Part shown: in pieces, positions 1-64,000 of the stretch
Layout: each line of letters opens with the position of its first letter
How positions within the stretch are numbered: the stretch's first letter is position 1
Assembly (NCBI RefSeq): GCF_010668805.1
Contig: NZ_WUFT01000003.1
Span: forward strand, 1-64,000
DNA: 64,000 nt
Direction: 5' to 3'
From: Rhizobium phaseoli
Lineage (GTDB): Bacteria; Pseudomonadota; Alphaproteobacteria; Rhizobiales; Rhizobiaceae
Notes under the pieces: generated by a model
Databases searched by the model: none
Told to the model about the DNA's origin: nothing
The model's input: the letters and a program-made list of their open reading frames with translations, nothing else
Translations under genes and position numbers: made by a program

Positions 1-176
1 ACAAGATTCAGTTTGCGCCCGGCCTGCCGAAGACCCGCTCCGGCAAGATCATGCGCCGTATCCTGCGCAAGATCGCCGAGGACGATTTCGGTGCTCTCGG
101 CGATACCTCGACGCTCGCGGACCCTGCCGTCGTCGACGATCTGATCGCCAACCGGCAGAACAAGGCAACTGCTTAA
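1..176 (+). CDS. acsA: Acetyl-CoA synthetase, C-terminal end (5' truncated by window)
   Basis: The first 58 codons visible (frame starting at base 3) end at a TAA. They contain [16 protein letters not shown], the signature tail of acetate-CoA ligases of the ANL superfamily. The lysine in SGK is the catalytic lysine used in the adenylation half-reaction and, in known enzymes, the residue switched off by acetylation. The enzyme makes acetyl-CoA from acetate, ATP and CoA in the cytoplasm. Only the mobile C-terminal domain is seen. A propionyl-CoA synthetase shares this motif, so acsA is the likely but not the only reading. Confidence 0.85.
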
Positions 177-182
177 GCAACA

Positions 183-411
183 AGGCTGCTCCCTCTGTTG
201 GAGCGGCCTCAGTTTGTTGACAAAGTCTCCTCCGTCATGCTCGGCCTTGTGCCGAGCATATGACCACTGCAATTGTTTGACAGGAACGCATTTATTTTCA
301 GATACTTAATTGGACATGGGTAGATCCTCGGCACAAGGCCGAGGATGACGTCGGGGGTTTTGCAGGGGTTTGTCAGCAGCCTGAAGCCGCTCCTTTGTTG
401 GAGCGGTCTTA
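183..411. repeat. Composite palindromic intergenic repeat (RIME/ABC-like)
   Basis: Four hairpins fill this gene-free stretch: GCTCC/GGAGC near 188-205, GCTCGGC/GCCGAGC near 239-257, ATCCTCGGC/GCCGAGGAT near 324-346 and CCGCTCC/GGAGCGG near 389-409. The left half (about 200-260) and the reverse complement of the right half (about 323-405) are diverged copies of one unit (GGAGCGGC, TGACAAA, GTCAT, CTCGGCCTTGTGCCGAG). The whole is therefore an inverted pair around a centre of about 60 bases. A related composite lies at 47815-47940. The first hairpin may also serve as the acsA terminator. The family name is inferred from general knowledge of rhizobial intergenic mosaic elements. Confidence 0.7.
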
Positions 412-469
412 TTTTTCCGCGCGGGAAATGCCGTTGTTTTTGAGCGGCGCTCTGGCTCCCGGCGCCGAA

Positions 470-691
470 TCAGAAATCGATCGCCCGGCCATTGATCTCG
501 TAATCGCCGAAGCGGGCCGGCTCGGCTCCGCCGCGGCCGCCGGTCTCCGGCGGCAGCTCCAGCGGCTTCTGATTCCTTCGCCGCTCCTCGGCTTCGGCAA
601 GCGCACGTTTGGCAGCCGGGGACAGCAGCTTGCGCGGCTGCGATGCCTCGGCCGCCGGCGTTTCGCTATTGTCGTTATCGGCGTCCTGCAT
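470..691 (-). CDS. DUF1674 / SDHAF4-like protein
   Basis: A 73-residue protein ending in GGRGGAEPARFGDYEINGRA, the C-terminal signature of DUF1674. The mitochondrial member, SDHAF4, binds the flavinylated succinate dehydrogenase subunit during assembly; the bacterial role is inferred. The N-terminal half is acidic and then basic and looks disordered. The start at 691 is preferred over longer in-frame starts because GGCAGGAG lies just upstream and conservation begins there. It is a single gene facing away from htpX. Confidence 0.8.
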   Translation of the reverse strand: MQDADNDNSETPAAEASQPRKLLSPAAKRALAEAEERRRNQKPLELPPETGGRGGAEPARFGDYEINGRAIDF

Positions 692-801
692 GGCATCTCC
701 TGCCGGAAAATATTGAAAATGGCTGATGAATAACCAAATCATAATGCGCCGGTGCCGGGATTGAAAGCTTGTGACGGCGAAATCGGAGATGGAGATCCGC
801 A

Positions 802-1764
802 ATGAACCTCGTCCGCACTGCCATGTTGCTTGCCTTCATGACGGCGCTTTTCATGCTTGTCGGCTTCCTGATCGGCGGTCGGGCCGGCATGATGATCGCC
901 TTCGTCATTGCTGCCGGGATGAATTTCTTCTCCTATTGGAATTCCGACCGCATGGTGCTTTCTGCCTATCGCGCCCAACAAGTCGATGAGCGCAACGCGC
1001 CGGAATTCTTTGCGATCGTGCGGGATCTCGCCGGCAATGCCGGCCTGCCGATGCCGAAGGTCTATCTCTACGACAGCCCGCAGCCGAATGCCTTCGCCAC
1101 CGGCCGCAACCCCGACAACGCAGCCGTCGCCGCTTCCACCGGACTGCTCAGCGCTTTGTCTCCGGAGGAGGTCGCGGCCGTGATGGCGCATGAGCTGGCC
1201 CACATTCAGAACCGCGACACGCTGACGATGACGATCACGGCAACGCTTGCCGGGGCGATCTCGATGCTTGGCAATTTTGCCTTCTTCTTCGGCGGCAACC
1301 GTGAAAACAACAACAATCCCCTTGGTTTCGTCGGTGTTCTCCTTGCTATGATCGTGGCGCCGCTTGCCGCCATGCTGGTGCAGATGGCGATCAGCCGGAC
1401 GCGCGAATATTCGGCCGACCGCCGTGGCGCCGAAATCTGCGGCAACCCGCTCTGGCTGGCCTCGGCGCTCGGCAAGATTGCCCGCGGCGCCGCCCATGTG
1501 CCGAACGCGGATGCCGAGCGCAACCCGGCGACGGCGCATATGTTCATCATCAATCCGCTCTCCGGCGAGCGCATGGACAATCTGTTTTCCACCCATCCGA
1601 ATACGGAAAACCGCATCGCTGCGCTGCAGGACATGGCGCAGGGCGGCATGAACGTCTCGACGCCGCCGGTGAGGGCTGCTAATCCGTCGCGCAAATCGCG
1701 CTCTGTTCCGGATACGGGTCTTGGTCGCGGTGGTTCGCAACCGCCAAAAGGTCCATGGTCTTGA
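802..1764 (+). CDS. htpX: Membrane-bound zinc metalloprotease HtpX
   Basis: A 320-residue M48B-family protease. Two hydrophobic segments lie at residues about 5-40. The zinc-binding HELAH motif is at residues 130-134, two more hydrophobic stretches follow at about 145-200, and a downstream [15 protein letters not shown] segment supplies the third ligand region (E in EYSAD). HtpX degrades misfolded inner-membrane proteins with its active site facing the cytoplasm and overlaps functionally with FtsH. Length is slightly above the usual 290 because of a basic, Pro/Ser-rich C-terminal tail. It overlaps rsmB by 10 bases, suggesting co-transcription. Confidence 0.95.
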
Positions 1765-3143
1765 ATTCAGACGGCACGAAGAAACCATTCCGCAAGCATA
1801 AGCCCGCCACCGAACGATCTCTGCCTGAAAAACCCGGCCTGCAGGCGCGGGCTGCGGCGGCAAAAATTCTTGCTGCCGTGGTCGATCGCAAACTGCCGCT
1901 CGACGGCGCTCTCGACCATGAACACGGCAACCCGGCCTACCGGGCGCTCGGCGAAAACGACCGGGCGCTTGTCCGCGCCATCCTGAACACGACGCTGCGC
2001 CATCTGCCGCGCATCGATGCCGCGATTGCAGCGCTGCTGGAATCGCCGCTGCCGGAAGGGGCGAGGGCGCTGCACCATGTGCTGGCAATCGGGGCGGCGC
2101 AGATCCTCTATCTCGACGTGCCGGATCATTCGGCCGTCGATCTTGCCGTCGAGCTGGCCAATCAGGATCCGCGCAACCGGCGTTTCGCCAAGCTGGTCAA
2201 TGCCATTCTCCGCCGGCTCGGGCGCGAGAAGGATGAGGTGCTCGACGAGGTCGGCCAGGTCGCGCCGATGCCCGCCTGGTTCATCACCAGGCTGGAAAAA
2301 GCCTATGGCCGGGACGCGGCGCTGGCGATTTCGGAATCTCAGCTACAGCCGGCGGCGATTGATCTGACCGTCAAGTCCGACCCCGAAGGCTGGGCAAAAC
2401 GGCTGAACGGCGCTGTCCTTCCCACCGGCAGCGTGCGGCTTGCCGCCTTCGCTGGCGGCATTCCTTCGCTGCAAGGCTTCGACGAGGGCGCATGGTGGGT
2501 GCAGGATGCGGCGGCAAGCATCCCGGCTAAGCTTTTTGGCGATCTCTCGGGCAAACGGACCGCCGATCTCTGTGCCGCGCCAGGGGGCAAGACGGCGCAG
2601 CTCATTCTTGCCGGTGGCGCAGTCACCGCACTCGACCAGTCGGAAAGCCGGCTGAGACGGCTGCGGACGAACCTCGACCGACTCGGTTTGAAGGCGGAGA
2701 CGATTGCAGCAGATCTGACGACGTTCGAGCCGGCGGAGCGTTTCGATGCAATCCTGCTCGATGCCCCCTGCTCGTCCACCGGCACGACACGCCGGCACCC
2801 CGACGTACTGTGGACCAAGGGAGCCGAGGATATCGCCAGGCTGGCGGCGCTGCAGGAACGGCTGCTGCGCCATGCGTTGACCCTACTGAAGCCGGGCGGC
2901 ACGCTGGTTTTTTCGAATTGTTCGCTCGATCCTGTCGAGGGTGAGGACGTCGTTGCCCGTGTTCTTTCCGACACCGGTGCGGTCGAGCGTGTTCCGATCG
3001 ATCCCGGCCGCTGGCCGGGCCTTGAAGCGGCGATCACGCCGCTCGGTGAATTCCGCACGCTTCCGACCATGCTGACAATGTCCGATGGCATTGCCTCCGG
3101 CCTCGACGGCTTTTATGCCGCCATGCTGCGGCGCGTGGCCTGA
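1755..3143 (+). CDS. rsmB: 16S rRNA (cytosine-967-C5)-methyltransferase RsmB
   Basis: A 462-residue RsmB/NOP2-family enzyme. An N-terminal NusB-like domain (about 25-160) is followed by a Rossmann methyltransferase domain with the SAM-binding [14 protein letters not shown] near residue 275. The two conserved cysteines are present: DAPCSSTG (Cys about 339) and [12 protein letters not shown] (Cys about 389), acting in substrate release and catalysis. It methylates C967 in 16S rRNA. The start inside the htpX 3' end gives a 10-base overlap, so translation is probably coupled. Confidence 0.92.
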
Positions 3144-3318
3144 TTGCGGGCTTGGTGCCCGGTGTCAGGCAGGTCCTATCCAAAAACCGCAGCAATACCA
3201 GCTAAGAACGCATGAATTTGCGTATATTCTAACCTTGTCACGAATTAATTCATTGCGGACGATGAAATCGGCCACTTTTCACCTATTCTTAACCACGAGG
3301 GTCAAAAGACAATAGAAT

Positions 3319-4992
3319 ATGCAGTCCGGTCGGCGTTTTGCGAGCATGTATGTTCGGGAGGCTTGGCGGCGCGCCTTGCGCCGCGTCGCGTTGCTGCGCC
3401 TGAAGCTCCTCCGCCATTCGATCAACGCGCCCGAGCGTCTCATCGTCGCGCCGACCGATCTCCGCAGCATCGATTCGCATGTGGCCGACGAAATCCTCAA
3501 CGGACGGTTTCTCCTGGCCGGGCGGATGTTGGAAACGAGTGGAAAGTCACCCTTCACCTTCACCCTGCCCTCTCGCCCCTTCGCCATCCGCCTTCACAGC
3601 TTCGGCTGGTTGCGGCACATGCGGGCGAACAAGACGGAGCGCAGCTCGGCTGCCGCCCGTGCGATCGTCGACAGCTGGCTCTCCATCCATGCCGGCCGCA
3701 TGGAGGGGATTGCATGGGAGACCGACGTCACCGCCCAGCGCGTCATCGCCTGGCTGTCGCATTCGCCGGTGGTGTTGCAGAATGCCGACCGCGGTTTTTA
3801 TCGCCGCTTCATGAAGTCGCTGGCGTTCCAGGTCAGGTTCCTGCACCGCATGGCGCCGTATACGCTTGGCGGCCTGGAGCTGTTTCGGCTGCGTATCGCG
3901 CTCGCCATGGCTTCGGTTGCCATGCCTGCCCGGGCATCCACGCTCAGAAAGGCGGCGCAAGCGCTCGATCGCGAATTCGATAGCCAGATTCTGCCGGATG
4001 GCGGCCATATCTCGCGCAATCCCCGCGTCGGCCTGGAATTGCTGCTCGATCTGCTGCCGCTCAGGCAAACCTATGTCAATCTCGGCCACGATCTGCCGCA
4101 GAAGCTGATTTCCGGCATCGACCGCATATACCCGGCATTGCGGTTCTTTCGCCATCAGGACGGAGATCTGGCGCTGTTCAACGGGGCGACCTCAACCCTG
4201 GCAAACGAGCTGATCTCCGTATTGCGCTATGACGAGACCGCCGGCCAGCCGTTCAAGGCGTTGCCGCATTCCCGCTATCAGCGGCTTTCCGGGGGAAAGA
4301 CAGTGATCATTGCCGATGCCGGCACGCCGCCTTCGGGAGGCGCGTTGCGGACCGTACATGCCGGCAGCCTCTCCTTCGAAATGTCGTCCGGCCGCCACCG
4401 CTTCATCGTCAATTCCGGTTCGCCGAAATTTAACGGGCACCGTTATGTCCAGATGGCGCGCACGACGGCGGCGCATTCGACGGTCATCGTCAACGACACC
4501 TCGTCCAGCCGTTTTTCGCCCTCGCCGTTCCTCAATCACGCGATCACCGAACCGGTGAGAACAGTCACCGTCGAGCGTGCCGAAACGGAGGATGGGCGCG
4601 ACGGCATCAAGCTTAGCCATGACGGTTATCTCAGAGCGTTCGGCTTGTTGCACGAGCGTGAGCTGACACTCAATGCCGCAGGCTCGATTGTTACCGGCCG
4701 CGACCGGCTCGTTGTCCGGGAAGGATATGAGCATGACGAGCCGCTGAAGGCTGTCGCCCGTTTTCATATCCATCCGTCAATCGTCCTGCATCAGGGTGAC
4801 GGCGAGTCCGTGCTGCTGACGGCGCCGGACGGTGAAAGCTGGCTGTTTTCCGCACCCGGCAATGAAGTGCTGATCGCCGAGGACATCTTCTTTGCCGACA
4901 GCTCCGGCATTTGCGGTTCGGACCAGATCGAAATCGACTTCGATCTTGCCGAGAAGACGGAAATCCGTTGGTTTTTGTCCCGCAAGGGATAG
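3319..4992 (+). CDS. Heparinase II/III family protein
   Basis: A 557-residue protein. The N-terminal half is alpha-helical (toroid-like). The C-terminal half carries the heparinase II/III beta-sandwich hallmark around residues 370-400, with VNSGSPKF and ARTTAAHSTVIVNDTSSSRF. Members are polysaccharide lyases, but many bacterial ones sit in core gene clusters and their substrate is unknown. No clear signal peptide is seen; the N terminus is strongly basic, so export is uncertain. It sits between rsmB and purH, which suggests a conserved housekeeping or envelope role rather than catabolism of host glycans. That is inference. Confidence 0.85.
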   Translation: MQSGRRFASMYVREAWRRALRRVALLRLKLLRHSINAPERLIVAPTDLRSIDSHVADEILNGRFLLAGRMLETSGKSPFTFTLPSRPFAIRLHSFGWLRHMRANKTERSSAAARAIVDSWLSIHAGRMEGIAWETDVTAQRVIAWLSHSPVVLQNADRGFYRRFMKSLAFQVRFLHRMAPYTLGGLELFRLRIALAMASVAMPARASTLRKAAQALDREFDSQILPDGGHISRNPRVGLELLLDLLPLRQTYVNLGHDLPQKLISGIDRIYPALRFFRHQDGDLALFNGATSTLANELISVLRYDETAGQPFKALPHSRYQRLSGGKTVIIADAGTPPSGGALRTVHAGSLSFEMSSGRHRFIVNSGSPKFNGHRYVQMARTTAAHSTVIVNDTSSSRFSPSPFLNHAITEPVRTVTVERAETEDGRDGIKLSHDGYLRAFGLLHERELTLNAAGSIVTGRDRLVVREGYEHDEPLKAVARFHIHPSIVLHQGDGESVLLTAPDGESWLFSAPGNEVLIAEDIFFADSSGICGSDQIEIDFDLAEKTEIRWFLSRKG

Positions 4993-5050
4993 CACCTGTT
5001 TGCGCGGCGACGAAGCTGTGCTAACGCGGCCTCACAATGCGAGCGTCCTG

Positions 5051-5100
5051 GAACAGGATGATCTTAGGCCGCAACCGGCCTGAAATCCGAATCCTGCTCT
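5051..5100. repeat. Short palindromic repeat (TTAGGCCG family)
   Basis: A two-level hairpin: outer arms CAGGAT (5054) and ATCCTG (5091), inner arms TTAGGCCG (5064) and CGGCCTGA (5076). The same layout, GGATGATYTTAGGCCG then CGGCCTRAAATCYGAATCC, recurs at 20999-21048. It lies in the leader before purH and could also act as a transcriptional stop after the heparinase gene. Confidence 0.65.
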
Positions 5101-5143
5101 AAACCAATCGGATGTCTCTCGAAGCCCGAACGGAGAAGGTTTC

Positions 5144-6757
5144 ATGGCCGTCATTTCCAAGAAGATCCCCGCCCCCGACAAGGTCGAAATCAAGACCGCC
5201 CTCCTCTCCGTCTTCGACAAGACCGGGATCGTCGAACTCGCCCAGGCACTGTCTGCCAGCGGCGTGCGACTGCTCTCGACCGGCGGCACCTACAAGGCGA
5301 TCGCCGCCGCTGGCCTTGCCGTTACCGATGTTTCCGAAATTACCGGCTTTCCCGAGATCATGGACGGCCGGGTCAAGACGCTGCATCCGACGGTGCATGG
5401 CGGCCTGCTGGCGATCCGCGACGATAGCGAACACCAGGAGGCGATGAAACAGCATGGCATCGAGGCCATCGACCTCGCCGTCATCAACCTTTACCCCTTT
5501 GAAGAAGTGCGCGCCGCCGGCGGTGATTATCCGACAACCGTCGAGAATATCGATATCGGCGGGCCGGCGATGATCCGGGCATCGGCCAAGAACCATGCCT
5601 ATGTGACGATCCTGACCGATCCGGCGGATTATGCCGAGTTTACAGAGCAGCTTTCCGCAGATGAGGGCAAGACCGGCTATGCCTTCCGCCAGCGCATGGC
5701 CGCCAAGGCCTATGCCCGCACCGCAGCCTATGACGCTATGATTTCCAACTGGTTCGCAGAAGCGCTGTCGATCGACACGCCGCGCCACCGCGTTATCGGC
5801 GGTGCGCTGAAGGAAGAGATGCGTTACGGCGAAAATCCGCACCAGAAGGCGGCCTTCTACGTCACCGGCGAAAAGCGTCCGGGTGTTTCGACGACTGCCC
5901 TCCTTCAGGGCAAGCAGCTTTCCTACAACAATATCAACGATACCGATGCCGCCTATGAGCTGGTCGCCGAGTTCCTGCCTGAGAAGGCGGCTTGCGCCAT
6001 CATCAAGCATGCCAATCCCTGCGGCGTCGCCACCGGATCAAGTCTGGTCGAAGCCTATCGGCGGGCGCTCGCCTGCGATAGCGTTTCCGCCTTCGGCGGC
6101 ATCATCGCGCTCAATCGGACGCTTGATGCCGAAACGGCCGAAGAGATCGTCAAGCTCTTCACCGAAGTGATCATTGCGCCTGATGTGACCGAGGACGCGA
6201 AGGCGATCATCGCCCGCAAGCCGAACCTGCGGCTGCTGTCAGCCGGCGGCTTGCCCGATCCGCGCGCGGCGGGCCTGACGGCAAAGACCGTTTCCGGCGG
6301 CCTGCTGGTCCAGAGCCGCGACAACTGCATGGTCGAGGATCTGGAGCTTAAAGTCGTCACCAGGCGGGCGCCGACGGCGCAGGAGCTTGATGATATGAAG
6401 TTCGCCTTCAAGGTGGGCAAACACGTCAAGTCGAACGCGGTGGTCTATGCCAAGGACGGCCAGACGGCCGGTATCGGCGCAGGCCAGATGAGCCGTGTCG
6501 ATTCCGCCCGCATCGCCGCGCTGAAAGCCGAAGAGGCGGCCAAGGCGCTCGGCCTTGCCGTGCCGATGACGCATGGTTCGGCAGTCGCCTCCGAAGCCTT
6601 CCTGCCGTTTGCCGACGGTCTTCTGTCGATGATCGCTGCAGGGGCGACGGCGGTTATCCAGCCGGGCGGCTCGATGCGCGACCAGGAAGTCATCGATGCC
6701 GCCAACGAACATGGCATTGCGATGGTCTTTACCGGTATGCGCCATTTCCGGCACTGA
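5144..6757 (+). CDS. purH: Bifunctional AICAR transformylase / IMP cyclohydrolase
   Basis: A 537-residue PurH covering the last two steps of purine synthesis. The N-terminal MGS-like cyclohydrolase domain (about 10-150) has [16 protein letters not shown] and DGRVKTLHP. The C-terminal transformylase domain (about 150-537) has LRYGENPHQ-like [22 protein letters not shown] and SDAFFPF-like [10 protein letters not shown]. It uses 10-formyl-THF to formylate AICAR and then closes the ring to IMP. The start follows GGAGAAGG. The leader was checked for a ZTP riboswitch and none was recognised. Confidence 0.97.
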
Positions 6758-6804
6758 ATGAGGACTGCGCCATGCTTCGTCAGGTCCGGCGCGCGTAACG
6801 TTTT

Positions 6805-8193
6805 CTACGCGCGATCGGCCGGATAGGGCGTGCGGACAAGCAGCACCAGGCCGCCTGCGAGAAACAGGATCAACGTTGCCATTCCAAGCCGCGGTGATCC
6901 ACTCATATAGGTCACCAGCGAGAAGAGCAGTGTCGCCATGAAACTCGTGGCGCGCCCCGAAAGTGCATAGATGCCGAAGTAGCGGCCGGCTTCCTCCGGG
7001 CTGACACTGCGGGCGAGATAGGAGCGCGACGAGGCCTGTACCGGCCCGAAGGCAAAGCCGATCAGCAGACCATAGAGGATATAGGCCTTCTCCGCCGCGG
7101 TGCCGAAGAGGCCGCCGGAATCCGCCGTCGGCAGCGGCATCAGCCCGAACAGGGTGTAACCCGGCCCTGTCGAAATGATGCCGACGGTGGCGAGGAGCAG
7201 CATGGTGAGGCTGATGACGACGGTCACCTTCGACCCGACACTCTTGTCGATGCGGCCGGCAATCAGGCAGCCGAAGATCGCGACAACGTTGAGGATGATG
7301 CCGTAGATGCCGATCTCGATCGTTGCCCAGCCGAACATGCCGGCGGCAAAGATGCCGCCAAGGATCAGCAGCCCGTTGACGCCGTCCTGATAGATCATCC
7401 GGGCGATGAGGAATGTCAGGATGCCGCGGCGTTCCTTCAGTTCACCAAGCGTGTTTCTCAGCTCTCGCAGTCCCGAGCGGACGGCGGTGCCGAAGGGAAG
7501 ACCCCTGCCGACATCCGGCGTGAAGAAAAACATCGGCAGGATGAAGATCAGATACCAGACGGCCGAGATCGGCCCGGTGATACGCGCATCCTCGCCGGTC
7601 CGAGGATCGAGACCGAATAGCGGATCGAGGCCCAGGATGGTTTTGCCGGTCTCGGGGCTCGCCGCCAAAAGCGTCACGACGGCGATGAGCACGATGATGC
7701 CGCCGAGATAACCGAGCCCCCAGGCGGTGTTGGAGAGCTTGCCGACCTCGTGCTTGGCGACCAGGCGCGGCATCATCGAATCGTTGAAGACGATCGAAAA
7801 CTCGGCCGAGATCGAGGCGAGGATCATGAAAATCGCGGGATAAACAACAGGTGAGCCGGGGGCTGCGAACCACAGGCAGAAAAGGCTGGCGATCTTGATG
7901 ATCGCAAAGAAGCCGATCCAGGGTTTGCGTGCGCCTGATTGGTCGGCGATCGAGCCGAGAATGGGCGAGAGCAGGGCGATGATCACCGATGAGATCGTCG
8001 CCATGTTGCTCCACGTCGTCTGCGCGGAAACGGGGTCGTCGGTCAGGCGGGAAACGAAATAGGGTCCGAAGATGAAGGTAGTGACCACGGTAAAGAAGGG
8101 CTGGGCTGCCCAATCGAAGAACATCCACCCCCAGATGCCCTTCTCCGTGGCCTTCGGGGGCTGCGTTCCTGTCCAGTCAATGCGATTCAACAT
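6805..8193 (-). CDS. MFS transporter, UMF1 / Atg22-like family
   Basis: A 462-residue polytopic protein with about 12 hydrophobic segments. The N terminus, GWMFFDWAAQPFFTVVTTF, is the conserved opening of the UMF1 (Atg22-like) permeases, whose eukaryotic relative exports amino acids from vacuoles. ADQSGARKPW between early helices is the MFS loop 2-3 motif. The substrate in bacteria is unknown. It starts 24 bases after the NAD-glutamate dehydrogenase stop, behind an AAGGAG ribosome site, so the two are probably one transcript. A link to amino-acid flux is suggested only by that arrangement. Confidence 0.85.
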   Translation of the reverse strand: MLNRIDWTGTQPPKATEKGIWGWMFFDWAAQPFFTVVTTFIFGPYFVSRLTDDPVSAQTTWSNMATISSVIIALLSPILGSIADQSGARKPWIGFFAIIKIASLFCLWFAAPGSPVVYPAIFMILASISAEFSIVFNDSMMPRLVAKHEVGKLSNTAWGLGYLGGIIVLIAVVTLLAASPETGKTILGLDPLFGLDPRTGEDARITGPISAVWYLIFILPMFFFTPDVGRGLPFGTAVRSGLRELRNTLGELKERRGILTFLIARMIYQDGVNGLLILGGIFAAGMFGWATIEIGIYGIILNVVAIFGCLIAGRIDKSVGSKVTVVISLTMLLLATVGIISTGPGYTLFGLMPLPTADSGGLFGTAAEKAYILYGLLIGFAFGPVQASSRSYLARSVSPEEAGRYFGIYALSGRATSFMATLLFSLVTYMSGSPRLGMATLILFLAGGLVLLVRTPYPADRA

Positions 8194-8217
8194 CCGCTCC
8201 TTTTTCAGCGGACTGTC

Positions 8218-11200
8218 TCACCTCACCCGGTCGCGCGCAAGATCGGTCAGGATACCTGCAGCAACGGTAATACGGGCAAGGTTGGGATCGCCGCTGTCGC
8301 TGAGGCTCGAAAGCTCTTCGACGATGCGATTGATGCGGATACGATCCTGTGCATGCCAGGCCTGGACCGGAAGCTTCTCCTTGCCGTGATCCGACAGCGC
8401 CGAGATGACGATGTCGCGTCTTGCGCTGGCAATCTGGTCGATGCTGCGGGCAAGCGCCAGGTTTTCGTAATGGTCGGAGGTGAGGATCTTCCCGCCCGCG
8501 GCCAGCAGCCGGGCAATGCGGAAAGTCTGCGACACTGCGAAGTAGTTTTCGGCGGCCCGCACCAAGGTCTCGCCGGTGCGCTCGGCAATCTGCATGATCT
8601 CCGGCACCAGCGCAAAACTTTGGAGGTTGGCGATCTCGGCTGCGAGTTTTTCGGGCACGCCCGCCTGGCTATACTCCGCCTGGCGCGCGGCGGCATCACC
8701 GGCCGATTGTTCGGCAAAGGCAGGCTTAAGCTTCTTCAGCGCAGCCTGGAGCCGGCTAATCACCTGTGCCATATCGGCCTTGGTCATGCCGGTCTTCAAA
8801 AGCAGGCGCGTCAAGACGGTGAAGCTATGGCTGATTTCCTCGTAAATGCGGTTCTGCATCTCGCCCGATATCCGGCCGTCGAGCGCATCCGTTTCGGCCC
8901 AGAGCCTGTTCAGGTCGAAACCGTCGCGAGCAACGATCGCCGCACGAACCACTTCCGGCGCCGAGGCCGCCGTCGCGTCCATCATGGCGACGGTGAAGCT
9001 CGGCCCGCCGCGGTTGATCGCCTCGTTGGCAAGCACGGTCGCGACAATTTCGCGCTTCAGCCGGTGGCCGGCGATATCGCCGGCATTCGACTTCTGCATC
9101 TCGACGGGGAAATAATTCAAAAGCGTCGCGATAAAATAGGGATCGTCTGGCAGATCGCTGGCGGCCAGCGCATCGAAGAGCACAATCTTGGCGTAGGACA
9201 CCAGCACGCCGATTTCCGGCCGCGTTAGCGGCTTGCCGGCGGCATAACGTTCAGCAAGGCTCTGCTCGTCCGGCAAAGTCTCGACCTTGCGGTTCAGTTG
9301 GCCGGCGGCCTCGAGCACGCTCATGAAACGGCCGAGTTCGAGACCGTTTGCCGTGCCCTTGCGTTCCGTCAGCGAGATCGCCAGCGACTGCAGATAGTTG
9401 TTGCGCAACACCAGGGCCGCCACTTCGCTGGTCATCGAGGGCAGCAGCTGGTCGCGTTTTGCCCGCGTCAGGCGCCCGTCATGCATGGCGGCTGCCAGCG
9501 CGATCTTGATGTTGACCTCCACGTCAGAGGTGTTGACGCCGGCCGAGTTGTCGATGGCGTCGGAGTTGCAGCGCCCGCCCTTGAGACCATAGGCGATGCG
9601 GCCCTTCTGGGTGACACCGAGGTTTGCGCCCTCGCCGATCACCCTGGCGCGCACTTCGGCCGCCGTGACGCGGATCGGGTCGTTGGCGCGGTCGCCAACT
9701 TCGGCGTCGGTTTCGGGCGCCGCTTTCACATAGGTGCCGATGCCGCCGAACCAGAGTAGGTCGACCGGGCTCTTCAAGATCGCCGTGATGATTTCGAAGG
9801 GCGTCGCCACGGCCTTGTCGAGACCGATCGCGGCAACCGCTTCCGGGGTCAGCGTAACCGATTTCGTCGCGCGAGAGATGATCATCGCACCTTTGGAGAG
9901 CACGCTTTTGTCGAAATCCTGCCAGCTCGACCGCGGCAGGTCGAAGAGGCGCTGGCGTTCGGCCAGCGTCTTTTCCATATCGGGATCGGGATCGATGACG
10001 ATGTCGCGGTGATCGAAGGCGGATATCAGTCGGATCTTCGGAGAGAGCAGCATGCCGTTGCCGAAGACGTCGCCGGACATGTCGCCGACGCCGGCAACGG
10101 TGAAGGGCGTCGTCTGGATGTCGATGTCCATTTCGCGGAAATGGCGCTTGACGGTTTCCCAGGCGCCGCGGGCAGTGATGCCCATCTTCTTGTGGTCGTA
10201 ACCGGCCGAGCCTCCGGAGGCGAAGGCATCGTCCAGCCAGAAGCCGGCTTCCTGGGCCAGCGCATTGGCGGTATCGGAGAAGGTTGCGGTGCCCTTGTCG
10301 GCGGCGACGACGAAATAGGGATCGTCGCCATCGAGCCGGACGGTATCCTTCGGCGGCACGATCTCGGCGCCGGATATATTGTCGGTGATCGACAGCAGCG
10401 TGCGGATATAGGTTTTGTAAGCCTCGCGGCCGGCATTGAAGATCTCGTCGCGGCTGCCGCCGATGGGGAGCTTCTTCGGATAGAAGCCGCCCTTGGCGCC
10501 GACCGGCACGATGACCGCGTTCTTCACCTGCTGGGCTTTGACGAGGCCGAGCACCTCGGTGCGATAATCCTCGGCACGATCCGACCAGCGCAGGCCACCG
10601 CGCGCCACCTTGCCGAAGCGCAGGTGCACGCCTTCGACTTCGACGCCATAGACGAACATTTCGCGGAAGGGTTTCGGCTGCGGCAGGCCGTCGACCAAGT
10701 GCGGATCAAGCTTGAAGGCCAGCATCGCCTTTGGGGAGCCGTCCGGATTCTTCTGAAAATAATTGGTGCGAAGCGTCGCGTCGACGATATTGACGTAACG
10801 GCGCAGGATACGGTCGTCGTCGAGGCTCGGCACGTCGGCAAGCTCGGCCTCGATCGCCTGGTGCAGGTCGGCAAGCTTCTTGACGCGGGCCTTCTCGGAA
10901 AGCCTGGTATCGAGCGTGTCGTGGAACAGCCGGAAGATGGCGGCGGCGACAGAAGGATATTTGTCGAGCGTGGTTGCGATGTAATCCTGCGAATAGGCGA
11001 TGCCGGCCTGGCGGAGATAACGTGCATAGGCGCGCAGCACGTTCGTCTCGCGCGCTGAAAGCCCGGCTGAAAGGATCAGCCGATTGAAGCTGTCATTGTC
11101 GATCGTGCCGGCGAAGGCGGTGACGAAGGCTTCTTCGAGGGCGGCGCCGTAACGCTGCAGGTCGATGTCGCCGCCATTGCGGGCCTCGAGCTCCATATCG

Positions 11201-12993
11201 TGCAGCACGACGAATTTCGTTTCTCCATCGGCGGCCGGCACTCCAATGTCGAAGGTGCGTTCGCTGACGACATTGAAGCCGAGATTTTCCAGAAGCGGTA
11301 CGCGGCGCGACAGCGCCAGCTGGCCACCGGCGTGGAAGATCTTCAGCGAGAGGATGCGGCCCCGTTCTTCCGGACGATGGTAGAACTGGATGCGAAGCGG
11401 CTCGCCGGCGGCGCAGGCGCCGATATCGGCGAGGTCGGCCACGGTTTCCTCCGGAGTGAAGGAATCCTGGAAGGCCTGATCAACCGATATCTTCGGCGCC
11501 TTCGCCCCGGCCAGCGCCTCGAAACGGTCGTCCCAACGGGCGGTGATTTCGCGGATCACCTGCTCGAGCTTTGCCTGCGGAATACGCGGCGTCTTGCCGC
11601 CGGAGCGGCCGATGATGAAATGCACGCGCGCCACGCCGCCTTCCGGAAAAGCCGGGTAATAGGCGGAGACACGGCCGTCATAGACAGTCTTCAGATAGGT
11701 GCCGATCCGCTCGCGGACGATCGAGTCGTATTCTTCGCGCGGCACGTAGATGATTACCGAAACGAAGCGGTCGAAATGGTCGATGCGCGGCAGGACTCGC
11801 ACGCGCGGACGATCGGCCAAGTCGTTGATCTGTTCGGCAAAATTTGCAAGCAGCGTGGTGTCGATCTGGAAAAGGTCGTCGCGCGGATAGGATTCCAGCG
11901 TGTTGTCGAGCATGCGGCCGGAATGGCTCATCGGGTCGAAACCGAAATGCTCCTTCACCTTCTCGATCTTGGAACGCAGCAGCGGGATTTCGGAGGCGAG
12001 CGACGTATAGGCCGTCGACGTGAAGAGCCCGACGATGCGCAGTTCACCGGTGACGTTGCCGGCAGCGTCGAAACGTTTGACGCCGACATAATCCATATAG
12101 GCCCGGCGATGGACGATCGATTTCACATTGGCCTTGGTGACGATCAGGAAATCGGGGCCGTCGAGGAAGGCCAGGATCTCAGGCGTCGTCGTCACGGCGT
12201 CCTTGCCGGTGCGCAACACCAGGACATCTGGGTTGGAGAGCATGCCGAGGCCAGCACCCTTGTCGCGTTCGACCCTGGCATCGGAACCCTTGCCGGAGTA
12301 GACGTATTCACGCATCCCGAGGAACGTGAAATTCTCATCGCGCAGCCATGTCAGGAAGGCGATGGCCTCATCGCGATCAGCCTTCTTCCGGGTGGTGTTA
12401 TTGGCTGAGAGTTCGGCGATCACCCCGTCGATCTTGGAAAGCATCGGCTTCCAGTCGGACACCGACAGGCGGACCTGCTCGAGCACGGTTTCGACGCGTT
12501 TGACGAGATCTGCGGCCTGGGCGGAGTTGAGCGGCGCAATATGGAGCTGAATATGACTGACGCGGTTGGCCGGGTCGCTCGGATGATCGGCGGAATAGAT
12601 CGCAGGCGCCTTGCCCTTCTCCATGACGAGGATGGGATGCACGGCCATAAACAGGTCGCGATAGGTGCTGGTCACTTCACCCATCACCGATTCAAACAGG
12701 AAAGGCATGTTCCGGTCGGTGACCGATAGCACCGAAACCGCAATGCCGTCAGGCGTCACATCGGCAATGGTGTCGATGCTGACACGAGGCGTCTTGCCGT
12801 TCCAGGCGGCAAGTTCCTTTGCCGAATGTACGGCGGAGAGCGCCAGCATCTCCGGCGTATAGAGTTCGAGATCGTCATTGCTGGCCCGTCCGAAGAGAAT
12901 TTCCGGATCGAGATGCGCCTCGCCGGTCGCCTTGGCGATCTTGCGTGCGCTTTCGATCTGCTTTTCCCGTTTCGGATTGTTTCTGGCAGCCAT
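8218..12993 (-). CDS. gdhB: NAD-specific glutamate dehydrogenase, 180-kDa class
   Basis: A 1591-residue single-chain enzyme of the large NAD-GDH family found in many Proteobacteria. ACT-like N-terminal modules occupy roughly the first 700 residues. The catalytic dehydrogenase core begins around 730, with VPVGAKGGFYPK (catalytic Lys region near 830), the nucleotide-binding stretch around VIGEGANLG, and a helical C-terminal domain. It deaminates glutamate to 2-oxoglutarate and ammonium, feeding the TCA cycle during growth on amino acids; relatives are allosterically regulated. The start is preceded by GGGAGGCG. The gene symbol follows Pseudomonas usage (Caulobacter uses gdhZ). Confidence 0.96.
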   Translation of the reverse strand: MAARNNPKREKQIESARKIAKATGEAHLDPEILFGRASNDDLELYTPEMLALSAVHSAKELAAWNGKTPRVSIDTIADVTPDGIAVSVLSVTDRNMPFLFESVMGEVTSTYRDLFMAVHPILVMEKGKAPAIYSADHPSDPANRVSHIQLHIAPLNSAQAADLVKRVETVLEQVRLSVSDWKPMLSKIDGVIAELSANNTTRKKADRDEAIAFLTWLRDENFTFLGMREYVYSGKGSDARVERDKGAGLGMLSNPDVLVLRTGKDAVTTTPEILAFLDGPDFLIVTKANVKSIVHRRAYMDYVGVKRFDAAGNVTGELRIVGLFTSTAYTSLASEIPLLRSKIEKVKEHFGFDPMSHSGRMLDNTLESYPRDDLFQIDTTLLANFAEQINDLADRPRVRVLPRIDHFDRFVSVIIYVPREEYDSIVRERIGTYLKTVYDGRVSAYYPAFPEGGVARVHFIIGRSGGKTPRIPQAKLEQVIREITARWDDRFEALAGAKAPKISVDQAFQDSFTPEETVADLADIGACAAGEPLRIQFYHRPEERGRILSLKIFHAGGQLALSRRVPLLENLGFNVVSERTFDIGVPAADGETKFVVLHDMELEARNGGDIDLQRYGAALEEAFVTAFAGTIDNDSFNRLILSAGLSARETNVLRAYARYLRQAGIAYSQDYIATTLDKYPSVAAAIFRLFHDTLDTRLSEKARVKKLADLHQAIEAELADVPSLDDDRILRRYVNIVDATLRTNYFQKNPDGSPKAMLAFKLDPHLVDGLPQPKPFREMFVYGVEVEGVHLRFGKVARGGLRWSDRAEDYRTEVLGLVKAQQVKNAVIVPVGAKGGFYPKKLPIGGSRDEIFNAGREAYKTYIRTLLSITDNISGAEIVPPKDTVRLDGDDPYFVVAADKGTATFSDTANALAQEAGFWLDDAFASGGSAGYDHKKMGITARGAWETVKRHFREMDIDIQTTPFTVAGVGDMSGDVFGNGMLLSPKIRLISAFDHRDIVIDPDPDMEKTLAERQRLFDLPRSSWQDFDKSVLSKGAMIISRATKSVTLTPEAVAAIGLDKAVATPFEIITAILKSPVDLLWFGGIGTYVKAAPETDAEVGDRANDPIRVTAAEVRARVIGEGANLGVTQKGRIAYGLKGGRCNSDAIDNSAGVNTSDVEVNIKIALAAAMHDGRLTRAKRDQLLPSMTSEVAALVLRNNYLQSLAISLTERKGTANGLELGRFMSVLEAAGQLNRKVETLPDEQSLAERYAAGKPLTRPEIGVLVSYAKIVLFDALAASDLPDDPYFIATLLNYFPVEMQKSNAGDIAGHRLKREIVATVLANEAINRGGPSFTVAMMDATAASAPEVVRAAIVARDGFDLNRLWAETDALDGRISGEMQNRIYEEISHSFTVLTRLLLKTGMTKADMAQVISRLQAALKKLKPAFAEQSAGDAAARQAEYSQAGVPEKLAAEIANLQSFALVPEIMQIAERTGETLVRAAENYFAVSQTFRIARLLAAGGKILTSDHYENLALARSIDQIASARRDIVISALSDHGKEKLPVQAWHAQDRIRINRIVEELSSLSDSGDPNLARITVAAGILTDLARDRVR

Positions 12994-13269
12994 GGATCGC
13001 CTCCCGCAATGGACTGATTTTCTGCAAGCTAACAGAAGATTCTTCGAAAAAATCTCTAAAATGGAGGCCCGAACGATTGTTTTGATGCTTTTTTGACCCT
13101 CAAAGTGGGAAATGGTGAGGGATTTTTCCGCTTTCGTGGCCGAGAGGAATGAGAAAGGCTCTTTTCAGTTTTTCGGTTCGCATACATTTCCATGCTCACG
13201 TGAAGAATGGTTGACAGCGCGCCGTCAAAAAGATCATCAAAACGCGATCATCATTCGGACCTCGGTATC

Positions 13270-14145
13270 ATGTCGGAAAATGCAGCGGGCGCAGTCATTG
13301 TCATCTCCAGTCATGTGGTGCGCGGTTCGGTCGGTAACCGGGCGGCGGTCTTTGCATTGGAGACGCTCGGTCATCCTGTCTGGGCGCTGCCGACCATCGT
13401 GCTTCCTTGGCATCCCGGCCACGGCCGTTCGACGCGGCTGACATTTGCGGAAGCCGATTTCGATGCGGCGATCGACGATCTGATCCGCGCGCCTTGGATC
13501 GGCGAAGTCAGGGCGGTGCTTTCGGGCTATTTCGGCAATGCCGCCCAGGCGCGCTCCGTCGCCCGGCTGATCGCCGCGCTCCGGCAGGATAATCCGGAGC
13601 TGCTCTATGTCTGCGATCCCGTCATGGGCGATCTCGGCGGCCTCTACGTGCCGGAAGCGACAGCCGAGGCTATTCGCGACCATCTCATCCCGCTCGCCTC
13701 GCTGGCGACGCCGAACCGTTACGAACTTGCATGGCTTTCGGGGGCAGCGCTTGAAGACAACAGCGCGATCATGGAGGCGGCGCTGGCGCTCGGACCAGCG
13801 CGCATGCTGGTCACCTCGGCCGTGCCGATGATGGCGGGCGGTACCGGCAATCTCTATCTTTCCGGCCGTCACGCGCTTCTTGCCGAGCACCGCGTCGTCG
13901 AAAATCCGCCGAATGGGCTCGGCGACCTGCTTGCCGCCGTCTTCCTGTCACGCCTGCTTTCCGGCCTTGAGGACGAAAAAGCGCTGCAGCTTGCCACCTC
14001 CAGCGTCTTCGAGGTGCTTGCCCGCGCTGTCAAACGCGGCAGCAACGAATTGATGCTGGCAAGCGACGCGTCCAGCCTTTCGACGCCGATGGCCATGGTG
14101 CAGATGCGGCGGCTCATGCACCCGGCGCAAAGGCGGAAAAAATGA
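13270..14145 (+). CDS. pdxY: Pyridoxal kinase, PdxY-like
   Basis: A 291-residue ribokinase-fold kinase. N-terminal VISSHVVRGSVGNRA and WALPTIVLPWHPGHG match pyridoxal kinases, VCDPVMGD is the metal/ATP region, TPNRYELAWLSG is typical, and the catalytic-loop GLGDLLAAVF lies near residue 225. It phosphorylates pyridoxal to PLP in the vitamin B6 salvage pathway. An in-frame ATG at 13207 would add 21 residues, but a TTGACA-like -35 overlaps that spot and homology begins at 13270, so the shorter form is chosen. The preceding gap (12994-13269) shows no other gene. Confidence 0.85.
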   Translation: MSENAAGAVIVISSHVVRGSVGNRAAVFALETLGHPVWALPTIVLPWHPGHGRSTRLTFAEADFDAAIDDLIRAPWIGEVRAVLSGYFGNAAQARSVARLIAALRQDNPELLYVCDPVMGDLGGLYVPEATAEAIRDHLIPLASLATPNRYELAWLSGAALEDNSAIMEAALALGPARMLVTSAVPMMAGGTGNLYLSGRHALLAEHRVVENPPNGLGDLLAAVFLSRLLSGLEDEKALQLATSSVFEVLARAVKRGSNELMLASDASSLSTPMAMVQMRRLMHPAQRRKK

Positions 14146-14216
14146 CGCATCGGTCAATACGTTCATTTTGCAGTGCAGCAGTTGATCTTGTCTTCCGCGC
14201 GCGCTAATCCAGAAGC

Positions 14217-14858
14217 ATGCAGCGTTTTCCAAATCCTCTTCTGGACGGCTATCGCAACTTTATGAACGGACGTTATGCCGACGCCCGCGACAGGTATCGT
14301 CAGCTTGCCGAAAACGGTCAGAGTCCCCATACGCTGGTCATTGCCTGTTCGGATTCACGCGCGGCACCGGAGCTGATCTTCGATGCCGGCCCGGGCGAGC
14401 TCTTCGTCATTCGCAACGTTGCCAACATGGTGCCGCCTTACGAGCCGGACGGTCACTTCCATTCGACGTCGGCCGCGCTCGAATTTGCCGTGCAGGCGCT
14501 GAAGGTCTCGGATATCGTCGTGATGGGTCACGGCCGCTGCGGCGGCATCCGCGCAGCCCTTGATCCGAATGCCGAGCCGCTGTCGCCCGGCGATTTCATC
14601 GGCCGCTGGATGTCGCTGGTCAAGCCCGCCGCCGAGCAGATCCAGAGCAATGATGTGATGACGGCGGCCGAGCGGCAGACGGCGCTGGAGCGTGTCTCGA
14701 TCCGCAATTCGATCGACAATCTCAGAAGCTTTCCCGACATCAAGGCGCTCGAGGAAGCAGGAAAAATGCATCTCCATGGCGCGTGGTTCGATATTTCGAC
14801 CGGCGAACTCTGGGTGATGGATGCTGAGACACGTGATTTCATTCGCCCAGAAATCTAG
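14217..14858 (+). CDS. Beta-class carbonic anhydrase
   Basis: A 213-residue zinc enzyme interconverting CO2 and bicarbonate. The zinc ligands are all visible: Cys and Asp/Arg dyad in CSDSRAAPE near residues 43-51, then His and Cys in GHGRCGG near residues 103-109. It supplies bicarbonate for carboxylases or manages CO2. No signal peptide is seen, so it is cytoplasmic. It lies 71 bases after pdxY on the same strand and could be read through from it. Confidence 0.94.
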   Translation: MQRFPNPLLDGYRNFMNGRYADARDRYRQLAENGQSPHTLVIACSDSRAAPELIFDAGPGELFVIRNVANMVPPYEPDGHFHSTSAALEFAVQALKVSDIVVMGHGRCGGIRAALDPNAEPLSPGDFIGRWMSLVKPAAEQIQSNDVMTAAERQTALERVSIRNSIDNLRSFPDIKALEEAGKMHLHGAWFDISTGELWVMDAETRDFIRPEI

Positions 14859-14968
14859 GGCCAGAAATCCAGGGATCTGCCGCTTTATCAGTTTATTAAG
14901 AATTGCTGCTAAGATTGGCGTCAATTGGTCGCGCACGACCGACGTTTTGATCACCGTGGCGATTGGCG

Positions 14969-16585
14969 ATGAAGTTCGAAACCATCAAAAGGGTTATCCT
15001 GGCCGCCATCATGCTGCCCTTCGTCTTCATGCTCATTGAAGGCGTCGTCGTCATAAGGTCTTCGCTCAGACAATACAGGGATCTCGAAAAAGACAGGCAG
15101 TTCGCCGACGTGCTCGCCCGCGGCGGGTCGATCGCCGCCACTGAGATCCTGAGTGAAATTGGCGCCACCCGCCTCTACCTCGCACGTCCCGACAGCGCGA
15201 CTGCCGCCGACATGCAGCAAAGCCGGGTGACGCTCGATCGCGAGCGCCTGGCCTTCTATGCCACACTGCCCTCCCGCGACGCGCTCGACCAAGGGCTGGC
15301 CGGCGAATTATCGATTCTCAGCCTTGCCTATAGCCGTATCGTCGCCGCCCGCAACGCCGTCGACCAGGGTCTTTATGCCGGCAGCGACCCCGGTTCTATC
15401 TACTGGTATGCAGCTCTCAAGCAGCTTGCCGTCGTCGATGCGCTTTCACCGCTGATCAGCGATCCGGTGCTGCTGGAGAAATCCAACCAGCTGATGGGTA
15501 TCCTGCTGACCTATTACGGCGAAAGACTGATTACCGGGGTCGGTACCCGCTACCTCGATCACCGCGTTTCCGCGCGGTTTCCTGTCGAGCTGTTCGTCCA
15601 GGGCAAGGTTATGCTCGGTGAGGGCATGGACCACATGGTCTTTCATTCCACGGCACCGATCGTGCGCGACATCATCGCCTATCTCGGTCGCCGCGACCAG
15701 GTGAAAGCGAATGCGATCACCGATTCCATCCTTGCCGGATCGCAGCCGACGCGCGAAGTGCGCGACGTCTGGGCCACTGCGCAGAGCGAACGCATGATCT
15801 TCCTGCAGCAGAAAATGGTCGAGGCCGCAAAAGATATTCACGAGACCGGCGAAAACTTGTCGACGCGGGCGCATATACATCTGACGCTGATCCTGGGGCT
15901 GTGTGCCGGCCTGTTGCTTCTCGCCACATTGGTGATGGTGCTGGCGGCAAGGGGCCTGCGCCTGATCGACCGGCTGACGCGGGATCGCGAGACACTGGTC
16001 AGCGAGTTGCGCAACGCTGCCCAGACCGATCTTCTAACTGGCCTGTACAACAGGCGCGGATTCGAGGTCGCCGCATCGGCCCTTCTGACGCAGGCCGAAC
16101 ACGGATCGCGCTGGATCTCCGTCGTGCTCTTCGACCTTGATCATTTCAAGAAGGTCAACGATATCAACGGCCATGATGCCGGCGATGCCGTGCTTCGGCA
16201 GGTCGCGGGCGTCGCGCGGCAAAATTTTCGCTCCTTCGATCTGCTGGTGCGCCATGGCGGTGAGGAGTTTTTGGCGCTTCTGCCGGATTCGACGCCTGAC
16301 GATGCTGCAATCATTGCCGAGCGCGTGCGGCTGGCGATCGAGGCGGCGGAAATATCTTTGGAGAGCGGCGATATTCTCAAGGTGACGGCGAGTTTCGGAT
16401 GCGCCGGCCGGGCAAACGAAGCCGCCAACCGGAACTTCGAGGATCTGGTCAAACGCGCTGACCTGGCGCTCTACGCTGCCAAGGCCTCCGGCCGCAACTG
16501 CGTCGTTTCGGGACCGATCGTGCAGACGCCGACGCAGGAGGAGCGACGCAAGAAGGCGGGCGGCGGTTTTGATGCCCGAACATGA
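14969..16585 (+). CDS. Membrane diguanylate cyclase (GGEEF)
   Basis: A 538-residue protein. One transmembrane helix lies near residues 8-28, a periplasmic sensor region of about 270 residues follows, then a second helix near 305-328, and a C-terminal GGDEF domain. The active-site motif is GGEEF at 430-434, and RSFD five residues upstream matches the inhibitory I-site RxxD, so product feedback by c-di-GMP is expected. It makes c-di-GMP, which in rhizobia controls attachment, polysaccharide and motility. The sensor region is not recognised and probably defines its own input. The ATG at 14969 is preferred to a TTG two codons earlier. Confidence 0.9.
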   Translation: MKFETIKRVILAAIMLPFVFMLIEGVVVIRSSLRQYRDLEKDRQFADVLARGGSIAATEILSEIGATRLYLARPDSATAADMQQSRVTLDRERLAFYATLPSRDALDQGLAGELSILSLAYSRIVAARNAVDQGLYAGSDPGSIYWYAALKQLAVVDALSPLISDPVLLEKSNQLMGILLTYYGERLITGVGTRYLDHRVSARFPVELFVQGKVMLGEGMDHMVFHSTAPIVRDIIAYLGRRDQVKANAITDSILAGSQPTREVRDVWATAQSERMIFLQQKMVEAAKDIHETGENLSTRAHIHLTLILGLCAGLLLLATLVMVLAARGLRLIDRLTRDRETLVSELRNAAQTDLLTGLYNRRGFEVAASALLTQAEHGSRWISVVLFDLDHFKKVNDINGHDAGDAVLRQVAGVARQNFRSFDLLVRHGGEEFLALLPDSTPDDAAIIAERVRLAIEAAEISLESGDILKVTASFGCAGRANEAANRNFEDLVKRADLALYAAKASGRNCVVSGPIVQTPTQEERRKKAGGGFDART

Positions 16586-16587
16586 AA

Positions 16588-16614
16588 AACGCCGCATGTC
16601 GCAGCGGCGTTTTC
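16588..16614 (+). terminator. Intrinsic terminator after the GGEEF gene
   Basis: ACGCCGC (16589-16595) pairs with GCGGCGT (16604-16610) around an 8-base loop, followed by TTT. It starts a few bases after the diguanylate cyclase stop. Confidence 0.75.
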
Positions 16615-16655
16615 GGGTTTCGTTGTCGATGAAGGCTTAAAGCCTTTTGTTTTGC

Positions 16656-16700
16656 GCATGTCGTTGTCCCGGAACCGCTTCACACTTCCGGGCGACATGC
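16656..16700. repeat. RIME-like palindrome, GCATGTCG...CGACATGC
   Basis: Outer arms GCATGTCG (16656-16663) and CGACATGC (16693-16700) enclose CCCGGAA and TTCCGGG inner arms. An almost identical copy is at 31978-32022 and diverged copies are at 17597-17641, 21062-21111 and 29795-29866. It ends one base before the stop of the lytic transglycosylase gene. Confidence 0.75.
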
Positions 16701-16701
16701 A

Positions 16702-17523
16702 CTATTTGCCGTCGATCTGCTGGCCGATATAGGCGATCGCCTGCTGGTAGACGCCGGCGGCGTTCCAGCCCTGGATGGCGACGAAATTCGGCTCTCCGGG
16801 CTGATAGCCGGCGCCGGCGCGCCAACCATGGCCTTTGAGGAAATTCGCAGTCGAGGCCAGGGCATCGGCGCGGGAACCGACCATGTCGACGCGGCCGTCG
16901 CCGTCGCCATCGGCGCCAAATCGCACGACATTGCGCGGCAGAAACTGTGTCTGGCCAATTTCACCATGCGCAGCACCCTTGGCCTGCGTGCTCAGATAAC
17001 CCTCGGAGACGAGCTGGAGCGCGGCGTAGAGCTGGTCGGTGAAATATTCCGAACGACGGCAGTCATAGGCAAGGGTCGAAACAGCCGACAGCGTATGCTG
17101 GTTGCCCATATAGCTGCCAAAACCTGTCTCCATGCCCCAGATCGCGATCAGCGGGCCGGCCGGAACGCCGTAACGACGCTCGATCGAGGCAAAAAGCGCC
17201 TGGTTGGCGACCTTCATGCTGCGGCCGCGGGAGATAACGGCGGCACCGCCGCGCTTCTGCATGAACGCGTCGAAGGAGAGTTTGAAGCTCTTCTGGCCGC
17301 GGTCGGCGGCGATCGTCGGTTTGTTGTAATTGACGTTGGCGAAGGCGCGGTCGAGGACCGAGCGGCTGACGCCGTTTGCCGCCGCTTCCTGCTTGAAGTC
17401 GGCGACCCATGCACTGAACCCGCTGCTATTATTGCCGCATTGGGCGCCCTGGGCCGCTGCCGGCAGAGCGTGGAGGACGCCGGCTGCCATAGATGCGGCC
17501 AGAAGGAATGTTGTCATGCGCAT
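16702..17523 (-). CDS. Lytic murein transglycosylase (MltB/SLT_2 type)
   Basis: About 273 residues. A signal peptide (MRMTTFLLAASMAAGVLHAL) ends at AAAQG. The SLT_2 domain has the catalytic Glu in WGMETGFGSYMG (about residue 132) and the MltB-type GEIGQTQFLPRNV and DGDGDGRVD segments. It cleaves glycan strands in the periplasm, leaving 1,6-anhydro ends. A start at 17574 would add 17 residues before the signal peptide, which is unlikely. No peptidoglycan-binding repeat is present, so this is the short form. Confidence 0.9.
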   Translation of the reverse strand: MRMTTFLLAASMAAGVLHALPAAAQGAQCGNNSSGFSAWVADFKQEAAANGVSRSVLDRAFANVNYNKPTIAADRGQKSFKLSFDAFMQKRGGAAVISRGRSMKVANQALFASIERRYGVPAGPLIAIWGMETGFGSYMGNQHTLSAVSTLAYDCRRSEYFTDQLYAALQLVSEGYLSTQAKGAAHGEIGQTQFLPRNVVRFGADGDGDGRVDMVGSRADALASTANFLKGHGWRAGAGYQPGEPNFVAIQGWNAAGVYQQAIAYIGQQIDGK

Positions 17524-17596
17524 GAGAAACCCCGCTCCGGTCTGCTGAAGCGCGCCGCGGCCGATCAGACCCATGTGACGCGCCTTAAATTCGTTA

Positions 17597-17641
17597 TGTC
17601 ATGCCCTTGTCCCAAAACCGCTATCGGTTTCGGGCGGCATA
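17597..17641. repeat. Diverged RIME-like palindrome
   Basis: TCATGCCCTTGTCCCAAAACCG followed by CGGTTTCGGGCGGCATA gives inner CCCAAAACCG/CGGTTTCGGG pairing, a diverged member of the 16656 family. Confidence 0.45.
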
Positions 17642-17737
17642 GCTTGGCTTGACGCCAGGCAGAATGCCAGCCGAAGGCGATCTTGTCACGATTACCTTTG
17701 AGTAAGCGCTTATGGATAAGGGCGCTTACGGTTCGGC

Positions 17738-17767
17738 AAAAAGCCCTGCCGTCATCAGCAGGGCTTT
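17738..17767 (-). terminator. Intrinsic terminator after asd
   Basis: AAGCCCTGC (17741-17749) and GCAGGGCTT (17758-17766) form the stem, with AAAAA on the left giving a U tract when read on the minus strand. It lies just after the asd stop. Confidence 0.75.
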
Positions 17768-17792
17768 AGCATATTATGGTTTACAAATGGTA

Positions 17793-18827
17793 TCAGGCGG
17801 CCTGCTTGCGCGGTTTGACAAGGCCACGATTGACGAGCAGCTCAGCGATCTGGATGGCGTTCAATGCCGCACCCTTGCGCAGATTGTCGGAGACCACCCA
17901 GATGTTGAGGCCGTTTTCGACCGTCGCATCTTCGCGGATGCGCGAGATGTAAGTCGCGTCCTCGCCGGCGGATTCATAAGGCGTGATGTAGCCGCCGTCC
18001 TCGCGCTTGTCGATGACGAGGCAGCCCGGCGCATCGCGCAGGATGTCACGAGCCTGGTCGGCGGTGATCTCGTTTTCGAATTCGATATTGACCGATTCCG
18101 AATGACCGATGAAAACCGGCACGCGTACCGCCGTGCAGGTCACCTTGATCTTCGGGTCGAGCATCTTCTTGGTCTCGGCCAGCACCTTCCACTCTTCCTT
18201 GGTGTAGCCGTCTTCCATGAAGCTGTCGATGTGCGGAATGACGTTGAAGGCGATACGCTTGGTGAACTTCTTGTTCTCGATCGGATCGGCGACAAAAACG
18301 GCGCGCGTCTGATTGAAGAGTTCGTCCATGCCGTCCTTGCCGGCGCCGGAGACCGACTGGTAGGTCGAGATGACGACACGCTTGATCTTGGCGAAGTCAT
18401 GCAGCGGCTTCAGCGCCACCACCAACTGGGCGGTCGAGCAATTCGGATTGGCGATGATGTTGCGCTTGGTGAACAGGCTGATGGCATCCGGGTTCACTTC
18501 CGGCACGATCAGCGGCACGTCGGCGTCGTAACGCCAGGCCGAGGAATTGTCGATGACGACGCAGCCCTGCTGGCCGATCTTCGGCGAAAACTTCTTGGAG
18601 ACCTCGCCGCCGGCCGACATCAGGCAGATGTCGGTGTCAGAGAAATCGTAATTCTCCATATTGGAGACCTTCAGCGTCCGGTCACCGTAGGAAACTTCGG
18701 TACCCTGCGAACGCGAGGAGGCAAGCGCCACGACCTCATCGGCGGGGAAGCCCCGCTCGGAGAGGATGTTGAGAATCTCCCGGCCGACGTTTCCGGTCGC
18801 TCCCGCAACTGCTACTTTGAAACCCAT
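17793..18827 (-). CDS. asd: Aspartate-semialdehyde dehydrogenase
   Basis: A 344-residue enzyme converting aspartyl phosphate to aspartate semialdehyde with NADPH, the branch point for lysine/DAP, threonine and methionine. N-terminal VAVAGATGNVGREIL binds NADP, the catalytic Cys lies in NPNCSTAQLV near residue 130, and SVSGAGKDG and the substrate-binding region follow. Essential in most bacteria because it feeds peptidoglycan DAP. The start follows a GAGAG ribosome site. Confidence 0.97.
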   Translation of the reverse strand: MGFKVAVAGATGNVGREILNILSERGFPADEVVALASSRSQGTEVSYGDRTLKVSNMENYDFSDTDICLMSAGGEVSKKFSPKIGQQGCVVIDNSSAWRYDADVPLIVPEVNPDAISLFTKRNIIANPNCSTAQLVVALKPLHDFAKIKRVVISTYQSVSGAGKDGMDELFNQTRAVFVADPIENKKFTKRIAFNVIPHIDSFMEDGYTKEEWKVLAETKKMLDPKIKVTCTAVRVPVFIGHSESVNIEFENEITADQARDILRDAPGCLVIDKREDGGYITPYESAGEDATYISRIREDATVENGLNIWVVSDNLRKGAALNAIQIAELLVNRGLVKPRKQAA

Positions 18828-18939
18828 TTCTCAAGCTCTCTTTCTCTTCTCTCCTCTTTTCCGGTGAGGGGGAAAGGCGCGACGGATCGCGTCTTCCTGT
18901 CCCCAGCCGAGCCGGGGAGAGAGCGGCAGGCCAGAGACG

Positions 18940-19059
18940 TCAGACGGTTTTCGTCGTCGTTTTGGCCTTGGTTTTGGCAGAAACCGGAACGGCAATATCC
19001 ACCCCGGCACCCTGTGCCCGGTCATTGCGGTCGGCAATGGCGTGTTCGTCGCGAACCAT
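18940..19059 (-). CDS. Small hypothetical protein (39 aa)
   Basis: Not recognised. An ATG preceded by AAGGAA at good spacing opens a 39-codon frame: MVRDEHAIADRNDRAQGAGV, then a hydrophobic-neutral stretch, ending in a Lys/Thr-rich tail KTKAKTTTKTV. It lies between asd and the phosphatase promoter. The ribosome site favours it being real; its small size and lack of recognised homology argue caution. Confidence 0.4.
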   Translation of the reverse strand: MVRDEHAIADRNDRAQGAGVDIAVPVSAKTKAKTTTKTV

Positions 19060-19163
19060 GGAGATTCCTTTTCCGTAGTTGCTCTTAGAAGGTTTTCCAC
19101 AGGAGTCAAGGTTTTTGCGCTCAGAGCCGACGGCGAAAACGGCAGCCGCAATGGTGCGACGTT

Positions 19164-19181
19164 TTGTCATGCCGCTGTCAT
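19164..19181 (+). promoter_or_regulatory. PHO box (PhoB operator)
   Basis: TTGTCAT, GCCG, CTGTCAT: two 7-mers with an 11-base period, matching the PhoB direct repeat CTGTCAT-N4-CTGTCAT with one mismatch. It lies 57 bases before the alkaline phosphatase ATG, so activation under phosphate limitation is expected. Confidence 0.8.
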
Positions 19182-19238
19182 CCTCGGGAGATATCCCGGC
19201 CCGGTTGTTACTGTCTGCAACGAAAACGGGGGTTTTCC

Positions 19239-20993
19239 ATGCGTACGCTTTTTGCCGCCTTTGCGGCCACCACTATCCTTGCCGGCGCCGCTCAGGCGAC
19301 GACGCTTTATCCGCTCGATCGGGCGACGATTCTTGCCGGTTCGCCATTCGATTTCAAGGTCGAACTCAATAAGCAGGTCAAGCGCGAAGACGTGAAGATC
19401 ACGGTCAACGGCCAGGATTACAAGACTGTCCTCGGGGGCGAGGCGCAGTTCGTCGAGCTGGAAAAGGGCAAGGATGACAAGGCTCTCGGTTCCGCCCTCC
19501 TGCTGCGCGGCCTGAAGATTTCCGCTCCGGGCGCCTACAAGGTTGAGGTCGCTGCCGGCGACGAAACGAAATCCGTGACCTGGAACGTTTACGAAACCGC
19601 TGGTCAGCCGAAGGCCAAGAACATCATCTTCCTGCTCGGTGACGGTCTTTCCGTCGCGCATCGCACCGCCGCCCGCATCATGTCGAAGGGCATGACCGAA
19701 GGTAAGGCGAATGGCCGCCTGAACATGGACGATCTCGATCGTATGGCCTTTATCGGTACTTCTGCGACGAATGCCGTTGCCACAGACTCCGCCAACACCA
19801 TGTCGGCCTACATGACGGGCCATAAGACGGCCGTCAACGCAATCGGCGTTTACGCAGACCGTACGCCGGCATCGCTGGATGACCCGCGCGTCGAAACCTT
19901 CGCGGAAGCCGTTCGCCGCATGACCAAGAAGTCGATCGGCATCGTCGCAACCGCCGAAGTCGAAGACGCCACGCCGGCTGCTGTTGTTTCCCATACCCGC
20001 AACCGCAACGACAAGGCCGACGTCGTCGGCATGCTGCTCGACGTCAAGCCGGAAGTTCTGCTCGGCGGCGGCTCGGCCTATTTCCTCGGCAAAGAGGTCG
20101 CCGGTTCCAAGCGCAAGGACAATCAGGACTACATCAAGCTGTTCCAGGATGCCGGCTACAAGCTTGCGACCGATAAAAACGAACTCGCCGCCAATGCATC
20201 GACCGAAGGCAATCTCCTCGGTCTCTTCCACACCGGCAATATGGACGTCACGCTCGACCGCGAGTTCCTGAAGAAGGGCACCGTCGACAAGTTCCCGAAC
20301 CAGCCGGGTCTCGTCGCCATGACCAAGGTTGCGCTCGACCGCCTGTCCAAGAATCCTGATGGTTTCTTCCTGATGGTCGAGGGTTCCTCGATCGACAAGA
20401 TGTCGCATCCGCTCGATTGGGATCGCGCCGTCGTCGAAACCATCGAATTCGACCAGGCGATCGGCGTCGCCCGCGAATTTCAGAAGGCCCACCCGGACAC
20501 GCTGATCGTCGTCACCGGCGATCATACGCATGGTGTATCGATCATCGGCACCGTCGATGACGAGAAGCCCGGCACGGAAATGCGCGAAAAGGTCGGGACC
20601 TATGCCGAGGCTGGTTTCCCGAACTACAAGGACGAAAACGGCGACGGTTACCCCGATAAGATCGACGTCAGCCGCCGCCTGTTCCTGAGTGCCAATAACG
20701 GCCCCGACCACTACGAGACCTTCCGTCCGAAGCTCGACGGTCCGTTCGTTCCGGCTGTCCAGAACGAAAAGAAGGAATACGTCGCCAACGAGCAGTACAA
20801 GGATGTTCCCGGCGCGGTCTTGGTTCAGGGCAATCTTCCGAAGAGCAGCGAGAGCGGCGTCCATGCCGTCGACGACGTCGTCCTGCAGTCGGCTGGCCCG
20901 GGTTCGGAAGAGTTCCATGGCTACATGGAACAGAGCGACGTCTATCGTGTGCTTGCCGATACCTTCGCTCTCGGCGCCAAGCAGACGAACTGA
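19239..20993 (+). CDS. Secreted alkaline phosphatase
   Basis: A 584-residue PhoA-superfamily enzyme. A signal peptide (MRTLFAAFAATTILAGAAQA) is followed by an extra N-terminal beta domain (about 20-125) before the catalytic domain. NIIFLLGDGLS carries the first metal Asp, ATDSANTMSAYMTG holds the nucleophile serine region, MVEGSSIDKMSHP and VVTGDHTHG carry further metal ligands. It releases phosphate from organic esters in the periplasm. The PHO box upstream ties it to phosphate starvation. The start at 19239 is chosen because the signal peptide begins there. Confidence 0.92.
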   Translation: MRTLFAAFAATTILAGAAQATTLYPLDRATILAGSPFDFKVELNKQVKREDVKITVNGQDYKTVLGGEAQFVELEKGKDDKALGSALLLRGLKISAPGAYKVEVAAGDETKSVTWNVYETAGQPKAKNIIFLLGDGLSVAHRTAARIMSKGMTEGKANGRLNMDDLDRMAFIGTSATNAVATDSANTMSAYMTGHKTAVNAIGVYADRTPASLDDPRVETFAEAVRRMTKKSIGIVATAEVEDATPAAVVSHTRNRNDKADVVGMLLDVKPEVLLGGGSAYFLGKEVAGSKRKDNQDYIKLFQDAGYKLATDKNELAANASTEGNLLGLFHTGNMDVTLDREFLKKGTVDKFPNQPGLVAMTKVALDRLSKNPDGFFLMVEGSSIDKMSHPLDWDRAVVETIEFDQAIGVAREFQKAHPDTLIVVTGDHTHGVSIIGTVDDEKPGTEMREKVGTYAEAGFPNYKDENGDGYPDKIDVSRRLFLSANNGPDHYETFRPKLDGPFVPAVQNEKKEYVANEQYKDVPGAVLVQGNLPKSSESGVHAVDDVVLQSAGPGSEEFHGYMEQSDVYRVLADTFALGAKQTN

Positions 20994-20998
20994 TCTCT

Positions 20999-21048
20999 AG
21001 ATGCGGATGATTTTAGGCCGGATCGGCCTAAAATCTGAATCCGCATCT
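20999..21048. repeat. Short palindromic repeat (TTAGGCCG family)
   Basis: Outer arms AGATGCGGAT (20999-21008) and ATCCGCATCT (21039-21048), inner arms TTTTAGGCCG (21011) and CGGCCTAAAA (21024). Second copy of the 5051 element. It begins just after the phosphatase stop and may also end its transcript. Confidence 0.75.
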
Positions 21049-21061
21049 AAATCAAAGAAAT

Positions 21062-21111
21062 AGAGCATGATGTCGTCCGAAAACCGCTCACACTTTTCGG
21101 CATCATGCTCT
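21062..21111. repeat. RIME-like palindrome, AGAGCATGATG arms
   Basis: AGAGCATGATG (21062-21072) pairs with CATCATGCTCT (21101-21111); inside, CCGAAAA and TTTTCGG pair. It shares the ACCGCT-CACACTT core with the 16656 family and abuts the previous repeat, so two elements stand in tandem. Confidence 0.75.
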
Positions 21112-21162
21112 GGCCGATGTTGCAGGGCCGTTTGCCGGCCTTGCCGCTTTCATCGATCATGG

Positions 21163-21191
21163 TCCCGGCCGTCAGCGGCCGGGATTTGTTT
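21163..21191 (+). terminator. Hairpin, possible terminator
   Basis: TCCCGGCC (21163-21170) and GGCCGGGA (21177-21184) flank a 6-base loop and are followed by TTTGTTT. It stands before the ribosome site of the next gene. Confidence 0.5.
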
Positions 21192-21204
21192 CCCGGAGGT
21201 CGCC

Positions 21205-21666
21205 ATGGATATATTTTCTTCGCTGCATCTCAGCCGCCGCCGGTTGATCGGCGCCGCTGTTGCGCTTCCCTTTACCGCTTCCGTCGTTCGCGCTGCCGAA
21301 CCCTCGCTCTCCTTCGACGAACTCTACGGCAAGTTCGGCGTGCTCGGCCTCGAATTTTCCGACAAGGTGAAGCGCCTTGCCGGCCAGGAAATCAGCATCA
21401 AAGGTTTTATGGCGCCGCCGCTGAAGGCTGAGGCGCAGTTCTTCGTGCTGACCGAAGTGCCGATGTCGCTCTGCCCCTTCTGCTCCTCGGATGCGGACTG
21501 GCCGGACAATATCGTCGTCGTCTACCTCTTGGAGAAGCAGACCTTCGTGCAGCCGCGCCAGACGATCGAAGTGCGCGGCACGCTGGAATACGGCTCCTGG
21601 ACGGATCCGGAAACCGGCTTCGTCAGCCTGTTGCGCATCCGCCAGGCCGAATATTTTTCCGTCTGA
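21205..21666 (+). CDS. Exported Cys-containing protein, DUF3299-like
   Basis: A 153-residue protein. The N terminus SRRRLIGAAVALPFTASVVRA looks like a Tat or Sec signal with an Arg-rich n-region. The mature part holds VPMSLCPFCSSDADWPDNIV, a CPFC pair, and an OB-like IEVRGTLEYGSW segment. It resembles DUF3299-type proteins found beside MacB-like ABC transporters in zinc-responsive clusters, but that match is from memory of motif and context. GGAGG sits 5 bases before the ATG. The stop is 6 bases from the ABC ATPase start, so the three genes form an operon. The function is not proven; metal binding through CPFC is plausible. Confidence 0.7.
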   Translation: MDIFSSLHLSRRRLIGAAVALPFTASVVRAAEPSLSFDELYGKFGVLGLEFSDKVKRLAGQEISIKGFMAPPLKAEAQFFVLTEVPMSLCPFCSSDADWPDNIVVVYLLEKQTFVQPRQTIEVRGTLEYGSWTDPETGFVSLLRIRQAEYFSV

Positions 21667-21672
21667 TCCGAT

Positions 21673-22365
21673 ATGCTCGCTCTTGATATCGAAAACCTTG
21701 ATGTCACCTTCCCGGGCCTGTCCTCGCCGGCGCTGGCGATCGGCCATCTGTCGATCGATGCCGGCAGCAGGGTCGCCATTACAGGCGCGTCCGGTTCCGG
21801 CAAGAGCACCTTCGTCAATATCGTTGCCGGACTGGAGAGAACACGCCAGGGCCGCATCCGCTGGAACGGCGAGGATATCGCCAGTTTTTCCGAGAGCCGG
21901 CGTGACCGGTTCCGCGCCGCCAATATCGGCCTGGTCATGCAGGAGTTTCATCTTTTCCCCGGCCTGTCGGCGCTGGAAAACGTGCTTTTGCCGGCGCGGC
22001 TAGCTAGGGCCGCCACCGCCGCCGTCATCGAGCGGGCGCATGCGCTTTTGAGCACGGTCGACCTTGCCCGCCCGGGCCAGAAGATCGAAACCATGTCGCG
22101 CGGCGAGATGCAGCGCGTGGCGATTGCCCGGGCGCTGCTGCGCAAGCCCGGCGTCATCATCGCCGACGAGCCGACGGCGAGCCTCGATGCCGAAAGCGGC
22201 GAGACCGTCGGCGACCTCATCCTCGATCTTGCCGCGGCCGAAGGCAGCACGCTGATCGTCATTTCTCATGATCTGCGCCTGGCCAGCCGCCTCGACCGGC
22301 GCATCACCTTCGGCTCCGGCCGGATCAGGGACGATTCCGTTGCAACGGCGGGAGAAGCTGCATGA
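21673..22365 (+). CDS. ABC transporter ATP-binding protein (LolD/MacB type)
   Basis: A 230-residue ATPase. Walker A GASGSGKSTF near residue 40, the Q-loop in VMQEFHLFPGLS, a signature reading MSRGEMQRVAIARALL (the usual LSGG is altered to MSRG), Walker B VIIADEPTASLD and the H-loop ISHD are all present. It pairs with the FtsX-like permease that overlaps its stop by 4 bases. MacB/LolD-type ATPases usually drive conformational change rather than classical import. The substrate is unknown. Confidence 0.9.
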   Translation: MLALDIENLDVTFPGLSSPALAIGHLSIDAGSRVAITGASGSGKSTFVNIVAGLERTRQGRIRWNGEDIASFSESRRDRFRAANIGLVMQEFHLFPGLSALENVLLPARLARAATAAVIERAHALLSTVDLARPGQKIETMSRGEMQRVAIARALLRKPGVIIADEPTASLDAESGETVGDLILDLAAAEGSTLIVISHDLRLASRLDRRITFGSGRIRDDSVATAGEAA

Positions 22366-23630
22366 TCCGCTTCATCCTTGCCGATCTTCGCCGCCTCTGG
22401 GCGGGATCGCTGGTGGTCGTGCTGCTGGTGGCGCTGGCGACGGCGCTCGGCGTTTGCGTCGTGCTGCAGGAGCGGGCGCTACGTCTCGGCAGCGCGCGCG
22501 CCGCCGACAAGTTCGACCTCGTCATCGGCGCCGGCGGCAGCGAGACGCAGCTGGTGCTGTCCTCCGTCTTCCTGCAGCCCTCGCCTTTGCCACTGATGCC
22601 GGGCGACGTGCTGGCCAGGCTCGCCGCCGATCCGCGCGTCGACTGGGCAGCCCCGATCGGCTTCGGCGATTCCTTCTCCGGCTATCCGATCGTCGGGACG
22701 ACGGTGACGCTGGCGGACAAGCTGTCCGGCGGCTTTGCCGAGGGCAAGGTTTTCGCGCGCGAGGGGGAGGCGGTGATCGGCTCCGCCGTCAAGCTGTCGC
22801 TCGGGGCTGAGATCAAGCCGATGCACGGTTCTGCGGAAGAGGGCGGCGAGACCCATACCGAACTCGTCTATCATATCGCCGGCCGCTTGCGGCCGACGGG
22901 CACCGCCTGGGATCGCGCCATTCTGGTTCCGATCCAGGCCGTCTGGCATATCCATGGCCTGGGGGCGGGCGAACATGAAAGCGCCGGGTCGGCCGGACAC
23001 GGTCATGAGCATGCCGGCGCCGATCACGATCAGCATGAGCATCACGGCGAGATCGACCCGGATGCCGTACTTGACGAGAAATGGGCTGCGGATGCTCCGG
23101 GCCTTCCCGCCATCCTGGTAAAACCGAAGACGATCGCCGATGCTTACAAGCTGCGGCAGGACTATCGCAGCGGCAATACCGTCGCCGTCTTCCCCGGCGA
23201 GGTGCTGACCAATCTTTACGCCACGCTCGGCGACGCCAAGCAGATCCTCGTCGCGGTTGCCGCCGGCGCGCAAGCGCTCGTCGCAGCCTCGCTGGTGCTG
23301 GTCACGGTCATCCATATCGGCCAGCGCCGCCGCCAGATCGGCGCGCTGAGGGCTTTCGGCGCTCCGCGCGGCGCGATTTTCGGCATCGTCTGGCTGGAAT
23401 TCTTCTTCCTGGTGGCATTCGGCATCGGGCTCGGATTCGTGTTCGGTTATGCCGCGGCGCTGACCTTATCCGCCATGGTCTCGCAAACGAGCGGGATCAC
23501 CATGCCGGTCGGCTTCGTCCGTGACGACGCCGGGCTTGCGGCGGTGCTGCTCGCCTTTGCCACACTTCTTGCCGCGCTGCCGGCCGTGCTTGCCTACCGG
23601 CAATCGCCCGCCCAAGCGCTGAGGGCGTAA
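22362..23630 (+). CDS. FtsX/MacB-type ABC permease with His-rich loop
   Basis: A 422-residue protein. One N-terminal helix (about 14-34), a large extracytoplasmic domain (about 40-295), then three C-terminal helices (about 300-420) give the FtsX/MacB four-helix layout. The periplasmic domain carries a histidine-rich stretch near residues 205-227 (GHGHEHAGADHDQHEHHGEI), strongly suggesting divalent metal binding. Its ATG overlaps the ATPase stop (ATGA), so the two are coupled. With the CPFC protein it resembles zinc-linked ABC clusters such as Vibrio ZrgABCDE. Import, export or sensing cannot be told from the sequence. Confidence 0.85.
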   Translation: MIRFILADLRRLWAGSLVVVLLVALATALGVCVVLQERALRLGSARAADKFDLVIGAGGSETQLVLSSVFLQPSPLPLMPGDVLARLAADPRVDWAAPIGFGDSFSGYPIVGTTVTLADKLSGGFAEGKVFAREGEAVIGSAVKLSLGAEIKPMHGSAEEGGETHTELVYHIAGRLRPTGTAWDRAILVPIQAVWHIHGLGAGEHESAGSAGHGHEHAGADHDQHEHHGEIDPDAVLDEKWAADAPGLPAILVKPKTIADAYKLRQDYRSGNTVAVFPGEVLTNLYATLGDAKQILVAVAAGAQALVAASLVLVTVIHIGQRRRQIGALRAFGAPRGAIFGIVWLEFFFLVAFGIGLGFVFGYAAALTLSAMVSQTSGITMPVGFVRDDAGLAAVLLAFATLLAALPAVLAYRQSPAQALRA

Positions 23631-23817
23631 CCCGGGCTGGAAGATCGCTCCGCTGGCTGAAAAAGCTCGCCAGCGTTAGACTAAAGTCATAATCCCAAAG
23701 CCTCTCTCTTTTTGATCTGTCGTTTCTGGCACACTCTCGTCAGGCGTGTCGCGGCCAGGGGTCTGCTTTGAGGAGAGCAGGTCGCGCGCGTTTTCATCAC
23801 TCTGTGGAGGACAGACA

Positions 23818-25704
23818 ATGGCAAATGTCGCAAGCATCGACGGCGCGAAGGCCGGTCCGATGACGAGGGAGGAGAAGAAGGTCATCTTCGCTTCTTCGCT
23901 CGGCACCGTTTTCGAATGGTATGATTTCTATCTCTACGGTTCACTCGCCACCTATATCGGCGCGACCTATTTCACCCAATATCCCGAGGCGACGCGCAAC
24001 ATCTTCACGCTGCTCGCCTTTGCCGCCGGCTTCCTGGTGCGTCCCTTCGGTGCGCTGGTGTTCGGCCGTCTCGGCGATCTCGTCGGCCGCAAATACACCT
24101 TCCTGGTGACGATCATGATCATGGGTCTGTCGACTTTCCTGGTCGGCATCCTGCCGGGGGCTGCCACCATCGGCATTGCGGCGCCGATCATCCTGATCGG
24201 GCTGCGCCTGCTCCAGGGTCTGGCGCTTGGCGGTGAATATGGCGGCGCTGCCACCTATGTCGCCGAACATGCGCCGAACGGGCGCCGCGGTTACTTCACC
24301 TCATGGATCCAGACGACGGCGACGCTCGGCCTGTTCCTGTCGCTGATCGTCATCGTCCTGGTGCAATATCTGATGGGCGCGGTTCAATTCGCCGCCTGGG
24401 GCTGGCGCATTCCGTTCCTGGTCTCGGTCGTTCTGCTCGGCGTTTCGGTCTGGATCCGCTTGAGGATGAACGAATCGCCGGCCTTCCAGAAGATGAAGGC
24501 GGAAGGCAAGGGCTCCAAGGCACCGCTGACCGAAGCCTTCGGAACATGGAAGAATGCCAAGATCGCGCTCATCGCGCTTCTCGGCGCCACCATGGGCCAG
24601 GCGGTCGTCTGGTACGGCGGTCAGTTCTACGCACTGTTCTTCCTGCAGAACGTGCTGAAGGTGGACCTGCAGTCGGCCAATATCATGGTCGCCGTGGCGC
24701 TCATCCTCGCCACGCCGTTCTTCGTCATCTTCGGCGGCCTCTCCGACAGGATCGGCCGCAAGCCGATCATCATGGCAGGCCTTCTCATCGCGGCGGTGAC
24801 CTATAATCCGCTGTTCAAGGCGATGACCTGGACGGCGAACCCGGCGCTTGCCGAAGCACAGGCCTCGATCCGGGCAACGGTTACGGCCGATCCGACGGAT
24901 TGCAAATTCCAGTTCAATCCGACCGGCACGTCGAAGTTCACCAATTCCTGCGACGTGGCGACGGCATTCCTGACGAAAAACTCGGTGCCTTATGACGTCG
25001 TTCCTGGCCCCGCCGGTCAGCCGGCAACGGTGAAGGTTGGCAACGGGACGATTGCGAGCTTCGACGTCGTCACCGCCGGCGACAAGGCCAAGGGCATGAC
25101 CGCCGCCTTCGAGAAGGGCGTCAACATCGCGCTCCATGATGCCGGCTATCCGCTGAAGCGCGGCGCCGTCAAGGTGCCGGATGCCAAGCTCGATGCCTTT
25201 ATCGCGGCGAATCCGGAACTGTCGCTCAATGCCGATACCGTGCGTGCCGGCGAGAAGGAAACCGTACCGGCGGCGAAGCTGGTTGAGACCAAGCTGCTGA
25301 CGGCGGATGAGGCCAATGGCGTCACCGACATGGCGGTCTACAATGTCGCCAATGGCGGCAGCTTCGCCATGACCGCCGACCCTGCCCGGGTCAATTGGAC
25401 CGGTACGATCGCCATATTGTTCGTGCTCGTCCTCTATGTGACGATGGTCTACGGACCGATCGCCGCTCTGCTGGTCGAGCTGTTCCCGACCCGCATCCGT
25501 TATACCGGCATGTCGCTGCCCTATCACATCGGCAACGGCTGGTTCGGCGGCTTGCTGCCGGCGACGGCCTTCGCGATGAGCGCGGCTGCGGGCGATATCT
25601 ATTACGGTCTCTGGTATCCGATCGTCTTTGCGTCGATCACGCTGGTGATCGGCCTGCTCTTCCTGCCGGAAACGAAGAACAGGGATATTCACGCCATGGA
25701 TTGA
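23818..25704 (+). CDS. MFS transporter (MHS-like) with large soluble insert
   Basis: A 628-residue transporter. FEWYDFYLYGSLA near residue 33 and GRLGDLVGRKYTF are typical of the metabolite:H+ symporter (MHS) group, which includes proline/betaine and dicarboxylate carriers. The usual length is 430-550. Here about 185 residues (about 340-525) with no hydrophobic helix break the membrane core, after about eight helices and before the last four. The insert contains two cysteines in ADPTDCKF and FTNSCDV. The start follows TGTGGAGGA and leaves out 24 upstream in-frame codons. The substrate is unknown. Confidence 0.88.
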   Translation: MANVASIDGAKAGPMTREEKKVIFASSLGTVFEWYDFYLYGSLATYIGATYFTQYPEATRNIFTLLAFAAGFLVRPFGALVFGRLGDLVGRKYTFLVTIMIMGLSTFLVGILPGAATIGIAAPIILIGLRLLQGLALGGEYGGAATYVAEHAPNGRRGYFTSWIQTTATLGLFLSLIVIVLVQYLMGAVQFAAWGWRIPFLVSVVLLGVSVWIRLRMNESPAFQKMKAEGKGSKAPLTEAFGTWKNAKIALIALLGATMGQAVVWYGGQFYALFFLQNVLKVDLQSANIMVAVALILATPFFVIFGGLSDRIGRKPIIMAGLLIAAVTYNPLFKAMTWTANPALAEAQASIRATVTADPTDCKFQFNPTGTSKFTNSCDVATAFLTKNSVPYDVVPGPAGQPATVKVGNGTIASFDVVTAGDKAKGMTAAFEKGVNIALHDAGYPLKRGAVKVPDAKLDAFIAANPELSLNADTVRAGEKETVPAAKLVETKLLTADEANGVTDMAVYNVANGGSFAMTADPARVNWTGTIAILFVLVLYVTMVYGPIAALLVELFPTRIRYTGMSLPYHIGNGWFGGLLPATAFAMSAAAGDIYYGLWYPIVFASITLVIGLLFLPETKNRDIHAMD

Positions 25705-25732
25705 GCGGGGATTGAGGCGCTTGAGAAAAGCG

Positions 25733-25762
25733 GCCCGGCGCTCACAAGGCGCCGGGCTTTTT
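25733..25762 (+). terminator. Intrinsic terminator between convergent genes
   Basis: GCCCGGCGC (25733-25741) pairs with GCGCCGGGC (25749-25757) around a 7-base loop, followed by TTTTT. It ends the MFS gene and overlaps the stop codon of the converging PAP2 gene. Confidence 0.85.
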
Positions 25763-26494
25763 GATGTCAGGGAAGAAGTGTTTGGCAATCGGCCAGCCAT
25801 CCGGCCCCAGCTTGAAGAGCAGGCCGCAGCGGGCAAAGATGATCGCCGTCAGCAGCGAGAACCAGCCGCCGAAGGCAAGGCCGGCGATGACGTCGCTCGG
25901 ATAATGGGCGCCGACCATGACACGCGTCATGCCGAGCCAGATCGCGCCGGCGATGAAGACAATGCGGTAGCGCGGAAACAGCAGGGCAAAGGCGGCGAAG
26001 AAGGCGCCGACCGTGGTGGAATGGCCGGACGGGAAACTTTCGAAAGCGGCATGGCCTGAAAAAGGCGTGAAGGAAAATATGCCGTAGTCGTGAAAATGAT
26101 CGGGACGCGCCCTGCCGATCGCCCGCTTCAGCAGATTGGCGAGAAGCCCGGAGAAGACGACTGTGGCAAAGAGATAGGCGCCGATCCAGCTGACATAAAG
26201 CGCCTGCGCCTTGGAGCGCGCCGTCTTCACAAGCTTGTATCCGGCCCGGCCCTGAAAGAACAGCAGGATGCTGGTATAGATCAGCCAGGCGGAATCGCCG
26301 AAACCGGTCATCAACTCGCCGAGATGCTTCACTGGCGCGGGCACTTCGCTGCCGCCGATCGGCGCATCGAAGAGCAGCATGGAGAGGATCACGGCATTGA
26401 GTGTGATGAAGAGGCAGGCCTGCCAACGCAAAGGCGGCATGCCGACGCCGCTCCGGCGCCAGCGCCTGTCCAGGGAAGCCCAAAATGCCCGCAT
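25742..26494 (-). CDS. PAP2-family membrane phosphatase
   Basis: A 250-residue protein with about six hydrophobic segments. The three PAP2 motifs are visible: KRAIGRARPDHF near residue 127, FPSGHSTT near 155, and TRVMVGAHYPSD near 200, with catalytic His residues in the last two. Members dephosphorylate lipid phosphates such as undecaprenyl pyrophosphate or phosphatidate at the membrane. The exact substrate is not deducible. Convergent with the MFS transporter and not in an obvious operon. Confidence 0.9.
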   Translation of the reverse strand: MRAFWASLDRRWRRSGVGMPPLRWQACLFITLNAVILSMLLFDAPIGGSEVPAPVKHLGELMTGFGDSAWLIYTSILLFFQGRAGYKLVKTARSKAQALYVSWIGAYLFATVVFSGLLANLLKRAIGRARPDHFHDYGIFSFTPFSGHAAFESFPSGHSTTVGAFFAAFALLFPRYRIVFIAGAIWLGMTRVMVGAHYPSDVIAGLAFGGWFSLLTAIIFARCGLLFKLGPDGWPIAKHFFPDIKKPGAL

Positions 26495-26517
26495 TCCGTC
26501 GTCCGTTCGAATTTTGC

Positions 26518-26640
26518 CCTACAGCGCCGCGCGTCTCTTCAGACATGCAAAGGACCCTGTCGAACTTTGAGTTGGCGCATCATCCATTGCGAAAATCGCT
26601 TCCGGTTTGGGTTTAGCGCTCGCTGAAATCCGGCGCAAAA
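26518..26640. repeat. Mosaic intergenic repeat (ACAGCGCCGCGCGTCT unit)
   Basis: ACAGCGCCGCGCGTCT at 26521, followed by GGCGCATCATCC and GCGAAAATCGCTTCCGGTTT, matches in order the right part of the 31978-32122 element. Between the PAP2 and leuB genes nothing else is seen over about 270 bases. Confidence 0.6.
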
Positions 26641-26716
26641 ATACACGAGATTGTGGCCGAGAATAGTCCGTTTCGGAGAATTCGACCGAGCGGTTGCGAT
26701 GCCCTCGGCCCTGGAT

Positions 26717-26749
26717 TAAAAAGCCCTTCGCATCCGGGATGCGAAGGGC
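26717..26749 (-). terminator. Intrinsic terminator after leuB
   Basis: GCCCTTCGCATCC (26723-26735) and GGATGCGAAGGGC (26737-26749) are perfect 13-base arms; the AAAA tract on the left gives a U run on the minus strand. It ends leuB transcription. Confidence 0.88.
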
Positions 26750-26771
26750 CGGAACTGTTTCACGTGAAATA

Positions 26772-27884
26772 TCAGGCAGAAAGCGTCTTGAACTCGGCGA
26801 GAATCGCATCGCCCATCTCGACGGTGCCGACCTGTCTTGCGCCATCGGCCATGATGTCGCCGGTGCGGATGCCCTTGTCGAGCACGTTGGCGATCGCCTT
26901 TTCCAGGTCGTCGGCTTCCTTCACCAGATTGAAGGAGTAACGAAGGCACATGGCGAAGGAGGCGATCATGGCGATCGGATTGGCGATGCCCTTGCCGGCA
27001 ATGTCGGGGGCCGAGCCGTGCACCGGCTCGTAGAGGGCCTTGCGCTTGCCGGTCTTGCCGTCAGGCGCACCCAGCGAGGCCGACGGCAGCATGCCGAGCG
27101 AGCCGGTCAACATGGCGGCGACGTCGGAGAGCATGTCGCCGAAGAGATTGTCGGTGACGATGACGTCGAACTGCTTGGGCTGGCGCACCAGCTGCATGCC
27201 GCCGGCATCGGCCAGCATGTGTTCGAGCTGGACGTCGGAATATTTCGCCTTGTGCGTCTCGGTCACCACTTGGTTCCAGAGCACGCCCGACTTCATGACG
27301 TTGCGTTTTTCCATCGAGCAGACGCGGTTCTGCCGGGTGCGGGCCATTTCGAAGGCGACGCCGGCGATGCGCTCGATCTCGTAGGTGTCGTAGACCTGCG
27401 TGTCGATGCCGCGCTTCTGGCCGTTGCCGAGATCGATGATCTCCTTCGGCTCGCCGAAATAGACGCCGCCCGTCAGCTCGCGGATGATCAGAATGTCGAG
27501 GCCTTCGACCAGTTCCGGCTTCAGCGACGAGGCTGCGGCAAGGGCCGGATAGCAGATGGCGGGGCGCAGGTTCGCAAACAGCTGTAGATCCTTGCGCAGT
27601 CGTAACAGGCCGGCTTCCGGGCGCACTTCGTAAGGTACGCTATCCCATTTCGGGCCGCCGACGGCACCGAAGAGAACAGCATCGGCGGCAAGCGCCTTTA
27701 GCATGTCGGCTTCCGAGATCGCCGCGCCGTGGGCATCATAGGCAGAGCCGCCGACAAGGCCTTCGTCGGTGACGAAACCGCCATTCATCGCCTCGTTCAT
27801 ATAGGCGATGATCTTGCGGACCTCGCCCATGGCCTCGGGACCGATGCCGTCACCCGGCAGCAGGAAAAGATTGCGCACAGTCAT
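26772..27884 (-). CDS. leuB: 3-isopropylmalate dehydrogenase
   Basis: A 370-residue enzyme oxidising 3-isopropylmalate to 2-oxoisocaproate with NAD in leucine synthesis. [10 protein letters not shown] opens the protein, the substrate-binding [19 protein letters not shown] lies mid-chain, and [20 protein letters not shown] and [15 protein letters not shown] give the metal- and NAD-binding regions. CAGGAGGG precedes the ATG. It shares orientation with leuD, but a dehydratase gene on the other strand lies between them, so the two leu genes have separate transcripts. Confidence 0.96.
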
Positions 27885-28054
27885 GAAACCCTCCTGGGAA
27901 AAACAAGTTGCGGTTTCTTAGACCCCGGAAATGGGCATTTCAAGCGAGAGAAGCGATGAATCGGTACGGTTCGCTTTGAGCTGCGACGGTTGCTCCTGTG
28001 CCCGCAAAAGGATTAGAACCGGTCAGCCCACCTTTCTGTCCCCGGATGGTTCTT

Positions 28055-28987
28055 ATGCCCTTAGCACCTCTCCATCTCGATACGCCCTTGGTTCAGACAG
28101 CACCTGGCTACAGCGCCAGCGGCAAACCGCTCTGGCTGAAGCTCGATGCGCTGCAGCCTTCCGGCAGCTTCAAGCTGCGCGGCGTCGGCAGGCTTTGCCA
28201 GTATGAGGTGGAAAATGGTGCGCACGAGATCTTCTGTGCGTCCGGCGGCAATGCCGGCATTGCCGCCGCCTATGCCGGCCGGGCGCTCGGTGTGCCGGTT
28301 ACCATCGTCGTGCCGGAGACGACGGCCGCCGATATCAGGCAGACGATTGCCGCAACCGGCGCGAAAGTGCTCGTTCATGGTTCGGTTTTCGACGAAACCA
28401 ATGCCCATGCGGTCCAACTCGCCCACAGCAGCAAGGCAACCTATGTACACCCCTTCGACCATCCGCTTCTGTGGGATGGCCATGCGACGCTGATCGACGA
28501 GGTGGTGGCGAAGGGTGCGAAATTCGATTGTGTCGTCACCAGCGTCGGCGGTGGTGGGCTGCTTGCCGGCATTGTCGAGGGGTTGAAGCGCAACGGGCTT
28601 TCCGATGTGCCGGTGATCGCCGTCGAAACCGAAGGGGCGGCCTCGCTAAACGCCAGCCTCGAAGCGAATGAGCGTATCACTCTTGCCGCCATAACCTCGA
28701 TTGCCACTTCGCTCGGCGCGCGGCAGGTGGCGCAGCATGTCTTCGATCTGCCGAAGCGGCATCCGATCGAAAGCGTTGTCGTTAGCGACGCCGATGCCGT
28801 CGCCGCCTGCCTGAAATTTGCCGATGCGCAGCGCATTCTGGTCGAGCCGGCCTGCGGTGCGGCACTTGCCGTTGCCGATGTGCATGCCGGGCTGCTTGCC
28901 CGCTTTAACAATCCGCTCATCGAAGTCTGCGGCGGCATCGGCGTGTCGCTCGAAAAGCTGAGGCTCTGGAAAGAGAAGTTTCTCTGA
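28055..28987 (+). CDS. PLP-dependent serine/threonine dehydratase
   Basis: About 310 residues of fold-type II PLP enzyme. The Schiff-base lysine is in PSGSFKLRG near residue 35, the phosphate/substrate loop in CASGGNAGIA, the PLP phosphate grip in SVGGGGLLAG, and the C-terminal EPACGAA. This matches serine dehydratase-type enzymes that turn serine or threonine into 2-oxoacids and ammonia. It lacks the ACT regulatory domain of biosynthetic IlvA, so it is the catabolic type. The start is uncertain: ATG at 28046 or 28055; no strong ribosome site is seen at either. Confidence 0.87.
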   Translation: MPLAPLHLDTPLVQTAPGYSASGKPLWLKLDALQPSGSFKLRGVGRLCQYEVENGAHEIFCASGGNAGIAAAYAGRALGVPVTIVVPETTAADIRQTIAATGAKVLVHGSVFDETNAHAVQLAHSSKATYVHPFDHPLLWDGHATLIDEVVAKGAKFDCVVTSVGGGGLLAGIVEGLKRNGLSDVPVIAVETEGAASLNASLEANERITLAAITSIATSLGARQVAQHVFDLPKRHPIESVVVSDADAVAACLKFADAQRILVEPACGAALAVADVHAGLLARFNNPLIEVCGGIGVSLEKLRLWKEKFL

Positions 28988-28999
28988 TCTGAGATCAAA

Positions 29000-29022
29000 G
29001 AAAAAGCCGGGCGATGCCCGGC
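29000..29022 (-). terminator. Intrinsic terminator after leuD
   Basis: GCCGGGC (29006-29012) and GCCCGGC (29016-29022) with AAAAA on the left, a U run on the minus strand. It also sits after the converging dehydratase. Confidence 0.75.
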
Positions 29023-29047
29023 TTGATCGATAATTTTTGGAGAGCAC

Positions 29048-29656
29048 TCAGGCCGCCCAAGGGTGCGAAGCGGCGTTCTTCTTTTCGAAGCTGTCGATCG
29101 CCCTGCCCTTTTCCAGGGTCAGGCCGATATCGTCGAGGCCGTTCAGCAGGCAGTGGCGCTTGAATTCGTCGAGATCGAACTTGATCAAGCCACCATCGGG
29201 GCCGGTGATCTCCAGGTTCTCAAGGTCGATGGACAGGATGGCATTGGAGCCGCGCGAGGCGTCGTCCATCAGCTTGTCGAGATTTTCCTGGCTGACCATG
29301 ATCGGCAGGATGCCGTTCTTGAAGCAGTTGTTGTAGAAAATGTCGGCGAAGCTGGTCGAGATGACGCAGCGGATGCCGAAATCGAGCAGAGCCCAGGGCG
29401 CGTGCTCGCGCGAGGAGCCGCAGCCGAAATTGTCGCCGGCGACCAGGATCTTGGCATCGCGGTAGGCCGGCTTGTTCAGCACGAAATCGGGGTTTTCGGA
29501 GCCGTCCTCGTTGTAACGGGCTTCGGCGAAAAGGCCGGTGCCGAGGCCGGTGCGCTTGATCGTCTTCAGATAATCCTTCGGGATGATCATGTCGGTGTCG
29601 ACGTTGACGACCGGCAAGGGCGCTGCAACGCCCGTGAGCTTCACGAATTTATCCAT
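29048..29656 (-). CDS. leuD: 3-isopropylmalate dehydratase small subunit
   Basis: A 202-residue small subunit of isopropylmalate isomerase. [14 protein letters not shown] near residue 20 and [20 protein letters not shown] near 75 are the family marks. With LeuC (outside this window) and its 4Fe-4S cluster it converts 2- to 3-isopropylmalate. GGAG lies 8 bases before the ATG. Confidence 0.96.
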
Positions 29657-29740
29657 GACCCATGCTCCATTTCAGCAAATCTACTTCCTGATTTTGCATC
29701 TAGTCCAGTTTTCCGCCGAAATGAAGGAGAATCTTTCTAA

Positions 29741-29869
29741 AGCGTGTCACGATCTTTCAGATCGCTTGTCACGCTTTAGGTCTTTGCTTCCCGCATGTCG
29801 TTTGCGGCAAAAGCGCTTAGCGCTTTGCCTGGCAAAACCGCTGCACACTTTTGCGCGACATGCTTTTAA
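29741..29869. repeat. Mosaic palindromic repeat
   Basis: AAAGCGTGTCACGATC and GATCGCTTGTCACGCTTT-like arms (29740-29780) form one hairpin. GCATGTCGTTTGCGGCAAAAGC to ACTTTTGCGCGACATGC (29795-29866) form a second, carrying ACCGCTGCACACTT as in the 16656 and 31978 elements, with an internal AAGCGCTTAGCGCTTTG insertion. It fills the gap between leuD and the VOC gene. Confidence 0.65.
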
Positions 29870-29917
29870 ATAGCGGCCACGCGACGTTCGCGGGGCCGGC
29901 CCTCTGCGTATGTGCCG

Positions 29918-30340
29918 TTACTTGGTCGGCGCGTTCAGGCCCCAGAGGACGCCGAACGGGTCGCGAAGCTGGCCGTAGCGGTCGCCCCAGAACATCAGTT
30001 CGATGGGCATGACGACCTCGGCACCGGCGGCGACCGCGCGCTCCCACCAGAAATCGATATCGTCGATAACCAGCTGGATGGCAAAGCCTTCATGGCCTTT
30101 GAAGGGATGGCCGTATTCGGGATAGGCATCCGACAGCATGAGGGAACTGCCGTTGATGTAGAGATGCACATGCATCGTCCGGCCGCTTTCGTCGACCGGC
30201 ACGATATAGGCTTCTTCGGCGCCGAAGGCTTTTTTGTAGAATTCCGCGGCTTTGATCGCGCCACCGACCGTCAGATAGGGAAGCAGGCCGTTCTTGACCG
30301 GCGGCATCTTGACCGGATTGTTTTCCGTCGTCGCATCCAT
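29918..30340 (-). CDS. VOC-family (glyoxalase/PhnB-like) protein
   Basis: A 140-residue protein with two beta-alpha-beta-beta-beta modules. LPYLTVGGAIKAAEFYKKAF at the start and the tail DRYGQLRDPFGVLWGL are the PhnB/YP_glyoxalase pattern. Members bind a metal or small molecule, and many have unknown substrates. GGAGG lies 6 bases before the chosen ATG; an upstream in-frame ATG (30391) is less likely. Confidence 0.85.
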   Translation of the reverse strand: MDATTENNPVKMPPVKNGLLPYLTVGGAIKAAEFYKKAFGAEEAYIVPVDESGRTMHVHLYINGSSLMLSDAYPEYGHPFKGHEGFAIQLVIDDIDFWWERAVAAGAEVVMPIELMFWGDRYGQLRDPFGVLWGLNAPTK

Positions 30341-30449
30341 GCTCGTCCTCCATTCGTTTTGAAACGCCGGCAGAATGCCCGGCTGCTTCAAAGACGTATG
30401 ATAGAAACATGATGCGACAGTGTCGGTCGGTTTTTTTAGCGTGAGCTGC

Positions 30450-30683
30450 TTAGAGATCGATGATCGTGCCGCGGCCGTCGTTCCAGATGCGCATCTCCGG
30501 CTTACCGTTATTTGCCTTGGCGCGGACCGGGGCGGGCTTCATCTTCATCGAAAGCGCGCGTCCGACCATAAGCACGGTCAGGATGCCGCCGACGGCAAGC
30601 GTCACCGAGAAGGTGAAAAGCAGCATGGCCACGAAAACGGTGGCGCCGGCGAGCATGAAGAAGATGGAGCGAATGTTCTGCAT
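30450..30683 (-). CDS. Small membrane protein, unknown
   Basis: A 77-residue protein not recognised by family. Residues 1-45 are strongly hydrophobic (one long or two short helices, FFMLAGATVFVAMLLFTFSV onward), followed by a basic cytoplasmic-like tail ending in EMRIWNDGRGTIIDL. The start at 30683 is chosen because the hydrophobic segment begins there behind GAAAGG. No partner is evident from the neighbours. Confidence 0.65.
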   Translation of the reverse strand: MQNIRSIFFMLAGATVFVAMLLFTFSVTLAVGGILTVLMVGRALSMKMKPAPVRAKANNGKPEMRIWNDGRGTIIDL

Positions 30684-30823
30684 GGGTTTGAGACCTTTCT
30701 TCGAAAAGGAATGTGGTCCTTCTCTTTCCTCTCTGCAAGGCAAGCATGGCTTTTTGTTGTTCTGCGGGTCGTTCCGGGGCGGGCTGCTTGCTTCGGCCTT
30801 CAAAGCTTGGCACTAATTCGGCC

Positions 30824-31729
30824 ATGAGCCGAAACCCCGCGACCCGCTCCGCCCGCCTGCGCCGTTCGGTGCTGAGCGTTCCCGCCATCAATCTGCGTGC
30901 CCTCGAAAAGACCCATGCGCTCGATTGCGATGCGGTGATCTTCGATCTCGAAGATTCCGTGGCGCCGGAAAAGAAGGGGCAAGCGCGGGAAAACCTGCGG
31001 CGCTTCTTTTCGGATCGGCCGCTCGAAAACAAGGAGCGGATCATCCGCATCAACAGCCTGGCATCGGATTTCGGCCCGGCCGACATGGAGCTGGTAACGG
31101 TGCTTGGTCCCGATGCCGTGCTGCTGCCGAAGGTCGACGAACCGAAGGATATCACTGATATCAGCGACCTTCTCTTCGAAGCGGATGCGCCGGACGATCT
31201 GCGCATCTGGGCGATGATCGAGACGCCGCGCGGCATCCTGAATGCAGCGGCGATTGCGGAAGCCGGGCGCACGATGGGCTCGCGGCTCGATTGCCTCGTC
31301 GTCGGGCTCAACGACTTGCGCAAGGAAACAGGCGTGCCGGCGCAGCCGGGGCGGACTTATCTCGTGCCGTGGCTGATGCAGGTCGTCCTGGCGGTCAGCG
31401 CTTACGGGCTCGATGCGATCGACAGCGTCTTCAACGATTTCAGGGACGAACAGGGGTTCGATGCCGAATGCCTGCAGGGCCGGGCCATGGGCTTTGCCGG
31501 CAAGATGCTGATCCACCCCATCCAGATCGAGCCTGCCAACCGCCATTTCGGCCCGGATCCGGCGGCGATTGCGGAAGCGGAGGCGATCATATCGGCCTTT
31601 GCCGACCCCGCTTCCGCTGGTTTGAACGTCATCAATTCCGGTGGGCGGATGATCGAGCGGCTGCATCTTGTCCAAGCCGAAGCTCTGGTTCATAAAGCTC
31701 GCCTGATTTCTGCAAGAAAGCCCGCCTGA
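30824..31729 (+). CDS. CoA ester lyase, HpcH/HpaI (CitE-like) family
   Basis: A 301-residue TIM-barrel protein. RRSVLSVPAINLRALEKT at the start, CDAVIFDLEDSVAPEKK with the metal-binding Glu-Asp, and WAMIETPRGILNA are the CitE-like pattern. Relatives cleave (3S)-malyl- or citramalyl-CoA, or hydrolyse malyl-CoA; the citrate lyase partners CitD/CitF are not nearby, so a stand-alone malyl/citramalyl-CoA enzyme is more likely. It overlaps the next gene by one base (TGATG). Confidence 0.85.
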   Translation: MSRNPATRSARLRRSVLSVPAINLRALEKTHALDCDAVIFDLEDSVAPEKKGQARENLRRFFSDRPLENKERIIRINSLASDFGPADMELVTVLGPDAVLLPKVDEPKDITDISDLLFEADAPDDLRIWAMIETPRGILNAAAIAEAGRTMGSRLDCLVVGLNDLRKETGVPAQPGRTYLVPWLMQVVLAVSAYGLDAIDSVFNDFRDEQGFDAECLQGRAMGFAGKMLIHPIQIEPANRHFGPDPAAIAEAEAIISAFADPASAGLNVINSGGRMIERLHLVQAEALVHKARLISARKPA

Positions 31730-31935
31730 TGAAACTCTACCGCTTCCTGACCGGTCCCGACGATGCTTCCTTCTGCCACAAGGTCACCGCCGCCCTCAAC
31801 AAGGGCTGGTCGCTGGAGGGCTCGCCGACCTATGCCTTCAATGCCGCGACCGGCGCGATGCAGTGCGGCCAGGCCGTCGTCAAGACTGTCGAAGGCAAGG
31901 ATTATCATCCGGAGATAAAGCTCTCCGAGCAATAA
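31729..31935 (+). CDS. DUF1737 protein
   Basis: A 68-residue protein, KLYRFLTGPDDASFCHKV to the end, matching DUF1737: a small alpha/beta domain of unknown function often encoded beside CitE-like genes. Its ATG overlaps the stop of the CoA ester lyase, so the two are co-translated. No catalytic residues can be named. Confidence 0.82.
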   Translation: MKLYRFLTGPDDASFCHKVTAALNKGWSLEGSPTYAFNAATGAMQCGQAVVKTVEGKDYHPEIKLSEQ

Positions 31936-31977
31936 CGTGTCCTGCCGGACGCGCGGTGTTTCAGCTCTTTGTTTTAT

Positions 31978-32122
31978 GCGTGTCGTTATCCCGGAACCGC
32001 TGCACACTTCCGGGCGACATGCATTACAGCGCCGCGCGTCTTATCAGACGCGGAAAGGACGCTGTAACAGTTTGAATCTACGCATCGTGCTATCCGAAAA
32101 TTCCGATTTTCGGGCCGATGCG
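31978..32122. repeat. Mosaic intergenic repeat, three units
   Basis: Unit 1 (31978-32022) is a close copy of the 16656 palindrome with CCCGGAACC / CTTCCGGG. Unit 2 (about 32026-32070) is ACAGCGCCGCGCGTCT with its partner AGACGCGG and GACGCTGT. Unit 3 (about 32083-32122) is a CGCATCG / CGATGCG hairpin around CCGAAAATTCCGATTTTCGG. Units 2 and 3 recur in order at 26518. It ends at the stop of the metallopeptidase gene. Confidence 0.75.
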
Positions 32123-32560
32123 CTAGCGATCGGCGGCTTCCTCGGCGCTTTCCTCGATCCGCTCCATATCATCGTCGCTCAGACCGAAATGGTGGCCGAT
32201 TTCGTGGATCAGGACGTGGGTGATGATGTCGCCGAGCGTCTCGTCATTCTCAGCCCAGTAATCGAGAATGGGGCGCCGGTAGAGGCGGATGCGGTTGGGC
32301 ATCTCGCCGGTTTCCACTGTGAAACGTTCGGAAATGCCCCTGCCCTCGAACAGACCAAGCAGATCGAAAGGGGTTTCCAGCGCCATGTCCTCGAACACGT
32401 CGTCATCGGGGAAATCTTCGATCTCGATCGTCAGGTTGGTGGTCAGCTGGCGGAATTCTTCCGGCAGATGGCTGTAGGCCTCCATGGCCAGCGACTCGAA
32501 GGCGCTGATCGTCGGCGCATGGCGGTCCCGCCAATCATCGCTCTGGTCTATGCGGGCCAT
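32123..32560 (-). CDS. Zincin-like metallopeptidase family protein
   Basis: A 145-residue protein. HEIGHHFGLSDDDMERIE near residue 118 is an HExxH zinc motif with an adjacent HF-GLSD, as in the small DUF1025-type metallopeptidase family. An acidic region (EDFPDDDVFED) precedes it. The family is widespread in alphaproteobacteria and its target is unknown. The ATG at 32560 is preceded by AAGGAAGG; longer in-frame starts are shadows. Confidence 0.85.
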   Translation of the reverse strand: MARIDQSDDWRDRHAPTISAFESLAMEAYSHLPEEFRQLTTNLTIEIEDFPDDDVFEDMALETPFDLLGLFEGRGISERFTVETGEMPNRIRLYRRPILDYWAENDETLGDIITHVLIHEIGHHFGLSDDDMERIEESAEEAADR

Positions 32561-32685
32561 GAATAATCCTTCCTTTGCGGGCCATATAGAACCTTTCTCG
32601 CCGATTTTCGAGTGCGGAATCAAAGGCAGGAATAAATTCATATAAAATGGCCGTTGACTCTTCATTAGCTCTCTGGGATCTATAA

Positions 32686-32700
32686 GAACATAACAGGAAC
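32686..32700 (+). promoter_or_regulatory. LexA box (SOS operator)
   Basis: GAAC, seven bases (ATAACAG), GAAC: the alphaproteobacterial LexA direct repeat (GTTC-N7-GTTC on the other strand), exact. It lies 20 bases before the imuA ATG, so LexA would block the promoter of the imuA-imuB-dnaE2 operon. Confidence 0.88.
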
Positions 32701-32720
32701 AAGACGGATTGGAGAACGCC

Positions 32721-33665
32721 ATGGCGCAGCACGCCCTGGCGCGCGAGCGGCTTTTTGCGCTCCGCGAAACCATCGCCAGACTGGAGGGGAAGCCGGCGCC
32801 GGCGCTTGCGGCGGCCGAGCGGGAAGCCCTGGCGGAAAGCGGCAAGACGCCCCGGAGACGCGTTCTGCCGCCGCTAACGTTTGGGGTGGAATGTCTTGAT
32901 GAGGCGCTGGAAGGCGGCCTGCCGCTCGATGCAATCACCGAATTCCGCTCGGTTCTGTCTCGCGATGCAGGTGCGGCCAGCGGGCTGGCAATGGCTGTCG
33001 CCGCGCGGCTGCAGAGCCAAGAAGCGGATGCCGGCAGGCTTTCGCCGTTCCTTTGGATCGGCGATGCTGTCGGCACGCTGGAGGCCGGTCGTCCCTATGC
33101 CCCCGGGCTTCTGGATTTCGGGCTGAGCCCGGAGCGGTTTCTCCATGCGGCGCCGCGCAAGCTGGAGGAGGCGCTCTGGCTGGTGGAGGCGGCGGTGGAA
33201 AGCGCTGCTTTCTCAGCCGTCATCTTCGAAGTGCGCGGCAATCCCGCCCATTTCGGCCTGACGGAAAGCCGCAGGCTCAGTCTTCGGGCGCGTGCTGCCC
33301 GCCGTCCGCTCTTTATTGTGCGCCAGGCCGGAGCGGAGGAGGCAAGCAGCGCGGCCTTCCGTCTGCATGTCGAACCGGCCCCGTCCGGTCTGCGGCCATT
33401 GCCGGATGGATCGAAGCTTTCCGGCAGCGTCGGCAATCCGATTTTCCGTCTCACGCTGGAGAAGAGCCGCAATCCGGCCCCGCTCTCCTTTTTTCTGGAG
33501 TGGAACCCCCATGAACGCGAATTTCTCCCTGTCGCCGAACCAAACCTCGTTCGTCCTCCAGGCGAACAGTCAGCGCATTCTGGCGCTCAGTTTCCCGCAT
33601 CTGCCAACGGACCGCATCGCTCGCAGGCGGTGGGGACTCTCCTGGCGTTCGAAAGGGCGTCCTGA
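32721..33665 (+). CDS. imuA: SOS mutagenesis protein ImuA
   Basis: A 314-residue RecA-like protein of the damage-induced mutagenesis cassette. FGVECLDEALEGGLPLDAITEF (about 52-75) corresponds to the RecA-type core region, though a canonical Walker A is not obvious. ImuA works with ImuB and DnaE2 in error-prone lesion bypass. GGAGAACGCC precedes the ATG; a TTG 12 bases upstream is in frame but less likely. The C-terminal 50 codons overlap imuB in another frame. Confidence 0.9.
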   Translation: MAQHALARERLFALRETIARLEGKPAPALAAAEREALAESGKTPRRRVLPPLTFGVECLDEALEGGLPLDAITEFRSVLSRDAGAASGLAMAVAARLQSQEADAGRLSPFLWIGDAVGTLEAGRPYAPGLLDFGLSPERFLHAAPRKLEEALWLVEAAVESAAFSAVIFEVRGNPAHFGLTESRRLSLRARAARRPLFIVRQAGAEEASSAAFRLHVEPAPSGLRPLPDGSKLSGSVGNPIFRLTLEKSRNPAPLSFFLEWNPHEREFLPVAEPNLVRPPGEQSAHSGAQFPASANGPHRSQAVGTLLAFERAS

Positions 33666-35127
33666 TACGCCGCCTATCGTCTGTTCCGGCAAGCTCAACA
33701 ATGCCATGCGGCTGACGGCCCTGGACGAGTTGGCCGAGAGGCTGGGCCTGAAAAAGGAGCAAGGTGTTGCCGAAGCGCGCGCCATGTACCCGATGCTCGA
33801 GGTCGCGGAAGAGGATCCGGCGGCCGACCGCCGGTTGCTGGAGGCCATTGCCGACTGGTGCGACCGCTATACGCCGCTGGTGGCGTTCGACGGCAAGGAC
33901 GGGCTGTTTCTCGACATTAGCGGCTGCGCCCATCTCTTCGGCGGAGAAAAGGCGCTTCTCAAGGATGTGCTGTCGCGGCTTTTTCATATGGGGTTCGATG
34001 CGCGCGGGGCGATCTCGTCGTCGTCAGGCCTTTCCTGGGCCGCGTCGCGCTTCGGGCAAGGCGGCGTGATCGAGGACGAGGAGACGGAGCATGTGCTGCT
34101 GCCCTTGCCGGTTGCGGCCTTGCGGCTGGAAGCACAGACCGTCGATGCCCTGAAGAAGCTCGGTCTGAAATATGTCGGCGACGTCATCGATGCACCGCGC
34201 GCGCCGCTGACCCGCCGGTTCGGCCCGGGGCTGCTTCTGCGTCTCGATCAGGCGCTGGGACGTGAAGAGGAGCCGGTCTCGCCCCGGCGTCCGGTTGCCA
34301 GCCTCTCGGCCGAAAGCCGCCTGATCGAGCCGATCGGGACGGAAGAACAGATCCTTGCCGTCACCAGGCAGGTCGCCGTGTCGCTGCAGCCGTCGCTGGA
34401 GGCGCGAGGCGCCGGCGGGCGGGTGTTCGAACTGGTGCTGTTCCGGGTCGACGGCAGGGTCTTTCGTATCTCCGTCGGCGCTTCGCAGCCGCTTCGCGAA
34501 CCAAAGTTCATTGCCGGGCTGTTTTCCGAGCGATTGCAGGCGGTTTATGACGATCTCGATGCCGGCTATGGTTTCGAAATCCTGCGGTTGAATGTGTTGC
34601 GACATGATCCCTTCAACGAGGCACAGGCCGATTTCGAGGGCGACCGACAGGGAGAAATCTCGCTTTCGGCCTTCGTCGATCGGGTCTCGGCCCGGCTTGG
34701 CGCGGATTGCCTGCAAAGTTTCCAGCTCCGCGAGAGCCATGTGCCGGAACGCGCCGTCATTACCGTTCCTGTGATGGATAGCCTTCCCAGGCGGAAGGCG
34801 GCGCAGGCGCAGGAAGTTCAACTTCCTTTCCGCCAAGAGCGCCCGTTACGGCTCTTCGCCACACCGGAGCCGGTCGAGATCATGCTTGCCGAAGTGCCCG
34901 ATGGCCCGCCGCAGGTTTTCCGCTGGCGGCGCATGCAGCATCAGGTGGCAAGAAGCGAAGGGCCGGAGCGGATTGCCATGGAGTGGTGGATCGACGGGGA
35001 TGACGCGGAGGCGCGTGATTATTTCCGCATCGAGGACGAGACGGGACATCGCTTCTGGATCTTCCGTCGCGGTTTCTACGGCCGGGAACTCGATCCCCGC
35101 TGGTTCATGCACGGTGTGTTTGCATGA
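33511..35127 (+). CDS. imuB: ImuB, Y-family polymerase-like protein
   Basis: A 538-residue Y-family homologue. [20 protein letters not shown] near residue 22 is the conserved ImuB opening, and the palm, thumb and little-finger regions follow. ImuB proteins are known to lack polymerase activity and act as the hub joining DnaE2, ImuA and the beta clamp; EVQLPF near residue 435 is a possible clamp motif. The first usable start lies 155 bases inside imuA, and no later ATG precedes the homology. It shares ATGA with dnaE2. Confidence 0.9.
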
Positions 35128-38100
35128 AAAGCGGGTCCGCATTTTTCGAGATCGGCGTGAGAACGAATTTTTCGTTTCTCGAAGGCGCCTCCAGTCCGGA
35201 AGAAATGGTCGTGCAGGCCGCTCATCTCCGGCTCGGCGGGCTCGGGATTGCGGATCGGAATTCGGTTGCCGGGGTGGTCAGGGCGCATGCGCAGGCGGCG
35301 CAGCTCGAGGAGAGATACAGGAACAGCGATGCGATTATGGCCGAAGCGGAGAAGCAAGGGAAAAAAGAAACGATTCTCGATCCCATCCGGGTTCAGCCGG
35401 GCGCCCGTCTCGTTTTTTCCGATAGCACGCCGGATATCCTCGCCTATCCACGCAACCGGCGCGGCTGGGCAAATCTCTGCCGTCTTCTCAGCGCCGGCAA
35501 TCTGAAGGAAGAAGCGGTCAAGGGGAGCTGCATCCTGACGGAAGCGGAGCTGATGGAATGGGGGGACGAGATGATGCTTGCACTTGTTCCCGATCGCACC
35601 CTTGTCGATCATCAGGAGGGCCAGTCGGCGCTGGAAGATTATCTGGAACGGTTTCGCAAACGGTTCCGCAAGGATTTTTTCATGGCGCTGGCGCCAGCCT
35701 ATGACGGCCGTGACAGGCAGGTCTTTGCGGTGCTTGCCATGCTTGCGGAACGCAATCGCGTGCCGCTGATTGCGACCAACCAGCCGCTATATCATCATCC
35801 TGAACGCCGGCCGCTTTCGGATGTGGTGATCGCAATCCGGGAGCATGTCCAGATAGCGCAAGCCGGATTTCTTCTGGCGCCGAATGCCGAGCGCTACCTC
35901 AAGGATTCACGTGAAATGGTCCGGATCTTCCGGGACTATCCTGGTGCGATCGAAAATAGCCAAGCCTTCTTCGGCAAGCTGACCTTTTCGCTGAAGGAGT
36001 TGGAGCATAATTATCCGCCTGAAAACGATCCCGGCGAAACGCCGCAACAGACGCTCGAGAGGCTGACGAGGGCGGGAGCCGCAAAGCGCTATCCCGAAGG
36101 TGTTCCGCCCAAGGTGGCGACGCAGATCGATTATGAGCTAAAACTCATCGGCGATAAGAACTATGCCTCCTACTTCCTGACGGTTCACAGGATCATCCAG
36201 CACGCCCGTTATGACCTCAAAGTCTTGTGCCAGGGGCGCGGATCGGCGGCAAATTCGGTCATCTGCTATTGCCTCGAAATTACGGAAGTCGATCCTCAGA
36301 AGAGCACGCTGCTCTTCGACCGCTTCATTTCGATGGATCGTGACGAACCGCCGGATATCGATGTCGATTTCGAGCATGATCGACGCGAAGAGGTGATCCA
36401 GTTCATCTACAGAACCTACAAGAGAGAACATGCCGGGCTGACGGCGGGAGTGACCACCTACCGCACCCGTTCGGCCGGCCGCGAGGTCGCCAAGGCCTTC
36501 GGCTTGTCTGAGGATGTCCAGTCGGCGATCAGCAGCCTCGTCTGGGGCTGGTCGGAGGATAATCTTTCCGAGAGGGATGCAAAGGCGGCCGGTCTCGATA
36601 TCAAGGATCCGGTCACCAGGAACGTGCTGAAGTATGCCTCCGAGCTTCTCGGCTTCCCCCGCCACCTCACCCAGCATGTCGGCGGTTTCGTCATTACCCG
36701 GGACCGGCTCGACGAGGTGGTGCCGATCATGAAAACGGCGATGCCCGATCGCTACATGATTGAATGGGACAAGGACGATCTCGACAACGTCAAGATCCTC
36801 AAGGTGGATGTGCTGGCGCTCGGCATGCTGACTTGCCTGCGGAAGGGTTTTTCGCTGCTTGCACTGCATTACGACGTGAAGAAGACGCTCGCAGATCTCG
36901 GCAACCGGGAGCATGGGGACGAAGGCAGGCCGGTTTACGAGATGATGGGCCGGGCCGATACGCTCGGCGTCTTCCAGATCGAGAGCCGGGCGCAGATGAG
37001 CATGCTGCCGCGCCTGAAGCCGAAGCTATTCTACGACCTCGTCATCGAGGTGGCGATCGTCCGGCCGGGACCGATCCAGGGCGATATGGTGCATCCCTAT
37101 CTGAAGCGTCGGGAGCAGCGGGCCAAGAATATCCCGCTCGAATATCCGAGCAAGGAGCTGGAAGCGGTTCTGGAAAGAACCCTCGGCGTGCCGCTGTTCC
37201 AGGAACAGGCGATGCAGATCGCCATCACCGCTGCAGGCTTCAAACCTGCGGAAGCCGACAAGCTTCGCAGAGCGATGGCGACATTCAAGCGAACCGGTAC
37301 GATCGGTAATTTCGAGAAGCGGTTCCTCGAGGGAATGACCTCAAAGGGTTATGCTCCGGAATTTGCACAGCAGTGTTTCAACCAGATCAAAGGTTTCGGT
37401 GAATATGGTTTCCCTGAAAGCCATGCCGCCTCCTTTGCGCTGCTCGTCTATGCCTCCTCATGGCTCAAGGCTTATTATCCCGACGTCTTCTGCGCGGCGA
37501 TGCTGAATTCCCAGCCCATGGGGTTTTATGCGCCGGCGCAGCTGGTGCGGGATGCACGCGAGCACGGGGTCAAAATCCTGCCGGTCGATATCAACGAATC
37601 CGACTGGGACTGCGATCTGGAAGAGGCCGCTTTCGATCCGGATGCCGTCGATTTCCGCCATCATGAGATGCGCGGGATCATCAAGGCCCGGCACGCGGTG
37701 CGGCTCGGCTTTCGGCAGATCAAGGGCGTTTCGGATAAAGAGATGGAGCTGCTCGTCAACAATCGAGGCAACGGCTACGGTTCCGTTCGGGATCTCTGGC
37801 TGCGGTCCGGCCTGCAGAAATCCGTCATCGAACGACTGGCGGATGCGGATGCATTCCAATCCCTCAAACTATCACGACGCGACGCGCTCTGGGCGGTGCG
37901 GGCGCTGGATGTGAAAAGCGCAGCCGAGGAGCTGCCGCTTTTCGAGCAGGCCCGTCATCTCGACCTCCAGATCGAGCCGGTAACGAAGCTGCCGGAAATG
38001 CTGCCGGGCGAGCAGGTCATCGAGGATTATCGTTATCTCTCGCTGTCGCTGAAGGCGCATCCGGTCTCCTTCCTGCGCGAGGAATTGCGGCATGCTGGCG

Positions 38101-38579
38101 TGACGCGCAATGTCGATCTTTTAAAGGTCGCAAACGGGCATAGGGTGACGATCGCGGGCCTCGTGCTGGTGCGTCAGCGGCCGGGTTCGGCCAAAGGGGT
38201 GATCTTCATGACGCTTGAGGACGAAACCGGGGTGGCCAATGCGATCGTCTGGAACAAGATATTCGACACATACCGTTCGGTCGTGATGGGCGCCCGGCTG
38301 GTGAAAATCCGCGGCAGGCTGCAAAGCCAGAGCGGGGTGATCCATACCGTCGTCGAGCATATCGAGGACATGACGCCGGCGCTCGGTATCCTGCAACGCG
38401 AGGCCCGGCGTTTCGGCGTCTGCGAGCGGGCAGACGAGGTGCTGAGACCGGGTGTCGATCAGCGGCAGAAAAAGCTCGCGCAGGAGAGAGCGGAGTTGCC
38501 AAAACGGATGGTTGCCACAAGCGATTCCGGCGCAACGGAAACCGCTGAGGTGATGCCGCGCGGACGCAACTTCCACTAA
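35124..38579 (+). CDS. dnaE2: Error-prone DNA polymerase DnaE2
   Basis: A 1151-residue C-family polymerase. An N-terminal PHP domain ([20 protein letters not shown] onward) is followed by the palm with [15 protein letters not shown] carrying catalytic aspartates (about residue 410), a fingers region, and an OB fold near the C terminus ([18 protein letters not shown]). DnaE2 carries out mutagenic translesion synthesis after DNA damage. The start overlaps the imuB stop (ATGA). It is the last gene of the LexA-controlled operon. Confidence 0.95.
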
Positions 38580-38787
38580 AATGCGACGCAACGATCTGGA
38601 TCCGTGCGACCCACCGTCATTCCTCCTGGGTTCATCCCCCTGGAACCGCTGCATAATCTCGGGCGGCAATCCCAGGGCCTCATCCGGACATTGCTGTTCT
38701 CTGAGGTGGGGCTCGAATTTTTTCTTGACAGTCACCATCTTCTTTAGCAGAAAACACGATAGTCAGTGTCATGTTTGGAATGAAGAC

Positions 38788-39099
38788 GTGCTTGTCTGTA
38801 GCTGCAATTATATAACCGACAAGGAAATCCGGGAGGTTATCACCAACCTTCTCGACGAAGACTGTTGGCAGCTTATCGTGCCGGCCAAAGTCTATCACGC
38901 CATGGAAAAACGCGGCCGCTGCTGCGGCTGCTTTCCAAACGTCGTCGACATCATTGTGCAGACAACCGAGGAATATCACGCCCGTCGCCACTCGACGGAG
39001 GCCGAGATATTTGATTTCATGTCCCGCTTGAAACAATTCCACGAGGAAAACAGGAGAGCGGACATTGAAAGGCGACAAAAAGGTCATCGAGCGGCTTAA
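38788..39099 (+). CDS. bfd: Bacterioferritin-associated ferredoxin
   Basis: A 103-residue [2Fe-2S] protein. [15 protein letters not shown] at the start gives the first two cysteines (CxC), and [12 protein letters not shown] about 40 residues on gives the rest. Bfd reduces the ferric core of bacterioferritin to release iron. The start is a GTG; no in-frame ATG is near it. The tail after YHARR is longer and more charged than in E. coli Bfd (64 residues). It overlaps bfr by 35 bases. A CTTGACA sequence about 60 bases upstream could be the -35, but no clear Irr or RirA site was recognised. Confidence 0.88.
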
Positions 39100-39550
39100 C
39101 GAGGCGTTGTTCCTCGAGCTCGGGGCGGTCAATCAATATTGGGTTCATTATCGTCTGCTTGAGGACTGGGGCTACACCAAGCTCGCCAAGAAGGAGCGTG
39201 CCGAATCCATCGAAGAGATGCACCATGCCGACCGGCTTGTTGCGCGCATCATTTTTCTTGAAGGCCATCCCAACCTGCAGACCCTTGCCCCTCTGCGCAT
39301 CGGCCAGAACGTCAAGGAAGTGCTGGAAGCCGATCTTGCCGGCGAATATGACGCCCGCGCGGCCTACAAGAAATCACGCGATATCTGTCACGAGGCCGGC
39401 GATTACGTTTCGATGAAGCTCTTCGAAGAGCTGTTGATGGATGAGGAAGGTCATATCGACTTCCTCGAAACGCAGCTCGATCTGCTCGGGAAAATCGGCG
39501 AGAGCAAATACGGCCAGCTCAACGCTGACTCCGCCAACGAAGCCGAATAG
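39065..39550 (+). CDS. bfr: Bacterioferritin
   Basis: A 161-residue four-helix subunit. Ferroxidase residues are present: E in [11 protein letters not shown] and H in [11 protein letters not shown] in GEYDARAAY and E..H in MDEEGHID. The Met of EEMHHAD (residue about 52) is the heme ligand between subunits. It stores iron as a ferric mineral in a 24-mer. The start is TTG behind AGGAGAG, inside bfd. Confidence 0.95.
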
Positions 39551-39560
39551 CGTTCGAACG

Positions 39561-39613
39561 AATACCGGCTGCCTGGGTGGCCGGTATTGCGCACCTGACA
39601 GTGTCAGGTGCGC
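39561..39613. terminator. Two tandem hairpins between convergent genes
   Basis: AATACCGGC (39561) pairs with GCCGGTATT (39580), then GCGCACCTGAC (39589) pairs with GTCAGGTGCGC (39603). There is no U tract, so factor-independent stopping is unsure; they lie between bfr and rppH. Confidence 0.5.
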
Positions 39614-39638
39614 CACCAGTGCGACCCTCCCGTATCGA

Positions 39639-40172
39639 TCAGTCTTCCGATTGCAGGGCCGCCAGATGTTGGAATTCGACCACCACCTGGTCGTAGACGC
39701 TGCGCTTGAAGGAAACGATCAGTCCCGGCAGTTCCTGCATCGGCTTCCATTCCCAGGAATCGAATTCCGGCTCGTGGCCGCCAGGCGGTGGGTTGATGGC
39801 GATCTCGCTGTCGTCGCCGTCGAAGCGGAAGGCGAACCAGCGCTGCGTCTGGCCGCGGAATTTTCCCCTCAGCCCGATACCGATCAGTGCCGGCGGCAGA
39901 TCATAGTTGATCCAGTCTCTCGCTTCGGCAAGCAAGGTCACCGTCTTGATGCCGGTCTCCTCGTAGAGTTCGCGATAGGCGGCGTCCAATGGATCCTCGC
40001 CCTTATCGATGCCCCCCTGAGGCATCTGCCAGAGCTGCGGCGAGCCGTCATACTCCGAATTGCCGTCGGGAATGCGTCGCCCGGCCCAGACAAGGCCAGC
40101 GCGGTTCAGGATCATCACGCCGACGCAGGGGCGATAGGGCAGATCCTCGGCTTTCACGGTCGCCTGGCTCAT
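39639..40172 (-). CDS. rppH: RNA pyrophosphohydrolase
   Basis: A 177-residue Nudix enzyme. The Nudix box [23 protein letters not shown] is near residues 53-75, preceded by [20 protein letters not shown]. It removes pyrophosphate from the 5' end of mRNA and hydrolyses diadenosine polyphosphates; in Bartonella the homologue is IalA. It lies 37 bases downstream of the YibQ-type gene on the same strand. Confidence 0.93.
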
Positions 40173-40209
40173 CTTCTTCTCCGTTCAAGAATTTTCTCGG
40201 GGCTTGTTT

Positions 40210-41439
40210 TCAGGGGTTGCGGGGATCGGTGGAAAGGGCGGCGACGCCGACGATCTCGATGCCGCGCATCGCAGCCTCCTCGCTCCATTTGGCGATGGCG
40301 TCAACGCTCTCATCGAAAGCCGAGGCGACGCCGATTGCCTGGCCGTTCTTGCGGGCAATGCGCTCAAGCTCGTCAAGCTTCTTCAGGACGGCGTTGATGT
40401 CGAGCTGGCCATCGAGCTGCAGGTCGGCGAAGGCATAGGGCAGTTCGGTTCCCTTGGCGACCGCCGCCGTCTTCGACTGCGCCGACGTGCCGTCGTCGAG
40501 GAACAGCAGGCCGCGCTTACCGATATCGCGCATGACAGGTTCCATGGCGGTGGAATCGGACAGGAAACGGCCGCCGAGATAATTCATCACCCCGGTATAA
40601 TTGGTGATCTCGCCCATCGCCTTGTGCAGGTTCTCGATATTGCGGGCGGCCGGTTTGGTGGTCAGCAGCGTTTCCGGGCCGGGATCATTCGTCGGGTAAT
40701 CAAACGGCTCGAGCGGTACTTGCAGAAGAATCTCGTGGCCGCCGCGGCGGGCTTCCTGCATCCAGCGCTGCAGGCTGTTGCCGCTCGCGGCAAAGGCGAA
40801 GGTGATTTCTTCAGGCAATTCAGCGATGGCGCGCTGCGTCCCGGTCTGGCTGAGCCCGAGACCGCTGACGACGATGGCGATGCGGACACCGCGCGCGCCG
40901 GACGAAGGACGGGCATATTGATCCATCGGGCGCCGGCCATCAGGGCCGGTGATCGGAAGCCTGCCAAACGGGGTTTCTTCGAGCAGTGCTTCATTCGGCT
41001 GGGCCGCCATGCGCGGATCCTGGCCGATCTGCATGGCATCCACCAGCACCGGCCCGCTGCCATCGCGCGGGCGGGGGCTGAATTTGGTGACGACGGAGCC
41101 GTCGCCGGTGACCATCTGTTCGACAGTGGCGCCTGAGCGCGGTTCGGCGCGGGGCATGCCGTCTGGCGTCTTTGTGGCGGCCGTCGTCGGTGGCTGAGGG
41201 CTATTGGAGGGCGGCGTTGCGGCCTGTTCGGCCGCCGGCGGTTTGGTGCGTTCGAGCCCTTCGCCGCGAAACGCCGTATAGAGGGAAAAGCCGCCTATCG
41301 CGAAAAGACAGAGACTGGCGGCGATACGGCCCAGGCGCAGAACACCCGGGCGCCGGCTGCCGGTTTTGCGATTGCCGCCCAAAGGCGCATGCAGGTCCGT
41401 TCCCAATTTTTCACCCGCTCCAAAATCGGGAAACAGCAC
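40210..41439 (-). CDS. YibQ-type divergent polysaccharide deacetylase
   Basis: A 409-residue protein. A transmembrane segment near residues 32-55 is followed by a Pro/Ala-rich linker (about 65-120) and a DUF610/divergent polysaccharide deacetylase domain from about 180. RIAIVVSGLGLSQTGTQRAI, VPLEPFDYPTNDPG and NYLGGRFLSD are typical. The fold is that of NodB-type deacetylases, but the zinc ligands are changed in this family. Envelope location and neighbours (ctpA, EnvC-like gene) suggest a cell-wall role. Confidence 0.88.
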   Translation of the reverse strand: MLFPDFGAGEKLGTDLHAPLGGNRKTGSRRPGVLRLGRIAASLCLFAIGGFSLYTAFRGEGLERTKPPAAEQAATPPSNSPQPPTTAATKTPDGMPRAEPRSGATVEQMVTGDGSVVTKFSPRPRDGSGPVLVDAMQIGQDPRMAAQPNEALLEETPFGRLPITGPDGRRPMDQYARPSSGARGVRIAIVVSGLGLSQTGTQRAIAELPEEITFAFAASGNSLQRWMQEARRGGHEILLQVPLEPFDYPTNDPGPETLLTTKPAARNIENLHKAMGEITNYTGVMNYLGGRFLSDSTAMEPVMRDIGKRGLLFLDDGTSAQSKTAAVAKGTELPYAFADLQLDGQLDINAVLKKLDELERIARKNGQAIGVASAFDESVDAIAKWSEEAAMRGIEIVGVAALSTDPRNP

Positions 41440-41482
41440 AAAGGGCCAAGGCCGGGCGAGGTGCCCGGCCTTGAGATGATCA

Positions 41483-42805
41483 TTACTTGGCGACGACGGC
41501 CTTATCAGGGTTTGGCGGGAAGGCCGGATCGGTCTTCTTGCCGCGCAGCAGATCGAGCGCGTAGTTCAACTGCACGTCGTCCTTCGGATCCGGCGGCACA
41601 TAGGCAACCGAGCCCGAACCTTCGTCGGTCTCGCTCTGGCCCTTGATATGGCCGCGCAGGCTGGACTCGCCTTCGGTGACCATCTTGCCCTGCAGTTCCT
41701 GCGGCAGCGGCTCCTCGACCTTGATGTCGGGGGTGATGCCGGTGCCCTGGATCGAGCGGCCCGACGGCGTGTAATAGAGCGCCGTGGTCAGGCGCAGCGC
41801 GCCGTTTTCGCCGAGAGGGATGATCGTCTGGACCGAACCCTTGCCGAAAGAGCGCGTGCCGAGAACGGTGGCGCGGCGCAGATCCTGAAGAGCGCCGGCG
41901 ACGATTTCCGATGCGGAAGCCGAACCGCCGTTGATCAGCACGATAACCGGCTTGCCATCCGTCAGGTCGCCCGGACCGGCATTGAAGCGGCGGGTTTCAT
42001 CGGGATTGCGGCCGCGCGTCGACACGACTTCGCCACGCTCCAGCAGGGCATCGGAGACGTTGATCGCCTGGTCGAGCAGGCCGCCCGGGTTGAGGCGCAG
42101 GTCGAGGACATAACCCTTCAGCTTGTCGGCCGGAACGGTATCCTTGATCTTCTTGATCGCCTTTTCCATGTCAGGATAGGTCTTCTCGGTAAACGAGATG
42201 ATGCGGAGATAACCGACATCGTCCTCGACACGCGACTTGACGGCCTGGACGGCGACGACGTCACGCACAATCGTCAGCTCGATCGGCTTGTCGGCGCCCT
42301 TGCGGATCAGCGTCAGCTTGATCGGTGTGTTGACGGCGCCGCGCATCTTTTCGACGGCGTCTTCCAGCTTCAGGCCGCGCACGGATTGGCCATCGATCTC
42401 GGAGATATAGTCACCGGCGAGAACGCCGGCCTTGGCAGCAGGCGTATCGTCGATCGGGGTGATGACCTTGACGAGGTCGTCTTCCATCGTGACTTCGATG
42501 CCGAGGCCTCCGAACTCACCCTTGGTCTGGGTGCGCATGTCTTCGGCGTCCTTGGCATTCATATAGCTCGAATGCGGATCCAGCGAGGAGAGCATGCCGT
42601 TGATGGCGTTCTCGATCAGCTTGTCTTCGGCCGGCGGCGTCACGTATTGGGCGCGCACTCGCTCGAAGACATCGCCAAACACCGAGAGTTCCTTGTACGT
42701 CGAGGATCCGGCCGCTTCTGCCGGCACACCCGCCGAGTAAATGACGCTCATTGCGGTCGCACCCATCAATGCGCCGACCAGAACAAGAGAAGCCCTACGA
42801 ATCAT
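41483..42805 (-). CDS. ctpA: C-terminal processing peptidase (S41)
   Basis: A 440-residue periplasmic protease. A signal/anchor at residues 4-26 is followed by a PDZ domain (about 95-170, with GLGIEV and GVLAGDYISEIDG) and the S41 catalytic domain, where the Ser lies in INGGSASASEIVAGAL and the Lys in RSFGKGSVQT. It trims periplasmic proteins at their C termini and, in relatives, regulates murein hydrolases. It overlaps the EnvC-like gene by 11 bases, so the protease and amidase activator are likely co-expressed. Confidence 0.94.
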   Translation of the reverse strand: MIRRASLVLVGALMGATAMSVIYSAGVPAEAAGSSTYKELSVFGDVFERVRAQYVTPPAEDKLIENAINGMLSSLDPHSSYMNAKDAEDMRTQTKGEFGGLGIEVTMEDDLVKVITPIDDTPAAKAGVLAGDYISEIDGQSVRGLKLEDAVEKMRGAVNTPIKLTLIRKGADKPIELTIVRDVVAVQAVKSRVEDDVGYLRIISFTEKTYPDMEKAIKKIKDTVPADKLKGYVLDLRLNPGGLLDQAINVSDALLERGEVVSTRGRNPDETRRFNAGPGDLTDGKPVIVLINGGSASASEIVAGALQDLRRATVLGTRSFGKGSVQTIIPLGENGALRLTTALYYTPSGRSIQGTGITPDIKVEEPLPQELQGKMVTEGESSLRGHIKGQSETDEGSGSVAYVPPDPKDDVQLNYALDLLRGKKTDPAFPPNPDKAVVAK

Positions 42806-44222
42806 TGCGTGCCTTTCCAGTGTCTTTGGCGGTCCACCATGGTCGGGAATCGACCGGTTTACCGTCCTTTCGAAATTCAATGTAAAGCGTTGGCCGGTCT
42901 GTTGCCAGCGCCAATGCAGTTGCGCTTGCCACTCTTTTCGCACCCATCACGGCGAGCGGCTCGCCGGAGAAAACGAACTTTCCCTGACGGGTATTGATTG
43001 TATCCATTCCCGAGAGAACCAAGTGGTATCCATCGCCGGTGTCGAGGATGATCATCTGGCCGTAACTGCGGAAAGCGCCGGCGAAAACCACCAACCCATC
43101 CGCAGGCGCCGTCACCACCGTCTCCGGATTGGTGGCGACCGTCATTCCCATGGCCTCGTGCCCGGTGCCGTCGGCATCGCCGAACTGGCGCAGGATATCG
43201 CCCGCGACGGGCACCTCCAATTTCGCCTTCAATTCTCCGAAGGGATATGCGGGCGCAATGCGGTTTTTATCGGGCACACCGCTGTCGGCCAAGGCCTTGG
43301 CCTGGGCGCGCTGCTCGTCCGTCATCAGCTTGCGGTTCTCCTCCGCCTGGCGGGCAGCGGCGGCAGCGTCGCGCACCGAAGCGATCTCGGATTCCATCGA
43401 GGCGACAAGGCCTTCCAGGCTGGTAGCCTTGCCCGCCAGCTCCTCGGAGCGTTTTCTCTCGGCGGTGAGTTCGGCGGCATTGCTGCGGCTGAGCTTGTCG
43501 TTTTCGGCAAGCAGCAAGTCCATGCGCCGCTCTTCCTCGATACCGTTCGTCATCGTCGCGGTCAGGCCGGCCTTCTCGGCGGCACTTGCGGTCTGCAATG
43601 CGGCGAGGCTTGCAAGGTCTCCGGCAAGCTTGTCGGTCTCCTTGCGGATGCCGGGCACGACGGCGCCGAGCAGGATGGCGCTGCGCACCGAGGCGAGCGC
43701 GTCATCGGGGGTGACGAGCAAAGCGGGCGGCGGGTTGCGGCCCATACGCTGCAGCGCTGCCAACACCTCGGCCAAAAGGGCGCGGCGCTCGTGCAGCGAG
43801 CGGCGGATGCCATCCTCCTTGACGCCGAGATCGGCAAGCTTTTTCTCGCTTGCGAGGATCTGCTTGTCGAGCGCCTTGCGGCGGGCAGCGGACTCGATCA
43901 GTGCCTGGCGGATGCTTTGCGTGCTCTTTTCCAGATCGGCGATGCTCTGCTTAAGCGCGCTCACCTTGTCCGAGGAGAGGCTGATCGTTTTCGACAGGGT
44001 TTCGAGTTCGGTACGGGTCTGATCCCGTCTGGCGGCCAGTTCGGCGGCCGGATCGGGCGGCGGCTCGGCTGCCGGCCGCGGTGCCGATCGTGCTGCTTCG
44101 GGGGCGGCATCTTGCGCCAGGACGATGAAGGGATTTGCCGATACGGCAATCACCGCCACACCGACCCCGGCCGCGATAGCCGGCAAGATCATGCGGTATC
44201 GCCTGGTTGCTTCTCTCGTCAT
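42795..44222 (-). CDS. EnvC-like murein hydrolase activator
   Basis: A 475-residue protein. A signal/anchor (about 11-35) is followed by a long coiled coil (about 50-320) and a C-terminal LytM/M23 domain (about 345-470). The M23 zinc motifs are lost: GTGHEAMGM stands where HxGxD should be and YHLVLSGM where HxH should be. This is the sign of a non-enzymatic activator, as E. coli EnvC is for AmiA/AmiB at the septum. It is encoded with ctpA. Confidence 0.9.
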   Translation of the reverse strand: MTREATRRYRMILPAIAAGVGVAVIAVSANPFIVLAQDAAPEAARSAPRPAAEPPPDPAAELAARRDQTRTELETLSKTISLSSDKVSALKQSIADLEKSTQSIRQALIESAARRKALDKQILASEKKLADLGVKEDGIRRSLHERRALLAEVLAALQRMGRNPPPALLVTPDDALASVRSAILLGAVVPGIRKETDKLAGDLASLAALQTASAAEKAGLTATMTNGIEEERRMDLLLAENDKLSRSNAAELTAERKRSEELAGKATSLEGLVASMESEIASVRDAAAAARQAEENRKLMTDEQRAQAKALADSGVPDKNRIAPAYPFGELKAKLEVPVAGDILRQFGDADGTGHEAMGMTVATNPETVVTAPADGLVVFAGAFRSYGQMIILDTGDGYHLVLSGMDTINTRQGKFVFSGEPLAVMGAKRVASATALALATDRPTLYIEFRKDGKPVDSRPWWTAKDTGKARNDS

Positions 44223-44355
44223 ACGTGTTGGGGCACTTTCTCAAATCGCGCGCAGACTAAGCTGATTTGGCAAGCTTTGCCAGAAAGTTTGAAGCATAAC
44301 AGCCGGCCGACAGAACACGGCTGCGTGACAATGCGAATTGCCGAGCGGCGGGGAA

Positions 44356-44838
44356 TCAGACGCGGTGATAGGGGTGGCCGGACAGGATGGTCACGGCGCG
44401 ATAAAGCTGTTCGGCGATCAACGTTCGCACGAGTTGATGCGGCCAGGTCATCTTGCCGAGGCAAAGCGTGGCGTCGGCGCGGTCGTAGAGGGATGGATCG
44501 AGGCCGTCGGCGCCGCCGATGGCGATGGTCAGCTCGCGTTTGCCCTGGTCGCGATAGGAGCCGAGCAGGTTTGCGAAGGCTTCGCTGTCAAGCGCCTTGC
44601 CGCGCTCATCGAGAAGGATGAGGATGCTGCCATCGGCAAGCGATTTCACGAGCTGCGCCGCTTCCTCGCGCTTGCGGGTTTCGCCGTTGGAAGCACGGCT
44701 TTCGGCAACTTCGGCAATGCGGGACAGTTCGAGGCCGACGGCAGGGCCGGCCTTGGCGAAACGGTCGAAATAACGGGCCGCAAGATCCTTTTCGGGGCCG
44801 GATTTCAGCCGTCCCACCGTAAAAAGACCAATTCGCAT
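44356..44838 (-). CDS. rlmH: 23S rRNA pseudouridine-1915-N3-methyltransferase
   Basis: A 160-residue SPOUT methyltransferase. LLDERGKALDSEAFA mid-chain, AIGGADGLD with the trefoil-knot SAM site, and LAEQLYRAVTILSGHPYHR-type tail (IAEQLYRAVTILSGHPYHR) are diagnostic. It methylates position 1915 in helix 69 of 23S rRNA in the assembled 70S. It lies downstream of rsfS in the same direction, the usual order. Confidence 0.95.
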   Translation of the reverse strand: MRIGLFTVGRLKSGPEKDLAARYFDRFAKAGPAVGLELSRIAEVAESRASNGETRKREEAAQLVKSLADGSILILLDERGKALDSEAFANLLGSYRDQGKRELTIAIGGADGLDPSLYDRADATLCLGKMTWPHQLVRTLIAEQLYRAVTILSGHPYHRV

Positions 44839-44954
44839 TCATCCGCTCCCGCTGATGCGGCACATCCTGCGCACAAAGCGCCGCCGGCCGGTTTTCATAT
44901 CGTCCGGCCAGCCAATGCCACGTTCAGGCGCCGGATTGAATGCCGGCCGGCCTG

Positions 44955-45398
44955 TCAGTGCCGTGTTTCTTCATCCATATCCGGAGCCGCCCACATCTTT
45001 TCGATGTTGTAGAACTCGCGGATTTCGGGACGGAACACGTGCACGATAATGTCACCGGTGTCGATCAGGACCCAATCGCCGCCTTCCTGGCCTTCGACAC
45101 GGGCCGTACCGAGGCCGTCGTCCTTAAGGTCGGTGAGCAGATGATCCGAGATCGCCATGACATGCCTGCTCGAGCGGCCGGAGACGACGATCATGTAGTC
45201 TCCCAGCGCCGATTTTCCGGCAATGTCGATGGTGACGATATCTTCAGCTTTGGAGTCCTCGAGGCTGGCGAGGACGGTTTCTAGGGCGCGGGCGGCGGCA
45301 TCGGCGCCACGTTCCGCACTCTTCGGGATAACGGCGAACGTTTTTCCCTTGGCGTGTACTGTTGTCAGTGCTTTCCCTTTCCTGGAATGACAAACCAT
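44955..45398 (-). CDS. rsfS: Ribosomal silencing factor RsfS
   Basis: About 147 residues. KAEDIVTIDIAGKSALGDYM and the EGQEGGDWVLIDTGDIIVHVF segment define RsfS (DUF143/YbeB), which binds uL14 and stops subunit joining in stationary phase. The exact start is unclear: ATG at 45398 gives an N-terminal extension of about 30 residues, and an AGGAAAGGG sequence lies inside it without a clear start codon after it. nadD, its usual upstream neighbour, is here 3.9 kb away. Confidence 0.9.
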   Translation of the reverse strand: MVCHSRKGKALTTVHAKGKTFAVIPKSAERGADAAARALETVLASLEDSKAEDIVTIDIAGKSALGDYMIVVSGRSSRHVMAISDHLLTDLKDDGLGTARVEGQEGGDWVLIDTGDIIVHVFRPEIREFYNIEKMWAAPDMDEETRH

Positions 45399-45607
45399 GC
45401 ACAACACGAGATCCGATCGAGACCGGACCATGGTTAAGATAGGCATCAAACCACTAATGTTTCAAGACACGCTAAGATACAGAACGGTCGAAAATCCGAT
45501 CTGGCGTCCGAATTGAAGAATATTGCCGCGCGGGCTGCTTGTGCGGCCGGTGTACAGTTTCCGTACCGCGGCGTAAAGTGCGGCAAATTTCACGATTTTA
45601 CGATTCG

Positions 45608-45985
45608 ATGACCGATCCAGCCGCAAAAACCCTCGTGCCCGTCCTGCGAATCAGCTTCCCGGATGAGGATCGGCTTGGCCATGGGAAGATGGAGCTGCTG
45701 GAGCATATCCGCCAGACCGGATCGATCTCGGCGGCGGGGCGGGCGATGGACATGTCCTATCGGCGGGCATGGCTGCTGGTCAGCGAGATGAACCGGATGT
45801 TCTGCGAGCAGGTGGTGGAGCCGCAGCGCGGCGGGCAGAAGGGCGGTGGCGCGGCGCTGACGCCGTTCGGCGAGGAATTGCTCGAGCGTTTCCGGCGGAT
45901 GGAAGAGACGATGCGCACGAACCTTGCCGACGATCTCGCCTGGCTCGAGGCCAAGCGCAACCTGCAGCAGGGCGAGCGCGGCTGA
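45608..45985 (+). CDS. ModE-like winged-helix regulator, single domain
   Basis: A 125-residue protein. KMELLEHIRQTGSISAAGRA to SYRRAWLLV (about 28-60) is the LysR-like winged helix of ModE. The paired molybdate-binding MOP domains of full ModE are absent. It converges on modC with adjacent stops (45985/45986). A role in controlling modABC is suggested by context; how it would sense molybdate without MOP domains is unclear. Other rhizobia also have short ModE homologues. Confidence 0.85.
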   Translation: MTDPAAKTLVPVLRISFPDEDRLGHGKMELLEHIRQTGSISAAGRAMDMSYRRAWLLVSEMNRMFCEQVVEPQRGGQKGGGAALTPFGEELLERFRRMEETMRTNLADDLAWLEAKRNLQQGERG

Positions 45986-47053
45986 TCAGGCCTCCAGGGC
46001 AACTGTCTTGATGACGGCGAAGACGACCCTTCCCGGTTGGAGATCGAGACGCTCGCAGGAGAGTGTCGTGATGCGGGAAAGAACGATATCGCCGCCGCAA
46101 TCAAGCCGGATTTCCACCGTTCCGTCGTCATCCGACGATATCGCCGCGATCCTGCCTTCGAGGATGTTCAGCGCGCTGAAGCCCTCGGGTCTGGCGGTGG
46201 CCAGCATGACGTCGCGGGACGGAATGCGGATGCGCACCGGTCTGCCCGGCGTAAGAGCCGCACCGGGAATGTGCAGTTGGCCAGATTTCAGGGCGACGGT
46301 CGACAGGCGATGACGCGGATCGAAGCTTTCGACGGTTCCTTCGAGCAGCGCGCCCGCCTCTTTCCGATCGGCCATCGCAGAGGGACGGCTCAATATGTCG
46401 ATGGCGGGGCCCGTCGTTTCCACCTTGCCGTCGCTGAGGACGACGACCTGGTTTGCCAGCCGCGCCACCTCTGAGATTGAATGGCTGACATAGACGATCG
46501 GGATTTCCGTCTCGTCGCGCAATCGCTCCAGATAGGGCAGGATCTCGGCCTTGCGCGCGTCGTCGAGGGCGGCGAGCGGCTCGTCCATGAGAAGCAGGCG
46601 GGGCGCGGAGAGCAGCGCGCGGCCGATGGCGACGCGCTGCTTCTCGCCGCCGGAAAGTTTTGCGGGGCTGCGCTCCAGCAGCGGCTCGATGCCGAGCAGG
46701 TCGACGACGCGATCGAAGCTTTCCCCGCGTGCGGTTTTCGCCGTGAACCAGCGGCCGTAGGAAAGATTGGCGCGGACGCTGAGATGCGGGAAAAGCCGGG
46801 CCTCCTGGAAGACATAGCCGAAGCGGCGGCGGTGTTTCGGGACGAAGATGCCGGATGCGATTTCGGTCAGGGGCTTGCCGTCGAGGACGACGCGGCCTTC
46901 GTCCGGGCGGGCGAGGCCGGCGATGATGCGGATCAAAGAGGTCTTGCCGGAGCCGGAGCGGCCGAACAGCGCGGTGACGCCACGCTCGGAGGTGAAGGCG
47001 GCGTCGAGCAAAAAGCCGCCGAGCTTCTGTTTTGCTTCGACGATCAGCGTCAT
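45986..47053 (-). CDS. modC: Molybdate ABC transporter ATP-binding protein
   Basis: A 355-residue ATPase. Walker [12 protein letters not shown] (about 31-41), signature [16 protein letters not shown], Walker [14 protein letters not shown], and a C-terminal MOP/TOBE domain (about 285-355) that binds oxyanion for feedback. It powers molybdate import through ModB. It overlaps modB by 4 bases. Confidence 0.95.
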
Positions 47054-47751
47054 TCCGGGTTGATCCTTTGGCCGGCGAGACGCGCGAGGTATTCGGAGGC
47101 GAGCAGCGCGGCCATGGAAATGACGATGGCGACGAGCGTCAGGCGCAGTGCGCCGGCATCGCCGCCCGGCACCTGGGTGAAGGTGTAGATTGCGGCCGAC
47201 AGCGTCTGGGTTTCGCCCGGTATGTTGGAAACGAAAGTGATCGTCGCGCCAAATTCACCCATCGCCTTGGCGAAGGAAAGGATCATGCCGGCGATGATGC
47301 CGGGCAGGGTCAGCGGCAGGGTGATCGTCAAAAACACCCAGGCGGGACCGGCGCCGAGTGTGCCGGCCGCCTCTTCCAGCTTGCGGTCGACCGCCTCGAT
47401 CGACAGGCGGATGCTGCGCACCATCAGCGGAAAGGCCATGACGGCGCAGGCGAGCGCCGCACCCGTCCAGCGGAAGGACAAGGCGATGCCGAAATACTGG
47501 TCGAGCAGGCTGCCGACCGGTCCACGGCGACCGAACAGGATGAGGAGCAGGAAACCGGTGACGACGGGCGGCAGGATCAGCGGCAGGTGAACGATGCCGT
47601 TCAGCACCGACTTGCCCCAGAAGCGGCCGCGGGCAAGCAGCAAGGCGACGAGAATGCCGAAGGGCAGGCTCGCCAGCATGGCGACAAAGGAGACGCGCAG
47701 GCTGAGCAGGATCGCCGTCCATTCCTCGTTGCTCAGGCCGAAGATGTCCAA
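47050..47751 (-). CDS. modB: Molybdate ABC transporter permease
   Basis: About 233 residues with five or six helices. The EAA loop reads [24 protein letters not shown] start ([14 protein letters not shown]) is chosen at 47751 because GGAG lies upstream and homology begins there. A longer ORF running to 47889 crosses the palindromic repeat and is improbable. It overlaps modC. Confidence 0.9.
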
Positions 47752-47814
47752 ATGCAGTTGTCTCCAAGATCGAAGGCACGCCGGGGCGAGCCTCAGTTTG
47801 ACGACAAGTCTCTC

Positions 47815-47940
47815 TCCTTCCCCGACGTCATCCTCGGCCTTGTGCCGAGGATCTGCTGCCCTATCGACCGAGACAGATGCTCGGGACAAGCCCGAACATG
47901 ACGAAAGAGGGGTTGGCCGACTTTGTCAGCAGTCTGAACC
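47815..47940. repeat. Composite palindromic repeat inside the mod operon
   Basis: Left unit CCCGACGTCATCCTCGGCC with TTGTGCCGAGGAT, right unit ATGCTCGGGACAAGCCCGAA then CTTTGTCAGCAGTCTGAA. It has the same build as the 183-411 element, two diverged units facing each other, but with a shorter centre. It separates modA from modB and could weaken or stabilise transcript ends there. Confidence 0.75.
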
Positions 47941-47995
47941 TAAGTGAGCCTTCACGCTAAGCCGTCACCATCGATTCCGCAATCAATTCAACCCA

Positions 47996-48787
47996 TCATT
48001 TCAGAATGGTAAAACCCTGTGCCGTGAAGAAGGCGGCTGCCTTGTCGGATTTCAGGAAGTCGAGATAGGCTGCGGCGTCCGGGTTCTTGCTCTCGGCAAG
48101 AATGGCGATCGGATAGATGATCGGCGGATGGGAATCGGCCGGGAAGGTGCCGACGACGGCGACACCCTTATCGGCTGCGGCGTCGGTCTGGTAGACGATG
48201 CCGTAAGGCGCTTCGCCGCGGGAGACGAGGGCGAGTGCGGCACGGACGCTTTCGGCGCCGGCGACCTTGCTTTCCACAGATTTCCAGACGCCGAGTTTGT
48301 CGAGCGCGGCCATGCCGTATTTGCCGGCCGGAACCGATTTCAGTTCACCCATGGCCAGCTTGCCGTCGCCGAGAAGCCCGGCAAGATCGAAGCCCTGCTT
48401 GATTTCGACCGGTTTTGCCTTGTCCTTTTCGGCAACGAGCACGATGCGATTACCAAGCAGGTTCGAGCGGCTATCGGCCTTGATGAGGTTTTTCTTGGCG
48501 AGGTAATCCATCCAGGCAAGGTCGGCCGAAATGAAGATATCGGCCGGTGCCGCGTTTTCGATCTGCTTGGCGAGTGCCCCACTGGCAGCATAGGAGGCGA
48601 CGGCTTCCTTGCCGCTTTCCTTGGCCCAGGCGGCATTGGCGGCATCGAGCGCATCCTTGAGGCTCGCCGCCGCAAAGACGGTAAGCTTTTCGGCTGCGGC
48701 GGCGGGTGCCGGAAGCGCTGCGGCGCCGAGCCACAGGGCTGATATCGCGGCGGTTGCCAGTTTCATCCATTGGCGGCGGTTCTGCAT
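47996..48787 (-). CDS. modA: Molybdate-binding periplasmic protein
   Basis: A 263-residue protein. A signal peptide ends at AAAAEK. LTVFAAASLKDALD near residue 35 is the ModA opening, and ASGALAKQIENGAP-like ASGALAKQIENAAPADIFISA and the GEAPYGIVYQTDA segments hold the oxyanion. It delivers molybdate to ModBC for nitrogenase and other Mo enzymes. GGGGA precedes the ATG. Confidence 0.95.
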   Translation of the reverse strand: MQNRRQWMKLATAAISALWLGAAALPAPAAAAEKLTVFAAASLKDALDAANAAWAKESGKEAVASYAASGALAKQIENAAPADIFISADLAWMDYLAKKNLIKADSRSNLLGNRIVLVAEKDKAKPVEIKQGFDLAGLLGDGKLAMGELKSVPAGKYGMAALDKLGVWKSVESKVAGAESVRAALALVSRGEAPYGIVYQTDAAADKGVAVVGTFPADSHPPIIYPIAILAESKNPDAAAYLDFLKSDKAAAFFTAQGFTILK

Positions 48788-48806
48788 GATTGAATCCCCA
48801 GTGTTC

Positions 48807-48830
48807 GAAATATTGTGACGAATATAACGG
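48807..48830 (-). promoter_or_regulatory. Candidate Mo-box (ModE operator) before modA
   Basis: On the minus strand CGTTATAT, eight bases, ATATTTCG: an imperfect match to the Mo-box CGnTATAT-N6/8-ATATAnCG. A second CGTTATAT half site lies at 48865-48872 with a weak partner 8 bases away (GGATGTAT). Both lie 20-85 bases before the modA ATG. The stretch from here to about 49070 holds nothing else recognisable. Confidence 0.45.
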
Positions 48831-49070
48831 GTGGCGCGCCTTAGCTAGGGATGTATCTAGAAAAATATAACGTACCGACCGCTGTCCGCAGAGAGCCCCG
48901 TGCTTCCAGCATTCGATAGGCGCATGGCTTCAAGCAAATGAGACCTATAGAGCAGCAATATCCAGCCGGCACTTTGCAAACCTCAGGAATTCTCTGGAGG
49001 CAGAGCCTGCGCCATTAATTCTGCCGATAAAAACGGCAACGCCGAAGCGACATGTTCGGACAGAATTGCA

Positions 49071-49097
49071 ATTGGTGCATTGCTGCAATGCACCAAT
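49071..49097. promoter_or_regulatory. Perfect 27-bp palindrome upstream of the small RNA
   Basis: Arms ATTGGTGCATTGC and GCAATGCACCAAT, each 13 bases, around a single T. It ends about 30 bases before the likely start of the small RNA, where an operator would be expected. It has no U tract and no transcribed gene before it, so an operator is favoured over a terminator. The binding protein is unknown. Confidence 0.65.
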
Positions 49098-49127
49098 CGA
49101 TATTCACCTTCGTGCGGAATATGATAA

Positions 49128-49251
49128 AACATGAGCATCGAAGCGGCGAACTCCTCCTCCCATAGCCGCTCGATAGGGTCGACAACACTCCTCCTCCCAG
49201 TTGTCGATCGAGTTTATAAGCCCGACGGATCCTCCCCCGTCGGGCTTTCTC
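49128..49251 (+). ncRNA. Alpha-r14-type small RNA with anti-Shine-Dalgarno loops
   Basis: Three hairpins in a row: GCGGC/GCCGC (49142-49169), TCGACAAC/GTTGTCGA (about 49179-49207) and AGCCCGACGG/CCGTCGGGCT (49219-49246). Loops 1 and 2 carry CCTCCTCCC (49153-49161 and 49190-49198), and loop 3 carries CCTCCC. This is the layout of the rhizobial alpha-r14 family (NfeR1 in Sinorhizobium), which pairs with ribosome sites of many mRNAs. A TATGAT -10 lies near 49120 with a weak -35 17 bases upstream. The start is inferred to within about 10 bases. No protein is credible here. Confidence 0.85.
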
Positions 49252-49257
49252 GTTTCT
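49219..49257 (+). terminator. Terminator of the small RNA
   Basis: A 10-base perfect stem with an 8-base loop, then TTTCTCGTTTC. It is the third hairpin of the small RNA. Confidence 0.88.
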
Positions 49258-49279
49258 GGGCTTTCTCTAAGAATTTGGT

Positions 49280-49915
49280 CTATTCGGAGCTGCCCGGCAG
49301 CGAGCCGTTGCGGATTGCCGTCGAGCTCAGGCCGGAGCGCGGCCCGTGGATGAAGGTCCAGGCCGGCGCCGGCTTCTTCCAGAGAATGCGCGCGTCGTCC
49401 TCGTCAACTCGGGCGAAATCGAAGGTCCGCGTCATCTTCGAGGAGAGGTAGGAGAGCGTCGCGCCCGGCCGGTCGATCACGGCGATCGGGAAGGTGCGGA
49501 CGATTTCCTGCCACTTCTGCCATTTGTGGAAGGTCTGCAGGCCGTCGGCGCCCATGATCCAGATGAAATGCACATGCGGATTGCGGGCCTTGACGCGGGC
49601 GAGCGTATTGGCGGTGTAGCTGACGCCGAGCGTCTGTTCGAAGGCGGTGACCTTGACGCGCGGATCGGCGGCGACACGCTCGCTTTCGGCAATGCGCTCG
49701 GCCAGCGGCGCCAGCTGGTTGCGGCTCTTCAGCGGATTTCCGGGGGTGACCATCCACCAGAGCTGGTCGAGGCCGAGCCGCTTGATGGCGATCTCGGCGA
49801 CCAGCGCGTGGCCCTGGTGCGGCGGATTGAACGAACCGCCGAACAGACCGACGACCATGCCGCGCTCGCTGTGCGGCATGCGGAGATAATGCCGGTCCAA
49901 ACTCTCCGCCGTCAC
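49280..49915 (-). CDS. nadD: Nicotinate-nucleotide adenylyltransferase
   Basis: About 211 residues. VGLFGGSFNPPHQGH near residue 22 is the nucleotidyltransferase GxFDPxHxGH-type site, and GPRSGLSSTAIRNG near the end is the ISSTxIR signature. It makes deamido-NAD from nicotinate mononucleotide and ATP. A GTG at 49915 starts right after the proA stop; an ATG at 49879 is the alternative. Last gene of the obgE-proB-proA-nadD run. Confidence 0.94.
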   Translation of the reverse strand: MTAESLDRHYLRMPHSERGMVVGLFGGSFNPPHQGHALVAEIAIKRLGLDQLWWMVTPGNPLKSRNQLAPLAERIAESERVAADPRVKVTAFEQTLGVSYTANTLARVKARNPHVHFIWIMGADGLQTFHKWQKWQEIVRTFPIAVIDRPGATLSYLSSKMTRTFDFARVDEDDARILWKKPAPAWTFIHGPRSGLSSTAIRNGSLPGSSE

Positions 49916-49916
49916 G

Positions 49917-51192
49917 TCAGGGCCGCGTCTGTCCGGCGCCGTGCACCCGGTATTTGAACGAGGTGAGCTGTTCGACACCGACGGGGCCGCGGGCATGCAT
50001 CTTGCCGGTGGCAATGCCGATCTCCGCACCCATGCCGAACTCGCCGCCATCGGCAAACTGCGTCGAGGCATTGTGCAGCAGGATCGCCGAATCGACCTCG
50101 GTGAAGAACCGCGCGACGACGTCGGGGTCCTCGGCGATGACAGCTTCGGTATGGTTCGAGGAATATTTTTGGATATGGGCGATCGCGCCCGATATGCCGT
50201 CGACGACGGCAACCGAAATGATCGCGTCGAGATATTCGGTCGACCAGTCCTCCTCGTTTGCGGGCTTCAGGCCGGGGGCGACCTTCAGCACCGTCGGCGA
50301 TGCGCGGACCTCGCAGCCGGCATCGGTGAGAACCTCTAGCAGCGGCGTCAGATGCGTGCCGATCGCAGCGCCATCGACGAGCAGGGTTTCGGCCGCGCCG
50401 CAGATACCGGTGCGGCGCATCTTGGCATTGACGACGATCTTCTTCGCCATCTCGATATCGGCCGAGCCATCGACATAGATATGGCAGAGGCCTTCGAGAT
50501 GGGCAAAAACCGGCACCCGGGCCTCGTTCTGCACGCGGGCGACGAGGCTCTTGCCGCCGCGCGGCACGATGACGTCGATCGCCCCGTCCAAACCGCGCAG
50601 CATGGCGCCGACGGCGGCGCGATCGGTGACCGGGACGAGTTGGATAGCATGCTCTGGAAGTCCTGCCGCCTTCAAGCCTTCGACAAGGCAGGCATGGATC
50701 GCCTGCGATGAACGGCGCGAATCCGAGCCGCAGCGCAGGATGACGGAATTGCCCGCCTTGAGGCAGAGGGCGCCGGCATCCGCCGTGACGTTCGGCCGGC
50801 TTTCGAAGATGACGCCGATGACGCCGAGCGGCGTGCGGACGCGCTCGATCTTCAACCCGTTCGGCCGGTCCCAGGCGGCGATGACTTCCCCGACCGGGTC
50901 GGCAAGGGCGGCGATGGCGCGGAGCCCCTCGGCCATCTCGGCGACGCGTTTGTCGTTCAGCGTCAGCCGGTCGACGAAGGAGGCAAGCGTCTCGGTGCCT
51001 TCGATATCCTGCAAATCCTTGGCGTTCTCGGCCAGGATCTGAGCCTTGTTCGCCAGGATCGCGTCGGCCATGGCATTCAACGCCCTGTTCTTGATCTCGG
51101 TGGACGCAAAGCTCAGCGGTCGTGCGGCAGCCTTGGCCTTGCGGCCGATGTCATTCATCAGCACGTCGATGTCAGGGCTTGGCGCAACGGTA

Positions 51193-51200
<8 letters not shown>
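49917..51200 (-). CDS. proA: Gamma-glutamyl phosphate reductase
   Basis: A 427-residue aldehyde-dehydrogenase-fold enzyme making glutamate semialdehyde with NADPH in proline synthesis. [19 protein letters not shown], and the catalytic Cys in [13 protein letters not shown], are clear. It overlaps proB by 8 bases. Confidence 0.97.
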
Positions 51201-53515
<2,315 letters not shown>

Positions 53516-53527
53516 TCAAAGATTATC

Positions 53528-54394
53528 GTGAATTTTGCGAGCTATAACATACAGTACGGCTTCGGTCTCGACGGCAGATACGATCTCGCGCGCATTGCCC
53601 GGAGCCTTGAGGGCGCCGATGTGATTGCGCTGCAGGAGGTGACCCGCGGCTTCTCGCGCAACGGTTTTGCCGACATGGTGGCCGACATTGCAGCTTTGTT
53701 TCCCGACCATTTCTGGGTGTATGGACCGGCCTGCGACATGCATGTCGAGGCTGATGAAGGCCGGCCTCGACCGGTGCCGGGCACACGATTTCAGTTCGGC
53801 AACATGGTGCTGTCGCGCTGGCCGATCCTTTCGACCCGAACGCTGCTTCTGCCGCGCAGCCGGACGATCGGCAAGATCAACCTGCAGCGTGGCGCAACCG
53901 AGGCGCTGATCGCGGCACCTGGCAGGGCGATCCGCGTCTATTCCGTGCATCTCGACCACGTCTCTGCCGACGAGCGCATCGCCCAGCTTCAATTCTTGAA
54001 CGGGCGCATCAACGCTTTCGTTCAGGAGGGTGGATCGCTGACCGGGGGCGGCGAATTCGATCTGCCGGAGCCGCCGCTGCCGGAGGATTACGTCATCATG
54101 GGCGATTTCAACATGGAGCCGGAATCGCCGGAATATTGCGCGTTTGTCGGTGCCGGCGGCGGATATTATGGCCGTATCGCCAGGATCGGCACGCCGGTCG
54201 ACGCCTTTGGGGCGCTCAAGGCCTATGGCCCGGAGAGCTACAGCTGGATGAATCCCGAGGATCACGGCGAACGCATGCATCTCGATTATTGCTTCGTCAG
54301 TTGCGGCCTTGAGGGCCGGTTGAAATCCGCCCGGATCGATAGGCAATCCGTCGGCTCCGATCATTTCCCGCTACGGGTCGAGATCGGCGATTGA
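53528..54394 (+). CDS. Endonuclease/exonuclease/phosphatase family protein
   Basis: A 288-residue EEP-fold hydrolase. NFASYNIQYG at the start, ALQEV with the metal-binding Glu, SVHLDHV, IMGDFNMEPES and the terminal GSDHFPL give the family active site. Substrates range from nucleic acids to phospholipids and cannot be named. The start is uncertain: GGAGG at 53511 is 12 bases from the GTG at 53528 but 6 from an ATT at 53522. No ATG is near. Confidence 0.87.
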   Translation: MNFASYNIQYGFGLDGRYDLARIARSLEGADVIALQEVTRGFSRNGFADMVADIAALFPDHFWVYGPACDMHVEADEGRPRPVPGTRFQFGNMVLSRWPILSTRTLLLPRSRTIGKINLQRGATEALIAAPGRAIRVYSVHLDHVSADERIAQLQFLNGRINAFVQEGGSLTGGGEFDLPEPPLPEDYVIMGDFNMEPESPEYCAFVGAGGGYYGRIARIGTPVDAFGALKAYGPESYSWMNPEDHGERMHLDYCFVSCGLEGRLKSARIDRQSVGSDHFPLRVEIGD

Positions 54395-54432
54395 CGGAGA
54401 CGCCGCCGTGGGCGGCGGCATCTCCTTTTTGA

Positions 54433-55020
54433 TCAAGCCACCTTGCGCGGCTGCAGCATGCCCGGCTGCAGCACGGTTTCGATGTGCGAGACCATGGTGT
54501 TGCGGGCGAAACAATAGATTTCGCCGCAGCCGGTCATGCGGAAACCGAGCTTCTCCTGCAATCGCAGCGAGGCCGGGTTGTCGGCGAAGACGCCGGAATG
54601 GATCGGCGTCTCCGGCATGCGGCGCGAAAAGCGCTCGATAATTCCAGCCACCGCCTCGCTCATATAGCCGCGCCGCCAGTAGTAGCGGTTCAGCCAATAG
54701 CCGAGGTGCCAGCGGCCGTGCCGTAGCTCGATGGCGACGTTACCGATATGGACATCGTCCTTGCCGGTGATCGCCAGCGGCCAGTCCGGCAGGGCGCCTG
54801 ACGTGACCGGGACCAGCCAGTCCAGCGCATCCTGCCGGTCGAACGGCGCGGGGACGCGGGACAGCATGCGCGTGACGGCGAAATCGGACAGCGATTCCGC
54901 AATCGATGGCGCATCGCTCAGCCTGTGCGGGCGGAGCGTCAGCCGGGCGGTCGAGATGACAGGCGCGGGGCCTGGCATCATCGGCTTCAACTCCGGCCTT
55001 TGCAGCGCGGTCGTGCTCAT
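54433..55020 (-). CDS. GNAT N-acetyltransferase
   Basis: A 195-residue acetyltransferase of the RimJ/RimL type. STARLTLRPHRLSDAPSIAE near residue 22, then LGYWLNRYYWRRGYMSEAV, the acetyl-CoA loop, and NPASLRLQEKLGFRM are typical. The target is unknown; neighbours rplU-rpmA make a ribosomal protein a reasonable guess. It overlaps the upstream GNAT by 4 bases. Confidence 0.88.
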   Translation of the reverse strand: MSTTALQRPELKPMMPGPAPVISTARLTLRPHRLSDAPSIAESLSDFAVTRMLSRVPAPFDRQDALDWLVPVTSGALPDWPLAITGKDDVHIGNVAIELRHGRWHLGYWLNRYYWRRGYMSEAVAGIIERFSRRMPETPIHSGVFADNPASLRLQEKLGFRMTGCGEIYCFARNTMVSHIETVLQPGMLQPRKVA

Positions 55021-55673
55021 GCGATGTTCCCCCAGCTTCTGAGCGACATCCAGGTCTTGCGGTCGAGTCTGTACCATTCCACAGGCACATTGCTGCCGAG
55101 CGCCAGCGAGGCGGCGAGCCCCGATCCCTGGAACTGGAAGCCGCACTTCTGGATGACGCGGCGCGAGGCGACGTTCATCACCCGGCAACGGGCGTCGATC
55201 TGATCGACGTCCTGGCGGGTCCTGAACACCATATCGACCAGGGCATGGCAGGCCTCGGTGGTATAGCCCTTGTTCCAATAGGGCTCGCCCAGCCAGTAGC
55301 CGATCTCGACGGTTCTGCCGTCGGCATGCGGCTCGACGCCGCAGCAGCCGACAAAGGCGCCGTTTTCGGCTTTGGTGATCGCATAGACGCACTTGCCAAT
55401 TTCGCCATTTTTCGTGCGACGCACGAAGTCAGCAGCATCATCGGCGGTATAAGGGTGCGGCATACGCGATACCATGGTGGCGACTTTGGCGTTGTTGGCG
55501 AGATGGGCAAGGGCGTCGATGTCTTCTTCGTGGGGCGCGCGCATGACGAGCCTTTCCGATAACAAGACAGGGCAATCGGTCCTTAACCGCTCCGGCCTCA
55601 GCCGTTCTTCGGAAGACACCTGGCCTTCCCGGGGCGACCGTGATTGGTCTACCCTTAACAATTCGCCTTGCAT
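55017..55673 (-). CDS. GNAT N-acetyltransferase
   Basis: A 218-residue RimJ/RimL-type acetyltransferase. LLSERLVMRAPHEEDIDALA, IGYWLGEPYWNKGYTTEA and NVASRRVIQKCGFQ are the marks. The first 45 residues are an unconserved charged extension. AGGAGG precedes the ATG at 55673. Paired with the next GNAT through an overlap, hinting at a duplication. Confidence 0.88.
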   Translation of the reverse strand: MQGELLRVDQSRSPREGQVSSEERLRPERLRTDCPVLLSERLVMRAPHEEDIDALAHLANNAKVATMVSRMPHPYTADDAADFVRRTKNGEIGKCVYAITKAENGAFVGCCGVEPHADGRTVEIGYWLGEPYWNKGYTTEACHALVDMVFRTRQDVDQIDARCRVMNVASRRVIQKCGFQFQGSGLAASLALGSNVPVEWYRLDRKTWMSLRSWGNIA

Positions 55674-55696
55674 GTTCAGTCCTCCTGTTTGGACAA

Positions 55697-55728
55697 AGAA
55701 AAAGGGGAGATGGCGCCCCATCTCCCCT
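55697..55728 (-). terminator. Intrinsic terminator after rplU-rpmA
   Basis: GGGGAGATGG (55705-55714) and CCATCTCCCC (55719-55728) around a 4-base loop, with AAAGAAAAA on the left giving a U-rich tail on the minus strand. Confidence 0.85.
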
Positions 55729-55798
55729 GTTTTCTAGACTGAACCTGATACGGACAGCCGGGTCGATGAGACGCCGGCTGTTTTTGAGCGCTGCCGGC

Positions 55799-56068
55799 TT
55801 ATTCCGCTGCTTCCGCTTTCGGCATGACAGACACGTAGACGCGACCGTTGGCCTTCGTTCGGTAGTTCACATTGCCGGCGGTAAGCGCAAATATCGTGTG
55901 ATCCTTGCCGAGGCCGACGTTGGAACCCGGATGCCACTCAGTGCCGCGCTGACGCACGATGATGTTGCCTGCGATGACGGCTTCGCCGCCGAACTTCTTC
56001 ACGCCAAGGCGCTTGGACTGAGAATCGCGACCGTTGCGCGATGAACCGCCAGCTTTTTTGTGTGCCAT
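55799..56068 (-). CDS. rpmA: 50S ribosomal protein bL27
   Basis: An 89-residue protein starting [20 protein letters not shown], the bL27 N terminus reaching the peptidyl-transferase centre. It lies 33 bases after rplU on the same strand. Confidence 0.98.
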
Positions 56069-56101
56069 TGGAGTTCTCCTTTAAACCCTGTCCCGTTGAT
56101 C

Positions 56102-56419
56102 TTACTTGGCAGCCACGATGTCCGTGATACGGACGACCGTGTGATGCTGACGATGGCCGCGCGAACGCTTCGAATTCTGACGACGGCGCTTCTTGAAGGC
56201 GATGACCTTCTTGCCGCGGTTCTGTTCGACGACTTCTGCCTTGACAGAGGCGCCGGTTACGAAGGGCGCACCGATCGCAGCGTCGGCGCCTTCGCCGATC
56301 ACGAGCACTTCGGTGAATTCAATGGATTCGCCAGCGGTGGCTTCCAGCTTTTCGATGGTCAGCACGTCGTTGGCTGCCACACGGTACTGTTTACCGCCGG
56401 TCTTGATGACTGCGAACAT
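56102..56419 (-). CDS. rplU: 50S ribosomal protein bL21
   Basis: A 105-residue protein. [20 protein letters not shown] and [16 protein letters not shown] near the end are diagnostic. First gene of the rplU-rpmA operon; it binds 23S rRNA domain I. Confidence 0.98.
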
Positions 56420-56723
56420 TTTTTATCCTTTCATGTTCGTTCCAGCTCTCCCCGCTGCTTCAGCAGGGCGGCCGTCTTTTTATCAGTCGAAGTTAAGCAG
56501 GGATTTCAGAGGCTAATCCTCGAATTCGTCCTGCCGGTGAAGCCCCACGCGAGCGCGGGACGGCTAAGGCATGGATTGCTCCGAACCTAGTGCGCAGCCG
56601 AGATACGCGAGCGACAAAAAAGTGTCAAGGCAAAAGGATGGAATGCTTCGACTTTTCGGCTTGCCAACCTGTCATAGGCCCGTTATGAGAACGCCCGCGC
56701 CGAACAAGCGCCGACCAGACCGC

Positions 56724-56813
56724 GGAGAGGTGGCAGAGTGGTCGAATGCACCGCACTCGAAATGCGGCATACCTGCAAGGGTATCGTGGGTTCAAATCCC
56801 ACCCTCTCCGCCA
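56724..56813 (+). tRNA. tRNA-Ser (CGA)
   Basis: A 90-base cloverleaf with acceptor GGAGAGG/CCTCTCC, a long variable arm, TTCAAAT in the T loop, and an encoded CCA. The anticodon CGA (56758-56760) sits in ACTCGAAAT between CGCA-type stem arms. It reads UCG serine codons. Confidence 0.95.
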
Positions 56814-56866
56814 TAAGTTTCCGAGGCGTCAGCGTTTGCGATTTCAGGACGTCGGCATAGCCGGCG

Positions 56867-57427
56867 TCAGTGACCCAGCACCTTCTTCACCCAAGCCGCA
56901 ACCTCATCGCCGCTGCCCATATCCGCCTGTACCAGCCCATCGATCATGAAGGTCGGCGAGACATGGATGCCGTTTTGCCGGGCGTATTTGCAGTGCCATT
57001 TGATCTCCCGGTCGAGATTTGGAATTGCGAAGGCATCCTTCAGCTTGACACCGCTATGGCCTTCCAGGCGTTCGATGATCTGGTTCGGCGTCACGTCCAT
57101 GTTCGCGCCGCCGGCGTGATGATCGAACTCGAATTCCTCGCGATGGGCGGCGATGGCGGTCATCACCGTCCTGGCTGTCTCCTTGCCGCCTTCCAGCGTC
57201 GAGGCCGCGATGATGCAGCGGACGAGGACGCCGGAATACATGTGCCAGGGCTGTGACTGCAGGCGGATTTTTACGGTGAGCTTGTCTCTGCCTGCTTGAT
57301 CGAGAAGAGCGTCGAGCTTGTTGAAGGCTCTGACTGAATAGGGGCAGGTCGGCTCCAGAAAGATTTCGAAGCTACGCGGTCCGGTTCCCCACGTGAGCGG
57401 GTCGGCGTGCCATTGGGCGTCTGTCAT
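56867..57427 (-). CDS. DsbA-family thioredoxin-like protein
   Basis: A 186-residue protein. FEIFLEPTCPYSVRAFNKL (about 20-38) has CPYS in place of CxxC, and HVSPTFMIDGL carries the cis-proline. With one cysteine it resembles the kappa-GST/HCCA isomerase branch more than a disulfide oxidase. No signal peptide is seen, so it is cytoplasmic. Substrate unknown. Confidence 0.82.
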   Translation of the reverse strand: MTDAQWHADPLTWGTGPRSFEIFLEPTCPYSVRAFNKLDALLDQAGRDKLTVKIRLQSQPWHMYSGVLVRCIIAASTLEGGKETARTVMTAIAAHREEFEFDHHAGGANMDVTPNQIIERLEGHSGVKLKDAFAIPNLDREIKWHCKYARQNGIHVSPTFMIDGLVQADMGSGDEVAAWVKKVLGH

Positions 57428-57464
57428 GAATATCCTCTCTGAAAGATAAGCTATCTCGGGCGAC

Positions 57465-58901
57465 TTAGGTCAGCAGGCTCCAGAAGCCATGCTTCTTGCC
57501 GTGCCGATGCTTCAGGTCCGCGACATAGGCGTCATGGGATTTGGCGTTGCCGAAGTCATCGATATGAGGGGCAAAGGATGCGCAGTCAGCAAGGTGCCTC
57601 GCTGCATATTTGTAGCGGCTGGACCGGCCGCTATCGAGGGTGAAATCGATCATGGAGCGCAAGACGAAGGTTGCCGCGAGCGGATGTTTCTCCGCCAGAG
57701 CTTCGGCAGCCGGCGGCATCAGCTCATAGAGATCGCCGTCCAGTTCCGCCTTGCGGCTGATCACAAGTTTCGCTGCCTCGACAGGTGCCGGCCAATTCAG
57801 AAAAAATGCCAGTGCCCGATGGATATCAGGGAAAGCCTGGGCATGGGCGAATGCCTTCTCTTCGGCCTCGATGTCGTCGAAATCCGGCAGCCGCTTTAGG
57901 AAAGCCTTGAGGTGCTGGTGATGCAGTGACTGCTCGAAACACGCCCATCGATAGGCCTGCGCCTCGCCTGCGCGCCCCAGGGCCTCAAGCGTCGCGACGT
58001 GAGCAAGCTGCCATTCGAGCGGCAGGTCGCCCCGGCTTCTCGTATCGACCTCACCCAACGCGTCAAACGCTTCTTCCGCCCGCCCGGCCTTGAGCAAACG
58101 ATCGGCTATTTCGGCCGCTACAGTCGGCACCTTGCGCGTTTCCGCGGGTTGCAGGGCGATGTAGGCATCAACATCGCCCTGCGCATCGGCAATTTCCTGC
58201 AAGGCAATGCGCACCGTCAATTCCCGGCTCGTGACGTAGATCTCATCCTCGTAAATGGGGCCTCCGCTACCCCAGCCGAGCACCGCGCGCTTGTCCTCCG
58301 CCGGCTTGTCTTCCGGCTCCTCGGACCATTGGACAAGAAGGTTTTTCAAGCGATCGAGACCAGCATGACCGAGGGCTGGCGTCATAGCTGCAATCAGGTT
58401 TTCGTATAGGCCGTAGGCATCGTCCTGCACGGCTCTGAACACCTTTTCGGCCAGGACATCGATCTCGATCTTTGCGGATGCCGCGATGACGCCGGCATCC
58501 TCGCAAGCCTGCTGAAAGCTTTGGATGAGCGACTCGCTGCCGGCGTTCGACCTCTCAAAAATCGAATCCGCCAGGGCTAGGAGCTGCCAGATCAGCTCGA
58601 AGGCCTCCTCGGGATTATCCTCGGCAACGGTCTCCATGATCGTCTTGCGCTGGGTTTCCAGATCGCTCTTCAGTGCCTTCACTTTGTGCCAGTTGATGAA
58701 GGTGCGGGCGCGGGCAATGCTGGCAAGCCGCTTTCGCACCTCCCGCGCGATCTCGACGCTGCCGTGATTGCCGGCAAGTTCAATTCGAAGCCGTCGTTTG
58801 TGGGCGGCGCTGCCTGTGCTGATTTCGATCAGCAGTTCGGCAAGGCGCTGCGTGCCGAGGGATTCGAGATTCTTCGCATTGAGTGTTGTCTTGGCTGCCA
58901 T
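57465..58901 (-). CDS. DUF6880 family protein
   Basis: A 478-residue, mostly helical protein with TPR-like composition, beginning MAAKTTLNAKNLESLGTQRL. It matches, from memory, the DUF6880 family of rhizobia and relatives. No catalytic motif or membrane segment is evident. The function is unknown. Confidence 0.75.
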   Translation of the reverse strand: MAAKTTLNAKNLESLGTQRLAELLIEISTGSAAHKRRLRIELAGNHGSVEIAREVRKRLASIARARTFINWHKVKALKSDLETQRKTIMETVAEDNPEEAFELIWQLLALADSIFERSNAGSESLIQSFQQACEDAGVIAASAKIEIDVLAEKVFRAVQDDAYGLYENLIAAMTPALGHAGLDRLKNLLVQWSEEPEDKPAEDKRAVLGWGSGGPIYEDEIYVTSRELTVRIALQEIADAQGDVDAYIALQPAETRKVPTVAAEIADRLLKAGRAEEAFDALGEVDTRSRGDLPLEWQLAHVATLEALGRAGEAQAYRWACFEQSLHHQHLKAFLKRLPDFDDIEAEEKAFAHAQAFPDIHRALAFFLNWPAPVEAAKLVISRKAELDGDLYELMPPAAEALAEKHPLAATFVLRSMIDFTLDSGRSSRYKYAARHLADCASFAPHIDDFGNAKSHDAYVADLKHRHGKKHGFWSLLT

Positions 58902-59102
58902 CGGTCATCGCTGTCGTTTCTGCGATGACCGTATCCCGGAGGCGATGCGAGGCCAAGGTCTGGGAGTGTGTGCAAGGGGATAATCCCTTGGTACCTTGGT
59001 ATTATCTAAAAACTAACGCTGCCTCGTAACGACTCCTAAAGCCGGTTTTGGCACCTTGTTGGCTGTCGAATATTGCTTCCAAATTTTCCGCTGGGGTTGG
59101 TT

Positions 59103-59357
59103 ATGAGTCATAATAGAGACGCCTGGGTCAGCCAGCGCGCTTATTCATTGTGGGAAGCAGAAGGCAGGCCGGATGGGCGCGGGGAAAGCCATTGGGCGCA
59201 GGCGTTGAGGGAGTTCGAGCAGCTGGAGCTGACCAAGGCCTCGCCGGATGGAAACGATCTGATCGAGAAGCTGAAGGCGGCCGGGCGGCTGATGCGGGTC
59301 TATGACGAGGCGGATCCGGCCGCAGAGAATGATCGGCTGCTGAAAGCGGTTCGTTAG
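59103..59357 (+). CDS. DUF2934 protein
   Basis: An 84-residue protein. AYSLWEAEGRPDGRGESHWA near residue 11 is the DUF2934 motif, common in rhizobial small proteins of unknown role. It is preceded by a Gly-rich TTGG but no strong ribosome site. Confidence 0.8.
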   Translation: MSHNRDAWVSQRAYSLWEAEGRPDGRGESHWAQALREFEQLELTKASPDGNDLIEKLKAAGRLMRVYDEADPAAENDRLLKAVR

Positions 59358-59387
59358 CCCGCACAACAATTACCCCGATCGAAATAT

Positions 59388-59549
59388 TCAGCGGCATTCC
59401 AGGCGAATGATCGGTCTTGCCGGCAGACGTCTTGCCACTTCAATGAAGCCGCCATTAATGAAGCCGGCGTTGGGGAATATCGAAAACGTTCCCGGATAGG
59501 GATCGGCCACAATCGAAGCGTGGACCTGGTCGATATCGCCCATCACCAT
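59388..59549 (-). CDS. Possible small protein after the ThuA gene
   Basis: A 53-codon frame, MVMGDIDQVHASIVADPYPG then FSIFPNAGFINGGFIEVARR to the stop. The composition is protein-like, but no family is recognised, and no ribosome site is convincing. It could be a remnant. It sits 25 bases downstream of the ThuA stop on the same strand. Confidence 0.25.
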   Translation of the reverse strand: MVMGDIDQVHASIVADPYPGTFSIFPNAGFINGGFIEVARRLPARPIIRLECR

Positions 59550-59574
59550 CCGTGAGGCGCGGCCCTTCCCAAAT

Positions 59575-60225
59575 CTACTGGCGGGCGGCCCAGCTGAGCC
59601 CGCGACGCAGGATGAGCGGCATATAGCGATGGTCGAATTCGGCGGCGACATGGCCGAGCGCGGAATAGAAGATGCGGCCGGCGCCGAAATGGCGTTTGAA
59701 GACGACGGGCATCACGACATTGCGGGCGGCAGGATCGTAGGCGCCGGTGAAGGTGGTGGTCGCCAGGATTTCGACCGTGGGGTCATAATGCAGATAATAT
59801 TGCTCCGACCGGTAGTCGAAATCGGGAATGCCCTCCATGACCGGATCGTCCTGGCGGGTGACGGCAACGCGGAAGTCGATGATATTGCCGGGATGGGCGA
59901 CCCAGGTGACGCCGGAGACATAGCGGAAGGGAGCGCTTTCCTTGAAGGATGTGGCGAGCGCGCCGTGATGACCGGCAAGCCCGAGCCCGCCGCGCACCGC
60001 CTCGACCAAGGCGGTCGCGTGGGGTTTTTCCAGCGTTTCGCCGGTGATGATCGGCACCAGCAGATCGAGCTTGGCCAGCGTCGGAGACCCTAATATGCCG
60101 AGATCGCCGGTGACTTCTACGGCAAAATCGTCCTCGCGCAGCAGGTCGGCGACGATATGAGCGCATTGCTCCGGCTCATGGCCCTGCCAGCCGCCCCAAA
60201 CGATCAATGCCTTCCTCATTCGCAC
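59575..60225 (-). CDS. ThuA-domain protein
   Basis: A 216-residue glutaminase-amidotransferase-like fold. KALIVWGGWQGHEPEQCAHI at the start, VRGGLGLAGHHGA mid-chain and FYSALGHVAAEF near the end fit ThuA, first named from trehalose utilisation in Sinorhizobium. Its reaction is not settled. Trehalose transport genes are not nearby here. Confidence 0.87.
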   Translation of the reverse strand: MRMRKALIVWGGWQGHEPEQCAHIVADLLREDDFAVEVTGDLGILGSPTLAKLDLLVPIITGETLEKPHATALVEAVRGGLGLAGHHGALATSFKESAPFRYVSGVTWVAHPGNIIDFRVAVTRQDDPVMEGIPDFDYRSEQYYLHYDPTVEILATTTFTGAYDPAARNVVMPVVFKRHFGAGRIFYSALGHVAAEFDHRYMPLILRRGLSWAARQ

Positions 60226-60466
60226 TCTCCCTGCCTGACTGCCGCGGACCGTTGATCGTCGCCGGATGGTGCAAGCCCCTTAGATCGGGCGGTTATGCAA
60301 ATCACGCGAATAATTCTGAATGCCCCCGGTCCGGCGCAAATCGCACCGGTCGCGCCGGCTTCGGCATTTGACGTATTGTTCGTTCACGCTTATCGCAATT
60401 CTTTCTTTTTATTGACGTGTATCTCGTCTAGGTTTCTTTCATCTTCGCTAATAATAAGGGTGGTGC

Positions 60467-61450
60467 ATGGCAGGTGAAACGGTTCTTGTCGTCGGCGGCG
60501 CCGGCTATATCGGTTCGCATACGTGCCTCGATCTGGCGAACAAGGGCTATAAGCCTGTCGTCTTCGATAATTTTTCGAACGGCCATCGCGAGTTCGTCAA
60601 ATGGGGGCCTGCCGAGGAAGGCGATATTCGCGATCGTGCCCGGCTGGATGAGGTGCTGGCCAAACACAAGCCGGCGGCGATCCTGCATTTCGCGGCGCTG
60701 ATCGAGGTCGGCGAATCGGTGAAGGATCCGGTTTCTTTCTACGAGAACAATGTGATCGGCACCTTGACGCTGCTTTCGGCGGCGCAGGCGGCCGGCGTCA
60801 ATGCCTTCGTCTTTTCCTCCACCTGCGCCACCTACGGTCTGCCGCAGAGCGTGCCGCTCGACGAGACCCATCGGCAGGTGCCGATCAATCCCTATGGGCG
60901 GACGAAATATATCGTCGAACAGGCGCTTGCCGATTACGACCAGTACAGAAGCCTGCGCTCGGTGGTGCTGCGTTATTTCAATGCGGCCGGTGCCGATTTC
61001 GAAGGCCGGATCGGCGAGTGGCACCAGCCGGAGACGCATGCGATACCGCTGGCGATCGACGCCGCACTTGGCCGCCGCCAGGGCTTCAAGGTGTTCGGCA
61101 GCGATTACGAGACGCGCGACGGTACTTGCGTGCGCGACTATATCCACGTGCTGGACCTCGCCGATGCGCATGTGCGGGCCGTCGAATATCTGCTGAAGGG
61201 CGGAGATTCCGTCGCACTCAACCTCGGCACCGGCACGGGTACGACGGTCAGGGAATTGCTCGGCGCGATCGAGGACGTGTCGAACAGGCCTTTCCCGGTC
61301 GAGTATATCGGCCGGCGCGAAGGCGATTCGCATACGCTGGTTGCCAATAACGACAAGGCCCGCGACGTGCTCGGCTGGGTGCCGCAATATGATCTGTCCG
61401 AGATCATCCGCTCCGCCTGGAACTGGCATGCAAAAACCAACCAGCATTGA
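60467..61450 (+). CDS. galE: UDP-glucose 4-epimerase
   Basis: A 327-residue short-chain dehydrogenase. VVGGAGYIGSHTCLDL binds NAD, FSSTCATYG holds the catalytic Thr/Ser, and NPYGRTKYIVEQ the YxxxK. It makes UDP-galactose for lipopolysaccharide and exopolysaccharide. AAGGGTGG precedes the ATG. The 3' end overlaps the sulfatase by 23 bases. Confidence 0.95.
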   Translation: MAGETVLVVGGAGYIGSHTCLDLANKGYKPVVFDNFSNGHREFVKWGPAEEGDIRDRARLDEVLAKHKPAAILHFAALIEVGESVKDPVSFYENNVIGTLTLLSAAQAAGVNAFVFSSTCATYGLPQSVPLDETHRQVPINPYGRTKYIVEQALADYDQYRSLRSVVLRYFNAAGADFEGRIGEWHQPETHAIPLAIDAALGRRQGFKVFGSDYETRDGTCVRDYIHVLDLADAHVRAVEYLLKGGDSVALNLGTGTGTTVRELLGAIEDVSNRPFPVEYIGRREGDSHTLVANNDKARDVLGWVPQYDLSEIIRSAWNWHAKTNQH

Positions 61451-62984
61451 TCCCAGAATTGAGAAGGGTCGCCGGCCGAACATCCTGCTGATCACCGCGG
61501 ACCAGTGGCGCGGCGATTGCCTGTCTTCAGTCGGTCACCCTTGCGTGAAAACACCCAATGTCGATGCGCTGGCGCGCCAGGGAACGCTCTTCCGGCGGCA
61601 CTATGCCGGGGCCGCACCCTGTTCGCCGGCGCGGGCGACACTCTATACCGGCCTTTACCAGATGAACCATCGCGTCTGCCGCAATGGTTCGCCGCTCGAT
61701 GCCCGCTTCGACAATCTGGCGCTGGCCGCCCGGCGGGCGGGATACGACCCGACGCTGTTCGGCTATACGGACACGGCGCCCGATCCGCGCGGGATGGATG
61801 CAAGCGATCCGCATCTGACGAGTTATGAAGGCGTGTTGCCGGGCTTTACCTCACGCCAGCTGCTGCCGGAGCATGAAAGGCAGTGGCTCTCCTGGCTGAG
61901 GTCGCGTGGGCATCAGGACGCCGTCAGCCGCGACATCCATATTCCCGTCGGCGCGCGAGCCGGCGACATTTCCGATGCGGCGCCGGCCTATTCCAGCGAC
62001 GAGACCCAGACGGCGTTTCTGGCCGGCGAGTTCATTCGCTGGATGGGCGAACAAGACAGGCCGTGGTTTGCGCATGTCTCGTTCTTGCGTCCGCATCCGC
62101 CGTTTTCCGTGCCGGAGCCGTTCAACCGGATGTTCAAACCCCGCGAGGGGCCGGATTTTGCGCGTGCGGCAAACGCCCAAGCGGAAGAGGCAAGCCATCC
62201 CTATCTCGCTTTTGCCATGCCGCGCACCGGCAAGGGCGCCTTCGTCCACGGCGCAACGGGGCCGCTCAGCGGCTGGAGCGGCGAGGATTTCGCCGCGATC
62301 CGGGCGATCTATTACGGCATGATAGCAGAGGTCGATGCGCAGCTCGGCCGGCTCTGGCAGGCCCTGAAGGATGCCGGCGCCTGGGACAATACGCTTATTG
62401 TTTTTACCTCGGACCACGCCGAGATGGCCGGCGATCACTGGACGCTCGGGAAGGGCGGCTTCTTCGACGGCAGCTACCATATTCCGCTTGTCATTCGCGA
62501 TCCGGCAAGCGGCGCTGCCGGCGGGGTCGTCGACCGTTTCACCAGTGCCGCGGATATTTTTCCAACCCTTTGCCAAAGGCTCGGCATCGAGGCAAAGAAC
62601 GGGCTCGACGGCCGGTCGCTGATGCCGTTTGTCGATGGCGGGAGGGGAGAGAGCTGGCGGGACGCGGCATTCTGGGAATTCGATTTCCGCGATATCGCCG
62701 CGGGCGAGGCGGAGCGGCATTTCGGGCTAAAATCCAATCAATGCAATCTGGCAGTGATCCGCGATGCGCGGTTCAAATATGTGCATTTTGCCGGCTTGCC
62801 GCCGTTGCTTTTCAATCTCAGCGACGATCCGATGGAACTCGACAATGTTGCGGGGGATCCGGCCTATGCGGCAATCCGGCTCGAGTATGCCGAAAGACTG
62901 CTGTCGCTGAGGGCACGGCATCTCGATCAGACGCTCGCCTATACCGAGCTGACGGAAAAAGGGCCGGTGACGCGCCGGCCCTGA
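61428..62984 (+). CDS. Sulfatase / phosphonate-hydrolase-type enzyme
   Basis: A 518-residue alkaline-phosphatase-superfamily enzyme. RRPNILLITADQWRGDCL gives the first metal site, PCSPARATLYTG the CxPxR signature whose Cys (about 65) would become formylglycine, and VFTSDHAEMAGDHWTLGKG the second metal region. No signal peptide is seen, so it may be cytoplasmic, as in the phosphonate monoester hydrolase branch. A choline-sulfatase role is possible but not shown. It starts inside galE. Confidence 0.88.
   Translation: MQKPTSIDPRIEKGRRPNILLITADQWRGDCLSSVGHPCVKTPNVDALARQGTLFRRHYAGAAPCSPARATLYTGLYQMNHRVCRNGSPLDARFDNLALAARRAGYDPTLFGYTDTAPDPRGMDASDPHLTSYEGVLPGFTSRQLLPEHERQWLSWLRSRGHQDAVSRDIHIPVGARAGDISDAAPAYSSDETQTAFLAGEFIRWMGEQDRPWFAHVSFLRPHPPFSVPEPFNRMFKPREGPDFARAANAQAEEASHPYLAFAMPRTGKGAFVHGATGPLSGWSGEDFAAIRAIYYGMIAEVDAQLGRLWQALKDAGAWDNTLIVFTSDHAEMAGDHWTLGKGGFFDGSYHIPLVIRDPASGAAGGVVDRFTSAADIFPTLCQRLGIEAKNGLDGRSLMPFVDGGRGESWRDAAFWEFDFRDIAAGEAERHFGLKSNQCNLAVIRDARFKYVHFAGLPPLLFNLSDDPMELDNVAGDPAYAAIRLEYAERLLSLRARHLDQTLAYTELTEKGPVTRRP
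62956..62981 (-). terminator. Intrinsic terminator for the DUF1993 gene
   Basis: GGGCCGG (62961-62967) and CCGGCCC (62975-62981) with AAAAA on the left, a U run on the minus strand; it lies within the 3' end of the sulfatase gene. Confidence 0.65.
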
Positions 62985-63011
62985 TAACTGCTGCGTGGAA
63001 CGGCTCGTTGT

Positions 63012-63509
63012 TTAGCCGAGATAATCGCGCTTGCCGATCGGCGCACCCTGGTTGCGCAGGATGGCGTGGGCCGTCGTGACGTGGAAATAGAAGTTCGGCA
63101 AGGCGAAAGTGGTGACATATTCGTTACCCGGAAGCACGATGCCGCTCTTGCCCGGCAGGGTGATCTCACGGCTTTCCGTGCCTTCCAGCGCGTCTTGCGA
63201 GAAGCCGGCGAGATAGGCGTCGGTTTTTGCCAGGCGCTCGCGCAGCTCGTCGAACGTCTTTTCATTGTCCTCGAACTTCGGAGCGTCGGTCGCGGTCAGG
63301 CGGGCGAGGGTGAATTTGGCGCTGTCGCTGGCGCGTTGATACTGGCCGGAAAGCGGCAGCATGTCGGGCGCGAGACGGGCGGCGATCAAGACGGCAGGAT
63401 CGATATTCTTTTCCTTGGCATAGGCTTCGGCCTTGTCGAGGTAGGTTTTCAGGCTGGCGAGGCCGCGCTGAAACATCGGAACGGTGAGGCGATACATCGA
63501 AATGGACAT
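63012..63509 (-). CDS. DUF1993 protein
   Basis: A 165-residue helical protein. MYRLTVPMFQRGLASLKTYL at the start and the tail FYFHVTTAHAILRNQGAPIG match DUF1993, a DinB-like fold of unknown function. The start at 63509 drops eight upstream codons. Confidence 0.88.
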   Translation of the reverse strand: MSISMYRLTVPMFQRGLASLKTYLDKAEAYAKEKNIDPAVLIAARLAPDMLPLSGQYQRASDSAKFTLARLTATDAPKFEDNEKTFDELRERLAKTDAYLAGFSQDALEGTESREITLPGKSGIVLPGNEYVTTFALPNFYFHVTTAHAILRNQGAPIGKRDYLG

Positions 63510-63835
63510 TGGTCCTGTCTCCAAAATCTTCAAATAATCTGGCCACGGCGAGAGATCGAAGGCGCCTGCGGCCGTGAGCCTGTCTTCGACCCTGCCATAG
63601 ATGGATGCTCTCTTCGTCTTTCACAATGCGGGGGACTGCAGGCTCGCCACTAAAGAGGCTTGACGTTGTTCCTAGAAAATGGAATGAATATTCCGAAGAG
63701 CGGATTTGACGGTTTGTTTGTTCCGTTTTTGGCGCGCTGCAGGAGAGCGGCGCGGGGAATTTCGGCTTCAAGGCAATGCCTGGAGCTCCGGCGTGAGGAG
63801 GGTGCAGCCGGGCACCGCTTTGTGGAGGAAGTGAA
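63510..63835. other. Intergenic region, divergent promoters
   Basis: About 330 bases without a gene between DUF1993 and the sugar-binding gene. It holds an A/T-rich patch with GGAATGAATATTCC (63681-63694), a short inverted repeat that could bind a regulator, and a TTTGACGG sequence near 63707. No RNA or repeat is recognised. Confidence 0.4.
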
Positions 63836-64000
63836 ATGAAAAAGTTTATCCTGGGCACTGCGATGGCGCTCGTCATGTCGACGGCGGTCCACGCGGAAAC
63901 CGTCGGCGTTTCGATGGCGAAATTCGACGACAATTTCCTGACGGTTCTGCGCAACGGCATGACCGATTATGCCAAGACGCTGAGCGGCGTGACGCTGCAG
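63836..64000 (+). CDS. Sugar ABC transporter substrate-binding protein (3' cut by window)
   Basis: The first 55 codons are visible. A signal peptide (MKKFILGTAMALVMSTAVHA) ends before ETVGVSMAKFDDNFLTVLRN, the opening of the ribose/inositol/rhizopine-type periplasmic binding proteins. GGAGGAA precedes the ATG. The ligand cannot be settled from this fragment; FDDNFLTVLRNGM resembles the inositol/rhizopine group. Confidence 0.82.
   Translation, partial: MKKFILGTAMALVMSTAVHAETVGVSMAKFDDNFLTVLRNGMTDYAKTLSGVTLQ

Follow-up and report, generated by a model that had tools for sequence, protein, structure and literature searches.

An ar14 small RNA between modA and nadD in Rhizobium phaseoli with promoter motifs arranged as in NfeR1

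In the window, that is, the whole stretch of 64,000 nt of Rhizobium phaseoli DNA that was analysed, we identified between modA and nadD a small RNA gene that is an ordinary, soundly confirmed member of the known ar14 family. Upstream of this gene lies what appears to be the NtrC/LsrB promoter layout of NfeR1, an ar14 RNA of Sinorhizobium meliloti, which some members of the genus Rhizobium thus carry on another paralogue and at another locus. Our preferred reading, to which we assign a probability of about 0.7, is that the gene encodes a trans-acting ar14 sRNA that would be activated by LsrB and repressed by NtrC, whose loops would cover Shine-Dalgarno (SD) sites and which would serve as a stand-in for NfeR1 in this lineage. 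In a literature search that did not reach several relevant sources, no paper dealt with the nadD copy; it may already be among the Rhizobium NfeR1 homologues aligned in supplementary Fig. S1 of PMC10746234. The features of the locus are collected in Table 1.

Table 1. Features of the sRNA locus and its neighbours, in window coordinates
Feature	Position	Strand	Basis and remarks
modA, molybdate-binding protein, divergent left neighbour	47996..48787	-	ORF, order as in Rhizobium sp. NLR16a
NtrC-type motif TGC-N11-GCA (TGCCGATAAAAACGGCA)	49022..49038	+	-115 from start 49137, -111 from 49133; motif only
LsrB/VtlR-type box: TGCA-N6-GCAT (49067-49080) overlapping GCAT-N3-TG-N3-T (49077-49089)	49067..49089	+	motif only
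27-base perfect palindrome ATTGGTGCATTGCTGCAATGCACCAAT, contains the GCAT-N3-TG-N3-T box	49071..49097		sequence reading
Likely core promoter: TTCACC (49103-49108), 16 nt, extended -10 TGaTAAAAC (49122-49130)	49103..49130	+	alignment, inference
ar14 small RNA, likely mature transcript of ~116 nt	49137..49252	+	RF02344 110.1 bits, fold z -6.76, covariation
Hairpin 1, loop with anti-SD motif CTCCTCCTCCC at 49151-49161	49137..49174	+	fold, motif search
Hairpin 2, loop with CTCCTCCTCCC at 49188-49198	49177..49209	+	fold, motif search
Hairpin 3, terminator-like, shorter loop TCCTCCC at 49230-49236	49218..49247	+	fold, terminator scan
nadD, convergent right neighbour, stop at 49280, start 49879 or 49858	49280..49879	-	ORF, annotated homologue

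A structurally conserved ar14 RNA gene beside nadD

An earlier note on this DNA had proposed an alpha-r14-type RNA at this place and a covariance-model search over the window as a check. The Rfam model RF02344 (ar14) matched positions 49133-49252 of the + strand along model positions 1-123 with 110.1 bits, well above the gathering score of 58.8 (E 1.7e-19), and RF02345 was absent from the over-cut-off Rfam matches in the window. Folding of the + strand gave a minimum free energy of -50.9 kcal/mol, compared to a mean of -29.2 (sd 3.2) for shuffled sequences, and none of 200 shuffles was as good as the native sequence, which bears out the proposed series of three consecutive stem-loops; the reverse strand reached a z of -3.23 as against -6.76. 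Each hairpin presents an unpaired loop of the CCUCCUCCC type. The full motif stands in its exact form in loops 1 and 2, as had been noted, and the third loop, UCCUCCC, is the shorter one. The two exact matches to CTCCTCCTCCC in the 64 kb window are both in this sRNA, with 0.05 expected by chance, and the full third-loop motif CTCCTCCC was found in 38 of the 60 syntenic nadD loci. Hairpin 3 was called as a terminator-like site in the scan, and the U tract described behind its stem (AAGCCC...GGGCTT) is present but imperfect (TCTCGTTTCT). The 5′ end, placed at 49128 in the note, is likelier to lie at 49133 (Rfam model) to 49137 (promoter reading).

To assess conservation of the pairing, we aligned 37 sequences out of the 60 syntenic ones. 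Results showed that 97.9% of the pair cells were standard pairs and that 14 of the 31 pairs had changed on both sides, with compensatory changes in all three helices (6 of 10 pairs in helix 1, 5 of 10 in helix 2 and 3 of 11 in helix 3, where 8 were invariant). None of 500 shuffles reached 97.9% paired cells or 14 of 31 pairs, a count that is not a probability because the 37 sequences are related, and sliding the partners by 1-3 columns lowered the paired cells to 20-51%. Membership of the alpha-r14 family is thus supported by both the RF02344 score and the compensatory changes. Failure of the family model together with unconserved pairing had been named as grounds against the proposal; the model passes and the pairing is kept among the 37 syntenic sequences. 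Structure, loop motif and the presence of several copies per genome are common to the window sRNA and the RNAs of RF02344 (SmelA075 group; 'cuckoo' RNAs), and we found no difference that excludes the former from the family.

The position of the gene between modA and nadD, as given in the note, was confirmed by the ORFs, with modA divergent and the 3′ end of nadD convergent. A joint search for the sRNA and nadD matched in 60 of 60 genomes sampled from the genus, and an ar14-like triple motif was present at nadD in every one of them. In G004 and G055 the two matches form separate pieces with a gap of at most a few hundred bases, and among the first 30 syntenic loci L087 stands in for L028, whose match covered nadD only. 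The triple motif was found at none of 28 other-genus nadD loci of a family-wide sample, within the stretches read. Among the matches listed for 26 nadD copies of named genomes, modA lay within 0.4 kb of the LsrB/VtlR-type box in 21 and farther off in two (L176, L211), and it was not found in three, where the upstream stretch is short. Since the order modA - ar14 - nadD is common across the genomes of the genus, with R. tropici and R. rhizogenes among them, the comparison indicates that it is old within the genus.

Promoter motifs upstream of the nadD copy

The strongest upstream conservation in an alignment of 29 syntenic loci corresponds to GCATTGCTGCAATGCA, which stands at a fixed distance from the RNA, fits GCAT-N3-TG-N3-T and also contains TGCA-N6-GCAT. 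GCAT-N3-TG-N3-T has been reported as the binding box of VtlR, with confirmation for Brucella abortus and as a hypothesis for Agrobacterium tumefaciens (PMC7486931), and as the LsrB-binding consensus (PMC8844928), while TGCA-N6-GCAT and TGC-N11-GCA are described as the LsrB and NtrC motifs of the NfeR1 promoter, PnfeR1, where the two regulators bind and act at such motifs (PMC10746234). In the window the LsrB/VtlR-type box extends from -70 to -48 if 49137 is the start. Only the inner part of the palindrome ATTGGTGCATTGCTGCAATGCACCAAT is common to the relatives in the alignment. Of the likely core promoter, a loose extended -10 was present in 38 and a loose -35 in 51 of the 60 nadD loci. Because a consensus promoter scan prefers other hexamers, TCGATA-N17-TATGAT (49097-49125), the exact start and all distances counted from it are unsure by about four bases. 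A sigma-54 promoter, considered on reading the sequence, was discarded since the spacing is unfit.

We compared the 60 nadD loci with 29 paralogues drawn from ten genomes. GCAT-N3-TG-N3-T was present at this place in 58/60 nadD loci and 19/29 paralogues, the strict NtrC-type motif in 33/60 and 1/29 (Fisher p 1.1e-6, kinship ignored), and the two motifs at a spacing of 54-55 in 32/60 and 0/29. When one mismatch was allowed, the NtrC-type motif appeared in 39/60 nadD loci but also in 8/29 paralogues; this form was therefore dropped as evidence, and only the strict one discriminates. A scan of named genomes (at least 117 stretches, 80 of them taken as loci) with a pattern demanding the box found the NtrC-type motif in 15 of 26 nadD copies vs 1 of 55 other copies, among the matches listed; the named set overlaps with the genus genomes, e.g. 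R. tropici IGFRI and G031:C2, so that the two comparisons are not independent.

The strict NtrC-type motif was absent from 27 of the 60 nadD loci, R. tropici and R. rhizogenes among them, and NtrC control would therefore be at most lineage-specific. The one-mismatch form was missing as well in 21 of these 27, most of which share the block (A)AGAAGCGTTTTTTGGGCA where other loci have the NtrC-type motif. Many of the loci L037, L038 and L057-L085, all without the motif, have a GACGTAACGTTACGAATCGT-like block further upstream.

An exact search of the 6.6 Mb genome for the 16-mer TGCATTGCTGCAWTGC found it only twice, each time 57 bases ahead of an ar14 start, and its reversed control gave 0 matches. 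A match with two mismatches precedes an AbcR-type gene, with the box at -61. GCAT-N3-TG-N3-T stands at -61 before two of the three AbcR-type (ar15) copies (L054 and L056, on C64 and C88), and the tandem neighbour L055 is without it. AbcR1/AbcR2 (ar15, RF02345) thus have an LsrB/VtlR-type box at a similar distance, whereas their RNA family differs from that of the window sRNA.

Comparison with NfeR1 and the tig locus

NfeR1 (Smr14C2, SmelC397), described as Hfq-independent and induced by nitrogen stress, by salt and in nodules, is the founding ar14 member; it belongs to the same Rfam family as the window sRNA and likewise has three hairpins with anti-SD loops, its third loop, unlike that of the window sRNA, not being shortened. 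In S. meliloti we recognised NfeR1 (L042) by TGCATCACTTGCAT and found the same three promoter elements at nearly the same positions as in the window. Counted from the homologous ATCG start, the LsrB-type motif lies at -70 in the window and -71 in NfeR1 and the NtrC-type motif at -115 in both, close to the reported positions of the LsrB (-72 to -57) and NtrC (-116 to -100) motifs (PMC10746234). The distance from the start of the NtrC-type motif to the GCAT box, which reads GCATTGCTGCAAT in the window and GCATAGGTGCCAT in NfeR1, is 55 and 54 bases, respectively.

The surroundings and the RNA itself differ. The S. meliloti locus has the order tig - ar14 - NfeR1 - DUF1127 - DUF1127 - trmFO, with NfeR1 as the second gene of an ar14 tandem, and the window locus, modA - ar14 - nadD, fails a test for these neighbours (tig/DUF1127/trmFO). 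An unrooted tree of 56 RNAs (27 tig-type, 29 nadD plus L001-type; 121 columns; four-hairpin copies excluded) split the tig-type copies, NfeR1 included, from the nadD and L001-type copies with a support of 100/99. Hence the assignment to the alpha-r14/NfeR1 family made in the earlier note holds at the level of the family, and both place and RNA sequence indicate that the window gene is not NfeR1, although its promoter resembles that of NfeR1. Promoter likeness and gene descent part ways, because an NfeR1-type promoter is combined with another locus and another branch of the RNA tree.

We also examined the tig locus. In this genome it holds one full ar14 copy, the first of the tandem, without box, and the NfeR1 copy is missing. 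The tig loci of seven other-genus genomes and of S. meliloti hold two or three ar14 copies each, and in 8/8 the box is missing from the copy adjoining tig and present in the copies after it. The strict NtrC-type motif was found at a spacing of 54 bases in three of these eight loci, S. meliloti counted, and at other distances in two; three were without it in the stretch scanned. The seven loci come from 16 regions read (two others had ar14 elsewhere and seven were without ar14 by the pattern), which were picked by a combined-motif family-wide search that matched at least 120 of 199 genomes and is too noisy to count. In other genomes of the genus a second motif pair was not found within ~280-300 bases after nine tig-like copies, assigned by tree and not by synteny, and the tig locus, sought in the 80 named loci, was not found there. 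We considered, and rejected, the idea that the tig locus of this genome retains part of the NfeR1 promoter, as the LsrB-type box concerned precedes DUF1127, likewise in S. meliloti.

Metarhizobium album (L145, NZ_QFBC01000001.1) has a tandem of two ar14 genes, each with the box. The second has TGC-N11-GCA at -110, the sole non-nadD case in the named set among the matches listed, and a tblastn search did not place L145 at the tig locus.

Other ar14 copies

The distance to other copies, left open by the earlier note, could be established: ar14 gave eight matches on six contigs of this genome at E <= 0.001, six of the eight being over the cut-off, with one pair ~0.6 kb apart on C135 and another ~318 kb apart on C81. 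The number of matches per genome was 3-9 in 31 genomes of the genus, among the matches listed, and which copy to study is not obvious. In S. meliloti, according to a review, Northern blots reliably detect a transcript for only one of the six copies; a paralogue may therefore be nearly silent.

Two copies of this genome, L004 (G000:C91:20863-20986) and L005 (C168:246570-246693), form four hairpins, the additional one lying at the 5′ end and bearing the same motif in its loop; the Rfam model spans just the final three. Measured from the Rfam start, the LsrB-type box of these two copies stands at -93, a distance that would shrink to about -56 were the additional hairpin part of the RNA. This four-hairpin form is already known as SmelA099 (PMC3927594); RNAs of this type share the loop motif with the window sRNA, which has three hairpins.

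Predicted targets

NfeR1 is reported to repress ntrB by base-pairing that depends on its loops and to connect nodulation with nitrogen status in S. meliloti; the loop has been proposed to be conserved in alpha-rhizobia (PMC10746234). By analogy, the loops of the window sRNA should cover SD sites. Loop 2 forms a duplex of -16.9 kcal/mol with the start region of ntrB in this genome, and the GGGAGG before the ntrB start was kept in 28 of 30 genus loci read, out of 60 matched. Among 46 S. meliloti start regions, ntrB ranked third and seven were at -15 or lower; sequence alone therefore does not define the targets. An extended pairing between an arm of hairpin 2 and UCGACA before the ntrB SD was observed in this genome but is not claimed, since this site varies among relatives (e.g. 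L289, L294, L296). Cis-regulation of the neighbours was also discarded, because the start regions of modA and nadD pair weakly (best -11.6 and -6.3 kcal/mol).

Proposed mechanism and alternative explanations

Our data show the family membership of the RNA and the conservation of its structure, its place and its promoter motifs at the published spacing; we infer that the gene is transcribed, that LsrB and NtrC bind its promoter, that its RNA pairs with targets and that it takes the role of NfeR1. Sigma-70 RNA polymerase would be recruited by LsrB (VtlR) sitting some 60-70 bases upstream, and under ample nitrogen NtrC, at ~115 bases upstream, would prevent LsrB from binding, as has been published for S. 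meliloti NfeR1. In the resulting RNA of ~116 nt, two complete CUCCUCC loops and a shortened one would be exposed, pair with the SD sites of many mRNAs and block their translation, with ntrB and transporter genes likely among them. In this genome, whose own NfeR1 copy is missing from the tig/trmFO locus, the sRNA probably stands in for NfeR1.

Alternatively, the gene could encode an RNA of the general stress response that LsrB alone controls, the NtrC-type motif being a palindrome that arose by chance and was inherited within one species group. The box in 58/60 nadD loci, in 19/29 paralogues and at -61 before two of three ar15 copies would fit such an RNA, as would the 27/60 nadD loci missing the strict motif. 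We nevertheless consider this unlikely, given that 32 loci keep the spacing of 54-55 bases though the surrounding sequence differs a good deal and that NfeR1 has a spacing of 54 as well. More doubtful still is an action mainly through protein binding, for instance by a small DUF1127 protein, or as a general decoy for SD-bearing mRNAs, rather than as an antisense RNA with specific gene targets. DUF1127 genes do adjoin other ar14 copies, and in pairing strength ntrB is equalled by many other start regions; in Rhodobacter, CcaF1 is said to be an RNA-binding protein linked to CcsR RNAs, and we take it to be a DUF1127 protein and the CcsR RNAs to be linked to the cuckoo RNAs. In Rhizobium sp. NLR16a, however, no DUF1127 gene is annotated between modA and the end of obgE, and the repression of ntrB by NfeR1 is described as base-pairing dependent on the loops (PMC10746234).

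That the element acts in cis, as terminator or 3′ regulatory element of nadD or as leader of a coding gene, is very improbable. The RNA is convergent with nadD, its third hairpin is a terminator and a 106-aa ORF starts with ATG at 49131, but the + strand folds far better (z -6.8 vs -3.2), the variation tracks the RNA pairing and the locus has conserved promoter elements of its own. Because an ATG stands near that place in just 3/60 syntenic loci, the ORF was also rejected as a coding gene.

Control of an anti-SD RNA by LsrB and NtrC may have changed hands within the Rhizobiaceae, a reading to which we give slightly less than an even chance: it would act on the second tandem copy at tig/trmFO in Sinorhizobium and relatives and on a different paralogue, the one beside nadD, in one group of Rhizobium, the NfeR1 copy at tig being absent from this genome. 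Two histories would account for it: an NtrC site arose a second time with unchanged spacing, or different paralogues have retained an ancient arrangement. If true, the R. tropici/R. rhizogenes group would run its nadD copy without NtrC. For species like R. phaseoli and R. anhuiense our data point to the nadD copy, and we predict that the copy at NfeR1's own locus would be the wrong one to study in such species and that Rhizobium groups with and without the NtrC-type motif would differ.

Additional observations

Two DUF1127 genes lie beside ar14 at L269 of this genome (5662-5775 and 5187-5327, - strand), and DUF1127 genes also adjoin ar14 in S. meliloti and at L004. The LsrB-type box precedes the first DUF1127 gene in this genome and in S. 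meliloti. Behind the first gene in this genome there is a TCCTCCC hairpin that corresponds to a weak ar14 match (L008, 32.7 bits, under the cut-off), an arrangement of gene and hairpin reminiscent of ccaF1-CcsR in Rhodobacter. The record CP090106.1, labelled S. meliloti plasmid pSymB, is 3.7 Mb long and contains chromosomal genes such as obgE, tig, ntrC and hfq. Finally, two AATATAACG words are found upstream of modA, at window positions 48813-48880; they are possibly part of a ModE-type site.
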